A stretch of 36,170 nucleotides of DNA, from the IMG/VR virus record IMGVR_UViG_3300017528_000084, positions 1 to 36,170 of that record, one strand, 5' to 3'. The notes under the pieces are model-generated. The model ran no database searches. It saw nothing but the letters and a program-made list of their open reading frames with translations, and was not told the origin of the DNA. Of the stretch, positions 1-36,170 are shown one piece after another. The stretch is from a virus. How positions within the stretch are numbered: position 1 is the first letter of the stretch; each line of letters begins with the position of its first letter. Position numbers and translations under genes: made by a program.

Positions 1-162
1 ATATCGCTATACGAAGCGCACGTCTACTTTTCGAATGCGACGGGGGCATGTTTCGTGGCGGTCATAAAAGGGGAAGAGCCTTGGAAGCCGATTACGAACG
101 AGGAAATAGAGCGCAAATGGAAGGCTGGCGACTATATCGTTTTTCCAATCGTCAGGTATTGA
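1..162 (+). CDS. 3' end of a small unknown protein (truncated by window edge)
   Basis: Frame 1 is open from the first base to a TGA at 160-162 and gives 53 residues with an ordinary mixed composition (ends DYIVFPIVRY). The start lies outside the window. I do not recognise the family. It is followed after about 50 bases by the next + strand gene and belongs to the same small-gene operon. No domain, signal peptide or metal-binding motif is visible in this portion. Reality is supported only by the open frame and by the fit with the downstream gene spacing. Confidence 0.5.
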   Translation: MSLYEAHVYFSNATGACFVAVIKGEEPWKPITNEEIERKWKAGDYIVFPIVRY

Positions 163-211
163 GCGGAGAAGCTAAAGCGTGGCTAGCTGAGTGGCTGGCG
201 AAGGAGACGAA

Positions 212-580
212 ATGATGTTTTCGCAAGAGGATAAGCATAGGCTGCGGATTGTCGAGCATAATCTTCTCCAGCTCATTGATGCCCTTAAAGTCGGAGGGAA
301 GAATCTCCAAACTGACGCAAGGACCATCTTGGAGTCGCAGGGCAAGCTACTGGCTGCGATTCACGAAGAAACCGCACGAGTTAACGCCTTGGCAGCCAAG
401 CGACAGGAAGAATTTGCGGAATTGCATGTTCAGAAGTGGTTTGAGTCGCTGGACGGCAAAGTACAGGCCATCGGCGGGGTGCTGGCAGAACTTTTGGCTA
501 CTACCCCACCAGCCAGAAAATACCGTGCGGCAAATAGGCGGGGCAGGGCCAGCAAAAGGAATTCTAGGGGGCATAAGTGA
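212..580 (+). CDS. small helical (coiled-coil) phage protein, unknown function
   Basis: The 122-residue product is rich in Glu, Gln, Ala and Leu and looks almost entirely alpha-helical (residues about 5-90), ending in a very basic tail rich in Arg, Lys and Ser (about 100-122). I prefer the ATG at 212 over an upstream GTG at 191, because AAGGAG at 201-206 sits at a good distance from it. The basic tail could bind nucleic acid, but that is inference. The stop codon (578-580) overlaps the ATG of the HNH gene at 580 (TGATG), so the two are probably translationally coupled. No family recognised. Confidence 0.7.
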   Translation: MMFSQEDKHRLRIVEHNLLQLIDALKVGGKNLQTDARTILESQGKLLAAIHEETARVNALAAKRQEEFAELHVQKWFESLDGKVQAIGGVLAELLATTPPARKYRAANRRGRASKRNSRGHK

Positions 581-948
581 TGCATCGGACCCCTCACAAG
601 CTGGATGTGGAGGCTACCAAGGCCAAGAACTACAAGTCCCGGTACTCCTATGTCAGCCGGAGGGTACATTTTGGCACGGAGCACGGGTGCGAGTATCTGG
701 CTGGCTTAGTGGACTGTGGAGAGCGGCGGGACATGATTTTCGAGCGTGATGGCGGCAGATGTGTGGACTGCGGGAAGAAGCTGCACATAGATAGCTGGGA
801 CACTCACTTAGCGCATGGCGGGAACACGAAAATTAGCCGTTGCTGGTGCCCAGAGAATCTCAGCCTGAAATGCTACAACTGCCACATTGTCAAAGAGCAT
901 GGCCGGGTAGTTCGCAGCGACCGAGCAGAAAGGGCAGCGCATGTCTAA
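580..948 (+). CDS. HNH-type endonuclease-like protein
   Basis: The 122-residue protein has a zinc-ribbon HNH layout: Cys61-x2-Cys64, then His76 and His79 in the position of the catalytic His, Asn93 in PENLSLKC, and Cys98-x2-Cys101-His102. In HNH nucleases two CxxC pairs hold a zinc while His and Asn/His residues cut DNA. In phages such genes are homing endonucleases, packaging-associated nickases or recombination factors. The typical DH or HH just before the beta turn is replaced by THLAHGG, so catalytic competence is not certain. The start is the ATG at 580 inside a TGATG overlap, with AGGGGG at 566-571 as a Shine-Dalgarno (SD) sequence. It sits among early small genes, not beside the terminase, so a packaging role is less likely. 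Confidence 0.75.
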   Translation: MHRTPHKLDVEATKAKNYKSRYSYVSRRVHFGTEHGCEYLAGLVDCGERRDMIFERDGGRCVDCGKKLHIDSWDTHLAHGGNTKISRCWCPENLSLKCYNCHIVKEHGRVVRSDRAERAAHV

Positions 949-1246
949 GGAATGGCGGGAATGGGTGAAGGGGCTGGCGAAGCGGCTGAACGCCGAACTT
1001 ATCGAGGGCTTGTTTGACGCAGAACAGCAGGAGTTCAATTTTGAGCGCGTGCTCACAGAATCCGGCCTCGTGGAGTTGCTGGAGGCGGGGCAGGAAGCGC
1101 AGAAGACGCTCGACATGATGAAAGTTCTGGACATTGGAACTTACTATGCCGTGGTTTGCGCAAGGAGTTCCGATGGACTGAGCGCCGCCAAAGCCAAATT
1201 TCTGGCGGGCATCGCCGGGAAGGATGGTGGGAAGTATGACGAATGA
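941..1246 (+). CDS. small unknown phage protein, helical
   Basis: A 101-residue product starting MSKEWREWVK, predicted by eye to be mostly helical (LNAELIEGLF, LVELLEAGQEAQKTLDMM), with an Ala/Lys/Gly-rich C-terminus. The ATG at 941 overlaps the end of the HNH gene by 8 bases. No signal peptide, membrane segment or metal motif is visible. I do not recognise the family. The position within a chain of overlapping small genes argues that it is translated. Confidence 0.65.
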   Translation: MSKEWREWVKGLAKRLNAELIEGLFDAEQQEFNFERVLTESGLVELLEAGQEAQKTLDMMKVLDIGTYYAVVCARSSDGLSAAKAKFLAGIAGKDGGKYDE

Positions 1247-1421
1247 CGAGCGGGTGTTGGAATTCCTTACCGATCTATCAAAAGCGAGCGAATACAAATC
1301 TCACGATTTGGGTTTTGAGGACAGTATCAGCAATCAATGGAAAACGGACGCGGCAGACCTGCTCGTCGAGCTGAAGCAGCAATCCGTAGCACAGAGAGTC
1401 AGCAGCAAGGAGAGAACGTGA
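1236..1421 (+). CDS. small unknown phage protein
   Basis: A 61-residue product beginning MTNDERVLEF with a central helix-rich segment (AADLLVELKQQ). The open frame also contains an ATG at 1224, but 1236 is chosen because GGTGGGAAG just upstream can act as an SD sequence and it gives the usual short overlap with the preceding gene. Its TGA (1419-1421) overlaps the GTG start of the next gene. Function unknown. Confidence 0.6.
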   Translation: MTNDERVLEFLTDLSKASEYKSHDLGFEDSISNQWKTDAADLLVELKQQSVAQRVSSKERT

Positions 1422-1609
1422 GCAAATTCATGGATGACGCGGAGTTAACAGTACTCAATATCGAGAGCTGGCTAGACAAAATGCGGGATGACCCTCTGAT
1501 AGGGCAAGACATTCAAAACTTGCAGTCCTTCGCGCCGGACGGCCTAAGCAGAGTCTTGCTTATGGCAATTATTGGTTGGAAGGAATTTGTCGAGCAGCGT
1601 TCCACTTAG
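1418..1609 (+). CDS. small unknown phage protein, GTG start
   Basis: A 63-residue product starting at GTG 1418 (MSKFMDDAEL) within a GTGA overlap with the previous stop. AAGGAGA at 1408-1414 is a strong SD that decides the start. The C-terminal half (LSRVLLMAIIGWKEFVEQ) is an amphipathic or weakly hydrophobic helix that could be a membrane-associated segment. No family recognised. Confidence 0.62.
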   Translation: MSKFMDDAELTVLNIESWLDKMRDDPLIGQDIQNLQSFAPDGLSRVLLMAIIGWKEFVEQRST

Positions 1610-1630
1610 TTGCTGTGGAGGGGGATGAAA

Positions 1631-2029
1631 ATGAGCCGTTCAGGATATAGCGATAGTTGTGAAGGATGGGAGTTGATTCGCTGGCGCGGTGCTGTAGCAA
1701 GCGCACTACGGGGAGAGCGTGGACAAGCATTTTTACGCGAAATGATTGTTGCCCTCGATGCGCTACCGGAAAAACGACTAGTTGAGAACGCGCTTCAAGA
1801 GGACGGCGGCGGTGTTTGTGCTATGGGAGCGGTAGGTCTGAAACGCGGCATCCACATGGACGATGTAGACCCCGAAGATCGTCACCAAGTGGCTGATACG
1901 TTCGGCATTGCCCCAGCTCTGGCGGCAGAAATCGCCTACGAGAACGATGAATACTGGCGGGATACGCCAGAGAAGCGCTGGCAAAGAATGCGAGATTGGG
2001 CAGAAAAGCATTTGAAGGTGAGCGCATGA
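1631..2029 (+). CDS. conserved phage protein of unknown function (RGxRGQAFLRE type)
   Basis: The 132-residue protein resembles a widely distributed phage hypothetical family with the signature RWRGAVASALRGERGQAFLR, then a LDALP segment, a CAMGAVG segment and a YENDEYWRDTPEKRW C-terminus. That pattern is recognised from memory, not from a search; the family has no known biochemical role. The open frame begins at TTG 1610 and has ATGs at 1625 and 1631; GGAGGGGG at 1617-1624 is too close to 1625 but well placed for 1631. The TGA overlaps the next ATG at 2026. A single Cys and many Asp/Glu are present, with no metal-binding cluster. Confidence 0.75.
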   Translation: MSRSGYSDSCEGWELIRWRGAVASALRGERGQAFLREMIVALDALPEKRLVENALQEDGGGVCAMGAVGLKRGIHMDDVDPEDRHQVADTFGIAPALAAEIAYENDEYWRDTPEKRWQRMRDWAEKHLKVSA

Positions 2030-2340
2030 GCAAACAGAGAGTGGGGGCGGGGCGGCCTGTGGGCATTACTCCAAAGTGTTCCCGCAAAGAAGCAGACGAG
2101 AGATGGTCGCAACTCGTCCATGCGGCAGCCGGGCAGAAATTGACCGCCAAGGAAACCTATCGACAGATGGTCGTCCACGATAGGGTGAACGCTTTCCTGT
2201 CCGCGCTGAACAATGGGCAGCGAGCGACGATTCTTGAAATGATTCGGCTGGACATGGTCGCGCAACTCGAAGAGAAAGAAATTGGTGAGCGTCCCGTCGA
2301 GCGTCTCCCTCAGAAGGTGAAACGAAATGGCAACACTTAG
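2026..2340 (+). CDS. small basic phage protein, possible DNA-binding; 3' end altered
   Basis: The 104-residue product starts MSKQRVGAGR in an ATGA overlap with the previous gene. The first 50 residues are rich in Arg and Lys, the middle is helical (DRVNAFLSALNN, ATILEMIRLDMVAQLEEKE). The C-terminus reads RPVERLPQK followed by VKRNGNT. The RPVERLPQK codons lie in a 24-bp sequence repeated exactly 432 bp downstream in the same reading phase, so the last seven residues of this protein may be a product of insertion of the following gene (see findings). The 3' end overlaps the next gene by 14 bases. Function unknown. Confidence 0.65.
   Translation: MSKQRVGAGRPVGITPKCSRKEADERWSQLVHAAAGQKLTAKETYRQMVVHDRVNAFLSALNNGQRATILEMIRLDMVAQLEEKEIGERPVERLPQKVKRNGNT
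2293..2316 (+). repeat. 24-bp direct repeat, copy 1
   Basis: An exact 24-bp copy beginning CCCGTCGAGCGT and ending CTCAGAAG lies here inside the 3' end of the gene at 2026-2340. The second copy is at 2725-2748. The distance between copies is 432 bp, a multiple of three, and both copies encode PVERLPQK in the same phase. Confidence 0.9.
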
Positions 2341-2719
2341 AGAATTGGACGGCCAGTTCATTGCTTACCGTATGGAAAGTAAAGAAGAGATGGTTGCTCG
2401 CGGCGTTGCGATACCGGGCGATTACTTCAAGCGCGTTGATTCGTTTGGCGAGGCGCACGGTATTCACTTCCTTTGCCCGAAGGCGTTTGCAAAGAACGGA
2501 GGGCCGGTCGGAACGCATCGAGTGCAAGTTTACTTTGTGGGGAGTCCTGTGCCGCCGCATCTCGGCGTGAACAAGGATGGCAACACTGTACGATGGCAGG
2601 CGAGCGGAAGTGGGTTAGACGACTTATCGCTGACGCCATCAATTCAAGAACAGGACGATGTTTGCGAGTGGCATGGATTCGTAGGTAGTAGCGGAGTACC
2701 GCCAGGGAGTGCGGCATGA
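2327..2719 (+). CDS. DUF6527 family protein
   Basis: A 130-residue protein with features I associate with the DUF6527 phage family: a FLCPKAFAKNGGPVGTH segment, W89 in VRWQASGSG, the LDDLSLTPSI block and a terminal CEWHGFV motif. The Cys/His residues in these blocks are likely metal ligands; the biochemical role of the family is not known. The ATG at 2327 is preceded by AAGGTGA at 2314-2320. It overlaps the previous gene by 14 bases and its TGA overlaps an ATG at 2716. The gene is bracketed by exact 24-bp direct repeats, suggesting it arrived as a cassette. Confidence 0.8.
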   Translation: MATLRELDGQFIAYRMESKEEMVARGVAIPGDYFKRVDSFGEAHGIHFLCPKAFAKNGGPVGTHRVQVYFVGSPVPPHLGVNKDGNTVRWQASGSGLDDLSLTPSIQEQDDVCEWHGFVGSSGVPPGSAA

Positions 2720-2766
2720 TGCGCCCCGTCGAGCGTCTCCCTCAGAAGAAGGGTGGAGGAAAATGA
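2716..2766 (+). other. 16-codon micro-ORF, probable displaced 3' end of the upstream gene
   Basis: ATG at 2716 overlaps the stop of the DUF6527 gene (ATGA), and its TGA at 2764-2766 overlaps the ATG of the next gene (ATGA). The peptide is MMRPVERLPQKKGGGK. Its RPVERLPQK part repeats the C-terminal region of the protein encoded at 2026-2340. Removing the 432 bp between the repeats would join that gene in frame to KKGGGK and restore an ATGA junction with the gene at 2763. I read it as the original gene end left behind by an insertion; it may still be translated and couple ribosomes onward. Confidence 0.5.
2725..2748 (+). repeat. 24-bp direct repeat, copy 2
   Basis: Exact second copy of the 24-bp sequence at 2293-2316, here inside the 16-codon micro-ORF directly after the DUF6527 gene. 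Identity ends on the 3' side after CAGAAG (GTGAAAC in copy 1, AAGGGTG in copy 2). Confidence 0.9.
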
Positions 2767-2933
2767 GCGAGCAGGAACGGTTTGAACAATGGAAGGAACA
2801 AGCGGCACATCTTGCTGAGGTCACGATTCAGCTTTCAATGGGGCCAGCCACGGCAGAGCAAGTGTGCGAACTTCTCGCAAAGCAGCGCGAGCTTATCGCC
2901 AAGCGCATCCGCACTATGGAGCCACTGACATGA
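2763..2933 (+). CDS. small helical phage protein, unknown
   Basis: A 56-residue, Glu/Gln/Ala-rich product (MSEQERFEQWKEQ...) that looks all-helical. The start is the ATG at 2763, supported by GGTGGAGGA at 2752-2760 and by the ATGA overlap with the micro-ORF. Upstream in-frame ATG 2709 lies inside the previous gene and is less likely. Its TGA overlaps the next ATG at 2930. One Cys, no motif. Function unknown. Confidence 0.62.
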   Translation: MSEQERFEQWKEQAAHLAEVTIQLSMGPATAEQVCELLAKQRELIAKRIRTMEPLT

Positions 2934-3187
2934 GAATAAATCCATTCAACGTGTTCAGTCGCATGGTAGAGCGTGACGATAAGGCGCTTACAATGGCCGC
3001 GCTCGGCAACATCACAGAACTGCGCAAAGTAAAAGCAGGGACCAACGTAACCATCGGCGTGGCTGGCGACGTGGTGGGAGCAATCTACAACGGGAAGTAT
3101 GTAGGAGGACTGATTCTCTGCGACAAGAAACGCTTCGATGTGGTGAAAGCCGAACTGGAGCGCGAGCAGCGATCTACAGAGCGATAA
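2930..3187 (+). CDS. small unknown phage protein, mixed alpha/beta
   Basis: An 85-residue product starting MRINPFNVFS in an ATGA overlap with the preceding stop. A beta-rich centre (VKAGTNVTIGVAGDVVGAIY, GKYVGGLILC) follows a helical N-terminus, and the C-terminus is charged and helical. The arrangement suggests a compact single-domain protein; I do not recognise it. About 80 bases with two micro-ORFs separate it from the MazG gene. Confidence 0.62.
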   Translation: MRINPFNVFSRMVERDDKALTMAALGNITELRKVKAGTNVTIGVAGDVVGAIYNGKYVGGLILCDKKRFDVVKAELEREQRSTER

Positions 3188-3205
3188 GGGGTGCGGAGGG
3201 TAGCG

Positions 3206-3270
3206 ATGGCTGACAAATGGAGACTGAATCCGTGGCGCGCGTGACGCGCAGAAAGGGTGAGCGACAATGA
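3206..3270 (+). other. two chained micro-ORFs (12 and 9 codons) leading into the MazG gene
   Basis: ATG 3206 to TGA 3244 encodes MADKWRLNPWRA and has GGAGGG at 3195-3200 as an SD. A GTG at 3241 overlaps that stop (GTGA) and runs MTRRKGERQ to a TGA at 3268-3270, which overlaps the ATG at 3267 (ATGA). The stop-start chain could feed ribosomes into the MazG gene. The second reading frame could easily be chance; the first has the better ribosome-binding site. Confidence 0.3.
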
Positions 3271-4298
3271 GCGAGAGATTATCAGAGCAAATTGAATTGA
3301 CTCGACAACAAGTTAAAGCAATGGATGACAAAAAAGAACGGGCAAGTGCCGTTGTCGTAAACTTAGATGTATTGCGAGCGCTGCTCGCCGCCAGCCAGCC
3401 CAACTCCGGGGCAGTGCCCATTCGAGATTGCCTTGATTGCGGGCAAGAGATTCATGCCCCGAGCGGACAGCCGGCAACGGATATTACTCACGCCATGTCG
3501 GAAAGGTGTCTCCGCGAAGGCTGCCAGTTGTACTGCGCCAAGCCAGTAAAGAGCACCAGGCCGACTTGGGAAAGCACGCATTGCCCTTATTGCGGCGTGA
3601 ACATGAAAGACCTCGACCAAGAAGCGAGTGCCGTGTCCCATCTTACCGGAGCCTGCAAGCCCGCGACTGCGGACCCGGTAGAGGCGTTGACGTTCTATGA
3701 GTTTAGTCGCGTGAATCGCCAGCGCTGCGAAAGCAAGGAAGGATTCAGCCATCAGCTCGACTCGTGGTCTACTTCTGATTGGTTCACGGCCCTGTTTGGC
3801 GAGTTGGGCGAAGCGGCGAATGTTGCTAAGAAATTGAATCGCATACGGGATAGCGTCGGGCTGAACGCGAACAAAGGAGCCACGGCTAAAGCATTGCAGG
3901 TAAAGCTGCGTCAGGAGTTGGGCGATGGTTTTGTGTACCTTGACCTGCTGGCGCAGTCTCTCGGGTTCTCTATCGCCGACGCAGCCGTAGAAGTATTCAA
4001 TGCAAAGTCAGACGAGCTTAATTGCCCAATACGAATGGCCGCCCTCCGAGCTTCCCGCACGGCAGGGGGTGGCGTGGAGCCGTGGCTATTCGCTATCGAG
4101 GAGTGCAGCGAAGATGGCAAATGGAGTTGGCACGATGGCGAGCAATGCGTCTTTGGCGACCGAGAATCGGCGCAGGATGAAGTAGGCATGCTTAACGACG
4201 ACGTAGAGGACTGGCAGGGAAGCCCTTACCGAGTCGTCCCGCTTTATCGCGCTGCGCTCGCGGCATCAGCCTCGCCAGCCGCAAAGGAGAGTAAATGA
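3267..4298 (+). CDS. MazG-like NTP pyrophosphohydrolase with Cys-rich N-terminal region
   Basis: A 343-residue protein with three parts. Residues about 55-110 carry CxxC-type pairs (Cys55/58, Cys81/86/90, Cys106/109 in HCPYCG), likely zinc-binding. Residues about 140-255 match the all-alpha MazG-like fold: the ExxE motif is Glu179/Glu182 (GELGEAANVAKKL) and the ExxD motif is Glu217/Asp220 (QELGDGFVYLDLL), the metal ligands used to hydrolyse nucleoside triphosphates to monophosphates and pyrophosphate. Residues about 270-330 form a Trp-rich C-terminal segment ending YRVVPLYRAA, a tail seen on many phage small proteins. Phage MazG proteins are thought to adjust nucleotide or alarmone pools during infection. 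At 343 residues it is much longer than a minimal MazG domain (about 100), so it is a fusion. ATG 3267 follows AAGGGTGAG. Confidence 0.82.
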   Translation: MSERLSEQIELTRQQVKAMDDKKERASAVVVNLDVLRALLAASQPNSGAVPIRDCLDCGQEIHAPSGQPATDITHAMSERCLREGCQLYCAKPVKSTRPTWESTHCPYCGVNMKDLDQEASAVSHLTGACKPATADPVEALTFYEFSRVNRQRCESKEGFSHQLDSWSTSDWFTALFGELGEAANVAKKLNRIRDSVGLNANKGATAKALQVKLRQELGDGFVYLDLLAQSLGFSIADAAVEVFNAKSDELNCPIRMAALRASRTAGGGVEPWLFAIEECSEDGKWSWHDGEQCVFGDRESAQDEVGMLNDDVEDWQGSPYRVVPLYRAALAASASPAAKESK

Positions 4299-4495
4299 GC
4301 TACGGCAAATTGGCCAGTATTATGCTTGTCCCGATGCGTTGCACAAAATGCGGGAAAGTTAGTCTGCTTGGCGAGTGCGAGCCTTGTATAGCACCTGACG
4401 GCAGCGAAGGAACTGGCTTCGGTTGCCCGGTCGAGGATTGCGGCGGATATATGCTTGAAGAGCCAGCCTCGCCAGCCGAGCAGGAGAAGGAATAG
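4295..4495 (+). CDS. small zinc-ribbon protein
   Basis: A 66-residue protein with Cys16-x2-Cys19 (MRCTKCGK), Cys28-x2-Cys31 (GECEPC) and a late pair Cys44/Cys49 (GCPVEDCGG), a pattern that normally binds one or two zinc ions. The ATG overlaps the stop of the MazG gene (ATGA), so co-translation is likely. Last gene of the + strand operon. The stop codon (4493-4495) runs into the left arm of a large hairpin. Function unknown; a nucleic-acid or protein adaptor is possible. Confidence 0.7.
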   Translation: MSYGKLASIMLVPMRCTKCGKVSLLGECEPCIAPDGSEGTGFGCPVEDCGGYMLEEPASPAEQEKE

Positions 4496-4552
4496 GGGCA
4501 GGCAGTAGGCTCAGGCAAGAGCCTAGAAGGAGGCTACGAGGGGCCTGCCCCT
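4494..4552. terminator. branched hairpin between convergent operons (putative bidirectional terminator)
   Basis: Perfect 10-bp outer arms AGGGGCAGGC (4494-4503) and GCCTGCCCCT (4543-4552) enclose an inner hairpin TAGGCTC (4506-4512) / GAGCCTA (4519-4525) with a 6-base loop. A competing pair AGCCT (4520-4524) / AGGCT (4531-4535) also exists. There is no T-run on either side, so a classical intrinsic terminator is not proven. The position, exactly between the last + gene and the last - gene, is what one expects for a two-way transcription barrier. Confidence 0.6.
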
Positions 4553-4559
4553 AACTCGT

Positions 4560-4862
4560 TTAGCTTAACTGGCTGATCGTGCCGCCAGTGGCCGGAGCCG
4601 CCAGCAAAGGAACAGTAGCCGTAGCTGAAACCGCCGAGCCATCCGAAGCCGTGCCCTTGACAGTCAGCACGTATTGCGTGAGCGTATCCGCAGCCACGTC
4701 CGTAGCCGTTACCGTATTGCCTGTCGGGTCAGTCGGGACTGGGGCGAAGCTGATACCAGGGTCATCAGCCGTCCAAACAACCGCTGCGCCGGGCGTCATT
4801 CCGCCGTTCCAAGTAATCAAAAAGACTGAACTGCCGCCTACCTTCGTACCAGTAATTGCCAT
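4560..4862 (-). CDS. small Ig-like beta-sandwich protein
   Basis: A 100-residue Thr/Val/Ala/Gly-rich protein with alternating beta-strand patterns (VVWTADDPGISFAPV, YVLTVKGTASDGS, VSATATVPLLAA) typical of a bacterial Ig-like (BIG2-type) domain. Such single domains are often displayed on phage particles and can bind cell-surface carbohydrate. The start has an excellent SD, AAGGAG, 7 bases upstream on the - strand. It ends PATGGTISQLS, a tail nearly identical to that of the neighbouring protein at 4875-5030. No signal peptide. Last gene of the late operon; decoration protein or lysis accessory are both possible. Confidence 0.7.
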   Translation of the reverse strand: MAITGTKVGGSSVFLITWNGGMTPGAAVVWTADDPGISFAPVPTDPTGNTVTATDVAADTLTQYVLTVKGTASDGSAVSATATVPLLAAPATGGTISQLS

Positions 4863-4874
4863 GTAATTCTCCTT

Positions 4875-5030
4875 TTATTTTAACTGCGAAATCGTTCCAC
4901 CCGTAGCTGGTTCTTCGCTTTCTTTGTCTTCATCTTTCCTGATGCGCCTCAGCTCGACAAGCTGCAACTCCGCCAAGCGAATCAACCGCTCCAGCAGATG
5001 AATCTCTTGTCCCTCGCGCCGTTCGCTCAT
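4875..5030 (-). CDS. 51-residue helical protein with PATGGTISQL tail
   Basis: This gene fills the gap between 4862 and 5034. The product starts MSERREGQEIHLLERL, is a charged leucine-rich helix over residues 1-35 (coiled-coil-like, IRLAELQLVELRRI), then an acidic stretch and the C-terminus PATGGTISQLK. The TISQL tail is shared with the next gene downstream, using different codons, which argues that the frame is truly translated. No convincing SD; the start is 3 bases after the upstream stop, so re-initiation is likely. Function unknown. Confidence 0.65.
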   Translation of the reverse strand: MSERREGQEIHLLERLIRLAELQLVELRRIRKDEDKESEEPATGGTISQLK

Positions 5031-5033
5031 GGC

Positions 5034-5195
5034 CTAAAAGAACTGCGCCAAGCACCAGCAGAACATTCCTGCCCACCCCAAGCGCGGCCTGTAAGGGTCC
5101 ACAGCTACCTGCCAAGCGCCAGCAGCAAGAAACAAAAGCACGCACGCCAAAACCATCAAGAACAGCCTGATGGGAGCGTTAATATGTTCGTTCAT
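5034..5195 (-). CDS. small single-pass membrane protein
   Basis: A 53-residue product (MNEHINAPIR...) with one strong transmembrane helix at residues about 10-29 (RLFLMVLACVLLFLAAGAWQ) and a short, aromatic C-terminal part. The ATG at 5195 is chosen; the open frame continues upstream to 5267 but that would overlap the neighbouring gene. GGAGAG lies rather far (about 12 bases) upstream. It is one of several small membrane proteins in this block, so a lysis-related role (holin, antiholin or spanin partner) is plausible but unproven. Confidence 0.6.
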   Translation of the reverse strand: MNEHINAPIRLFLMVLACVLLFLAAGAWQVAVDPYRPRLGWAGMFCWCLAQFF

Positions 5196-5238
5196 GGTTT
5201 CAATCTTCTCTCCGGGCTGGGAGTATGTCTGTCCAAAA

Positions 5239-5496
5239 CTACACTTGTGGCGGCAATTTCGTCTCAAGCGGGATAAGCGTCAAGTCGAGTGGCTTACCCG
5301 TTTGCGCGTTGTAGGCCGCGTACGCTTCGCTGAATATCTTCTGGAGCGCCTGCTCGATCTGGATGGGCAAGCCGAGGCCCGGTATCTGCGCGAGTATGGG
5401 CAGAATCAGATTCAGGATGTTCAGGATGTTGCTGAGTGTATTGCTGCTGCCTGCCGGAGCCGGGCTGGGGGTTACTACCGTAACTGTTGTGCTCAT
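5239..5496 (-). CDS. small protein with long hydrophobic helix region
   Basis: An 85-residue protein starting MSTTVTVVTP in an ATGA overlap with the upstream gene. After a Pro/Ser/Ala-rich head, residues about 22-58 are Ile/Leu/Asn-rich (NILNILNLILPILAQIPGLG), followed by an amphipathic helix and a short beta tail. The hydrophobic stretch could cross or lie on a membrane. I do not recognise the family. Repeated NIL(N) units are visible. Lysis-block context only. Confidence 0.6.
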   Translation of the reverse strand: MSTTVTVVTPSPAPAGSSNTLSNILNILNLILPILAQIPGLGLPIQIEQALQKIFSEAYAAYNAQTGKPLDLTLIPLETKLPPQV

Positions 5497-5741
5497 TGGG
5501 AGCTTCCATTCTGCCATTGCTGCAAACTTGGGCTTTGGGGACTATTCCCATAGGTGATAATTGGATAGCGTGGTTCATACCAAGGATGCGGCTGTAGCAG
5601 CGGAGGATAATAAGGCACTGGCGTTGGTATAGGAATATAGGCGTTTGGGGGCCGCAACGCCAGAGAAAGCAACTGCGCCTTTAGTTCTGCAATTTCCTTT
5701 TCGAGCTGTTCAATTCGCACTTCTAGGGCTTTCTTTGTCAT
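5493..5741 (-). CDS. coiled-coil plus proline-rich small protein
   Basis: An 82-residue product with an N-terminal heptad-patterned coiled coil (residues 5-30, LEVRIEQLEKEIAELKAQLL) followed by a Pro/Tyr-rich, probably extended tail (IPIPTPVPYYPPLLQPHPWY). Both ends are stop-start overlaps (ATGA) with neighbours, supporting translation. The coiled coil probably oligomerises it. Function unknown. Confidence 0.65.
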   Translation of the reverse strand: MTKKALEVRIEQLEKEIAELKAQLLSLALRPPNAYIPIPTPVPYYPPLLQPHPWYEPRYPIITYGNSPQSPSLQQWQNGSSQ

Positions 5742-6133
5742 GGCTTTCCATTCTTGGCCGCTGTGAGGGCCTGAGTCTTGGCGCTTACGTCTGCGAGGGT
5801 TGTAGAAACCTTGTCTGCTTGTGCCTGTGTCGCTACGCCGTTCATGGCTGCCTGGTGGTAGACCATGTAAGCTCCCTGTGCCACGTTGTAGCTGTCAATG
5901 AGGTAGTCGAGGGCCGTTCGTACATTGGGAGCGATACTGGCCGGAAAGCCCGCGCTGGTGGATAGCTGTGTCTTGGTGCTCTCAATGACTTGGTGCGTCA
6001 CGAGGAGGGAATCATAGGCGTTACTGTCGAACGAATTCGCCGCGCCGGGATGGAGGGGGCGAGCAGCGCAACCAGCGAGAAGATACAGCGAGGTCATAAG
6101 GGCCAGTACTGCCAACTTACGGTTTCGGTGCAT
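5738..6133 (-). CDS. putative lipoprotein
   Basis: A 131-residue protein with a basic N-terminus (MHRNRK), a hydrophobic core (LAVLALMTSLY) and a lipobox LLAGC with the modifiable Cys at residue 22, so it is probably lipid-anchored after signal peptidase II cleavage. The mature part is helical and Ala-rich. In phages, lipoproteins encoded near the lysis genes are often outer spanins or superinfection-exclusion proteins; at about 110 mature residues either is possible, and the sequence does not decide. The ATG at 6133 has AAAGGAAG as SD. It overlaps its neighbours by 4 and 17 bases. Presence of a lipobox favours a diderm host. Confidence 0.72.
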   Translation of the reverse strand: MHRNRKLAVLALMTSLYLLAGCAARPLHPGAANSFDSNAYDSLLVTHQVIESTKTQLSTSAGFPASIAPNVRTALDYLIDSYNVAQGAYMVYHQAAMNGVATQAQADKVSTTLADVSAKTQALTAAKNGKP

Positions 6134-6416
6134 CGGTACTTCCTTTCGGCGGAGGAATATCTAGGCCGCCTGTGGATGTGCGCATGGCAGAAGGACTTGC
6201 GGACGTGGCAGACCAGCGCAATAGTTCAGGCCCCCACACGGCAATCTCACGCGCCAGAACGGTGCTACCTGCCAATTTAGCGATGTTCACTAGCCCATTG
6301 TGGTCATGGAAATGAAAGACGCCTGGCAGGATTGTCATCATGGCACTGCTGGTCAGAAGGGCATTGACTGCGTTTTTCAATACGATGGTGAAGAAGTTCT
6401 TGAGCTGAGCGGTCAC
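6117..6416 (-). CDS. membrane-associated small protein, GTG start
   Basis: A 99-residue product starting at GTG 6416 (MTAQLKNFFT). It has moderately hydrophobic helices at about residues 8-32 and 40-58, and an extended Ser/Thr/Pro-rich C-terminus. A TAAGGT stretch upstream may serve as SD. The 3' end overlaps the lipoprotein gene. A holin-like or membrane-adaptor role is possible from context only; I do not recognise the family. Confidence 0.6.
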   Translation of the reverse strand: MTAQLKNFFTIVLKNAVNALLTSSAMMTILPGVFHFHDHNGLVNIAKLAGSTVLAREIAVWGPELLRWSATSASPSAMRTSTGGLDIPPPKGSTDAPKP

Positions 6417-6457
6417 GTTTATACCTTATGCCTTTTTTCTAGCCCGTCAAGCCGAAT

Positions 6458-6649
6458 CTATTGCTTCTCGTCTCTTTTCCCGCTCACCCAGCCTGCCCAT
6501 GCGCCAGCCATGACCGCTAGCGAGTTGAGGATTACTGGCAGGCCGTAGCTGGTCTTCTCCTCGACATGGCCCAGCCCAAATGTAAGCCCTAGAAGGCCCA
6601 ATATCGTCACTACATAGAAACCGAACATCCATTTCCATTTGTCACTCAT
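6458..6649 (-). CDS. putative holin-like protein with two transmembrane helices
   Basis: A 63-residue protein starting MSDKWKWMFG with two transmembrane helices (about residues 7-26, FGFYVVTILGLLGLTFGLG, and 36-54, LPVILNSLAVMAGAWAGWV) and a charged C-terminus (SGKRDEKQ). Small size, two helices and a basic tail are the class II holin layout. The ATG at 6649 follows the stop of the DUF5675 gene by one base. An upstream in-frame start (6715) would run into that gene and is less likely. Direct adjacency to a putative cell-wall enzyme strengthens the holin reading, but holins are too diverse to assign from sequence alone. Confidence 0.62.
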   Translation of the reverse strand: MSDKWKWMFGFYVVTILGLLGLTFGLGHVEEKTSYGLPVILNSLAVMAGAWAGWVSGKRDEKQ

Positions 6650-6650
6650 G

Positions 6651-7040
6651 TCATGCCACGGTGATAGTACATTCTCCAGCTTCCATTGAGTCTTGCGCCG
6701 CAGACCAGAAATCATCGAACGCCATGCGCGATGTGCCGATGTAATCTTTGCCCGGCAGGGTGTTGCCTAGCAGGATGCAGCCTTCCGTGTTCTCCGGCAC
6801 GTTGCCCCAATGTATTTCGATGTTGCTGCGCCCCGGCACGTCTACAAGCAAGGGCATGAGCCGACCAAACTTAGGCGATGGGTAGGTAACAACTTTGTAG
6901 GTTCCTGCTGGGATTGCACTGCCCGGACCGCCGTCGCCCAATGGCAACTCTAACGTCCAGCAAAAATCTTTGCCATCTATCGACAGAGAGCCGATGGTGC
7001 TCTTGTCCGTGAAATTGAAGCGTTTTAGTTGTAGGTCCAT
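6651..7040 (-). CDS. DUF5675 family protein, candidate cell-wall-acting enzyme
   Basis: A 129-residue protein matching the DUF5675 pattern: N-terminus MDLQLKRFNFTDKSTIGSL, FCWTLELP, AIPAGTYKVV, then the block IEIHWGNVPENTEGCILLG. His77 and Cys88 (counted from ATG 7040) in that block resemble the His...Cys active site of L,D-transpeptidase-like folds, so a peptidoglycan-related activity is plausible; the family has no firmly established biochemistry that I know. Start 7040 gives the family-typical N-terminus; ATG 7055 is the alternative and neither has a good SD. Placed directly upstream of a holin-like gene, it is the best endolysin candidate in this window. Confidence 0.72.
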   Translation of the reverse strand: MDLQLKRFNFTDKSTIGSLSIDGKDFCWTLELPLGDGGPGSAIPAGTYKVVTYPSPKFGRLMPLLVDVPGRSNIEIHWGNVPENTEGCILLGNTLPGKDYIGTSRMAFDDFWSAAQDSMEAGECTITVA

Positions 7041-7152
7041 AGTTTTCGGAGGCATAGGCGACTAGCGCCAGGCTAACCGCCCATGCCAAGATACTCCAGC
7101 TTGTTTTACTGCAACCACCTTCCCTGGCACGGTCTAGCCGCGCCAAGCTCAA
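6871..7152 (-). CDS. possible overlapping single-pass membrane ORF (TTG start)
   Basis: A TTG at 7152 overlaps the stop of the zinc-ribbon gene (TTGA). The first 45 codons fill an otherwise empty 100-base gap and contain a transmembrane-like segment (TSWSILAWAVSLALVAYA). After that the frame runs inside the DUF5675 gene in another phase, giving an Arg/Gln-rich tail typical of a shadow. Small membrane proteins that overlap the endolysin are known in lysis cassettes, so it is listed, but translation is uncertain. Confidence 0.3.
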   Translation of the reverse strand: MSLARLDRAREGGCSKTSWSILAWAVSLALVAYASENYGPTTKTLQFHGQEHHRLSVDRWQRFLLDVRVAIGRRRSGQCNPSRNLQSCYLPIA

Positions 7153-7319
7153 TCCTTCTTTGCCTGATACGGAGGGTAGCTCCTCATCGCCTCCAACGCC
7201 TTGGCCAAACATTCTTTACAAGGTTTCAAGATCGGCTCCCGGCCCGGCACATGCAAGTCATAGTACTCCGCGTCCTTCGGCGGTATCTCTTTGCCGCACG
7301 CTGCGCATTCAAGCCTCAC
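7149..7319 (-). CDS. small zinc-ribbon protein, GTG start
   Basis: A 56-residue protein found by hand. It starts at GTG 7319 (MRLECAACGKEIPPKDAEYY) and contains Cys5-x2-Cys8 and Cys34-x2-Cys37 (PCKECLAKAL), a classic four-Cys zinc ribbon. It overlaps the end of the upstream membrane-protein gene by 11 bases. The Cys spacing and CGKEI wording are very protein-like, so I trust the frame despite lack of an obvious SD. Function unknown; a protein- or nucleic-acid-binding adaptor is possible. Confidence 0.7.
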   Translation of the reverse strand: MRLECAACGKEIPPKDAEYYDLHVPGREPILKPCKECLAKALEAMRSYPPYQAKKD

Positions 7320-7890
7320 GCGGGACCGCCCGCAAACGGTAAGCCAGCCAGCTAAAGCAGCAAGTGCCGAGAGCTGGAGGTACCAACCAATTAGCTTCTT
7401 GCCATTCCTTCCAGTTCAGCGTCCAACCGAATGAATACCCCGCCTGCGCCAGCCAGAACACAGCCAGAGGGAATATCAAGTCCGGCCTGCGCATGTAAGG
7501 AGCTAGGAACGCTGTCAGGGTCCCCGCCCATGCCAATACGAAGCCCTCAGACAGGCTAATCCATGCCCAAGCCCCCAGAGGTCTAGCGGTGCCCATATAA
7601 CTCAACCTAGCCAGCATCAGCGCCGTTATGAGCGTGATAGCGACAGCCCTTGCCCTGTAATGCCGTTCCCTGAGGCAATCGAGCGTGATGCGGCAAACAC
7701 ACCACAGAATCACGCCAGTAAAGAGCGAATAAATCGCCGCGTACTGCCATGCCCAGTCACCGTACCAATAATGACCCCACCAAACGAATGGGATATAGAC
7801 TAGTACGGCCCATAGGTACCGCTCGATATTAGCTGGCGCTCTTCTCCATATTGCCAGCATCAGGCTTGCTGCCACTAGGATTCCAGTCAA
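7309..7890 (-). CDS. multi-pass membrane protein, unknown
   Basis: A 193-residue, Trp- and Ala-rich integral membrane protein with about six hydrophobic segments (for example LWAVLVYIPFVWW, YSLFTGVILWCVC, VAITLITALMLARL, LIFPLAVFWLAQAGYSF) separated by Arg-rich loops. TTG at 7890 is taken as start because AGGAAC lies just upstream; ATG 7860 is the alternative and would remove part of the first helix. It overlaps the upstream gene by about 60 bases if TTG is used. I do not recognise it. A holin of this size would be unusual; membrane modification or superinfection exclusion is possible. Confidence 0.6.
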   Translation of the reverse strand: MTGILVAASLMLAIWRRAPANIERYLWAVLVYIPFVWWGHYWYGDWAWQYAAIYSLFTGVILWCVCRITLDCLRERHYRARAVAITLITALMLARLSYMGTARPLGAWAWISLSEGFVLAWAGTLTAFLAPYMRRPDLIFPLAVFWLAQAGYSFGWTLNWKEWQEANWLVPPALGTCCFSWLAYRLRAVPREA

Positions 7891-8020
7891 GTGTTCCTGC
7901 CTGTCCTATCTGCGCCTTGAGATAAGCGATATCCTCCGGCGCTGCCCTGAAAGTTACGACATCGTTTTTGACGCTGACCACTATTGCCGGGAAGTGCCCC
8001 GGATGACCACCTACTCCCAT
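7829..8020 (-). CDS. small unknown protein
   Basis: A 63-residue product starting MGVGGHPGHFPAIVVSVKND, with two likely beta strands (AIVVSVKND, VVTFRAA) and a short helix (DIAYLKAQI). GGGAG lies upstream at good spacing on the - strand and the gene starts 2 bases after the upstream stop. The 3' part overlaps the TTG-started membrane gene. No family recognised. Confidence 0.58.
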   Translation of the reverse strand: MGVGGHPGHFPAIVVSVKNDVVTFRAAPEDIAYLKAQIGQAGTLDWNPSGSKPDAGNMEKSAS

Positions 8021-8022
8021 GA

Positions 8023-8265
8023 TTAGTGCTCCCTTCTCCAGCCTACTCCATTGATTTTCGCTTCGATGTACCGCAACCGCTCTCGCACACCTACATCGTC
8101 TTTCCGTTCCTGCTTCTTTTCATCCTCCAAATCGTCTATGCGCCGCAGGGCCACTTTCAAATCACCCTGATACTTCCCGATGTAATAGCCTATGAGCACG
8201 AAGTTGATAGCCCCGCTGCCCATGATGCCCAGAATCCATGCAACGAGAGTCCACCATGTGCTCAT
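8023..8265 (-). CDS. membrane-anchored coiled-coil protein (inner-spanin-like)
   Basis: An 80-residue protein with an N-terminal transmembrane helix (residues about 5-27, WTLVAWILGIMGSGAINFVL) and a charged coiled-coil C-terminal half (ALRRIDDLEDEKKQERKDD). This N-in, single-TM plus coiled-coil shape is that of inner spanins (Rz-like), and a lipoprotein is encoded about 2 kb downstream; the pairing is inference. The start is in a TAATG overlap with the upstream gene. Coiled-coil membrane proteins of other kinds share this shape. Confidence 0.6.
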   Translation of the reverse strand: MSTWWTLVAWILGIMGSGAINFVLIGYYIGKYQGDLKVALRRIDDLEDEKKQERKDDVGVRERLRYIEAKINGVGWRREH

Positions 8266-8639
8266 TACGCGCTCGATTCTTTGTCATCCACAACCTTCTG
8301 CTTCGCTTCATGCTCCGCAAGTTTCAGTTTGGCGTTTTCAAGGTCTGCTTTGTCGGCTGCGTTCTTGCTGATTTCGTAGATACGCGCGGCCTTCTCAACG
8401 ATGAGCGCGAGCGCAATCCCGTATTGACTATTGACTAATGTGTGCGTCTTCTCAGCGAGCACCAGAATCTTGCTTTGCTGGACTGTGGCTTCTGCAACCT
8501 TCTCCGCCACGGTGTCTTGTTTTGCTTCAGCTCGTTTCGCCAGCTTGAGATTCACTAGGGCATTGAGGGTAGGCGGAACAGTCACGATAGCCGTGGTAGC
8601 GAGCACGAACCAGCCAGTTGGAATGCCTTCAGTTATCAT
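8265..8639 (-). CDS. membrane-anchored helical protein
   Basis: A 124-residue protein with one N-terminal hydrophobic helix (about residues 8-28, GWFVLATTAIVTVPPTLNAL) followed by long Ala/Lys/Glu-rich helices up to the C-terminus. A GGAGGAG SD lies upstream of ATG 8639. The same type of architecture is common in phage lysis regions and in membrane-bound virion assembly factors. I do not recognise a named family. Confidence 0.62.
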   Translation of the reverse strand: MITEGIPTGWFVLATTAIVTVPPTLNALVNLKLAKRAEAKQDTVAEKVAEATVQQSKILVLAEKTHTLVNSQYGIALALIVEKAARIYEISKNAADKADLENAKLKLAEHEAKQKVVDDKESSA

Positions 8640-8794
8640 TGCGGATATTTCTCCTCCAACTTCTTATCAGCAATTTCATTCATGCGCAATGTCAATCTGA
8701 GCAATACGGTCTCAGGCTCAGTCTCCCGAACAAACCTCTGGAGCGCATCGAGCAGCTTACATTCAAGCGCCGTCAATGGCTGCTCTCGGGTCAA
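8636..8794 (-). CDS. 52-residue helical protein, TTG start
   Basis: Found by hand in the 150-base space between 8639 and 8791. The TTG at 8794 overlaps the stop of the upstream gene (TTGA) and the TGA overlaps the ATG of the downstream gene. The peptide MTREQPLTALECKLLDALQR... is a leucine/glutamate-rich amphipathic helix (LLRLTLRMNEIADKKLEEKY). Both-end overlaps and composition support it; function unknown. Confidence 0.6.
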   Translation of the reverse strand: MTREQPLTALECKLLDALQRFVRETEPETVLLRLTLRMNEIADKKLEEKYPQ

Positions 8795-9711
8795 TTCGTA
8801 AATATCCGTATTCCGCGAGGCTGCAAGGTCGTCGCATCGAACAGCCCAATTATGTTGACGACGCCCCGGCCAATGAAAAGCAGGCCCAAGACTTGCTGCG
8901 AATCCGTGTAGTTGATGCTCCCGTCCGGCGAAGTGACCGTTAGCGCAATGGGCACAAGTGGCGGAGAAATATCAATCCCTGACGAGCAGGACATTTGCGC
9001 ATTGGAGTTGAGGGTGCCTTTGCAGAGGTCGGATGTGCCGCTGGACAGAGAAACGATAGAGCCTGCCAAGAGTCCCAGCCCTGCTGCGCCTTGGTCGTCG
9101 GTGCCATCGCACTTCGTGCAGGTTGTTAGTTGCACTGGGAATCTGAATGTCACGATGTTTGGCGGTATTGCTGAGACGCTGGTCAGAGTGATGTTATCGA
9201 AGATGGTCTGATTGTTTCCGCTGGAGAGCGAAACGGTAAGATTGCCGCCCACAGGAATCGTTGGGCCAGTCGTGCAGGAAAGCGATTGCTGGACAAGCAC
9301 GCCACGCGCTGCGATAGGCGTTCCTCCGGCAGAGCAATTCGACATTGGGCCTGTGCCGATGAGCAGATTAGCTGAATAGACTGCCGGCAGAGGGAAGTTT
9401 GATTGGCTGCCTACATAGAATTTCAGCGTGTAAGTCGTACTGACAACCGGAAGGATGCCCAAATCCTGCGTTACTGACCCGCCTTGCAGCCAAAGCACTG
9501 TCTTGCCATCGGGAATTACGGCTATCTGTGAATTAGTGGGATTCTCCAGCCCTTGGTATTGCGCCTTGCAGGTCCAGCTAGGCGGACATTGGTAATCGTA
9601 GTTTCCTGTAGGAGCGTTAATCTCGAACGAGCCATTGACAATCGGCACGCTCGTCTGCGCCGCCGCAGGCAGCCATGAGAGAAGGACGAGGAGGAGGGCT
9701 GCGAGTTTCAT
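8791..9711 (-). CDS. secreted beta-rich protein with signal peptide (carbohydrate-binding-like)
   Basis: A 306-residue protein. Residues 1-18 are a clear Sec signal peptide (MKLAALLLVLLSWLPAAAQ; cleavage likely after AAA). The first mature domain (about 20-130) starts PIVNGSFEI and contains TTYTLKFYVGS, the pattern of galactose-binding-like jelly-roll domains (DUF642/PEP-CTERM-associated style). The second half is Cys-containing and beta-rich (QLTTCTKCDGTDDQ, LTVTSPDGSIN). ATG 9711 overlaps the upstream stop (ATGA). Secretion of a phage-encoded sugar-binding protein is unusual; it may be surface-displayed or help adsorption or exclusion. The domain assignment is by pattern only. Confidence 0.68.
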   Translation of the reverse strand: MKLAALLLVLLSWLPAAAQTSVPIVNGSFEINAPTGNYDYQCPPSWTCKAQYQGLENPTNSQIAVIPDGKTVLWLQGGSVTQDLGILPVVSTTYTLKFYVGSQSNFPLPAVYSANLLIGTGPMSNCSAGGTPIAARGVLVQQSLSCTTGPTIPVGGNLTVSLSSGNNQTIFDNITLTSVSAIPPNIVTFRFPVQLTTCTKCDGTDDQGAAGLGLLAGSIVSLSSGTSDLCKGTLNSNAQMSCSSGIDISPPLVPIALTVTSPDGSINYTDSQQVLGLLFIGRGVVNIIGLFDATTLQPRGIRIFTN

Positions 9712-10100
9712 TGGATTTGGCTCGGCGGAAGATTTGATACGGCAATCACGCAGACGTACCACCAATGACTGCCCGGTTTGGCCTTGATTGTGATGTGGGT
9801 ATACGATTCATCCGCCACTGTGATGATGGCTTTGTTTGCTCTTGTGCATCCCTTGTTGTCGCAGAACTGCGCTACGGCTTTGACGGTCTTCCCGTCATAT
9901 TTCGCGGGGTATAGCGATTGATAGTTGAGTGAGTATGTTCCAGATTTCGGAACAGTGAACTCCCCGCCATACTCCAGCCGCTGCCACTTGCAGGAGATTC
10001 CACTGGCTGTCTTTTTGCAATCAGCCCACTCTCTGCCATGAGGCATCGTCGGGCGGACAAATTGAGCGAACAGCACAACAAATATCAGCGCGGATTGCAT
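9708..10100 (-). CDS. small secreted or membrane-tethered beta-rich protein
   Basis: A 130-residue protein with an N-terminal hydrophobic segment (MQSALIFVVLFAQFV) that could be a signal peptide, although positive charge before it is absent. The rest is a beta-sandwich-like domain with four Cys (DCKKTASGISCKW, FCDNKGCTR) that could form disulfides in an oxidising compartment. The start overlaps the end of the spike gene by 16 bases. Disulfide-ready Cys pairs fit an exported protein. No family recognised. Confidence 0.6.
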   Translation of the reverse strand: MQSALIFVVLFAQFVRPTMPHGREWADCKKTASGISCKWQRLEYGGEFTVPKSGTYSLNYQSLYPAKYDGKTVKAVAQFCDNKGCTRANKAIITVADESYTHITIKAKPGSHWWYVCVIAVSNLPPSQIQ

Positions 10101-11935
10101 TCATAACCTGCTTTCAGCGTGTTCGTGGCGACGAGAGCCACGGCGTTATTGTCCCAATTGACCGTCTCTGCTGTAGTGGACTTGGCGTTGACGATAAGCG
10201 TTGCTCGCGGACTCCACGCCGTATTGCCGGTATTGTCGAGTGTCCATGTGCAGGCTGGCGGCTGACCGTTGATTTGAAATGTTTGGCCGTAAGTCAGCAC
10301 GATAGTTCCAAGAGCCGCCTGTCCGGTACCCGCTGATGTAATGACCATCGTCCCGCGCTCGGCGCTGCTGCCTGTATCTATTGCGCATGTTGCTGTCGTC
10401 CCAGCTCCAGTGACTGTGCAGGTTGGGGCGATGCCAGAAGGACTTGAATAAGTAGTGTGCGTATCATCTAGGTAGCTGCCCGTCGCGGACATGACGACCG
10501 CGCCGCCGCTTGAGCCGCCGACAAGGAACGAACTGCTAGTAGCAACTTTGCAGGTGCCTGTCATGTTGATCGCATCACTGCCGGAATTGGTCACATTATT
10601 GATGATGGAATTCTTTAGCCGGACTATCGACGCTGTTGTGCAAGCGAGCGCAGCAGAAGCGTTCGTGCTTGGGGTGTAAACGCCTTCATCTTCCAAGTAA
10701 GTTGCAGCATTACCGACATTGACGATTTGTCCTGTCGTGCTCCCTACTGGCACATAGCCGCAGGCGAAGCATTCAAAAGTGACGCCTCCCAAGATATTCA
10801 GTTGGTTCGCCCCGCCGCCATTGCCACAGAACCAAGCGTATCCGCTATAAGTGTTTGTGTTGATTGAGCAAGGAGTATTGATGCCGTCCACGATGATGTT
10901 GATGTGGACGTGTGCTCCGCCAAGCGTTTGAAATCCTATCAGTGGATTCGACGCACCGCAGTTGCTCGACGAAGCGCAAATCCCCTCAAAAATGAGATTC
11001 TGATAAGCGCCGTCAATAGAGGTACCAAAGAGAATTTTTGAGCCTGTCCCGGCGAGTGTGTTTACTCCGAGGCCATTGAAAGTGACGTTTGCCCATGCAG
11101 TTGAAGGCGCTTCGCCAAAGCATACATTTCCCGAAACTCCCCCTGTGCAGGTTGTCAGATTGAACCACGGTGGAATCAGAAACTGAAGCTGACTATTCAG
11201 CGCCGCTCCGTATACTCCGCCATAATGAGAAGCCGTAGACCCTACGCCAGTCCCTTGACAGGCTGAAGTATTGAATTCGGCGTTGGTGATGACCGTGATT
11301 CCAGACCCTCTGACGCCCGAGCAGTTGATGGCATCAAGAGCAGCTACTTTAATAGCGTGCCATGCCGCCGTATCGTCCGTGACATAGGCCAGCGCCCCGT
11401 TGTTGGTATTTGTCGTCCCGCAATTCCCTGTTGCGTTTTGGCTGAGAGTTCCCGTTGTGCCGCTCGTAACTGTCGCAATCGTCGTAGGGGATGCCGTTGT
11501 CATACAAGCCGCAGAGGTCGTATAAGTGGAATCCCCTCCGGTCCAAGTCGTTGCCCAGATAAACTTGCCAACGTCGGCCTGAGTCAATCCAGGGCCGCCT
11601 GTTATCGTGAAGTTCGAACTGCCGCTCGTGATAGTGAATTGCGAGCCTGTCGTGATGACGATTCCGTTGTGTTTTACGCCGTAGGAATCCGCTACGAAGT
11701 CATTTCCACTCGGACCTGAATTTATGAATGACCCGTTTACGCAGGTATAGATGCCAAACGGAGCCACGGTAAGTTGAAAGACCGTGTTATTCGTGCAAGG
11801 CAGCGGAGGCAGCGAACTCACTTGCGTTATCCCCCCGCCTGAGCCTCCGCCAGGAAATTGCCAAGGCTGAGAAGACTGAGCAGGCAAGCGAGTGCTATAC
11901 AGAAGAAGAATCAAAGCAATTAGATACTTTCGCAT
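10085..11935 (-). CDS. right-handed beta-helix spike/pectate-lyase-like protein with signal peptide
   Basis: A 616-residue protein. Residues 1-20 are a Sec-type signal peptide (MRKYLIALILLLYSTRLPAQ). About residues 77-95 (NDFVADSYGVKHNG) and 186-201 (TDDTAAWHAIKVAALDA) form the split pectate-lyase-superfamily entry motif, interrupted by a Gly/Thr-rich insert containing LTQADVGKFIW. From about 200 to 500 the sequence is a run of short beta strands with Asn/Gly turns, as in tailspike beta-helices that bind or depolymerise host polysaccharide. The C-terminus (after about 510) is a smaller beta domain. GGAGGG at 11940-11945 decides for ATG 11935. It sits after the internal virion genes, where tailspikes often lie; the signal peptide is odd for a virion protein. 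Confidence 0.75.
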   Translation of the reverse strand: MRKYLIALILLLYSTRLPAQSSQPWQFPGGGSGGGITQVSSLPPLPCTNNTVFQLTVAPFGIYTCVNGSFINSGPSGNDFVADSYGVKHNGIVITTGSQFTITSGSSNFTITGGPGLTQADVGKFIWATTWTGGDSTYTTSAACMTTASPTTIATVTSGTTGTLSQNATGNCGTTNTNNGALAYVTDDTAAWHAIKVAALDAINCSGVRGSGITVITNAEFNTSACQGTGVGSTASHYGGVYGAALNSQLQFLIPPWFNLTTCTGGVSGNVCFGEAPSTAWANVTFNGLGVNTLAGTGSKILFGTSIDGAYQNLIFEGICASSSNCGASNPLIGFQTLGGAHVHINIIVDGINTPCSINTNTYSGYAWFCGNGGGANQLNILGGVTFECFACGYVPVGSTTGQIVNVGNAATYLEDEGVYTPSTNASAALACTTASIVRLKNSIINNVTNSGSDAINMTGTCKVATSSSFLVGGSSGGAVVMSATGSYLDDTHTTYSSPSGIAPTCTVTGAGTTATCAIDTGSSAERGTMVITSAGTGQAALGTIVLTYGQTFQINGQPPACTWTLDNTGNTAWSPRATLIVNAKSTTAETVNWDNNAVALVATNTLKAGYECNPR

Positions 11936-11947
11936 CAAACCCTCCAA

Positions 11948-12316
11948 TTAAGGCAATCGCTCGTAAGTCTCTAAGAATGTGATGTTTTGCGATGCTCCGC
12001 TTGAAATCCCATAGACCTCGGCGCGAGTCGGGATGCTTATGGAACCCCCACCTGGCAGAAAAGCGCCAGTCGTAGTTGCCACTCCAGCGACTCCGATATA
12101 TACGCCCACAGTGCCTGGATTCGTCAAAAGCAGGCCAGTGCGAGCGGAGTTGGCCCCGACAATCCTGGTCGTTGTGCCAGCTACGCTCGTTTGGCCGGTG
12201 TCAAAGGGTACCGTTTGGGCGCTCGTGCGATGGAAAGCCGAATAGCCCAAAAGTACCAGTGACAACAACGCCGCCAAGCGCCAGACTCTTTTCATGTCCA
12301 CACTAATCGTTTTCAT
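11948..12316 (-). CDS. small beta-rich protein with signal/membrane segment
   Basis: A 122-residue protein with an N-terminal hydrophobic stretch after two basic residues (MKRVWRLAALLSLVLLGYSAF, counted from Met8) and a probable cleavage site near SAQT, then a beta-sandwich-like domain (RTGLLLTNPGTVGVYIGVAG, GAFLPGGGSISIP, ITFLETYE). The NPGTVGVYIG and GGSISIP style is common in small phage virion-associated proteins. ATG 12316 is preceded by GAGGGC; ATG 12295 is an alternative. It directly precedes the beta-helix gene, suggesting a shared location outside the cell membrane. Confidence 0.62.
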   Translation of the reverse strand: MKTISVDMKRVWRLAALLSLVLLGYSAFHRTSAQTVPFDTGQTSVAGTTTRIVGANSARTGLLLTNPGTVGVYIGVAGVATTTGAFLPGGGSISIPTRAEVYGISSGASQNITFLETYERLP

Positions 12317-12387
12317 AGCTGCCCTCGTTTCTTTGACTTATTACTTTGACCGCTTTGTGCGGTCGTTTCGGAGACTCTAATGCTCAC
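12313..12387 (-). other. 24-codon micro-ORF in the gap before 12316
   Basis: GTG at 12387 runs through 24 codons, giving a Ser/Lys/Gln-rich peptide (MSIRVSETTAQSGQ...), to a TGA at 12313-12315 that overlaps the ATG of the next gene (ATGA). Composition is not strongly protein-like and the AAAAGG before the GTG is too close to be a good SD. Listed because stop-start chaining is a consistent habit of this genome. Confidence 0.25.
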
Positions 12388-12427
12388 CCTTTTGTGCCTC
12401 GCTGTTGCCTTTTATTGCCTTGGCAAT
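12348..12427. promoter_or_regulatory. two dyads in a 131-base intergenic gap
   Basis: GACCGC (12348-12353) and GCGGTC (12359-12364) form a 6-bp stem with a 5-base loop. ATTGCC (12414-12419) and GGCAAT (12422-12427) form a near-continuous palindrome separated by TT. They lie between the internal virion protein gene and the signal-peptide gene, the widest gap inside the late operon. They could be a terminator/attenuator or a protein-binding site that sets a boundary between virion genes and exported-protein genes. No clear sigma-70 promoter was found here. Confidence 0.4.
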
Positions 12428-12447
12428 ATCTTTGAAGCATTCCTAAT

Positions 12448-13749
12448 TTATTTCAAGAGTTCATAAGCTCCAACAGCGGCCCCGCCAGCACTAGTTATCG
12501 CCGGAATCCCGTATTTGGCTAATTTGATAGCGAGTTGCTGACTTGAGATAGCTTTTTGTCCGGCTTTTTGGGCAGCTTCAAGGCTCTCCATGAATTGATC
12601 GGCTTTTTCTTTACTGCCCAAGAACTGCTCCAGCCGGTCTCCGTATTTCGATAATGCCCTGAGATTTTTGGCTGCTTTAAGCAGGCCAGGCACATCAACA
12701 GTCTCACCATCGGAGCTTAGATTTCTGACAAGGGCTTTTTTGAACTCTTGCCCGGCCATGCGGGATTTATGCAGATTATCCGCCTCTGAAGTATCGACAC
12801 CTGCCTCCGTGAGGCGTTTCGATGTGTCCTCAATAACGGTAGTCAATTTCTCTCGGGCGTTTTGGTCGGCCTCCGTGTTGCCAAGTTGTTTGAGTTTATA
12901 TTGGTCGTTCTTCAACCGGATTTTGGCTTCCTTTACGTCGAATCCCGCCTCGTCATCCACTATTTTGTATGCGGCTTTCTCTTTCTTGGCGAGAGTATCT
13001 AGATATTTGTCCACGACGGTCTTATTGCCTTCAAGCAAAGCTGCATCTTCCTGTGCTCCTACTGCTGTACGAATGGCTTCTTTGGCAGGCTCCTGCGCCA
13101 AACTTTTCCCTTTAATAATTTGCTCTCCTACATCAGCGACTTTAGAAGCTCCGCCAGTCACTAGCTCTTTCGCTGCTTGATAGCCCTTCTTGGCGAGATT
13201 ACCGACTCCTTCTAGTCCTTCCGCCAATGCTGGAACTCCTTCACCTGTCGGAAGCAAAGAACCTGTCACTGGATTCGTGAGCAATCCCTCTTCGCCTGTG
13301 CCGATGCCTTGCCCGCTAGTCGTTCCAGTGAGCAAACCCTCGATGCGATTTGCCAGTGCTCCGATATGCGCTTGAATCGGGTGAGCGGCTTGGCCCTCCT
13401 GCGTCATGTTTTCTACTTCTTTAAGCTTGTCATGCGCGGCAAGCAGTCCCTTCACAAGCGGCATAGTTAACTGTCCAATGGGGCTGACCGCCGATAGCAC
13501 TTCTCCGGTTGTGCCCAAGTCGGCATCGCTTGCTTTTGGTTTCGGGCCAATGGTCGCGCCTTGCGAAGTCCCAGTAGCAGCCCCTTTGGGATTCCCTTGC
13601 TCATCGAGATAGACTCCGCCAGATTGAGGAGCACTTTGCGGAGGAGGAGCGGCTGTAGCGGGAGTAGACCCTTTCGGGTTGCCGTTCTCATCTAGATAGA
13701 CCGGAGGTGGAGGGGCGACAGTGGGGGTTTGTGCCTGTGGGTCGGGCAT
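12448..13749 (-). CDS. putative internal virion (ejection) protein
   Basis: A 433-residue protein. The N-terminus is Pro/Ala-rich and carries two near-identical repeats, VYLDENGNPKG (residues 17-27) and VYLDEQGNPKG (46-56). A long helical region (about 190-410) is rich in Lys, Glu, Ala and Leu, and the C-terminus has a hydrophobic Ala/Gly-rich segment (IPAITSAGGAAVGAYELL) that could enter a membrane. Large helical proteins encoded after the tail genes in podoviruses usually are ejection proteins that leave the capsid with the DNA. It starts at once after the previous stop. Assignment is by position and shape, not by homology. Confidence 0.6.
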   Translation of the reverse strand: MPDPQAQTPTVAPPPPVYLDENGNPKGSTPATAAPPPQSAPQSGGVYLDEQGNPKGAATGTSQGATIGPKPKASDADLGTTGEVLSAVSPIGQLTMPLVKGLLAAHDKLKEVENMTQEGQAAHPIQAHIGALANRIEGLLTGTTSGQGIGTGEEGLLTNPVTGSLLPTGEGVPALAEGLEGVGNLAKKGYQAAKELVTGGASKVADVGEQIIKGKSLAQEPAKEAIRTAVGAQEDAALLEGNKTVVDKYLDTLAKKEKAAYKIVDDEAGFDVKEAKIRLKNDQYKLKQLGNTEADQNAREKLTTVIEDTSKRLTEAGVDTSEADNLHKSRMAGQEFKKALVRNLSSDGETVDVPGLLKAAKNLRALSKYGDRLEQFLGSKEKADQFMESLEAAQKAGQKAISSQQLAIKLAKYGIPAITSAGGAAVGAYELLK

Positions 13750-15693
13750 TTATTGTGCCTTTGGCGCTTGTTGCGCCACGTAACCGTGCCCATCCCAAAC
13801 GCCTATAGCACCATTCGGGAATTTCTTTTGTGCCCCTACTTGCGGGCCGCCATTCTTTAGATATTCAGCGTTCGCCTCGGCGGTCGGGCTGATAGTCGGC
13901 ATGGGCGGCTGGTAGCTTGGCCGGACCTGTCCATTCTGCCAACGTTGTTTTACTTCGGCCATCTTTCCGGCAAGAATATCTCCGGCATTCTGAATGGCTG
14001 CTTTGCGATTCGTAATGCTTCTAAGTGCTTTTTCCTGTTCAGCAATGGCCGATTCCGTCGCTACACCAGTCGGATTAAGAGCTTTGGCCACTTCCGTCGC
14101 CACGTAAGTCACATCTTGGTTGTAGCGTTTATATTCATCCGTGCCGGGAATGTAGGATTGCGGCCCGGTATTATCGAATAGTGCTCGCGCGTGATTGAGC
14201 GCCGTGCCGTAAGAAGTGAGCGACTTGCTGGTCGGACCAGTCGTGAAGTCTTGCACCAGCTTCGGATATTCCTTCGCTTTGCCGATATCATAATCCGGGT
14301 AAGCCTTCATCATGGCTTCGCCCATCGGCGTGAGCTCGCCTTTGCGATTCTGCATCATTACCGGATTTCCCCGGCCTTCGGCTGCTTCCGTAAGAGCTGC
14401 TGCCATAGGCTGAGGCAAAGTCTTTAAATAATTGGCTCCTTGTACTGGCGTTGGCGCTCCCGATGGTCCATTCAGGTTCCACGCAGCCGGGTCGCCAGAA
14501 GCTTTCTTAATTGCATTTTCTTCCGCCTTGTTCTTTTCTTCCGCAACATCATGGCGATGCGTTTCAAGCTGTTTCTCGTCATATCCTGACAAGAGTCGAG
14601 CAGCAGATTGAGCAGCGGGCGTAGGTTGGCCATCTTTCCCCTTTTGCTGCGAGAGTTGGCCTAGCGCGGTAATCGGGTCGTCGGGATGCGCACCGAGATA
14701 GGGATTGACAGCCACAAGGTCTGACTTCTTATCAAGTGCCGCCTGTGTTGCATCCTCACTCAACTTGGCATCTGCCGCCGCTTTCTTGAGCAATGCAGCC
14801 GAGGTCTGTGCCGCCATGCTTTTCGTCGTCAGGCTATCCAGCAAATCCCCATTGATTTTCGTGCCTTCGGGATAGTTATAACCACCTTCCTTGAGCACTC
14901 CCGCCACTTCCGGCGTGACTGTCACATCTTCCGCATTGCGCGGGTAGAGCGTGAATGTCGGGACGGTATGCTCCTGCCCGTTCTCTAGAATTGTCTTTGT
15001 CCCGGTCGGAATGGCGGTGATTTTCGTGTGATCGTATTTGCCGCCTTCATGCGCTTCGGGATAAATCTCTTCTGCCGTCAGATCGGTGCCAAGCGCCGTG
15101 CGATGATTCCCATAAGCAGAAGCCACGGCCTTTCCTGATGCCACACGCTTGTCGAGTGCCTCCTGGTCAAGCTTGTCCGCTGCTTTCTGGTCTGAAACTG
15201 TGCGGGCTTGAGTTTCTGCATTCAGATAGTCTTGCCGCGTCTTTTCCATCTGCTGCGCGGTTTGCTTTTGCTTGTTTTCGATTTCCTGCTGGTTCCTCTG
15301 CTGCGCTTGATTGACAGCGGCTTCCGCTCCGACACCGAATCCGCCAAGAGCTGCGCCGCCTGGCTTGAAATTGGTTTTAGATGCTACGGCCAGCCCTGCC
15401 AGCCCCCCGGCCAAAGCTGACCGCAATGCCGAGCCTGCTGTACCATCCGTCCCAGCAAAGGCATGGATGATGCCCTCGGCAATCTTTGTGTGAAGAGGAG
15501 CAGGTTTTGCTGCTTCAAAAGGCTCGGCGGAAGTCGCTGCCAGTCCTCCCGATGGAGGAGTGAGACTGCCGCTCGCTGGAGTGCCTTCCGTCGCTACGCC
15601 GCCAGTTGCCGGGTCCATAGCCTCATTCGGCACTGTTCCCGACAGGGATTCAGCGCGTTCCGCGAGTGAGATTTCCGGCGTTTCTACAGGCAT
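13750..15693 (-). CDS. large putative internal virion (ejection) protein
   Basis: A 647-residue Ala/Lys/Gln-rich protein. A Gly/Ala hydrophobic patch (ALAGGLAGLAVASKTNF, about residues 90-115, then GGFGVGAEAAV) is followed by a long coiled-coil-like helix (NQAQQRNQQEIENKQKQT, about 127-185), a small beta region, further helices and a C-terminal segment ending IGVWDGHGYVAQ. I see no muramidase motif. Position between the 118-residue gene and the 433-residue protein, plus size and composition, fit an ejection protein that forms part of a trans-envelope channel. A neck or tail-associated scaffold is an alternative. Confidence 0.6.
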   Translation of the reverse strand: MPVETPEISLAERAESLSGTVPNEAMDPATGGVATEGTPASGSLTPPSGGLAATSAEPFEAAKPAPLHTKIAEGIIHAFAGTDGTAGSALRSALAGGLAGLAVASKTNFKPGGAALGGFGVGAEAAVNQAQQRNQQEIENKQKQTAQQMEKTRQDYLNAETQARTVSDQKAADKLDQEALDKRVASGKAVASAYGNHRTALGTDLTAEEIYPEAHEGGKYDHTKITAIPTGTKTILENGQEHTVPTFTLYPRNAEDVTVTPEVAGVLKEGGYNYPEGTKINGDLLDSLTTKSMAAQTSAALLKKAAADAKLSEDATQAALDKKSDLVAVNPYLGAHPDDPITALGQLSQQKGKDGQPTPAAQSAARLLSGYDEKQLETHRHDVAEEKNKAEENAIKKASGDPAAWNLNGPSGAPTPVQGANYLKTLPQPMAAALTEAAEGRGNPVMMQNRKGELTPMGEAMMKAYPDYDIGKAKEYPKLVQDFTTGPTSKSLTSYGTALNHARALFDNTGPQSYIPGTDEYKRYNQDVTYVATEVAKALNPTGVATESAIAEQEKALRSITNRKAAIQNAGDILAGKMAEVKQRWQNGQVRPSYQPPMPTISPTAEANAEYLKNGGPQVGAQKKFPNGAIGVWDGHGYVAQQAPKAQ

Positions 15694-16050
15694 CTAATTC
15701 TCCAAAAAGTAGCCCAGCTTCGTGTTGGCGCTTACTTCCTTCGTTTCAATCGAGCGTCTGATAAAATCCACGGCTGTCTTTACCGCGAATTCGTTGCCAT
15801 GTCCATGATGTGCAAGGCCCGATTCGAGAGTTTTCTCCTTGTAGCGTTCGCATTGCTTCTTGAGCGAATCCGTTAAAGCTTTGTATCCCGCCTGATGACA
15901 GGTGAATGTTCTGACCGCATCATCCTGCGTTCCAATAATAACTTTTGCCCTCAGCATCCCTGGATTCCTCAGCCGATAAGCCTCCGATTCCGGGTCATGA
16001 TATTCATTCAACATAGCCAGCGCATCTGCTATGCTTTCAAGTCTTTTCAT
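15694..16050 (-). CDS. small unknown virion-region protein
   Basis: A 118-residue helical protein starting MKRLESIADALAML, with His/Cys residues in FTCHQAGYKAL and GLAHHGHGNEFAV. ATG 16050 overlaps the stop of the upstream gene by one base (TGATG); a longer frame to 16128 would lie inside that gene. The HHGHG cluster could bind metal. Location among internal virion genes suggests an assembly or virion role; no family recognised. Confidence 0.62.
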   Translation of the reverse strand: MKRLESIADALAMLNEYHDPESEAYRLRNPGMLRAKVIIGTQDDAVRTFTCHQAGYKALTDSLKKQCERYKEKTLESGLAHHGHGNEFAVKTAVDFIRRSIETKEVSANTKLGYFLEN

Positions 16051-16670
16051 CAGTGCCCATGTCCAAGAGGCCCGGTAAGAGCAGCCCCGCCAAGTCCGCC
16101 AATCAAACCTGTGAGGTCGCCCATCCAAGCATTGCTTTCCTGATTGATTTCATTGGATTCGCCGAAAGCGTTTTTATTGCCTTCTAGAGCTAGTCCGCCT
16201 GTGGCGTTGGGATTGTATTCTCCGGCCACTTTCTCCAGCCCACCAACTGCCCCTTCAAAGTTTGACCGCCCGGCAGCATAGTCCGCTCTCTCAATTTCGT
16301 TCTCGGCGGCAGATGTACTTTCAGCGGCATTGCTGGCGATAGTGGCTTGGACTTGCGCATCCGTACCACTCGGCGCATAGGTATTTCCGCCCGCGCCAGC
16401 CCGCCCAGCAGCTACAACGGTTGAGGCATTACGATAGTTTTTGGCATTGGTGTTGATGGCCGTCGCATTGAGGGCGGATTTTTCAGCGGCGGAGAAGCCT
16501 TCTTGACTGGGACCAGCTTCGGCAATGGGCGTGAGTACGGAAGTTAGATTGCCGAGAATGCCTTCTGAAGCGCCGAAATTTGTCTCATAACTCTGCTGAA
16601 GAAGTTTCGAGAAATCCTCGCCTTGCGTAGCTTCAGCAGTTTGCTGGGCGCTGGGGCCTGACATCGGCAT
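16050..16670 (-). CDS. putative internal virion protein, Ala/Asn-rich
   Basis: A 206-residue protein starting MPMSGPSAQQ, Ala/Glu/Asn/Gly-rich, mostly helical to about residue 130, with a Gly-rich hydrophobic C-terminus (LTGLIGGLGGAALTGPLGHGH). ATG 16670 is supported by GGAGG at 5-6 bases; the gene overlaps the end of the GNAT-like gene by 38 bases. The membrane-seeking Gly/Ala tail and the genomic position resemble small podovirus internal virion proteins. No sequence motif proves this. Confidence 0.58.
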   Translation of the reverse strand: MPMSGPSAQQTAEATQGEDFSKLLQQSYETNFGASEGILGNLTSVLTPIAEAGPSQEGFSAAEKSALNATAINTNAKNYRNASTVVAAGRAGAGGNTYAPSGTDAQVQATIASNAAESTSAAENEIERADYAAGRSNFEGAVGGLEKVAGEYNPNATGGLALEGNKNAFGESNEINQESNAWMGDLTGLIGGLGGAALTGPLGHGH

Positions 16671-17058
16671 CGTGTGCCTCCAAAGCAAGCGAGTAATCCT
16701 CGCCCGATTTCTTGAAACCCAATCTCTCCATAAAAGCGATTAGGCTTGGAGACTCCGACCAGAGTGCGAGAGAAGTATATCCGTTTTCCCGCGCAACGCG
16801 CTTAATCATTTCAAGGACCTGCGGGATGGCTCTTGCCGTTCTTCGTTTAGCAAGAGGGTCGAACTGTGCATGAAGGCGGATAGTTGCACCTTCATCCGTA
16901 AATGCCATGTGCAAGATTGGACCTTGCTCGTCATAAAATGTCGTCAGATGCGAATTCAGCCAGCTTTCTATATGCTCTTTTTGGTGCCACGAATCCAGCG
17001 AGAAACACTTCGCCATGTGCAATTTGTCGCTATCCGTGGCTGCTCTCAGTCCAATCAT
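16633..17058 (-). CDS. GNAT-like acetyltransferase-fold protein (internal virion protein A-like)
   Basis: A 141-residue protein with the GNAT layout: beta strands (MIGLRAATDSD, PILHMAFTDEGATIRLHAQ), a basic loop in the acetyl-CoA position (KRRTARAIPQVLEMIKRVAR) and the C-terminal block SLALWSESPSLIAFMERLGFKKSG. In T7-like phages a GNAT-fold protein (gp13-type) is encoded between tail tubular genes and internal virion proteins, exactly as here. The usual pyrophosphate-binding RxxGxG/A is degenerate (KRRTARAIP), so enzymatic activity is doubtful and a structural role is likely. The start is in an ATGA overlap with the tail fibre gene. Confidence 0.72.
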   Translation of the reverse strand: MIGLRAATDSDKLHMAKCFSLDSWHQKEHIESWLNSHLTTFYDEQGPILHMAFTDEGATIRLHAQFDPLAKRRTARAIPQVLEMIKRVARENGYTSLALWSESPSLIAFMERLGFKKSGEDYSLALEAHDADVRPQRPANC

Positions 17059-18809
17059 AAGGCTTCTAACTTGATGTGGACAGCATACTGCATTCCGGCT
17101 GCAGTGCTCGAATAATTGACTGTCTGATATTGAATCGTTGTGCTGGCCTTCACATTCACGGCAATTACGCCCGATGCCGATGTGCCGACAGTATTAGCAG
17201 TCAAGGCTCCAGTTTGCCCCAATCCCGCCGTGCCGGATATCGGAGTAGCATCCATTGTAATGGACACGCCTGAATCATTGTCGGTATAAACCAACTGGAC
17301 CGTTGGCAGAGTGGAATTGACGGAGGCAGCAGTCGTCATCACGATATAGGAAGAAATGCGGTACATCCCTACGCCAGATGCGGGTACGGCATATAATGTG
17401 CTCGGCCCTACGTTCGCAGCTTGCGCCGTTAAATCAATTTTTGCATATTCAACCGGAAGGCCATTGGATACCAGGGCCACGCCGTTGTAACGAGTCGCTA
17501 GTTTTCCGGCTGCGCCTGCCAGATCGGAGAAGTCAGGCTGAAGAGGCGTAACTACCCCTCCTGATGTTGATTGCAATAAAAACTGACTCGTGCCGCCTGT
17601 AGCAGATAGATCGGAGCCTGTCCCGCCGTTGATGACTCCTAGAATCCCTCCAACTCCGCCATTGCCGCTATTCGCCAGATTGACCGGAGGAACATCGGCG
17701 CTGGAGATGAAACCGAATAGCGGAATACCTGCCCCTGTGGGCAGGGGACCAAACTCGATTATGAAAATGGTGAAATTCGGTATGCCCAGCGTTTTGCCGC
17801 CGAAATTATAAGTGATGGTATTCGCGCCGCCCGCACAGTTCGGAGCCACAAAGACCTGTTGCGCGACTTGCGAGGTCGAAGAGCCTGGTACAAAAGGAAC
17901 TCCGGTATTCGCTATCCGGGTATAGACGTTGTTCTGAGAGTCTCCGAATATAGGGCTGTAGTTGGTCCCTGCCGCTGATGATAAGTACTGCATAACCACG
18001 AACAGAGTATTTCCGGCTGTGTTGTTTGAACTGAAAGCCAAAGTGCCGCTTTTTGTTGTAGCGTTGTTCGCCTGTACGAATGTCGGCGCTGGTCCGGTGA
18101 AGAGAGAGAAGCTTGCCGCCCAATTGATATCTGTTCCCGTCAATGATTCCGATACCGAAACTGGCGATGTTCCCGATATCGCTTTGTACCATGCGGCGGA
18201 ATGGATGCCTGAGCCTGGCACGGCGGACCAGCCAGAAGGTGTAGAAAGCGTTGAGTTGGAACCAGCCACTATGAAACCTAACGATGTGGCCGTAGTTGGC
18301 GTATCGCTTATGAGCAGTGTGGTTCCGCCGCTACCTGCTTGGAATCCGCCCGCTTGCGCCACACTTTGAAAGCTGCTGAGTCCCGGTGCGGGAGCGCGAA
18401 GGAATGTGCTCGGCAGTTCAGGAGTCCAAGCCGCCGTTAAAGTCCCCGCAGATGTTACAGGAGAACCTGAGACTATGAATTGCGGAGGCATGGCCAAGCC
18501 GACGCTGCTGACTCCCGCAACGCTTGAAACCGGAGGAGCAGCAGGATTGTTTTTTACAATCACTTCCGCCGCGCTGTTTGCCGCCGCGTTGACTGTCGCT
18601 ATTGCTTGTGCGGGCAAAGGGGAATGCCGCACGATGGATGTTCCTCGGTAAACCTGTCCAATCACATCGGTATTCGTTTGCTGGTCGGGAGAAAGAGCGG
18701 CGCTATAGCCATAAGATTGGACAGGATTCGGAGCGGATGGAGGCAGGGAATTCTCCTGCCGGATAACCGGAATGAGTTTCTCGCGGTCGGGAGTGAGCAG
18801 GTCAGCCAT
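17055..18809 (-). CDS. tail fibre-like protein
   Basis: A 584-residue Ser/Thr/Gly/Ala-rich protein without Cys clusters. The N-terminus (1-110) may attach to the tail. About residues 140-355 contain one or two beta-sandwich units (GWSAVPGSGIHSAAWYKAIS, LTGTDINWAASFSLFTG, GNTLFVVMQYLSS, IFGDSQNNVYTRI). Residues 380-420 carry the fibre-type hinge GGVGGILGVINGGTGSDLSA and GGTSQFLLQ. The C-terminal 130 residues look like a trimerising or receptor-binding beta domain. The gene directly follows the nozzle gene (TGATG overlap). The NGGTG motif is common in phage tail fibres, which is my main evidence. Confidence 0.72.
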   Translation of the reverse strand: MADLLTPDREKLIPVIRQENSLPPSAPNPVQSYGYSAALSPDQQTNTDVIGQVYRGTSIVRHSPLPAQAIATVNAAANSAAEVIVKNNPAAPPVSSVAGVSSVGLAMPPQFIVSGSPVTSAGTLTAAWTPELPSTFLRAPAPGLSSFQSVAQAGGFQAGSGGTTLLISDTPTTATSLGFIVAGSNSTLSTPSGWSAVPGSGIHSAAWYKAISGTSPVSVSESLTGTDINWAASFSLFTGPAPTFVQANNATTKSGTLAFSSNNTAGNTLFVVMQYLSSAAGTNYSPIFGDSQNNVYTRIANTGVPFVPGSSTSQVAQQVFVAPNCAGGANTITYNFGGKTLGIPNFTIFIIEFGPLPTGAGIPLFGFISSADVPPVNLANSGNGGVGGILGVINGGTGSDLSATGGTSQFLLQSTSGGVVTPLQPDFSDLAGAAGKLATRYNGVALVSNGLPVEYAKIDLTAQAANVGPSTLYAVPASGVGMYRISSYIVMTTAASVNSTLPTVQLVYTDNDSGVSITMDATPISGTAGLGQTGALTANTVGTSASGVIAVNVKASTTIQYQTVNYSSTAAGMQYAVHIKLEAL

Positions 18810-21800
18810 CAGTCATTGGGGTCCTGGTACAACCCGCCGAAAATTGTGAATCGCGCCATCTCATTGGCGGCATTTTCGGCAATGAACGCCACCTTCACCA
18901 GCATGTCCGTGCAATAGATAGCAGGAGGAGGATTCCCGGTGCTCATGGTCTGCTTGAAATAGAAACGGTTGCGGAACACGGATGTTGGCGTGACCGTTGT
19001 TCCATAAAGCAGCGGAGGGTCATTCACAGAGGATGCAAATTGCTGGAAAGTCCCGGTAGTTTCATTGAGCAGATAAGAGATGGTTGGCGCTGTCCCCACG
19101 CGCGGCCCTGTCCAGGTAATGAATCCAAGCTCCGCCATTTCTCCGTCATGGCAGATAGGGCCAGGGGCCACGATGTAATTAGCGGTGTAGGGCGTGCCAT
19201 TGTCCTGATTCGTTGTGATATCGCGGAAAAGTAAAGGCTGGCTGTTTGAAGTTCCGCCAATCAGAAGAGACCTAACTCCTGCCGCTGTTTGGATGCTTTG
19301 CAGCATTCCGCATCCTCCGGTGATCGTAGCCGTGGTATCCCATACCATGTCGTTGTTCGGCTGGCTGTGCAGAACAACGCGCTTGTAAGTGGTTGAGCCA
19401 TTGCCAACAAAGATGCCCCGGTCTATGCCATTCTCATGCAAGGTCACATAGACTTTCGATGGGTCATAGCCTTGGAACTGGTCCTGCACATACCAGCCAA
19501 CATTTGTTTCACCAGCGCCGGGGATAAAAGCAAGCAATCTGCGGTCGGCGGTAAACAGAACAATCTCGGCACCAAGAGATGCAATGGCATTTGTTGAGAG
19601 AAGCCCTACGCCTGCCCGCGTGATAGATGGGAAGAATTGAGTAATCGCAGGTCCGCCCGCAATCGTCCATTCGTCCGTCGTGGTAAAAGCCAGGAGGCCA
19701 GTAAGAGGAGCGAGCAGCTTTGATACCGGACTAGTTAGAGGAAAGTTGTTCGCCGGTCCCCAGCCTGTCAAACCGTTGCCATTGTCTGGCGGAATATCGG
19801 GGCCAGAGCTTGCATAGACGATATTCTGCACGCTGCCCCATATCCGGCCAAAGTGATAGGCGAGGTTGGTAAGTCCTGCGGGCGGAGGGTCGTTCAGCCC
19901 AATCACGTCTGCTTCAATCAAATTGTTCAAGTCCACATCGGGGAAAAAGTCGTTGAAGCTCCATGTTCCCGCCACGCCATTGACAGGTTGAGGATTCGGA
20001 ATTTCCGTCAACTCCAGATATGGCCCGCCTTGAAAGCCATCCGTTGAACGGTAAATAACAATAGTATCCACTTGTGGGTCGAGTGAACCAACGCCAGAAA
20101 GCTGAATAACCGCTCCAGCGTTCGGGCCTGTAGGCATCTTGAAAATAGGCGAAGCGGTAGAAATGCTGCCATCTGCGGAGCCTGTAGGCGGGCCAAGAGG
20201 AGTCGTCAGTCCATTCGGGATATTTGTTACAAAGAAGTCAGTGGCTGTTCGAGATTTGAAAGCGTAGACGTAACCGAAACCAGAACTAAACGCTAGGGAA
20301 TTGGTCGAAGCTGGCCCCTGATTTATCCATGTCAGGGAACCTACACCATCCGTCGTCTGAGCGCCTAGTCCTGTAGCCCAGGCCGGATGCACAGCTCCCG
20401 ACTTCCCGTTGTTGATAGCGATTTCGATGTTCCCGTTGCTGTCGATAACTTCCGCTCCACCGTAAGGGTCAGTAGGCTGCGGAGCGATGAAACCAGCAAG
20501 AGGCAGATACCATTGCGTATTAGCCGCCCAGGAAAGTGAAACGCCAACACAAACCCAGATAACCGAGCCATCCGTTGTATTCGACCCATAGAGCGTGCCC
20601 CAGGGATTGAACGTTGCTGTTCCGGCATGAGTCTCCGCTACACCTGCGGGGTTATTCACGACAAGCGTGGTCGCATTGCAGCTTACGACCGTGAACGTCC
20701 CATTGTTGGCCGGATTCGTAAACCCGGCGATAACGACCGTGCTGCTTGTGGGGATGACGGGAGAGAATGTTCCGGTATAGGAAGTGTTCCCAGCGGAAGC
20801 ATTCGCGGCGGCTGATAGGGTAAATACCGTACTTGGTTCAATCGTGGCCGATGTCCCGCCAGTGATGCAGACTTGCAAATTATTGTTCTGGTCCTTGATG
20901 ACGGAGAAAACGAAGTTCTTTCCTTGGGACCATTGAGCATAAGCAGTGTTTGCCGTCCACGTTGCAGAGCCTAGATTTAACCAGGAAAGCTGATTGTCCG
21001 GCGTGAGTGTCCCCGTAATCGTCGCCCATTTCGGGGCAGTGCCACCTGTGCCAGAAGTCCCTCCGCTTGATGTTTGTATGAACGTCAACTGAGGAGTGCT
21101 TGTGCCGACTCCAGCCACTTGAGGCGTTTGAGGCTCGCAGATAGAGGAAACGGAATTGTTGGAGGAAACGGAGCCGAGCAGAGGATAAACTGTCGATGGC
21201 TGCCAGAGCGCGGGAGTCTTAGGCACTCCGATGCAGAACCAATAGCCGTTATTGTCTTTCAGCTTTTGCCCGAAAGTCCCTGTGAATCCAGGCCGTACCG
21301 ACCCTGACGTGAACGGCTGGCCTTGCGTATCTCCTACATAGCAGGAATTAGAGGCAGGGTCATAGATGACTGCCGGATTTAGCAGTGTGCCACCAGTGGT
21401 TAGATCGTTGTAGGTCGTATTAGCGGCCCATGCAACGATTGGCCCTTTGTTCGTCCAGGTAATCGGTGTGCCGCTTGATTCCGTCGTTGTTCCGCCCGGC
21501 GTTTGATTCCATGAAGGTTGCCCATTCCCCGAAGTTCCAAGCGTGGCTGTGGCCGATTGCGAGCCATTGGCATTGACGGAAACAAGCTGCTGGACATTGC
21601 CGTTGGAATCGACCAGCAAGCCCGTCGTAGTGTAGATGGTTGCCGCCGTCCAAGGCACTGCCGCTGCGCCCGAAGCGGTGACAACTACATTTGGAGCGGT
21701 CGGCGGCCCGACGATGCCCCAATTCCAGAACTTGCCATTGATAATCTTGATGGCATCCACGCCGTCCGCGATAAAGAGAGTTGAGCCTAGCTGGAGATAA

Positions 21801-22198
21801 CTCGCCTGTCCCGCTCCCGCTGCTTTCGTGAAAACGGATGTTCCACTCGTCGGCGTGACGCTATAGATATTCGTCGCTGTATCGACGTAGAGCGTGAAAA
21901 CGCCATTCTTGTTGAAACTGAATCCGCCGAGAGGGGGCGTGGGAAAGTTGAATGTTGTATAAGCCGTGCAGCCGGGTCTGCGTATCCAAGTATTGCGCGG
22001 GGAAATTTCAACATTGCTTCCGCCAAGCAAGCAATCCTGATACCCGCCGTAGAATCTCTCGATGACAAATGCGGACGGGTCTTGGAACGCAAAACGATTG
22101 GTAATCTCTCCATGTAGAGCCTTGCTGACATGAATAGGCTTGAAGCGGCTCTCTTTGATCGGCAGAGCGCCGGATTGCCGTAGAAGAGATTGCGTCAT
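18809..22198 (-). CDS. tail nozzle (tail tubular protein B-like) with five tandem Trp-rich modules
   Basis: A 1129-residue protein. The N-terminus has the nozzle signature: RFYGGYQDCLLGG (48-60), ISPRNTWIRRPGC (65-77), then YLQLGSTLFIADG (134-146). Residues about 183-630 are an insertion of five repeats starting W-x-x-x-T-x-Y/W (Trp183, 257, 332, 414, 557), each with a DxNGN or similar turn and mostly ending in a TW-x-N-x-GP type strand. A separate small beta domain (475-530, VVIAGFTNPANNGTFTVV) is nested in the fourth. From about 640 the nozzle body resumes (DTIVIYRSTDGFQGGPY, FTTTDEWTIAGG). Nozzle proteins cap the tail tube and channel DNA. The usual length is about 700-850, so the repeats explain the excess. 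Starts ATG 22198, ATGA overlap with its neighbour's stop. Confidence 0.78.
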   Translation of the reverse strand: MTQSLLRQSGALPIKESRFKPIHVSKALHGEITNRFAFQDPSAFVIERFYGGYQDCLLGGSNVEISPRNTWIRRPGCTAYTTFNFPTPPLGGFSFNKNGVFTLYVDTATNIYSVTPTSGTSVFTKAAGAGQASYLQLGSTLFIADGVDAIKIINGKFWNWGIVGPPTAPNVVVTASGAAAVPWTAATIYTTTGLLVDSNGNVQQLVSVNANGSQSATATLGTSGNGQPSWNQTPGGTTTESSGTPITWTNKGPIVAWAANTTYNDLTTGGTLLNPAVIYDPASNSCYVGDTQGQPFTSGSVRPGFTGTFGQKLKDNNGYWFCIGVPKTPALWQPSTVYPLLGSVSSNNSVSSICEPQTPQVAGVGTSTPQLTFIQTSSGGTSGTGGTAPKWATITGTLTPDNQLSWLNLGSATWTANTAYAQWSQGKNFVFSVIKDQNNNLQVCITGGTSATIEPSTVFTLSAAANASAGNTSYTGTFSPVIPTSSTVVIAGFTNPANNGTFTVVSCNATTLVVNNPAGVAETHAGTATFNPWGTLYGSNTTDGSVIWVCVGVSLSWAANTQWYLPLAGFIAPQPTDPYGGAEVIDSNGNIEIAINNGKSGAVHPAWATGLGAQTTDGVGSLTWINQGPASTNSLAFSSGFGYVYAFKSRTATDFFVTNIPNGLTTPLGPPTGSADGSISTASPIFKMPTGPNAGAVIQLSGVGSLDPQVDTIVIYRSTDGFQGGPYLELTEIPNPQPVNGVAGTWSFNDFFPDVDLNNLIEADVIGLNDPPPAGLTNLAYHFGRIWGSVQNIVYASSGPDIPPDNGNGLTGWGPANNFPLTSPVSKLLAPLTGLLAFTTTDEWTIAGGPAITQFFPSITRAGVGLLSTNAIASLGAEIVLFTADRRLLAFIPGAGETNVGWYVQDQFQGYDPSKVYVTLHENGIDRGIFVGNGSTTYKRVVLHSQPNNDMVWDTTATITGGCGMLQSIQTAAGVRSLLIGGTSNSQPLLFRDITTNQDNGTPYTANYIVAPGPICHDGEMAELGFITWTGPRVGTAPTISYLLNETTGTFQQFASSVNDPPLLYGTTVTPTSVFRNRFYFKQTMSTGNPPPAIYCTDMLVKVAFIAENAANEMARFTIFGGLYQDPND

Positions 22199-23136
22199 CG
22201 CTGCCCCTTGGCAGCCGTTCCTTGCTGCACGCCCAGCATCTTAGCCGCTGTTTGCGCGTCGATATTCAAATACTGCGCCATGAAGATGATTTTCTGCGAT
22301 AAGTCCATGCCCTCGGCAATCGAAATGAGAGACATGACAAAACGTTGCTTCTCTACCATTGCCCGCTGTGCGTCGATAGGCTCAAGAGTCTCAGCGAGAA
22401 AACCGCGATTGTAGATGTATCCGTAGCGGTCAGGAATCGGACTCCATGTACTCGATGTAGTTGTGAAGGGCTGCGAGGCCATTTGGAAATTCAGAACGAT
22501 GTTGTATTGCGCATCAGGAACGCCCATCATGCGGAATTTGATGTTTCCCGCCCCGTCATCCGATTGCACGGCAATGGACGCCGGTTGCTGCAAATCGTTC
22601 GATTCAGATAGAGGCTCGGCATTCTTTACATCATCGAACTGGACGATTTGCCCGCTCACTGCGAGGCCGGAATCCGCCGTTGAAACAAGTGAAGTTGCTG
22701 ACGTGAAAGTAAATTGCGTGGGCGTGGCGGTTAGAATGATTTGATTCGTGACATTGAAAGCCGTATGCGTCAGGCCCGTGATAGTGACTTTGTTTCCGGC
22801 GATGAAAGCATTATTAGCCGTGATGGTCGCTATTGTCCCGCTTCCCACTATGTTCGTGATCGTTGCCGATGGCTGATAGGTCGCTGTTTCGAGATAGCCA
22901 AAGATGGGCACGGAGGCCGAGATAATGGATTGCGTATAATCCTGTTGCCCAACGACCGTCTGAAAATTTATTGTCGAGCGATTCCAACTCCACGGCCCAA
23001 CGTCCACTGACAGGAAAAGGTTCTTTATGTTGTTCGCGTTGGTGATGGCAGGTTCGTTGTTCGTTCCGATGGTCTGTGAAAGATAATTCACAAACGAAAT
23101 TACCCAATTGAGAGTTGTCGAGAGCTGGACGCTCAC
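22195..23136 (-). CDS. tail adaptor/tail tubular protein A-like protein with beta-domain insertion
   Basis: A 313-residue protein. The flanks (1-90 and 163-313) are helix-rich with a DAQRAMVEKQRFVMSLISIAEG helix pair, compatible with a head-tail adaptor (gatekeeper) ring. Residues about 92-162 are an inserted beta domain (TIATITANNAFIAGNKVTIT, GLTHTAFNVTNQI, PTQFTFTSA) of the same style as the nested domain in the nozzle protein. The start is GTG 23136 in a GTGA overlap. Identification rests on position between another adaptor-like gene and the nozzle gene, and on size. Confidence 0.58.
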   Translation of the reverse strand: MSVQLSTTLNWVISFVNYLSQTIGTNNEPAITNANNIKNLFLSVDVGPWSWNRSTINFQTVVGQQDYTQSIISASVPIFGYLETATYQPSATITNIVGSGTIATITANNAFIAGNKVTITGLTHTAFNVTNQIILTATPTQFTFTSATSLVSTADSGLAVSGQIVQFDDVKNAEPLSESNDLQQPASIAVQSDDGAGNIKFRMMGVPDAQYNIVLNFQMASQPFTTTSSTWSPIPDRYGYIYNRGFLAETLEPIDAQRAMVEKQRFVMSLISIAEGMDLSQKIIFMAQYLNIDAQTAAKMLGVQQGTAAKGQR

Positions 23137-24179
23137 CTGGGAGGCCCGCCATACGGCCAGTAAGGACCGACATAAGGACCCGCTGTTCCTCCAGCTCCGC
23201 TCTTTACCGAAGACCCTGGCACAAAGCGATAGAAGTCACGCTCGCGGTCGCTCTTGCTTCGCGCTTTGATAAGCGACTTCATGGCTATATCCCATTCGGT
23301 TTGGAACTTGGCGCGAATCTTGGTTTCGCTGGAATAGCGGTAGAGCTGCGCAATGAACAGAGCACGAAGATGCGGCTCGTAATCGTCCGTTACCGGAGCC
23401 ATTGTCTGTGCAAAACTTGTGAATCGCGGAGGAATAAGCTGGCCGGTCAGGAGAAATTGCCAGACACAACCTGTTTGGGAGGGCACAGGCGCAATGCGGA
23501 TGCCCTGGCCGTTTGGGTCAACCACGGTCCATACACAAGAGCCATCATTGACCGTCGTTCCTGCCGCAGAATTTGCCGGTAGAGATGGCGCGGTATTTCC
23601 CGTCGTACCATAAGTGGTGAGCACCAAAAAGTTCCCATTGGCATCCTGAATCTGGCTGATTGGATTTGCTGGTTGAGATGGAGCACCAAGCGGATTTGTA
23701 TAAACTGAGCCTGCCACTGGATTATTACCAAGCGTTGCATTGCCGAGATTTCCCGCTCCCCATGTCCCGTAATAAAGCTGGTTATTGGGTAGCCAGTTAG
23801 CCTTGAAGATGGCTGAAGCAAAGAAGCTATTCGAGAGAATGGATGCCGTGGTTTTCTGCTGGTCTCGGCCCACTTCTACCCAGCTCCAGGGTTTTGGAAT
23901 CGCCGAAGAATTGATGTTGATGCACGTCCCGCGCGTGAGCCATGCGAGGGTCGTCAAACCCACAATGGCGTAATCCTGCTGCCAGGAGTTCGTATAGAAA
24001 GGCGGCAGATTGAACCCATTGAACTTGTATGGATAATCGGCCAGAAATCCGTTCATGGCGTCGTTCATGGCCGTGGTTGCAGGTTCTGTAGAGTACCCGC
24101 CGACTTCAAGCACAGGCCGGATGTCGCCAAATGCCTTGGCGTTCTGTACGAACTTCTGCAATGTGGCCGTCGATGCCAT
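23133..24179 (-). CDS. putative head-tail connector protein carrying one Trp-rich module
   Basis: A 348-residue protein. N-terminal helices (1-120, TTAMNDAMNGFLADYPYKFN, VGLTTLAWLTRGTC) and a C-terminal helical part (LRALFIAQLYRYSSETKIR) flank a beta segment at about 172-225 with IQDANGNFLVLTTYGTTG and GSCVWTVVDPNGQG, the same design as the repeats in the nozzle protein. The C-terminus is Gly/Pro/Tyr-rich. It is followed by the adaptor-like gene (GTGA overlap) and lies on the capsid side of the tail genes, so a connector or tail-hub role is likely. No named family recognised. Confidence 0.55.
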   Translation of the reverse strand: MASTATLQKFVQNAKAFGDIRPVLEVGGYSTEPATTAMNDAMNGFLADYPYKFNGFNLPPFYTNSWQQDYAIVGLTTLAWLTRGTCININSSAIPKPWSWVEVGRDQQKTTASILSNSFFASAIFKANWLPNNQLYYGTWGAGNLGNATLGNNPVAGSVYTNPLGAPSQPANPISQIQDANGNFLVLTTYGTTGNTAPSLPANSAAGTTVNDGSCVWTVVDPNGQGIRIAPVPSQTGCVWQFLLTGQLIPPRFTSFAQTMAPVTDDYEPHLRALFIAQLYRYSSETKIRAKFQTEWDIAMKSLIKARSKSDRERDFYRFVPGSSVKSGAGGTAGPYVGPYWPYGGPPR

Positions 24180-24180
24180 G

Positions 24181-24693
24181 TTAAGCCGCTGGAGCCTCCG
24201 AACCTACCTGCGCTATTACCACGTCAGATCGGGAAAGGGCATCGTGCGGAAGCTTTGCCCACATATCTTCGAAACTCAGGCCGGTGTGATTCAGCTTGGG
24301 CTTTTTCTGGTTGCGAATCACGCTCGGCACAAGCGTTTCCCGCGTATCGCCTTGCACCCAAGTCATTGAGCATCCGGCAAGACAACGGATATAGAACGCC
24401 CCTGAAGGAAGCTGATGGGCATAAATCTGATATTCGGGGATGGGCGGCTTCTTGTACGAATTGTGCCCCTTTTGATGATCGCAGAAACGCTGATGCCTCA
24501 GATGCTTGTCTGCCGACCGGCCATCGCGTTCAAGGCGGGCTTTCAGCTTCGATTGGTAGAGTTGAGCCTCTTCCTGAAGCTTCGTTTGCCGCTGGGCATA
24601 TTCAAGCGTTTCCCGCTTCTCTCTTGAAAGCGCCAGTTCGTTTTGCTCGATTAGGAGTTCTTCAAGGGACTTTGCTTTGTCTTTCTCAGGCAT
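24181..24693 (-). CDS. coiled-coil protein with Cys/His cluster
   Basis: A 170-residue protein. Residues 8-58 form a long charged helix (LEELLIEQNELALSREKRET). Residues about 68-112 contain RFCDHQKGH and IRCLAGCSMTW, a Cys/His set (C-x-H...C-x3-C) that could bind zinc. The C-terminus is unstructured-looking. It overlaps the upstream gene by 8 bases. Located between capsid and connector genes; role unknown. Confidence 0.65.
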   Translation of the reverse strand: MPEKDKAKSLEELLIEQNELALSREKRETLEYAQRQTKLQEEAQLYQSKLKARLERDGRSADKHLRHQRFCDHQKGHNSYKKPPIPEYQIYAHQLPSGAFYIRCLAGCSMTWVQGDTRETLVPSVIRNQKKPKLNHTGLSFEDMWAKLPHDALSRSDVVIAQVGSEAPAA

Positions 24694-25279
24694 TGGCTAC
24701 CTTTCCGTTTCTGAATGCAAAAAGAGTTCTGCGATAACGCTCCGTGCGCTTTGTTGCCGAAGGGAATCCGAAAATCCTGTGAATCTCGCGCTCGCCCATC
24801 ACGCGCCTCAAAACCAACTGCGCCAGTACTTGCCGCCAGCCGATAGCTGCTTCTCCGTTTGCTATGCCGTGCTCTTCTTCATGCAGCAATCCCCATTCAG
24901 GCATGACCGGAACTTGCATCGAAGTGATGAACTGATATCCGAGCAGTTCCTTGCCTGGGACCACGCAATAAAGGCCGCAAGTCTGCGGCTGCGTCTGGCT
25001 CACTTTGCACTTTACACCATTCTCGCGGAGCGTCTTGATGAAAGAATTCACGTTTCTGAAATTAATGAGCGAGTTGTCCTCGTCGGTAAGCTCTTCCTGG
25101 TCCTCCATCTTGTATTGCTGGGCGGACATACAACTTCTTTCGTGATCGGCTTGCTCTTGTTCATCCAGCCAGTTTACGAAATCTTCAGGATGGGAGATAC
25201 ACTTAGGCGTACCGTCCTTGAATGCTTCCTTCAGGACCGTCTCAGCCTTTTCCTTGTTCAGTGTGGCGCTTAGTTCCAT
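24686..25279 (-). CDS. unknown protein downstream of the capsid gene
   Basis: A 197-residue protein with an acidic helical N-terminus (LNKEKAETVLKEAFKDG, DFVNWLDEQEQADHERSC), a central segment (FRNVNSFIKTLRENGVKCKV, TCGLYCVVPG) and a basic C-terminus (REIHRIFGFPSATKRTERYRR). No SD is visible: the ATG at 25279 lies only 9 bases after a GC-rich hairpin (25289-25308). Function unknown; head-completion proteins occur here in many phages. Confidence 0.62.
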   Translation of the reverse strand: MELSATLNKEKAETVLKEAFKDGTPKCISHPEDFVNWLDEQEQADHERSCMSAQQYKMEDQEELTDEDNSLINFRNVNSFIKTLRENGVKCKVSQTQPQTCGLYCVVPGKELLGYQFITSMQVPVMPEWGLLHEEEHGIANGEAAIGWRQVLAQLVLRRVMGEREIHRIFGFPSATKRTERYRRTLFAFRNGKVANA

Positions 25280-25288
25280 AAAAGGATG

Positions 25289-25308
25289 GGGCGGTTTTTA
25301 GGCCGCCC
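25289..25308 (-). terminator. GC-rich hairpin directly after the capsid gene (attenuator or processing site)
   Basis: GGGCGG (25289-25294) and CCGCCC (25303-25308) pair around an 8-base loop. Read on the - strand the stem is followed by CATCCTTTTATGG, only weakly T-rich. It lies 8 bases after the capsid stop and 9 bases before the next ATG, so full termination would silence all tail genes; partial termination or mRNA stabilisation of the capsid message is more reasonable. Confidence 0.55.
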
Positions 25309-25316
25309 TTGTGGGT

Positions 25317-26354
25317 TTACTGAATCGCGGGGATGCTGTCCATCCAGCGAACGCGCTGAGTGTCGATGCCCGTCAAGGGCGGGCCTGTGATTGTCTGATG
25401 GAAGATGTATCCGGCCCATGCGCCAATCGTCCCGGTCGGGTCGAACGCGCTGCGAGCCGCATCTTTGGTGACGAAGCACTCGATATCGTGCCAGTCGCCG
25501 CCATCCATCTCCGTGTCGCCGGGAACAGGCAGCCAATAGCCTCGCGCGGCTTCCTGCCCTGCAACGTAAGTACGGAACGAAGAGCCAAGACCAGCCGATG
25601 AGAAATCGGCAATCTTGGTGACAAAGGGCGTCTGATAGAAGCAAACGCCAGTGGTTTGGAGACGCACTTCGGTAAGCTGGTCGCCTGCGGCAATCTTCTC
25701 GAAAGCGTCGGCGCGTTCCCTCGTGTACTTCGCCCAATCAATCAGCGAAGCGTTGAGGCCCGCACCATTCAAGAGATCGTTGACCACGTTCGGCGAAATG
25801 GCTCCGACGTATTCGCTATCCCGCTTCGGCATCACGCTGATGCTGACAAGCTCTTCCTTCATGCTGCGAATCGCGGGAAGAGTCATCAGAAATGGCGAGC
25901 TGATAAGCGAGGAAGCGTTTACGGCGGAATCCACGGCGGAAAGCCCGTCAAAGAACGTGCTATAAAGCAGGCTCAAGGACTGGCCCGCACGGTAAGACAT
26001 TTCCGTTGCCGAGTTGCCCACCTGGTCGTCAATCGCAGCCGCTACTGTGAATCGGCTGAAATTGGTGTAATCGGACCATTCTGAGAGCTGATAGCTCGAT
26101 TGGTTCTGGGGCACGAATATCGGCGAGCTGATTTGCCCGTCAGTCGTGCTGTTCACATTTCCTGGCAGAGTTGAATACTCGAATTGACGGCCATTGATGC
26201 CGACGCCCAAAGGCTGCGACATCTTTTCGACCATCTCAAAAAAAGCGTTGGTTTGGCCTTTCAGGTTCGGCACGAGCTTCGATACGAAGTAGATTGCCTG
26301 CGCTGTTAGGCTGTTTCCAACATTGCTGATAGATGGATTCGGTCCACCTGGCAT
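25317..26354 (-). CDS. major capsid protein
   Basis: A 345-residue protein starting MPGGPNPSISNVGNSLTAQA. The pattern of an N-terminal arm, a region YSTLPGNVNSTTDG with IDDQVGNSATEMSYRAGQ, a long helix (AIRSMKEELVSISVMPKRDS followed by EYVGAISPNVVNDLL) and a beta-rich C-terminus with DWHDIECFVTKDAARSAF fits HK97-fold capsid proteins of the N4-gp56-like type. About 345 residues is the usual size. Context is decisive: scaffold-like gene immediately upstream, portal and terminase before that. No proteolytic delta domain is evident. The family subtype is a weaker call than the function. Confidence 0.8.
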   Translation of the reverse strand: MPGGPNPSISNVGNSLTAQAIYFVSKLVPNLKGQTNAFFEMVEKMSQPLGVGINGRQFEYSTLPGNVNSTTDGQISSPIFVPQNQSSYQLSEWSDYTNFSRFTVAAAIDDQVGNSATEMSYRAGQSLSLLYSTFFDGLSAVDSAVNASSLISSPFLMTLPAIRSMKEELVSISVMPKRDSEYVGAISPNVVNDLLNGAGLNASLIDWAKYTRERADAFEKIAAGDQLTEVRLQTTGVCFYQTPFVTKIADFSSAGLGSSFRTYVAGQEAARGYWLPVPGDTEMDGGDWHDIECFVTKDAARSAFDPTGTIGAWAGYIFHQTITGPPLTGIDTQRVRWMDSIPAIQ

Positions 26355-26385
26355 GTTGAAATTCCCGCAAAGATTCTTTTGCTAA

Positions 26386-27147
26386 CTAACTGGCTAGGGC
26401 CTTGTCGAGTTCCCTGCGCAGCACAGTATTACCCATGTGGCGCTTGTACTCGTCTGGATTCTCTCGGGCCATTTTCAGATAGTCTGCCTTCGTGAGTCCC
26501 TTGGACTTCGGTGCTGGCCGTCCATTAAGATTGCCGGGCACGATGTCTGGTGTTGCTCGCGGTTTCGGCGCAGGTGCGGGATTAACCTCCGGTGCCGGTG
26601 CTGCTGCTGGCGATTGAGCCAAGCTGTCTTGCAAGGCCGCAAATGCTATTTCATAATTCTCGGGCGTGTAATCCAGCCCGTTCTGCTCCAGATAACCATC
26701 GAGTGCGCTGTTATTGGCATCGCACACGTAGTAATCATTCGCATGTGACCTGAGAAACCGGATAGCCGCGCTGTTCCTGCGTTGCTGTTCGGTATACAGG
26801 TCAATCTTTTCAAGACGCTTCGAGATGCCAAACTCCGCATCTACCAGCGTCCTTAAACTCTTGCGCGACTTCGACGGGTCGTTCAGTTCCGCCGTAAGCC
26901 GAATCTCTTCTTCTGGCGTCAGCACCGTTGCAACATCGTCCGTCCGCTTTGTGGGCTGCGCTGATTTCAGCCGGTGATACGCTCGCACCGCCATCTCATT
27001 GACTGTGATCTGTTTGCGGGCTATCTCTTCCCAATCCTTGCCTTTGATGACCGTCTTTTTGCCGATAGGGTTTCCGGCTTCATCCATCGGCTGATATTCA
27101 AGTACTAGCTCTTCAGGAGCCGGATTAGCGGCGGCTGCTTGCGTCAT
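26386..27147 (-). CDS. scaffolding-like protein
   Basis: A 253-residue hydrophilic protein with almost no Cys. The N-terminus is small and beta-like (LVLEYQPMDEAGNPIGKKTV), the middle is helical (about 80-170), residues about 180-215 are a Pro/Ala/Lys linker (AAAPAPEVNPAPAPKPRA), and the C-terminus is a short basic helical segment (ADYLKMARENPDEYKRHMGN). Acidic/helical body, disordered linker and basic C-terminal coat-binding helix is the standard scaffold layout. The gene lies just upstream of the capsid gene. Confidence 0.72.
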   Translation of the reverse strand: MTQAAAANPAPEELVLEYQPMDEAGNPIGKKTVIKGKDWEEIARKQITVNEMAVRAYHRLKSAQPTKRTDDVATVLTPEEEIRLTAELNDPSKSRKSLRTLVDAEFGISKRLEKIDLYTEQQRRNSAAIRFLRSHANDYYVCDANNSALDGYLEQNGLDYTPENYEIAFAALQDSLAQSPAAAPAPEVNPAPAPKPRATPDIVPGNLNGRPAPKSKGLTKADYLKMARENPDEYKRHMGNTVLRRELDKALAS

Positions 27148-27431
27148 GCAATCTCCTTTACTTCCTTGCGCTGCTCTGTGATCTTACCGCATTGCACATT
27201 CCATGAAACTACTTTGCCCAGCAATGTCGAAAACATATTGGCCGCTCGAGCCTCGCGCCGGAGATTCATGGCCTTGGCATCATCATCTTCCTTGATGGTG
27301 ACTGCATCGAAGTGGCGGCAAATCTTTTCCATGAGTTGATTAAGAATAGGCCAGCCGGGATGCGTAGTGAGACCCATGAGCGCGATGCGCTCAGATTGCG
27401 TGAGTTCGAATTCTTTGGGATTCGCGTCCAT
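27144..27431 (-). CDS. small unknown head-region protein
   Basis: A 95-residue helical protein (MDANPKEFELTQSERIALMG..., WPILNQLMEKICRHFD, AKAMNLRREARAANMFSTLL). The start is an ATG with AGGAAG close by; the 3' end overlaps the scaffold start by 4 bases. Small helical proteins between portal and scaffold are common in podovirus head modules but have varied roles. No family recognised. Confidence 0.62.
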   Translation of the reverse strand: MDANPKEFELTQSERIALMGLTTHPGWPILNQLMEKICRHFDAVTIKEDDDAKAMNLRREARAANMFSTLLGKVVSWNVQCGKITEQRKEVKEIA

Positions 27432-27459
27432 TGCTTCCTATTCTAAACTGCCTGTCAAG

Positions 27460-29529
27460 TTAAACTCCTCCTCCGCCGCTAAAAGGCTGTGCCAGAGGGT
27501 CGGTCTGCATACCATGCTCGATAGCCGTCCGAATGACTTCTCCTCCGGCTTTCGAGAGTTCTTTCTCCTGCTCTTCCTTGACTGTTTGCTCGAATTTCTG
27601 CTGCTCAAGGCCGCTTGCTTGCTGGCCTTTCTGCGCTTGGATGGCGGAAGGCAGTTGCGCATCGGCTTTCTGGCGTTCTTCTGGCGTCATTTTGACCACG
27701 AAATCCTGAGAATATTTCCATCCGGCGAAGGCTGCGAAGTTCTTGAACGCGGCCACGGCGTCAAACTTGTATCCCGCCACATTGAGCATGGTTACGAACG
27801 TCGGATTGTTCATAAGCTGAATCAGGAATGGGAAGAATTGCGCCATTTCCTTCTTGGGACCAAGCTTCGCACCAGCCAGAACTTCATATTCCATCTTGGC
27901 TTTGCGGAACTGGATATGATCTATCTCGATTTGCTGCTGCATCTCCTCGGACAGGACCTTGCGCAGCACAGCGGCAGGAAGCCTGTCATTGTTCAGTTCA
28001 TCCATGATTCTGAGCCAAGGCACGAAGATATTGCGCACAAACCTGCCAATCGGCCCATCAAGACGGCCTGCTATGGCTGCTCCAACTTGCTGTGCTCCGC
28101 TTCCTGACCTAGTTCCAGTACTCTGCACGCCGGGGAGACTGCTGCCCATCGAAAAGAGCGCATTGGCTCCAGCGGATTCTTTTGCTTCGGCGGCTTGCTG
28201 CATCAGCCATTGCATAGCGGCAGCAGGTTGTTCCGGCATTTCTAGGAACTTAAAGGCTTTCGTTACATCGCCTTCCACGTCAATGATGCCGCCTTGCGTC
28301 CAGACTAAATCCTGACCGGGCGTGTTGAATCCCTGCGTCCTGATAGCTGTGGGATTGAGACCGTAGTCGAGGAGACTTAGGGACATATTTGTAATGCCCT
28401 GGGCCACAAGCTGATTCGGCCCTGCAAGGGTCCCTATTCCTTGCCCATCGAAGCAATCGGGAATCGGACGCCAACAAGCGGAGAGAAATGGAATCTTTTT
28501 GTAGGGGTTGGCTTCGTTCCTGATAATGATGTTGTCTTCAAGGTGCTGGAGCACCACGATAACGAAGTTTTTCGACCAGTACTCGATAATGCGCATCCCG
28601 TTTTGCAGCGGGTCGGCGGAATCCTTGTAATTTCTTGGCACGGCAGTTTGAATCCATCCCCTCATGGACTCGGGCAGCGTCATTGAGATGTTGTCGCCTT
28701 CGGGGGCTTGCCGTTCGCGCATGAACCAGGCTTTTAAGTCTTCTTTTGGCGGGATGTCGTAGCCTTCATATCCCCGGAGATTGTCGAGGTCTTCGTAAGT
28801 CGCGTAGTCCGTGTAAACTACGTCCTTAGCCTTTCGAATGTCCCCGACGCGACAACCCCGGTTGACGAGAACGTTACGGCGGTCGCAGTACTTAATCCAA
28901 GGCCGGGAAACCACGTGCTCGTCGTATTCGATTTCAAACTCATCGGATTCTGCAGTGTGAATGGTGCGTTTGACGCCTGCCGCGTCGGTCTGCGTATCCG
29001 GCTCCGCTTTTCTGATGTACTTTTTCGTGTATACGGTTTCTTCATGCCAGCCCCATTTCATCACCATCGTTCCGATTAAAGCGCCCTGCAAGATGGTCAG
29101 TTCAGTCTCTTCCTCGAAATGCATATCATCCAACTGATAAGCAAAGAGAGCGGTTTTCGCCTGAATCATCTCCTGCGAAGTACCGGGACGGGGCCTTAGA
29201 AGAAACGGAGGAGACTCATAGAACAATCCGCCCATGATCTTCGGTGTGTTTGTGTCGCAGAGATTCGAGACCAGATAATTTGGGACGTTGGCCGAGGCGT
29301 TTCCATTGCCGCCATCGAAACAACCCGAGGAGGTTGGAGACTGATAGATGATGTAGGAATTCGACCAGCCAGCGGGCCAGTTCTGCTGATTCATCCAAGA
29401 ATTTCCGTCAGAAACCGCTTGAAGGACTAATTTGCAGGCTGCTTCATCGTCATAGAGAACAGTTCCAGAAGGGTCGGTGCGTAGATTTTCTGGCAGGATT
29501 TCCGCTGCGGCCTGGGTGGGTTTAGGCAT
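27460..29529 (-). CDS. portal protein
   Basis: A 689-residue protein. The N-terminal and central parts (about 60-330) have portal-like alternation (VSNLCDTNTPKIMGGLFYES, LTILQGALIGTMVMKWGWHE, VSRPWIKYCDRRNVLVN), followed by IPFLSACWRPIPDCFDGQGI with LVAQGITNMSLSLLDYGLNP and GGIIDVEGDVTKAF, typical of podovirus head-to-tail connector/portal proteins. The C-terminal 60 residues are a Gln/Lys/Glu-rich helix (barrel-like). It forms the dodecameric ring through which DNA is packaged. The start overlaps the terminase stop by 8 bases, the standard TerL-portal order. Length is normal for this type. Confidence 0.85.
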   Translation of the reverse strand: MPKPTQAAAEILPENLRTDPSGTVLYDDEAACKLVLQAVSDGNSWMNQQNWPAGWSNSYIIYQSPTSSGCFDGGNGNASANVPNYLVSNLCDTNTPKIMGGLFYESPPFLLRPRPGTSQEMIQAKTALFAYQLDDMHFEEETELTILQGALIGTMVMKWGWHEETVYTKKYIRKAEPDTQTDAAGVKRTIHTAESDEFEIEYDEHVVSRPWIKYCDRRNVLVNRGCRVGDIRKAKDVVYTDYATYEDLDNLRGYEGYDIPPKEDLKAWFMRERQAPEGDNISMTLPESMRGWIQTAVPRNYKDSADPLQNGMRIIEYWSKNFVIVVLQHLEDNIIIRNEANPYKKIPFLSACWRPIPDCFDGQGIGTLAGPNQLVAQGITNMSLSLLDYGLNPTAIRTQGFNTPGQDLVWTQGGIIDVEGDVTKAFKFLEMPEQPAAAMQWLMQQAAEAKESAGANALFSMGSSLPGVQSTGTRSGSGAQQVGAAIAGRLDGPIGRFVRNIFVPWLRIMDELNNDRLPAAVLRKVLSEEMQQQIEIDHIQFRKAKMEYEVLAGAKLGPKKEMAQFFPFLIQLMNNPTFVTMLNVAGYKFDAVAAFKNFAAFAGWKYSQDFVVKMTPEERQKADAQLPSAIQAQKGQQASGLEQQKFEQTVKEEQEKELSKAGGEVIRTAIEHGMQTDPLAQPFSGGGGV

Positions 29530-31285
29530 TCATGCCGAGATTTCGGAAGTCGAACGGACTCTTCCGCACTGGACTTCTTGACTCCGCCTGCTTCGGTGGA
29601 GGATTCCTATTGAAGACTACCCGCATATAAGCTTCTTGCGCCGCTTGCTTTTCCGCTTCTTCCTGCTGCCTTCTCACCACTTCCGCGTCAACAGGGTTAG
29701 AAGGCTCTTTCGGCAAAAAGAACTGTAACATAGAAATGGCGTCGGGGATGTCGTCTTTCCTGCCTTTGTTTTTTCTTAGCCCGGTATAGCGGAGGAATTG
29801 CGCGAAGGTTTCATCAATCCAAGGACCCTGCACAAAGAATAGACGGCCTTCGGCGAGAAGCGTTTCAAGACCTTTAATGCGGTTGGTTTTGGCGTCGTAC
29901 TGATTATCAATAGGCAGCCACAGAATGGGCGTGGCAACTTGATGCCGCAAAGCCACTCTCACGATTTCCTGCTGTAAGAGTTCCGTGCCCATCGCTTTTT
30001 CAATCAGGATGCATTGTGGCTTGGTTCTGCGGGCAAGGTCCACGATATGAAAAGCCAGTTCGCTTGACCGCCAGCGGCCAAAGTCCACTTCTGGCACATA
30101 GATTTCAGCTTTAGGACGGTCCACTGCTCCGACAGCCCCTGCCGAATAATCCGCCCGTTCCGTCGCTGTCGGTGCCCAATCCCAAGCATTGTAGATCGTC
30201 AAATCCTTCGGCACTGCCGCCATCTGCACAAGATGCGCCCGCAAAACATCTTCCGAGAATTGCAAGGCGTCTATATCCGGCTGAGGCTCGTTAAGTTGCT
30301 GACACCTAAAATCTCTCTCATTGCTTGAGAGCTTCTTGCGCATCACTGCCCAAGAGAGCTTCTCGGGGAACAGCAAATCGACCATGTGCTTCTTGAGATC
30401 GCGCAAGGGAACAGTCTTGAATTCTTCCTTTACCGTCCATCCGGCGCGGCAGAAATACTTCAGTGGAGCATCTTCTTGCGGCACGGCGAGACGAGTGCCA
30501 TACCAGTCGTCAAGGGCATAGCGCGTTCCGATGTTTATTTTCCCGCCCCACTCATCGAGCAGATTCTCGGCATTGTCATACTTATTCTTGAGCTTGATGC
30601 GGGCTTCCGGTGTAGTGGAATTCCTATCCGAAACAACGTCGTCGCCAATCATCAAATCACAGTGCTGGCTGGCCAGAGTGGCAACGATGGCATTGGCCCA
30701 TAGGGAAGGCTCTTTTTGTTCGGTATGGATTCTCGCGGGGCATTCAAGAGGCAGCTCACTAGTTCCCTTTACTCCGGTCAGGATGTATTCGGGGAAGAGC
30801 TGCTGGAGCTTGGTGGCCGGAGCGCCTTCCGGCTGATAAAAATATCGTTTGATTTGCTGGAGAAACAGCACGGAATTGTCGTATTCGCCGGTGACGATGA
30901 ATATGCGGGCGTCGGGAGCATTCAGGAGAAACTGCGTAGAAAACCCTGAACTGATAGTCGATTTGAAGATGCCGCGCGGGTCGAGCAGCAGATATTCCGG
31001 CCATTCCTTGAACTGTTTAAGGATGGCGTCTTGCAACTCTTCAAGCGTGTAGCCTTCGTGATAGACGCCATCGAAATTAAGTTTGGGAAAGAAATCACAG
31101 ACTGGCCGGTGAACACGCTCGATAACGCGAGTCCAGCCGAGAATGGAAACGAGCAGAAAGAACAGGTCCTTGCGGCAACGATCCCGCAAGTTCAGCCATT
31201 GCTCAAAAGTGATGCCGCACGGAGAGTCTTTATAAATCCCTTGAAGATCTTCCGTCGAACGGCACTCCGATTTGTAAAACGCCAT
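29522..31285 (-). CDS. terminase large subunit
   Basis: A 587-residue packaging motor. The ATPase part has a Walker A-like loop DPRGIFKST (102-110), preceded by YLLL, and a Walker B DLMIGDD (210-216); the RNase H-like nuclease part has Asp369 (AWDWAPT), Glu429 (ILIEKAMG) and Asp511/512/515 (GRKDDIPDAISML). The Walker A lacks the usual Gly before Lys (Phe107 instead), a variant tolerated in some terminases. The C-terminus (530-587) is a Gln/Glu/Arg-rich tail. Upstream is a His-rich gene, downstream the portal gene. I do not see a classical small-terminase gene beside it; the two small genes at 35.0-35.5 kb are possible candidates. Confidence 0.88.
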   Translation of the reverse strand: MAFYKSECRSTEDLQGIYKDSPCGITFEQWLNLRDRCRKDLFFLLVSILGWTRVIERVHRPVCDFFPKLNFDGVYHEGYTLEELQDAILKQFKEWPEYLLLDPRGIFKSTISSGFSTQFLLNAPDARIFIVTGEYDNSVLFLQQIKRYFYQPEGAPATKLQQLFPEYILTGVKGTSELPLECPARIHTEQKEPSLWANAIVATLASQHCDLMIGDDVVSDRNSTTPEARIKLKNKYDNAENLLDEWGGKINIGTRYALDDWYGTRLAVPQEDAPLKYFCRAGWTVKEEFKTVPLRDLKKHMVDLLFPEKLSWAVMRKKLSSNERDFRCQQLNEPQPDIDALQFSEDVLRAHLVQMAAVPKDLTIYNAWDWAPTATERADYSAGAVGAVDRPKAEIYVPEVDFGRWRSSELAFHIVDLARRTKPQCILIEKAMGTELLQQEIVRVALRHQVATPILWLPIDNQYDAKTNRIKGLETLLAEGRLFFVQGPWIDETFAQFLRYTGLRKNKGRKDDIPDAISMLQFFLPKEPSNPVDAEVVRRQQEEAEKQAAQEAYMRVVFNRNPPPKQAESRSPVRKSPFDFRNLGMNA

Positions 31286-31287
31286 CC

Positions 31288-31614
31288 CTATTGAGCGGCC
31301 ATCGGCGATGGTGCAGGCGCGGCGGCAGGAGCCGCACTGTCTAGCTGGCCTTGCATATGCTCCATCATGTCCGCGTCGTTGGCGTGCGCGGCGCTGTGCT
31401 CCGTGCCGTCATGCATGGTGTGGCGCGTGGTGTGGCTGCCATCGCCGTGATGCTCAATATGCGTATGCTTTATGCCGTGTTTTGGACCTTTGGATTTTTT
31501 CTCTGGCAAGTGGTGTCCTTTCGTGGCTGCATCCCATTCGGCAAGCCCAGCTTTGCCGAGAATTTCGGGATGCGCGTGCATGTAGCCCTGCTGGGCCTTG
31601 CTCTTGAACGACAA
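31288..31614 (-). CDS. histidine-rich small phage protein
   Basis: A 108-residue protein that starts at TTG 31614 with GGAG 7 bases upstream. The N-terminus MSFKSKAQQGYMHAHPEILG matches a short conserved 'KSKAQQ' phage motif often found near head genes. Residues about 45-90 are extremely His-rich (THIEHHGDGSHTTRHTMHDG), and the tail is Ala/Pro-rich. The His cluster could bind divalent metals; no activity is established. It precedes the terminase gene by 2 bases. Confidence 0.68.
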   Translation of the reverse strand: MSFKSKAQQGYMHAHPEILGKAGLAEWDAATKGHHLPEKKSKGPKHGIKHTHIEHHGDGSHTTRHTMHDGTEHSAAHANDADMMEHMQGQLDSAAPAAAPAPSPMAAQ

Positions 31615-31615
31615 A

Positions 31616-32182
31616 CTAGAACTCCAGATTCCATTCGTACATCGCGGCGGTGTTCAGGGCATCCGACACACCGAAGTTCAGGCCAAAGACAAATTGCGGC
31701 AGAACGGGCGGGAAGTTGTTGCCATCGGAAAACACGCCGAGCCAGTTGATGCCGGTGATGCTGGTATTGGTGAAGGACGTGCTGGACACTCCATTCGCTA
31801 CCCAGGTCGTTGAGACCACCTGAACGATGCCGGAGCCGTTGTCGCCTTGCAGGTCAAATTTCACCATCCAGGGATAATTAGCTGCGGTCGAGCTGAAAAG
31901 TTGCGCCGAAGTCAATGCGCTGACCGTGGTGTTGCTGCCGGAAGTGAGAGAATTTCCGAATTGCAGAGTCGGAATGATGGTGGGGGAAGTGCCGTGCAGG
32001 AACATGGTTCCAGCAGCTTTGATGGTCATGATTTGCCCTTGCGCGGTCGAGGGAACCTGCAATCCTGCCGGGAGAGTTGCGGTCAGTAGCGAAGGGAAAA
32101 TCTTGACGCCGGAGCCGGTGCCGCCGACTTTCGATGGGAAAGCATAATTGATTCCACCAGATGTTACAGAAATATCAGCCAT
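31616..32182 (-). CDS. putative beta-rich structural (decoration or fibre) protein
   Basis: A 188-residue Ser/Thr/Gly/Asn-rich protein without Cys, with regular beta strands (MVKFDLQGDNGSGIVQVVS, VFSDGNNFPPVLPQFVFGL). An AGGAAA SD precedes ATG 32182. The composition matches phage surface or decoration proteins. It lies between the glycosyltransferase cassette and the terminase gene; an attractive but unproven idea is that it is a substrate of those enzymes. Not recognised as a named family. Confidence 0.6.
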   Translation of the reverse strand: MADISVTSGGINYAFPSKVGGTGSGVKIFPSLLTATLPAGLQVPSTAQGQIMTIKAAGTMFLHGTSPTIIPTLQFGNSLTSGSNTTVSALTSAQLFSSTAANYPWMVKFDLQGDNGSGIVQVVSTTWVANGVSSTSFTNTSITGINWLGVFSDGNNFPPVLPQFVFGLNFGVSDALNTAAMYEWNLEF

Positions 32183-32194
32183 GTGTTTTCCTTA

Positions 32195-32230
32195 CGAGGG
32201 TTCACCTCGCACGCGAAGGGTCTCCTCGCG
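32195..32230 (-). promoter_or_regulatory. two tandem hairpins between glycosyltransferase and structural genes
   Basis: CGAGG (32195-32199) pairs with CCTCG (32205-32209) around a 5-base loop, and CGCGA (32212-32216) pairs with TCGCG (32226-32230); the second can be lengthened by two G-C pairs across a bulge. They fill part of the 71-base gap between 32182 and 32254, one of the few real gaps in the late operon. Probably an attenuator or RNA-processing site; no T-run follows. Confidence 0.45.
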
Positions 32231-32253
32231 CTGAATCGTGCTGAGTCTACTCC

Positions 32254-32940
32254 CTACTTTCCGTATTTGGCAAGGAACTTCTCGCGCCAGTGAGCTTCCT
32301 CGACGTGCCACATGGAGTAGTTGCCGGGCTGACTGAGGCAGGTTTTGCATAGGCAAGTCATCAGTTCCAGAGATTCCGTGAGCGGGATTCCGGCCAGCGA
32401 AAGCACATAACCCGTTGCACGATCTTCGTAAGGCGTATCTGGCTGAGGGGAATTGAGGATGGCTTCCATTGCGTGGTGGGAGAGCCAATACGCTGGGCCG
32501 CAAGCATATCGGACGGTTAGTTCAGGCTCCTGGCCGAAGCGTTTGACCTGCCCTTCACGCATGTTGCCGCGATAATCCACTGGTAGGAAATTGGCGAGGG
32601 CCTTATCCACATCCACGTACACGTCGTCATCTATTTTGCAGAGGTAGTCGTATCCGGCGTCTCTGGCCCAGCGGATGACGGCGCGGACTTTGGGGACGAG
32701 GCTGTAGTAGTCGTCTCCGCAATCAGGAAGGAAGATTTCATCGGCCAGCGGTTCGCGGCCACCAGTTCCGCCGTAAAAGAATCGTACATTCCCTTTGGCA
32801 GCAGATACCCAGGTTTTTCGCATCCATTTGACATTGTGGTTTTCTCCTGATTGGTGCGTGTTGTGAGTGGCTTCGCTTGCATACGTGCGATGGTGACAGG
32901 TGACGATGGCAAAGAGGATTTTAGGGATGTTCTCGGGCAT
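32254..32940 (-). CDS. GT31-like glycosyltransferase (galactosyltransferase type)
   Basis: A 228-residue protein starting MPENIPKILFAIVTCHHRTY. It has the GT31 pattern: KWMRKTWVSAAKGNVRFFYG (donor-binding strand), the metal-binding DDD at residues 104-106 in CKIDDDVYVD, CGPAYWLSHHAMEAI and a final acidic EDR in TPYEDRATGY. GT31 enzymes transfer Gal, GlcNAc or similar sugars from UDP-sugars. ATG 32940 has GAAGG upstream; it overlaps the previous gene by 20 bases. The Cys cluster MTCLCKTC (about 195-202) is an unusual C-terminal addition. Sister of the next upstream gene; the pair is likely a duplication. Donor and acceptor are unknown. Confidence 0.8.
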   Translation of the reverse strand: MPENIPKILFAIVTCHHRTYASEATHNTHQSGENHNVKWMRKTWVSAAKGNVRFFYGGTGGREPLADEIFLPDCGDDYYSLVPKVRAVIRWARDAGYDYLCKIDDDVYVDVDKALANFLPVDYRGNMREGQVKRFGQEPELTVRYACGPAYWLSHHAMEAILNSPQPDTPYEDRATGYVLSLAGIPLTESLELMTCLCKTCLSQPGNYSMWHVEEAHWREKFLAKYGK

Positions 32941-33628
32941 AGAGCCTTCGCATGTCCTCGATCTTGACGGCATGGGCGGTTACGGCAGAGTCGTTCACTC
33001 GGGAAATATCTATCCAGTGGTTTTCGAAGCCGCACCAATGGCCAGTTAGATAGGCTCCTTGAATGTGATGCTGCTTCATGGCTTCGCCGACGATAACATC
33101 CTCGGCCCAAGTGTGGGGAATGAGTTCAGAAACAATCTGCATGGCGCGTTTTGAAAGCCAGTAGCCGGGACCTCCCGAAGCATACGTTTTCGCTCCGCCC
33201 ATGTAGCCGCCATAATCGAATTTCTGGGATTCCAGCTCGGCAAGCAGTCTTTTCGGCCAGATATAAGTATCATCGTCTGCTTTCAGCATCCAGTCATAGC
33301 CCTGCCAGAGCGCCCATTTGGTAATGGCTATGACTTTGTGGGGCAGGTGAGCATAATCATCCTCGCAGTCGAGCCAGACTTCATCCCATCGCGGAATTTC
33401 GCCCGGAGTCCCGCCATAGAAGAAACGCAAATCCAGCAAGGGGAGAACATCTTTCGCCCAGGTCTCGCGGATAGCTTCGATGCGCTCATTCGGCCCGCTG
33501 ATATGAATGTTTGTGCCGTAGCCTTGATTCAGATAGGCGTGTTTGGGGTCGAAATGCGGGGATTCCGTGGACTCCCACAAACCGTAAGAAAGTTGGCGGC
33601 AAGCTGGGATGGCGATAAGTATTTTCAT
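32921..33628 (-). CDS. GT31-like glycosyltransferase (second paralogue)
   Basis: A 235-residue protein paralogous to the gene at 32254-32940: AIRETWAKDVLPLLDLRFFY (52-71), then GGTPG, metal-binding DDD 118-120 in LKADDDTYIW, GGPGYWLSKRAMQIV (152-166) and a catalytic-type EDV at 176-178 (TWAEDVIVGEAM). The motifs are cleaner than in the sister gene. No membrane segment, so it is probably cytoplasmic. ATG 33628 overlaps the methyltransferase stop (ATGA). Could glycosylate a phage virion protein, host glycan or DNA base; sequence alone cannot tell. Confidence 0.82.
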   Translation of the reverse strand: MKILIAIPACRQLSYGLWESTESPHFDPKHAYLNQGYGTNIHISGPNERIEAIRETWAKDVLPLLDLRFFYGGTPGEIPRWDEVWLDCEDDYAHLPHKVIAITKWALWQGYDWMLKADDDTYIWPKRLLAELESQKFDYGGYMGGAKTYASGGPGYWLSKRAMQIVSELIPHTWAEDVIVGEAMKQHHIQGAYLTGHWCGFENHWIDISRVNDSAVTAHAVKIEDMRRLYAREHP

Positions 33629-34119
33629 AGCAGGATAAGAGCGTCCTCGCGCTGGAAACGGAAGCTGATAAAAACATGCGGGCCGAGAGCCGAATAATCC
33701 CCTACAGGAGAAGCATCTTCGATGATATAGACGCCACCGGGCGAGAGCAGCGAGTGGAACTCCTTGTAGGTGCGAATCTGTTCTAACGGGTCGTGGTTGG
33801 CGTCGTCTAGAATCACATCGTAGGGACCTAACGGGAAGTCGCGCGAGCGCAGATAAGACTGGATGCGCGAGCCTTCGACCAGCACGGAAGCGTCTATATC
33901 GAGGCCGACGATCATGGCGTTAGGAAAGTAATCCTGCCACATCCTGAGACTTGCGCCGGGTTGGTAATCGGGGACATGGGCCATTGCTTCAGGCGAGCCT
34001 ATGCCGATTTCGAGGACTGATTTAATTGTTTCGCGCTGGCCGGAAAACAGCCGCTCGTAGAACTCCGTATAGGGACCAGCCTTATCAGTACCATACTTTC
34101 TGGCCAGGTCCGTGAGCAT
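33625..34119 (-). CDS. SAM-dependent methyltransferase (sugar O-methyltransferase-like)
   Basis: A 164-residue class I methyltransferase: LARKYGTDKAGPYTEFYERL N-terminus, motif I VLEIGIG (35-41), the SLRMWQDYFPNAMIVGLDID stretch (57-76) with acidic GLDID, DVILDDANHD (101-110) and GGVYIIED (128-135). This N-terminal 'KYGTDK...Y..' and 'SL.MW..YFP.A' wording is that of the macrocin/TylF-like O-methyltransferase group, which methylates sugars. It is shorter than typical members (about 220-250), so the C-terminal cap is reduced. ATG 34119 overlaps the upstream stop (TAATG). Lying between glycosyltransferases, it most likely methylates the sugar they add. Confidence 0.8.
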   Translation of the reverse strand: MLTDLARKYGTDKAGPYTEFYERLFSGQRETIKSVLEIGIGSPEAMAHVPDYQPGASLRMWQDYFPNAMIVGLDIDASVLVEGSRIQSYLRSRDFPLGPYDVILDDANHDPLEQIRTYKEFHSLLSPGGVYIIEDASPVGDYSALGPHVFISFRFQREDALILL

Positions 34120-34760
34120 TAGAATTCTTCTTTCGTCTTGCTGCGTCCATGGCCCAGATGCTCGATGATGGGGCGGCCAAGATCGGCGATGCGGTAACCC
34201 GCCTTCAAGTAAAGCCTGGAGAGAGCAAGCTCCGACTGGCAAGCCCACATATTGAGACCGCCTTGGGCATAAGGCCCCATTTTGAGATAGTCCGATTTTC
34301 GCCGGAGGCCCGGGTTAAAGCTCATACCACCCCAACCATCCTGCCAGTTAGGTTCCGCTATAAGAAAGGGATAGCTGCTTTCCTGCAGGGGATGATTCCA
34401 GGCCCGGCCCCGCAAGCTCACGCTGAAAATCTCAGGATACTGACACAAAATGTCATAGCTTGGCTGGATGAAGTCGCCCTCTTTGAATTGCCAATCGTCC
34501 TCGCACCAAAACACAAGCTCTGTGTCAATCATGCCCATCAGCCGGTCGCAGGAGCGAATCTGCCCGAGGCGAGGGTCGTTCCAGTACCACTTCCAAGCTT
34601 CTCCGCTGCCTCGTTTCAGCATATCGGGAAGCGGCCCATCTTCCAGAATCAGAACCTCCCGCGGAGCCACATCCACATGCTGAAAGAAGCTATCCAGGGT
34701 CTGCTTCAGCAGGTCGTGCCGGTCGCAGCTCGTCACCGCCAAGGTATATTCTAGGCTCAC
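34119..34760 (-). CDS. GT-A fold glycosyltransferase (GT2-like)
   Basis: A 213-residue protein with N-terminal EYTLAVTSCDRHDLLKQTLD (nucleotide-sugar binding), VLILEDG (36-42) and the metal-binding-type CEDDW (86-90) followed by QFKEGDFIQPS, the layout of GT2-type inverting transferases. A C-terminal part (GWGGMSFNPGLRRKSDYLKM) is acceptor-side. The start is GTG 34760 in a GTGA overlap. First enzyme of the cassette in transcription order. Soluble by inspection. Confidence 0.78.
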   Translation of the reverse strand: MSLEYTLAVTSCDRHDLLKQTLDSFFQHVDVAPREVLILEDGPLPDMLKRGSGEAWKWYWNDPRLGQIRSCDRLMGMIDTELVFWCEDDWQFKEGDFIQPSYDILCQYPEIFSVSLRGRAWNHPLQESSYPFLIAEPNWQDGWGGMSFNPGLRRKSDYLKMGPYAQGGLNMWACQSELALSRLYLKAGYRIADLGRPIIEHLGHGRSKTKEEF

Positions 34761-35011
34761 GATGGCGCTTTCTGGCAGAGCACAATGCTGCTCTCCTCAA
34801 CCACAATCATCTTGAACAGCGCATGCGGATAAACGATGGTCGTCCCGTCTGGATTATCCTTGACCATTCCTCCTAAATGCGTCCATGACTGGAGAATGCT
34901 CGCCTTGGCCTGCCCCTTGGCTTGTTGATTCTGCACCTCCACGCCTATCTCAATCACAAGGTCTTCCGAGCCATCTTTGCGTATCCCGCGAAACTTCAGC
35001 ATGATCTGCAT
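34757..35011 (-). CDS. small unknown beta-rich protein
   Basis: An 84-residue protein starting MQIMLKFRGIRKDGSEDLVI, with beta-strand patterns (DLVIEIGVEVQNQ, GTTIVYPHALFKMIVVEESS). ATG 35011 overlaps the stop of the first late gene (TAATG) and AAGG is 8 bases upstream. Function not recognised. It is cotranscribed with the glycosyltransferase cassette. Confidence 0.65.
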   Translation of the reverse strand: MQIMLKFRGIRKDGSEDLVIEIGVEVQNQQAKGQAKASILQSWTHLGGMVKDNPDGTTIVYPHALFKMIVVEESSIVLCQKAPS

Positions 35012-35472
35012 TATTTCAGCCTTGGCCCTCGTCCGTTAACGACTTCATAGAAATAGCATCCCCAGACCTTGCATCGGTTGTAGCTGGCTCCGTGAGAGCA
35101 AGTATCTTGAGAAGCCTCTCCCGCCCCACTTTCTCCACTCCCTCCGGCGCTATCACTACCGGGCATGGCGGCACTCCCTTTAGCCCCCTGCATCCCTCCA
35201 CCAGCCTTTGCGCTGTCTCTGGGTCCTTTACCACCACGATGTCGCCCACCTGAAGCCTCAGCAGCTTGATGTCCCGCCTCAGATCGCTCTTCCGCATCAG
35301 CGCCCCCTCCACCCACACGTATTCCGCTGCCCCGCAACAGCCCCGAATTCGTACCGTCTCCAAGAGCTATATTCCTAAACCATGTGCTCAGTGGTATAAG
35401 CCCCGCCCGACGCTTCGCTTCCGCATACTCTGCGGGCTTCAAAAGAAGCGTGAGACGGATGTGCTCACTCAT
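35011..35472 (-). CDS. first late gene: small possible DNA-binding protein with low-complexity centre
   Basis: A 153-residue protein. The N-terminus MSEHIRLTLLLKPAEYAEAK with RRAGLIPLSTWFRNIALG resembles a ribbon-helix-helix fold (beta strand followed by two helices). Residues about 45-115 are Gly/Ser/Ala/Arg low complexity, which is what the overlapping gene at 35016-35297 would impose. The C-terminus has a Cys/His set (DTCSHGASYNRCKVWGCYFY) that may bind zinc. No SD: the ATG 35472 lies at the expected transcription start of a strong promoter, so translation is probably leaderless. In-frame ATG 35478 lies inside the promoter downstream edge. It could be an early repressor or a terminase small subunit; neither is demonstrated. 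Confidence 0.6.
   Translation of the reverse strand: MSEHIRLTLLLKPAEYAEAKRRAGLIPLSTWFRNIALGDGTNSGLLRGSGIRVGGGGADAEERSEAGHQAAEASGGRHRGGKGPRDSAKAGGGMQGAKGSAAMPGSDSAGGSGESGAGEASQDTCSHGASYNRCKVWGCYFYEVVNGRGPRLK
35016..35297 (-). CDS. overlapping small gene inside the first late gene
   Basis: A 93-residue protein in another frame of the same strand, starting at ATG 35297 with an excellent SD (GGAGGGGG at 35303-35310). The sequence is very protein-like: MRKSDLRRDIKLLRLQVGDI, then VVVKDPETAQRLVEGCRGLK and VEKVGRERLLKILA, a mixed basic/hydrophobic small domain. It ends 5 bases before the end of the outer frame. I do not recognise it. Its strong SD makes this the more convincing of the two frames in the middle region, while the N- and C-terminal ends of the outer frame look real too, so I list both. 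Confidence 0.55.
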   Translation of the reverse strand: MRKSDLRRDIKLLRLQVGDIVVVKDPETAQRLVEGCRGLKGVPPCPVVIAPEGVEKVGRERLLKILALTEPATTDARSGDAISMKSLTDEGQG

Positions 35473-35478
35473 GCGCAT

Positions 35479-35507
35479 TGATTATCATTTGTGGGGATGT
35501 GTGTCAA
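35479..35507 (-). promoter_or_regulatory. sigma-70-type promoter of the late operon
   Basis: On the - strand, perfect -35 TTGACA (35507-35502), a 17-base spacer, and -10 TAATCA (35484-35479). Six bases then separate the -10 from the A of the ATG at 35472, so the predicted start point coincides with that start codon. Spacing and -35 are ideal; the -10 matches TATAAT at only some positions. The best promoter seen in the window and at the right place to drive the - strand operon. Confidence 0.72.
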
Positions 35508-35853
35508 GGGGAAAGTTTGCCTGGCACAGCCACGCTCGCTCTGACCCCCGCCTGGGGCGACCACACCCGTATGACCTGGCCAAAATTAGGGGTCCCATTA
35601 CCGGACATAGTACCACATAAAGACGAGCAAGTTACTCATTCCAAGGTACATCCTAAAGTTTTCGCCTTTTATTTGCGTCCGATAATATCCATTATGAAAA
35701 CAAGGTTTGCTTGCAACTGATTCATTGCACGAGGTTTGTAAAAGAGGCTTGAGGTGCTATAGTCGGTAGTACTCGATATGTGACAAATTTTGTCTGCAAA
35801 ATGACTATTTTTGTCGTAAAGCACTTTTTGTCCGGCGTTGAAAACAAAGAACT
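35508..35853. other. AT-richer non-coding stretch (regulatory region)
   Basis: About 345 bases without a convincing gene. The half nearest the promoter is GC-rich; from about 35600 to 35850 it is visibly more AT-rich than the flanks. It contains ATAATATCCATTAT (35682-35695, a 5-bp dyad), the TTTTGTC cluster (35782-35832) and a weak - strand promoter candidate, TTGTCA (35786-35781) / TATAGC (35761-35756) with 19-base spacing. A GTG-started 62-codon frame crosses it but is doubtful. Could hold operators or a replication origin; neither shown. Confidence 0.4.
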
Positions 35854-35857
35854 TCAC
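35669..35857 (-). CDS. doubtful 62-residue ORF
   Basis: A GTG at 35857 overlaps the stop of the upstream ORF (GTGA). The product starts MKFFVFNAGQKVLYDKNSHF and is Ser/Tyr/Phe-rich with no clear domain. It is listed only because of the stop-start overlap typical of this genome. The composition follows AT-rich DNA and the operator-like repeats lie inside the frame, so it may be non-coding. Confidence 0.25.
   Translation of the reverse strand: MKFFVFNAGQKVLYDKNSHFADKICHISSTTDYSTSSLFYKPRAMNQLQANLVFIMDIIGRK
35782..35832. promoter_or_regulatory. repeated TTTTGTC motif with palindrome, operator-like
   Basis: TTTTGTC occurs at 35788-35794, 35809-35815 and 35826-35832. The first copy is half of an exact inverted repeat GACAAA-T-TTTGTC (35782-35794). 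Spacings are 21 and 17 bases, roughly two helix turns for the first pair. This resembles a repressor or replication-initiator binding cluster upstream of the late promoter. No matching regulator is identified in the window. Confidence 0.4.
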
Positions 35858-36144
35858 TGCGAGGCCGACAACTTCTCAAGCTCAGTTATTTCTTGCCTTG
35901 CAATTTCGCGGTCAGAATAGTCTATTGAATCAGTGGTTTGCGCTTTAGCGAGATGATTTAGACTTTTTGTGAGTGCTTGGTCTTTATAAGCTGGGAGTTC
36001 TTGCTGCTTGAGCTTGCCTTCAAGGATTAGCAATAGTTCGCAGGCGCGAAGCTTGATTCTTTCGCTTTTGGAGTCTCTGCCGAGGTAGCGGAGGAGAGTT
36101 TCGGTCTTGATGTTGATGCCGCGCTGATTTGGCTTGGCATGCAC
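35854..36144 (-). CDS. small helical protein, GTG start
   Basis: A 96-residue product (MHAKPNQRGINIKTETLLRY...) that appears mostly helical with many Lys, Glu, Leu and Arg (ERIKLRACELLLILEGKLKQ, EIARQEITELEKLSASQ). The only start in reach is GTG 36144; no SD is evident and a stop lies just upstream in frame. DNA-binding is conceivable. No family recognised. Confidence 0.5.
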   Translation of the reverse strand: MHAKPNQRGINIKTETLLRYLGRDSKSERIKLRACELLLILEGKLKQQELPAYKDQALTKSLNHLAKAQTTDSIDYSDREIARQEITELEKLSASQ

Positions 36145-36170
36145 TGATTAGCTCGCGTTCGAAGTCGATC
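36145..36170. other. right window edge
   Basis: Only 26 bases remain. On the - strand a frame reading IDFERELI enters from outside and continues into the region below, so an upstream gene probably ends near here, but its frame and end cannot be fixed. Confidence 0.2.

Follow-up and report, generated by a model that had tools for sequence, protein, structure and literature searches.

The window, meaning the whole stretch of DNA analysed here, is an entire IMG/VR record of 36,170 bases, which may itself be a fragment. Gene calls on its DNA place four open reading frames on the minus strand, all pointing to the terminase, with the following features at the locus:

34119..34760, minus strand: GT-A-fold glycosyltransferase, GT2-like, 213 aa, GTG start (predicted model compared with GT-A enzymes; DG and DD motifs aligned with phage GT2 domains)
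33625..34119, minus strand: class I SAM-dependent sugar O-methyltransferase, MycE/TylE-like, 164 aa (phmmer to PDB; PHROG 21658)
32921..33628, minus strand: GT31-like glycosyltransferase a (GT31a), 235 aa (PF01762 at 1e-9, above cut-off; motifs)
32254..32940, minus strand: GT31-like glycosyltransferase b (GT31b), 228 aa (PF01762 at 4.9e-7, above cut-off; paralogue of GT31a)
31616..32182, minus strand: Ser/Thr-rich all-beta sandwich with its own ribosome-binding site, candidate virion protein and acceptor (AF2 model; lineage homologues)
31288..31614, minus strand: small His-rich protein, encoded where the small terminase gene usually lies (homologue in L005)
29522..31285, minus strand: large terminase subunit (phrog_38, 2e-55)
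27460..29529, minus strand: portal protein, SU10 type (PF23899, 1.4e-14)
25317..26354, minus strand: probable major capsid protein (phrog_1357, 6e-4; homologue of the Tunturi_3 major head protein, 2e-44)

The first-pass annotation had described the first four of these genes as overlapping and free of membrane segments, and both descriptions hold. The start/stop overlaps are 1, 4 and 20 nt, and the highest 19-residue Kyte-Doolittle mean across all four proteins is 1.35. In the window DNA, the methyltransferase starts at the ATG at 34119 (TAATG), which accounts for the 1-nt overlap with the first glycosyltransferase gene; a start at GTG 34248 was rejected. GT31a starts at the ATG at 33628 (ATGA) and overlaps the methyltransferase gene by 4 nt, and GT31b most likely starts at the ATG at 32940, 20 nt inside GT31a. 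The gap of 71 nt between GT31b and the 31616 gene carries an AGGA site. The placement of the cassette at the head of the late operon is a fair description insofar as the genes upstream of the 31616 homologue in the sister phage L030 lie mostly on the other strand, but in the window three to four small genes on the same strand precede the cassette.

GT31a and GT31b match PF01762 (Galactosyl_T) with 38.9 and 30.2 bits against a curated cut-off of 23, and their alignment has 41% identity, so the proposal of two paralogous GT31-like transferases is borne out. The DxD, GGxGY and ED motifs of the family recur in most of 18 aligned sequences. Within this alignment GT31a shows DDD, GGxGYWLS and ED, and across the pair the DxD motif reads KADDDTY and KIDDDVY and the ED motif AEDV and YEDR. 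Weak PDB matches were obtained to C1GalT1, B3GALT6 and Fringe. With these Galactosyl_T and Fringe enzymes the proteins share the Pfam family and the three motifs; however, the window proteins are short, soluble, without a membrane anchor and phage-encoded.

The GT31 family is known mainly from animal enzymes. The expectation that it is uncommon in phages was confirmed by a tblastn search with four queries, which returned no match at E<=0.01 in 50,697 phage records, and a literature search on GT31 in phages found nothing relevant. A scan of IMG/VR with GT31a as a single protein was also empty; a two-sequence GT31 profile matched 22 IMG/VR contigs. Among 84,980 genomes no cellular GT31 relative was confirmed by a scan with one short pattern, which is not proof of absence. 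Galactosyl transferases (gp300 and gp301) have been reported for the phage Tunturi_5 (PMC11924767). Natural fusions of GT31 with another glycosyltransferase domain were observed in four records (L011:4971-6503, L014:1135-2742, L016:9968-11428 and L111:7323-8900); the partner in L011 is GT2 by Pfam, and the other three fusions were recognised by eye or alignment.

For the first glycosyltransferase, no family match was found in Pfam, PHROG or NCBIfam. Its AF2 model has a pLDDT of 61, with residues 1-110 mostly at 69-88 and residues 124-168 and 181-213 unreliable. The best structure matches of this moderate-confidence model are GT-A enzymes (B4GALNT1, Z 13.6 over 164 residues; SpsA, Z 11.9), which, together with an Asp-rich metal motif, points to a GT-A fold. 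In sequence, its DG and DD motifs can be lined up with phage GT2 domains, and hhalign against such domains gave an E-value of 0.0067 but a probability of 6%. The protein appears to lack a close relative in IMG/VR because a single-protein scan there was empty.

The methyltransferase had been labelled TylF-like, and this part of the first-pass annotation was not supported. The nearest solved structures found by phmmer are MycE (PDB 3ssm, 4.7e-13) and TylE (8ia9, 9e-11), the DD..H and ED motifs align with both across the methyltransferase domain, and the protein matches a methyltransferase family in PHROG. It differs from MycE and TylE in lacking their N-terminal domain (164 versus about 400 aa). 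Both of those enzymes methylate macrolide sugars. Homologues occur in the mycobacterial prophage prophiFVLQ01-1 (8.5e-19) and in a glycosyltransferase/methyltransferase cluster of Synechococcus phage S-SCSM1.

In 15 of 20 GT31 clusters the genes lie within, or no more than about 10 kb from, virion genes for head, packaging or tail; this is a descriptive count in which near-identical contigs were taken once and L016 is unconfirmed. In unrelated phages the GT31 genes are located between head protease and major capsid protein in L019 and L023, after a head-tail adaptor in L010, after a capsid protein gene in the 455-kb record L013, behind a tail-tip gene in L012, next to tail sheath and tube genes in L026, and upstream of the terminase in L024, L011 and L014. 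The neighbours in L016 look similar by eye but gave no virion-family match. Some proximity of this kind is to be expected since much of every phage genome is taken up by structural genes.

The linkage is not universal, and the notion that GT31 genes always accompany virion genes was rejected. The remaining five clusters belong to large genomes of the window's lineage and lie about 30-60 kb from the terminase, three of them with sugar-biosynthesis genes, so that position gives no clue to the acceptor in these genomes. Within this lineage, L115 (3209-16332; the contig of L056), L111, L112, L113 and L116 have large sugar clusters that contain no membrane genes. In L115, Pfam recognises a SIS isomerase, a GHMP kinase, two transketolase halves, a GDP-mannose dehydratase, a dTDP-sugar epimerase and a GT11 beside two GT31 genes, which looks like a phage-encoded heptose or deoxy-sugar pathway.

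Such clusters bear on the proposal that the enzymes modify the host surface (LPS, capsule or another glycan) and thereby keep superinfecting phages from adsorbing. The combination of GT11, GDP-mannose dehydratase, dTDP-sugar epimerase, SIS isomerase and GHMP kinase in the large relatives resembles O-antigen sets, and the S-SCSM1 cluster with its homologue of the window methyltransferase can be read in the same way. However, by hydropathy neither the cassette nor the large sugar clusters encode a membrane protein such as a flippase, polymerase or GtrC-like protein, and the combination of a membrane GtrA flippase with GtrB/GtrC that is typical of serotype conversion was not found, as the cassette proteins contain no hydrophobic segment. 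Exclusion genes are usually expressed early or from prophages; the window cassette lies on the virion-gene strand and adjoins the terminase, and in unrelated phages GT31 genes sit inside runs of capsid genes. A host surface glycan is disfavoured as acceptor because the cassette comes without a flippase or other membrane gene. Modification of the host envelope is therefore considered unlikely, although it keeps some weight because of the large sugar clusters in the relatives.

The closest known parallel is found in mycobacteriophages. Cluster O phages carry an O-methyltransferase and three glycosyltransferase genes between portal and protease, and Che8 has a glycosyltransferase-methyltransferase fusion and two glycosyltransferases at the right end of its genome. 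In prophiFVLQ01-1, the methyltransferase homologue lies between a glycosyltransferase and a homologue of Che8 gp110 (about 1e-56), with the pair 1-2 kb before the terminase, followed by HNH and the small and large terminase genes. According to passages in two papers that cite Freeman et al. 2023, these mycobacteriophage enzymes modify capsid and tail tube (PMC11600133, PMC12363180). Like cluster O/Corndog gp35-38 and Che8 gp108-110, the cassette unites several soluble glycosyltransferases and an O-methyltransferase of the sugar type in a single operon close to genes for terminase, portal or protease. It differs in two respects: the last glycosyltransferase of Che8 and cluster O/Corndog is GT25-like whereas the window has two GT31 proteins, and the methyltransferase of Che8 and cluster O is of the TylF type whereas that of the window is of the MycE type. 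The window glycosyltransferases gave no significant match to those of Che8 and Firecracker, and the cassette has no homologue of the GT25-type gp110/gp38; in this comparison a homologue, that of prophiFVLQ01-1, was found for the methyltransferase alone. Judged from these comparisons, the cassette is not a member of the mycobacteriophage type by descent of its glycosyltransferases, but by analogy it most likely works like the mycobacteriophage virion-glycosylation cassettes. Another parallel is the chlorovirus PBCV-1, whose A064R and A061L supply a GT-A transferase, a second glycosyltransferase and methyltransferases; these complete the O-methylated glycan carried by the major capsid protein (PMC9614988). 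It differs from the window phage in being a eukaryotic virus with fused domains, an N-glycan and other glycosyltransferase families.

From the gene calls, the enzyme families, the start and stop overlaps and the repeated association of GT31 genes with those of the virion, we infer a pathway in which the sugars, the order of steps, the acceptor and the benefit would be as follows. The four genes would form a soluble, translationally coupled glycosylation cassette. The GT-A enzyme and the two GT31 transferases may assemble a short oligosaccharide in the cytoplasm of the host, drawing on nucleotide sugars that are probably the host's own, and the MycE-like methyltransferase would O-methylate one sugar, probably as a cap. 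This fits the dedicated, methylated oligosaccharide proposed from the first reading, as far as the enzyme families go. The acceptor would most likely be a virion protein of the phage, with the 31616 protein as the first candidate and the capsid protein as the second. Covered with this glycan, the particle would differ in stability, adsorption or recognition. Three acceptors had been offered, and of these the virion protein fits best because of the 15 of 20 clusters near virion genes and the mycobacteriophage analogues, while a host surface glycan and DNA are disfavoured. Overall, glycosylation of a virion protein by the cassette is considered probable, with some room left for other acceptors because the GT31 clusters of five relatives are larger and lie a long way from their virion genes.

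DNA as acceptor would imply that modified bases in the phage DNA receive sugars as a protection against restriction. Weak matches to TAGT (TET-associated glycosyltransferase) of two GT2-type neighbours in relatives point in this direction, one just above the cut-off (L006, 6.7e-7) and one below it (prophi48, 0.0011). However, the glycosyltransferases of the window are two GT31 proteins and a GT-A protein without a match to a DNA glycosyltransferase family, and no thymidylate-synthase-type (ThyA-type) enzyme was found in 13 GT31 records, several of which may be fragments. It is for the latter reason that DNA is disfavoured. A Tet/JBP match was also absent from these records, with the same caveat about fragments and with a positive control that was silent as well. 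Hypermodification of DNA is thus regarded as very unlikely.

The enzymes might instead act on some other soluble substrate, for example a host protein or small molecule, as is suggested by the fact that the closest solved methyltransferases are antibiotic-sugar enzymes. Nevertheless, no genes for aglycone biosynthesis were recognised in the window, and the position of GT31 beside virion genes in phages unrelated to one another also speaks against it, which makes this explanation improbable.

If a virion protein is the acceptor, the 31616 protein is the nearest candidate. Its AlphaFold model, built from 25 relatives, has a pLDDT of 88.6 and shows an all-beta sandwich that matches TNF-like lectins, a cyanophage short tail fibre domain and parts of tail spikes. 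With a best Z of 8.4, the structure search supported no specific function beyond a common TNF-like or lectin-like sandwich. The Ser and Thr content is 23%, compared with a mean of 14% and a 95th percentile of 24% in other upstream ORFs. The predicted fold fits an exposed virion protein, without being proof. The family comprises 46 homologous ORFs in the lineage, nearly all upstream of the terminase. The supposed link between this gene and the cassette was only partly upheld: L005 retains it, but about 40 relatives, the sister phage L029/L030 among them, conserve the family without upstream GT31. The idea that 31616 marks GT31 phages was accordingly rejected, and the conservation in these relatives weakens 31616 as acceptor.

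In other cassette-bearing genomes a different Ser/Thr-rich protein takes the position behind the cassette. The gene following the cassette is 31616 in the window, and in L005 a 73-aa ORF intervenes. Behind their last cassette gene, L006, L015, L017/L104 and L103 encode a small Ser/Thr-rich protein of a distinct family, and in L114 GT31 overlaps the gene for another Ser-rich protein. The small protein of the L006 type is not detectably homologous to 31616 (hhalign E 0.49, despite a similar QYQL stretch). The L006-type family was not found in the GT31-negative loci searched, and the co-occurrence in these sequences is suggestive. However, the genomes of this group are not independent evidence because they form one clade, which also holds L105 with an upstream flank too short to tell. 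It is possible, though doubtful, that GT31 cassettes in uncultured phages are repeatedly paired with a dedicated downstream Ser/Thr-rich substrate, that the two are swapped together as a single module where the late operon begins, and that they produce a mucin-like O-methylated coat on the particle.

The distribution of the cassette was followed in a lineage set of 80 loci brought together by a portal profile. On the TerL tree, GT31 cassettes occur upstream of the terminase in three separate branches (the window and L005; the group of L006, L015, L103 and L104; and L041, the contig of L114), and at least four label changes are forced for cassette presence. The cassette appears to be optional because the sister phage L029/L030 has 31616 without it. 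Its absence from the sister and its patchy occurrence on the tree would also be expected of inactive or transient gene cargo without a selected function at this site. Against this stand the four intact frames with conserved catalytic motifs and tight overlaps, and the closest relative L005 (TerL 84% identical), which retains the order GT31b, 73-aa ORF, 31616 homologue, His-rich gene, terminase and portal. Mere cargo is therefore considered highly improbable, the least probable of the explanations weighed here.

Judged by the terminase, the nearest relative in culture is Tunturi_3, which infects the acidobacterium Tunturiibacter; the region upstream of its terminase showed no cassette. An acidobacterial host for the window phage is only a guess since the terminases are only 25% identical. 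Direct DNA similarity between the window and phage records was not found.

Glycosylation of particle proteins has been reported for a few mycobacteriophages. A second, unrelated enzyme set, based on GT31, recurs beside virion genes in about nine phage groups seen only in metagenomes. If virion-protein glycosylation by the cassette is true, particle glycosylation would be a wider phage trait with a sequence handle to find more cases. Small soluble GT31 enzymes would be a further gain, and the question of the acceptor becomes open to experiment, with the cultured Tunturi_3 as a baseline.

Several further features were observed in the window and its lineage. For the His-rich protein no convincing family match was found in Pfam or PHROG; similar His-rich tails before TerL were seen by eye in L006, L015, L103 and L104. 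The window also encodes a protein with an HpiC1-like domain (8791-9765; PF22825, 6e-14), located where the run of minus-strand genes draws to its end, and a short protein with a DUF6527 match (2327-2719; PF20137, 8.7e-6). One branch of the lineage repeatedly shows a dual-specificity-phosphatase-like gene on the upstream side of the terminase (L006:14971-15468, L015:14478-14993, L103:6370-6888, L104:5727-6242 and Tunturi_3 gp146); it is annotated as such in Tunturi_3 and was recognised by eye in the other four.
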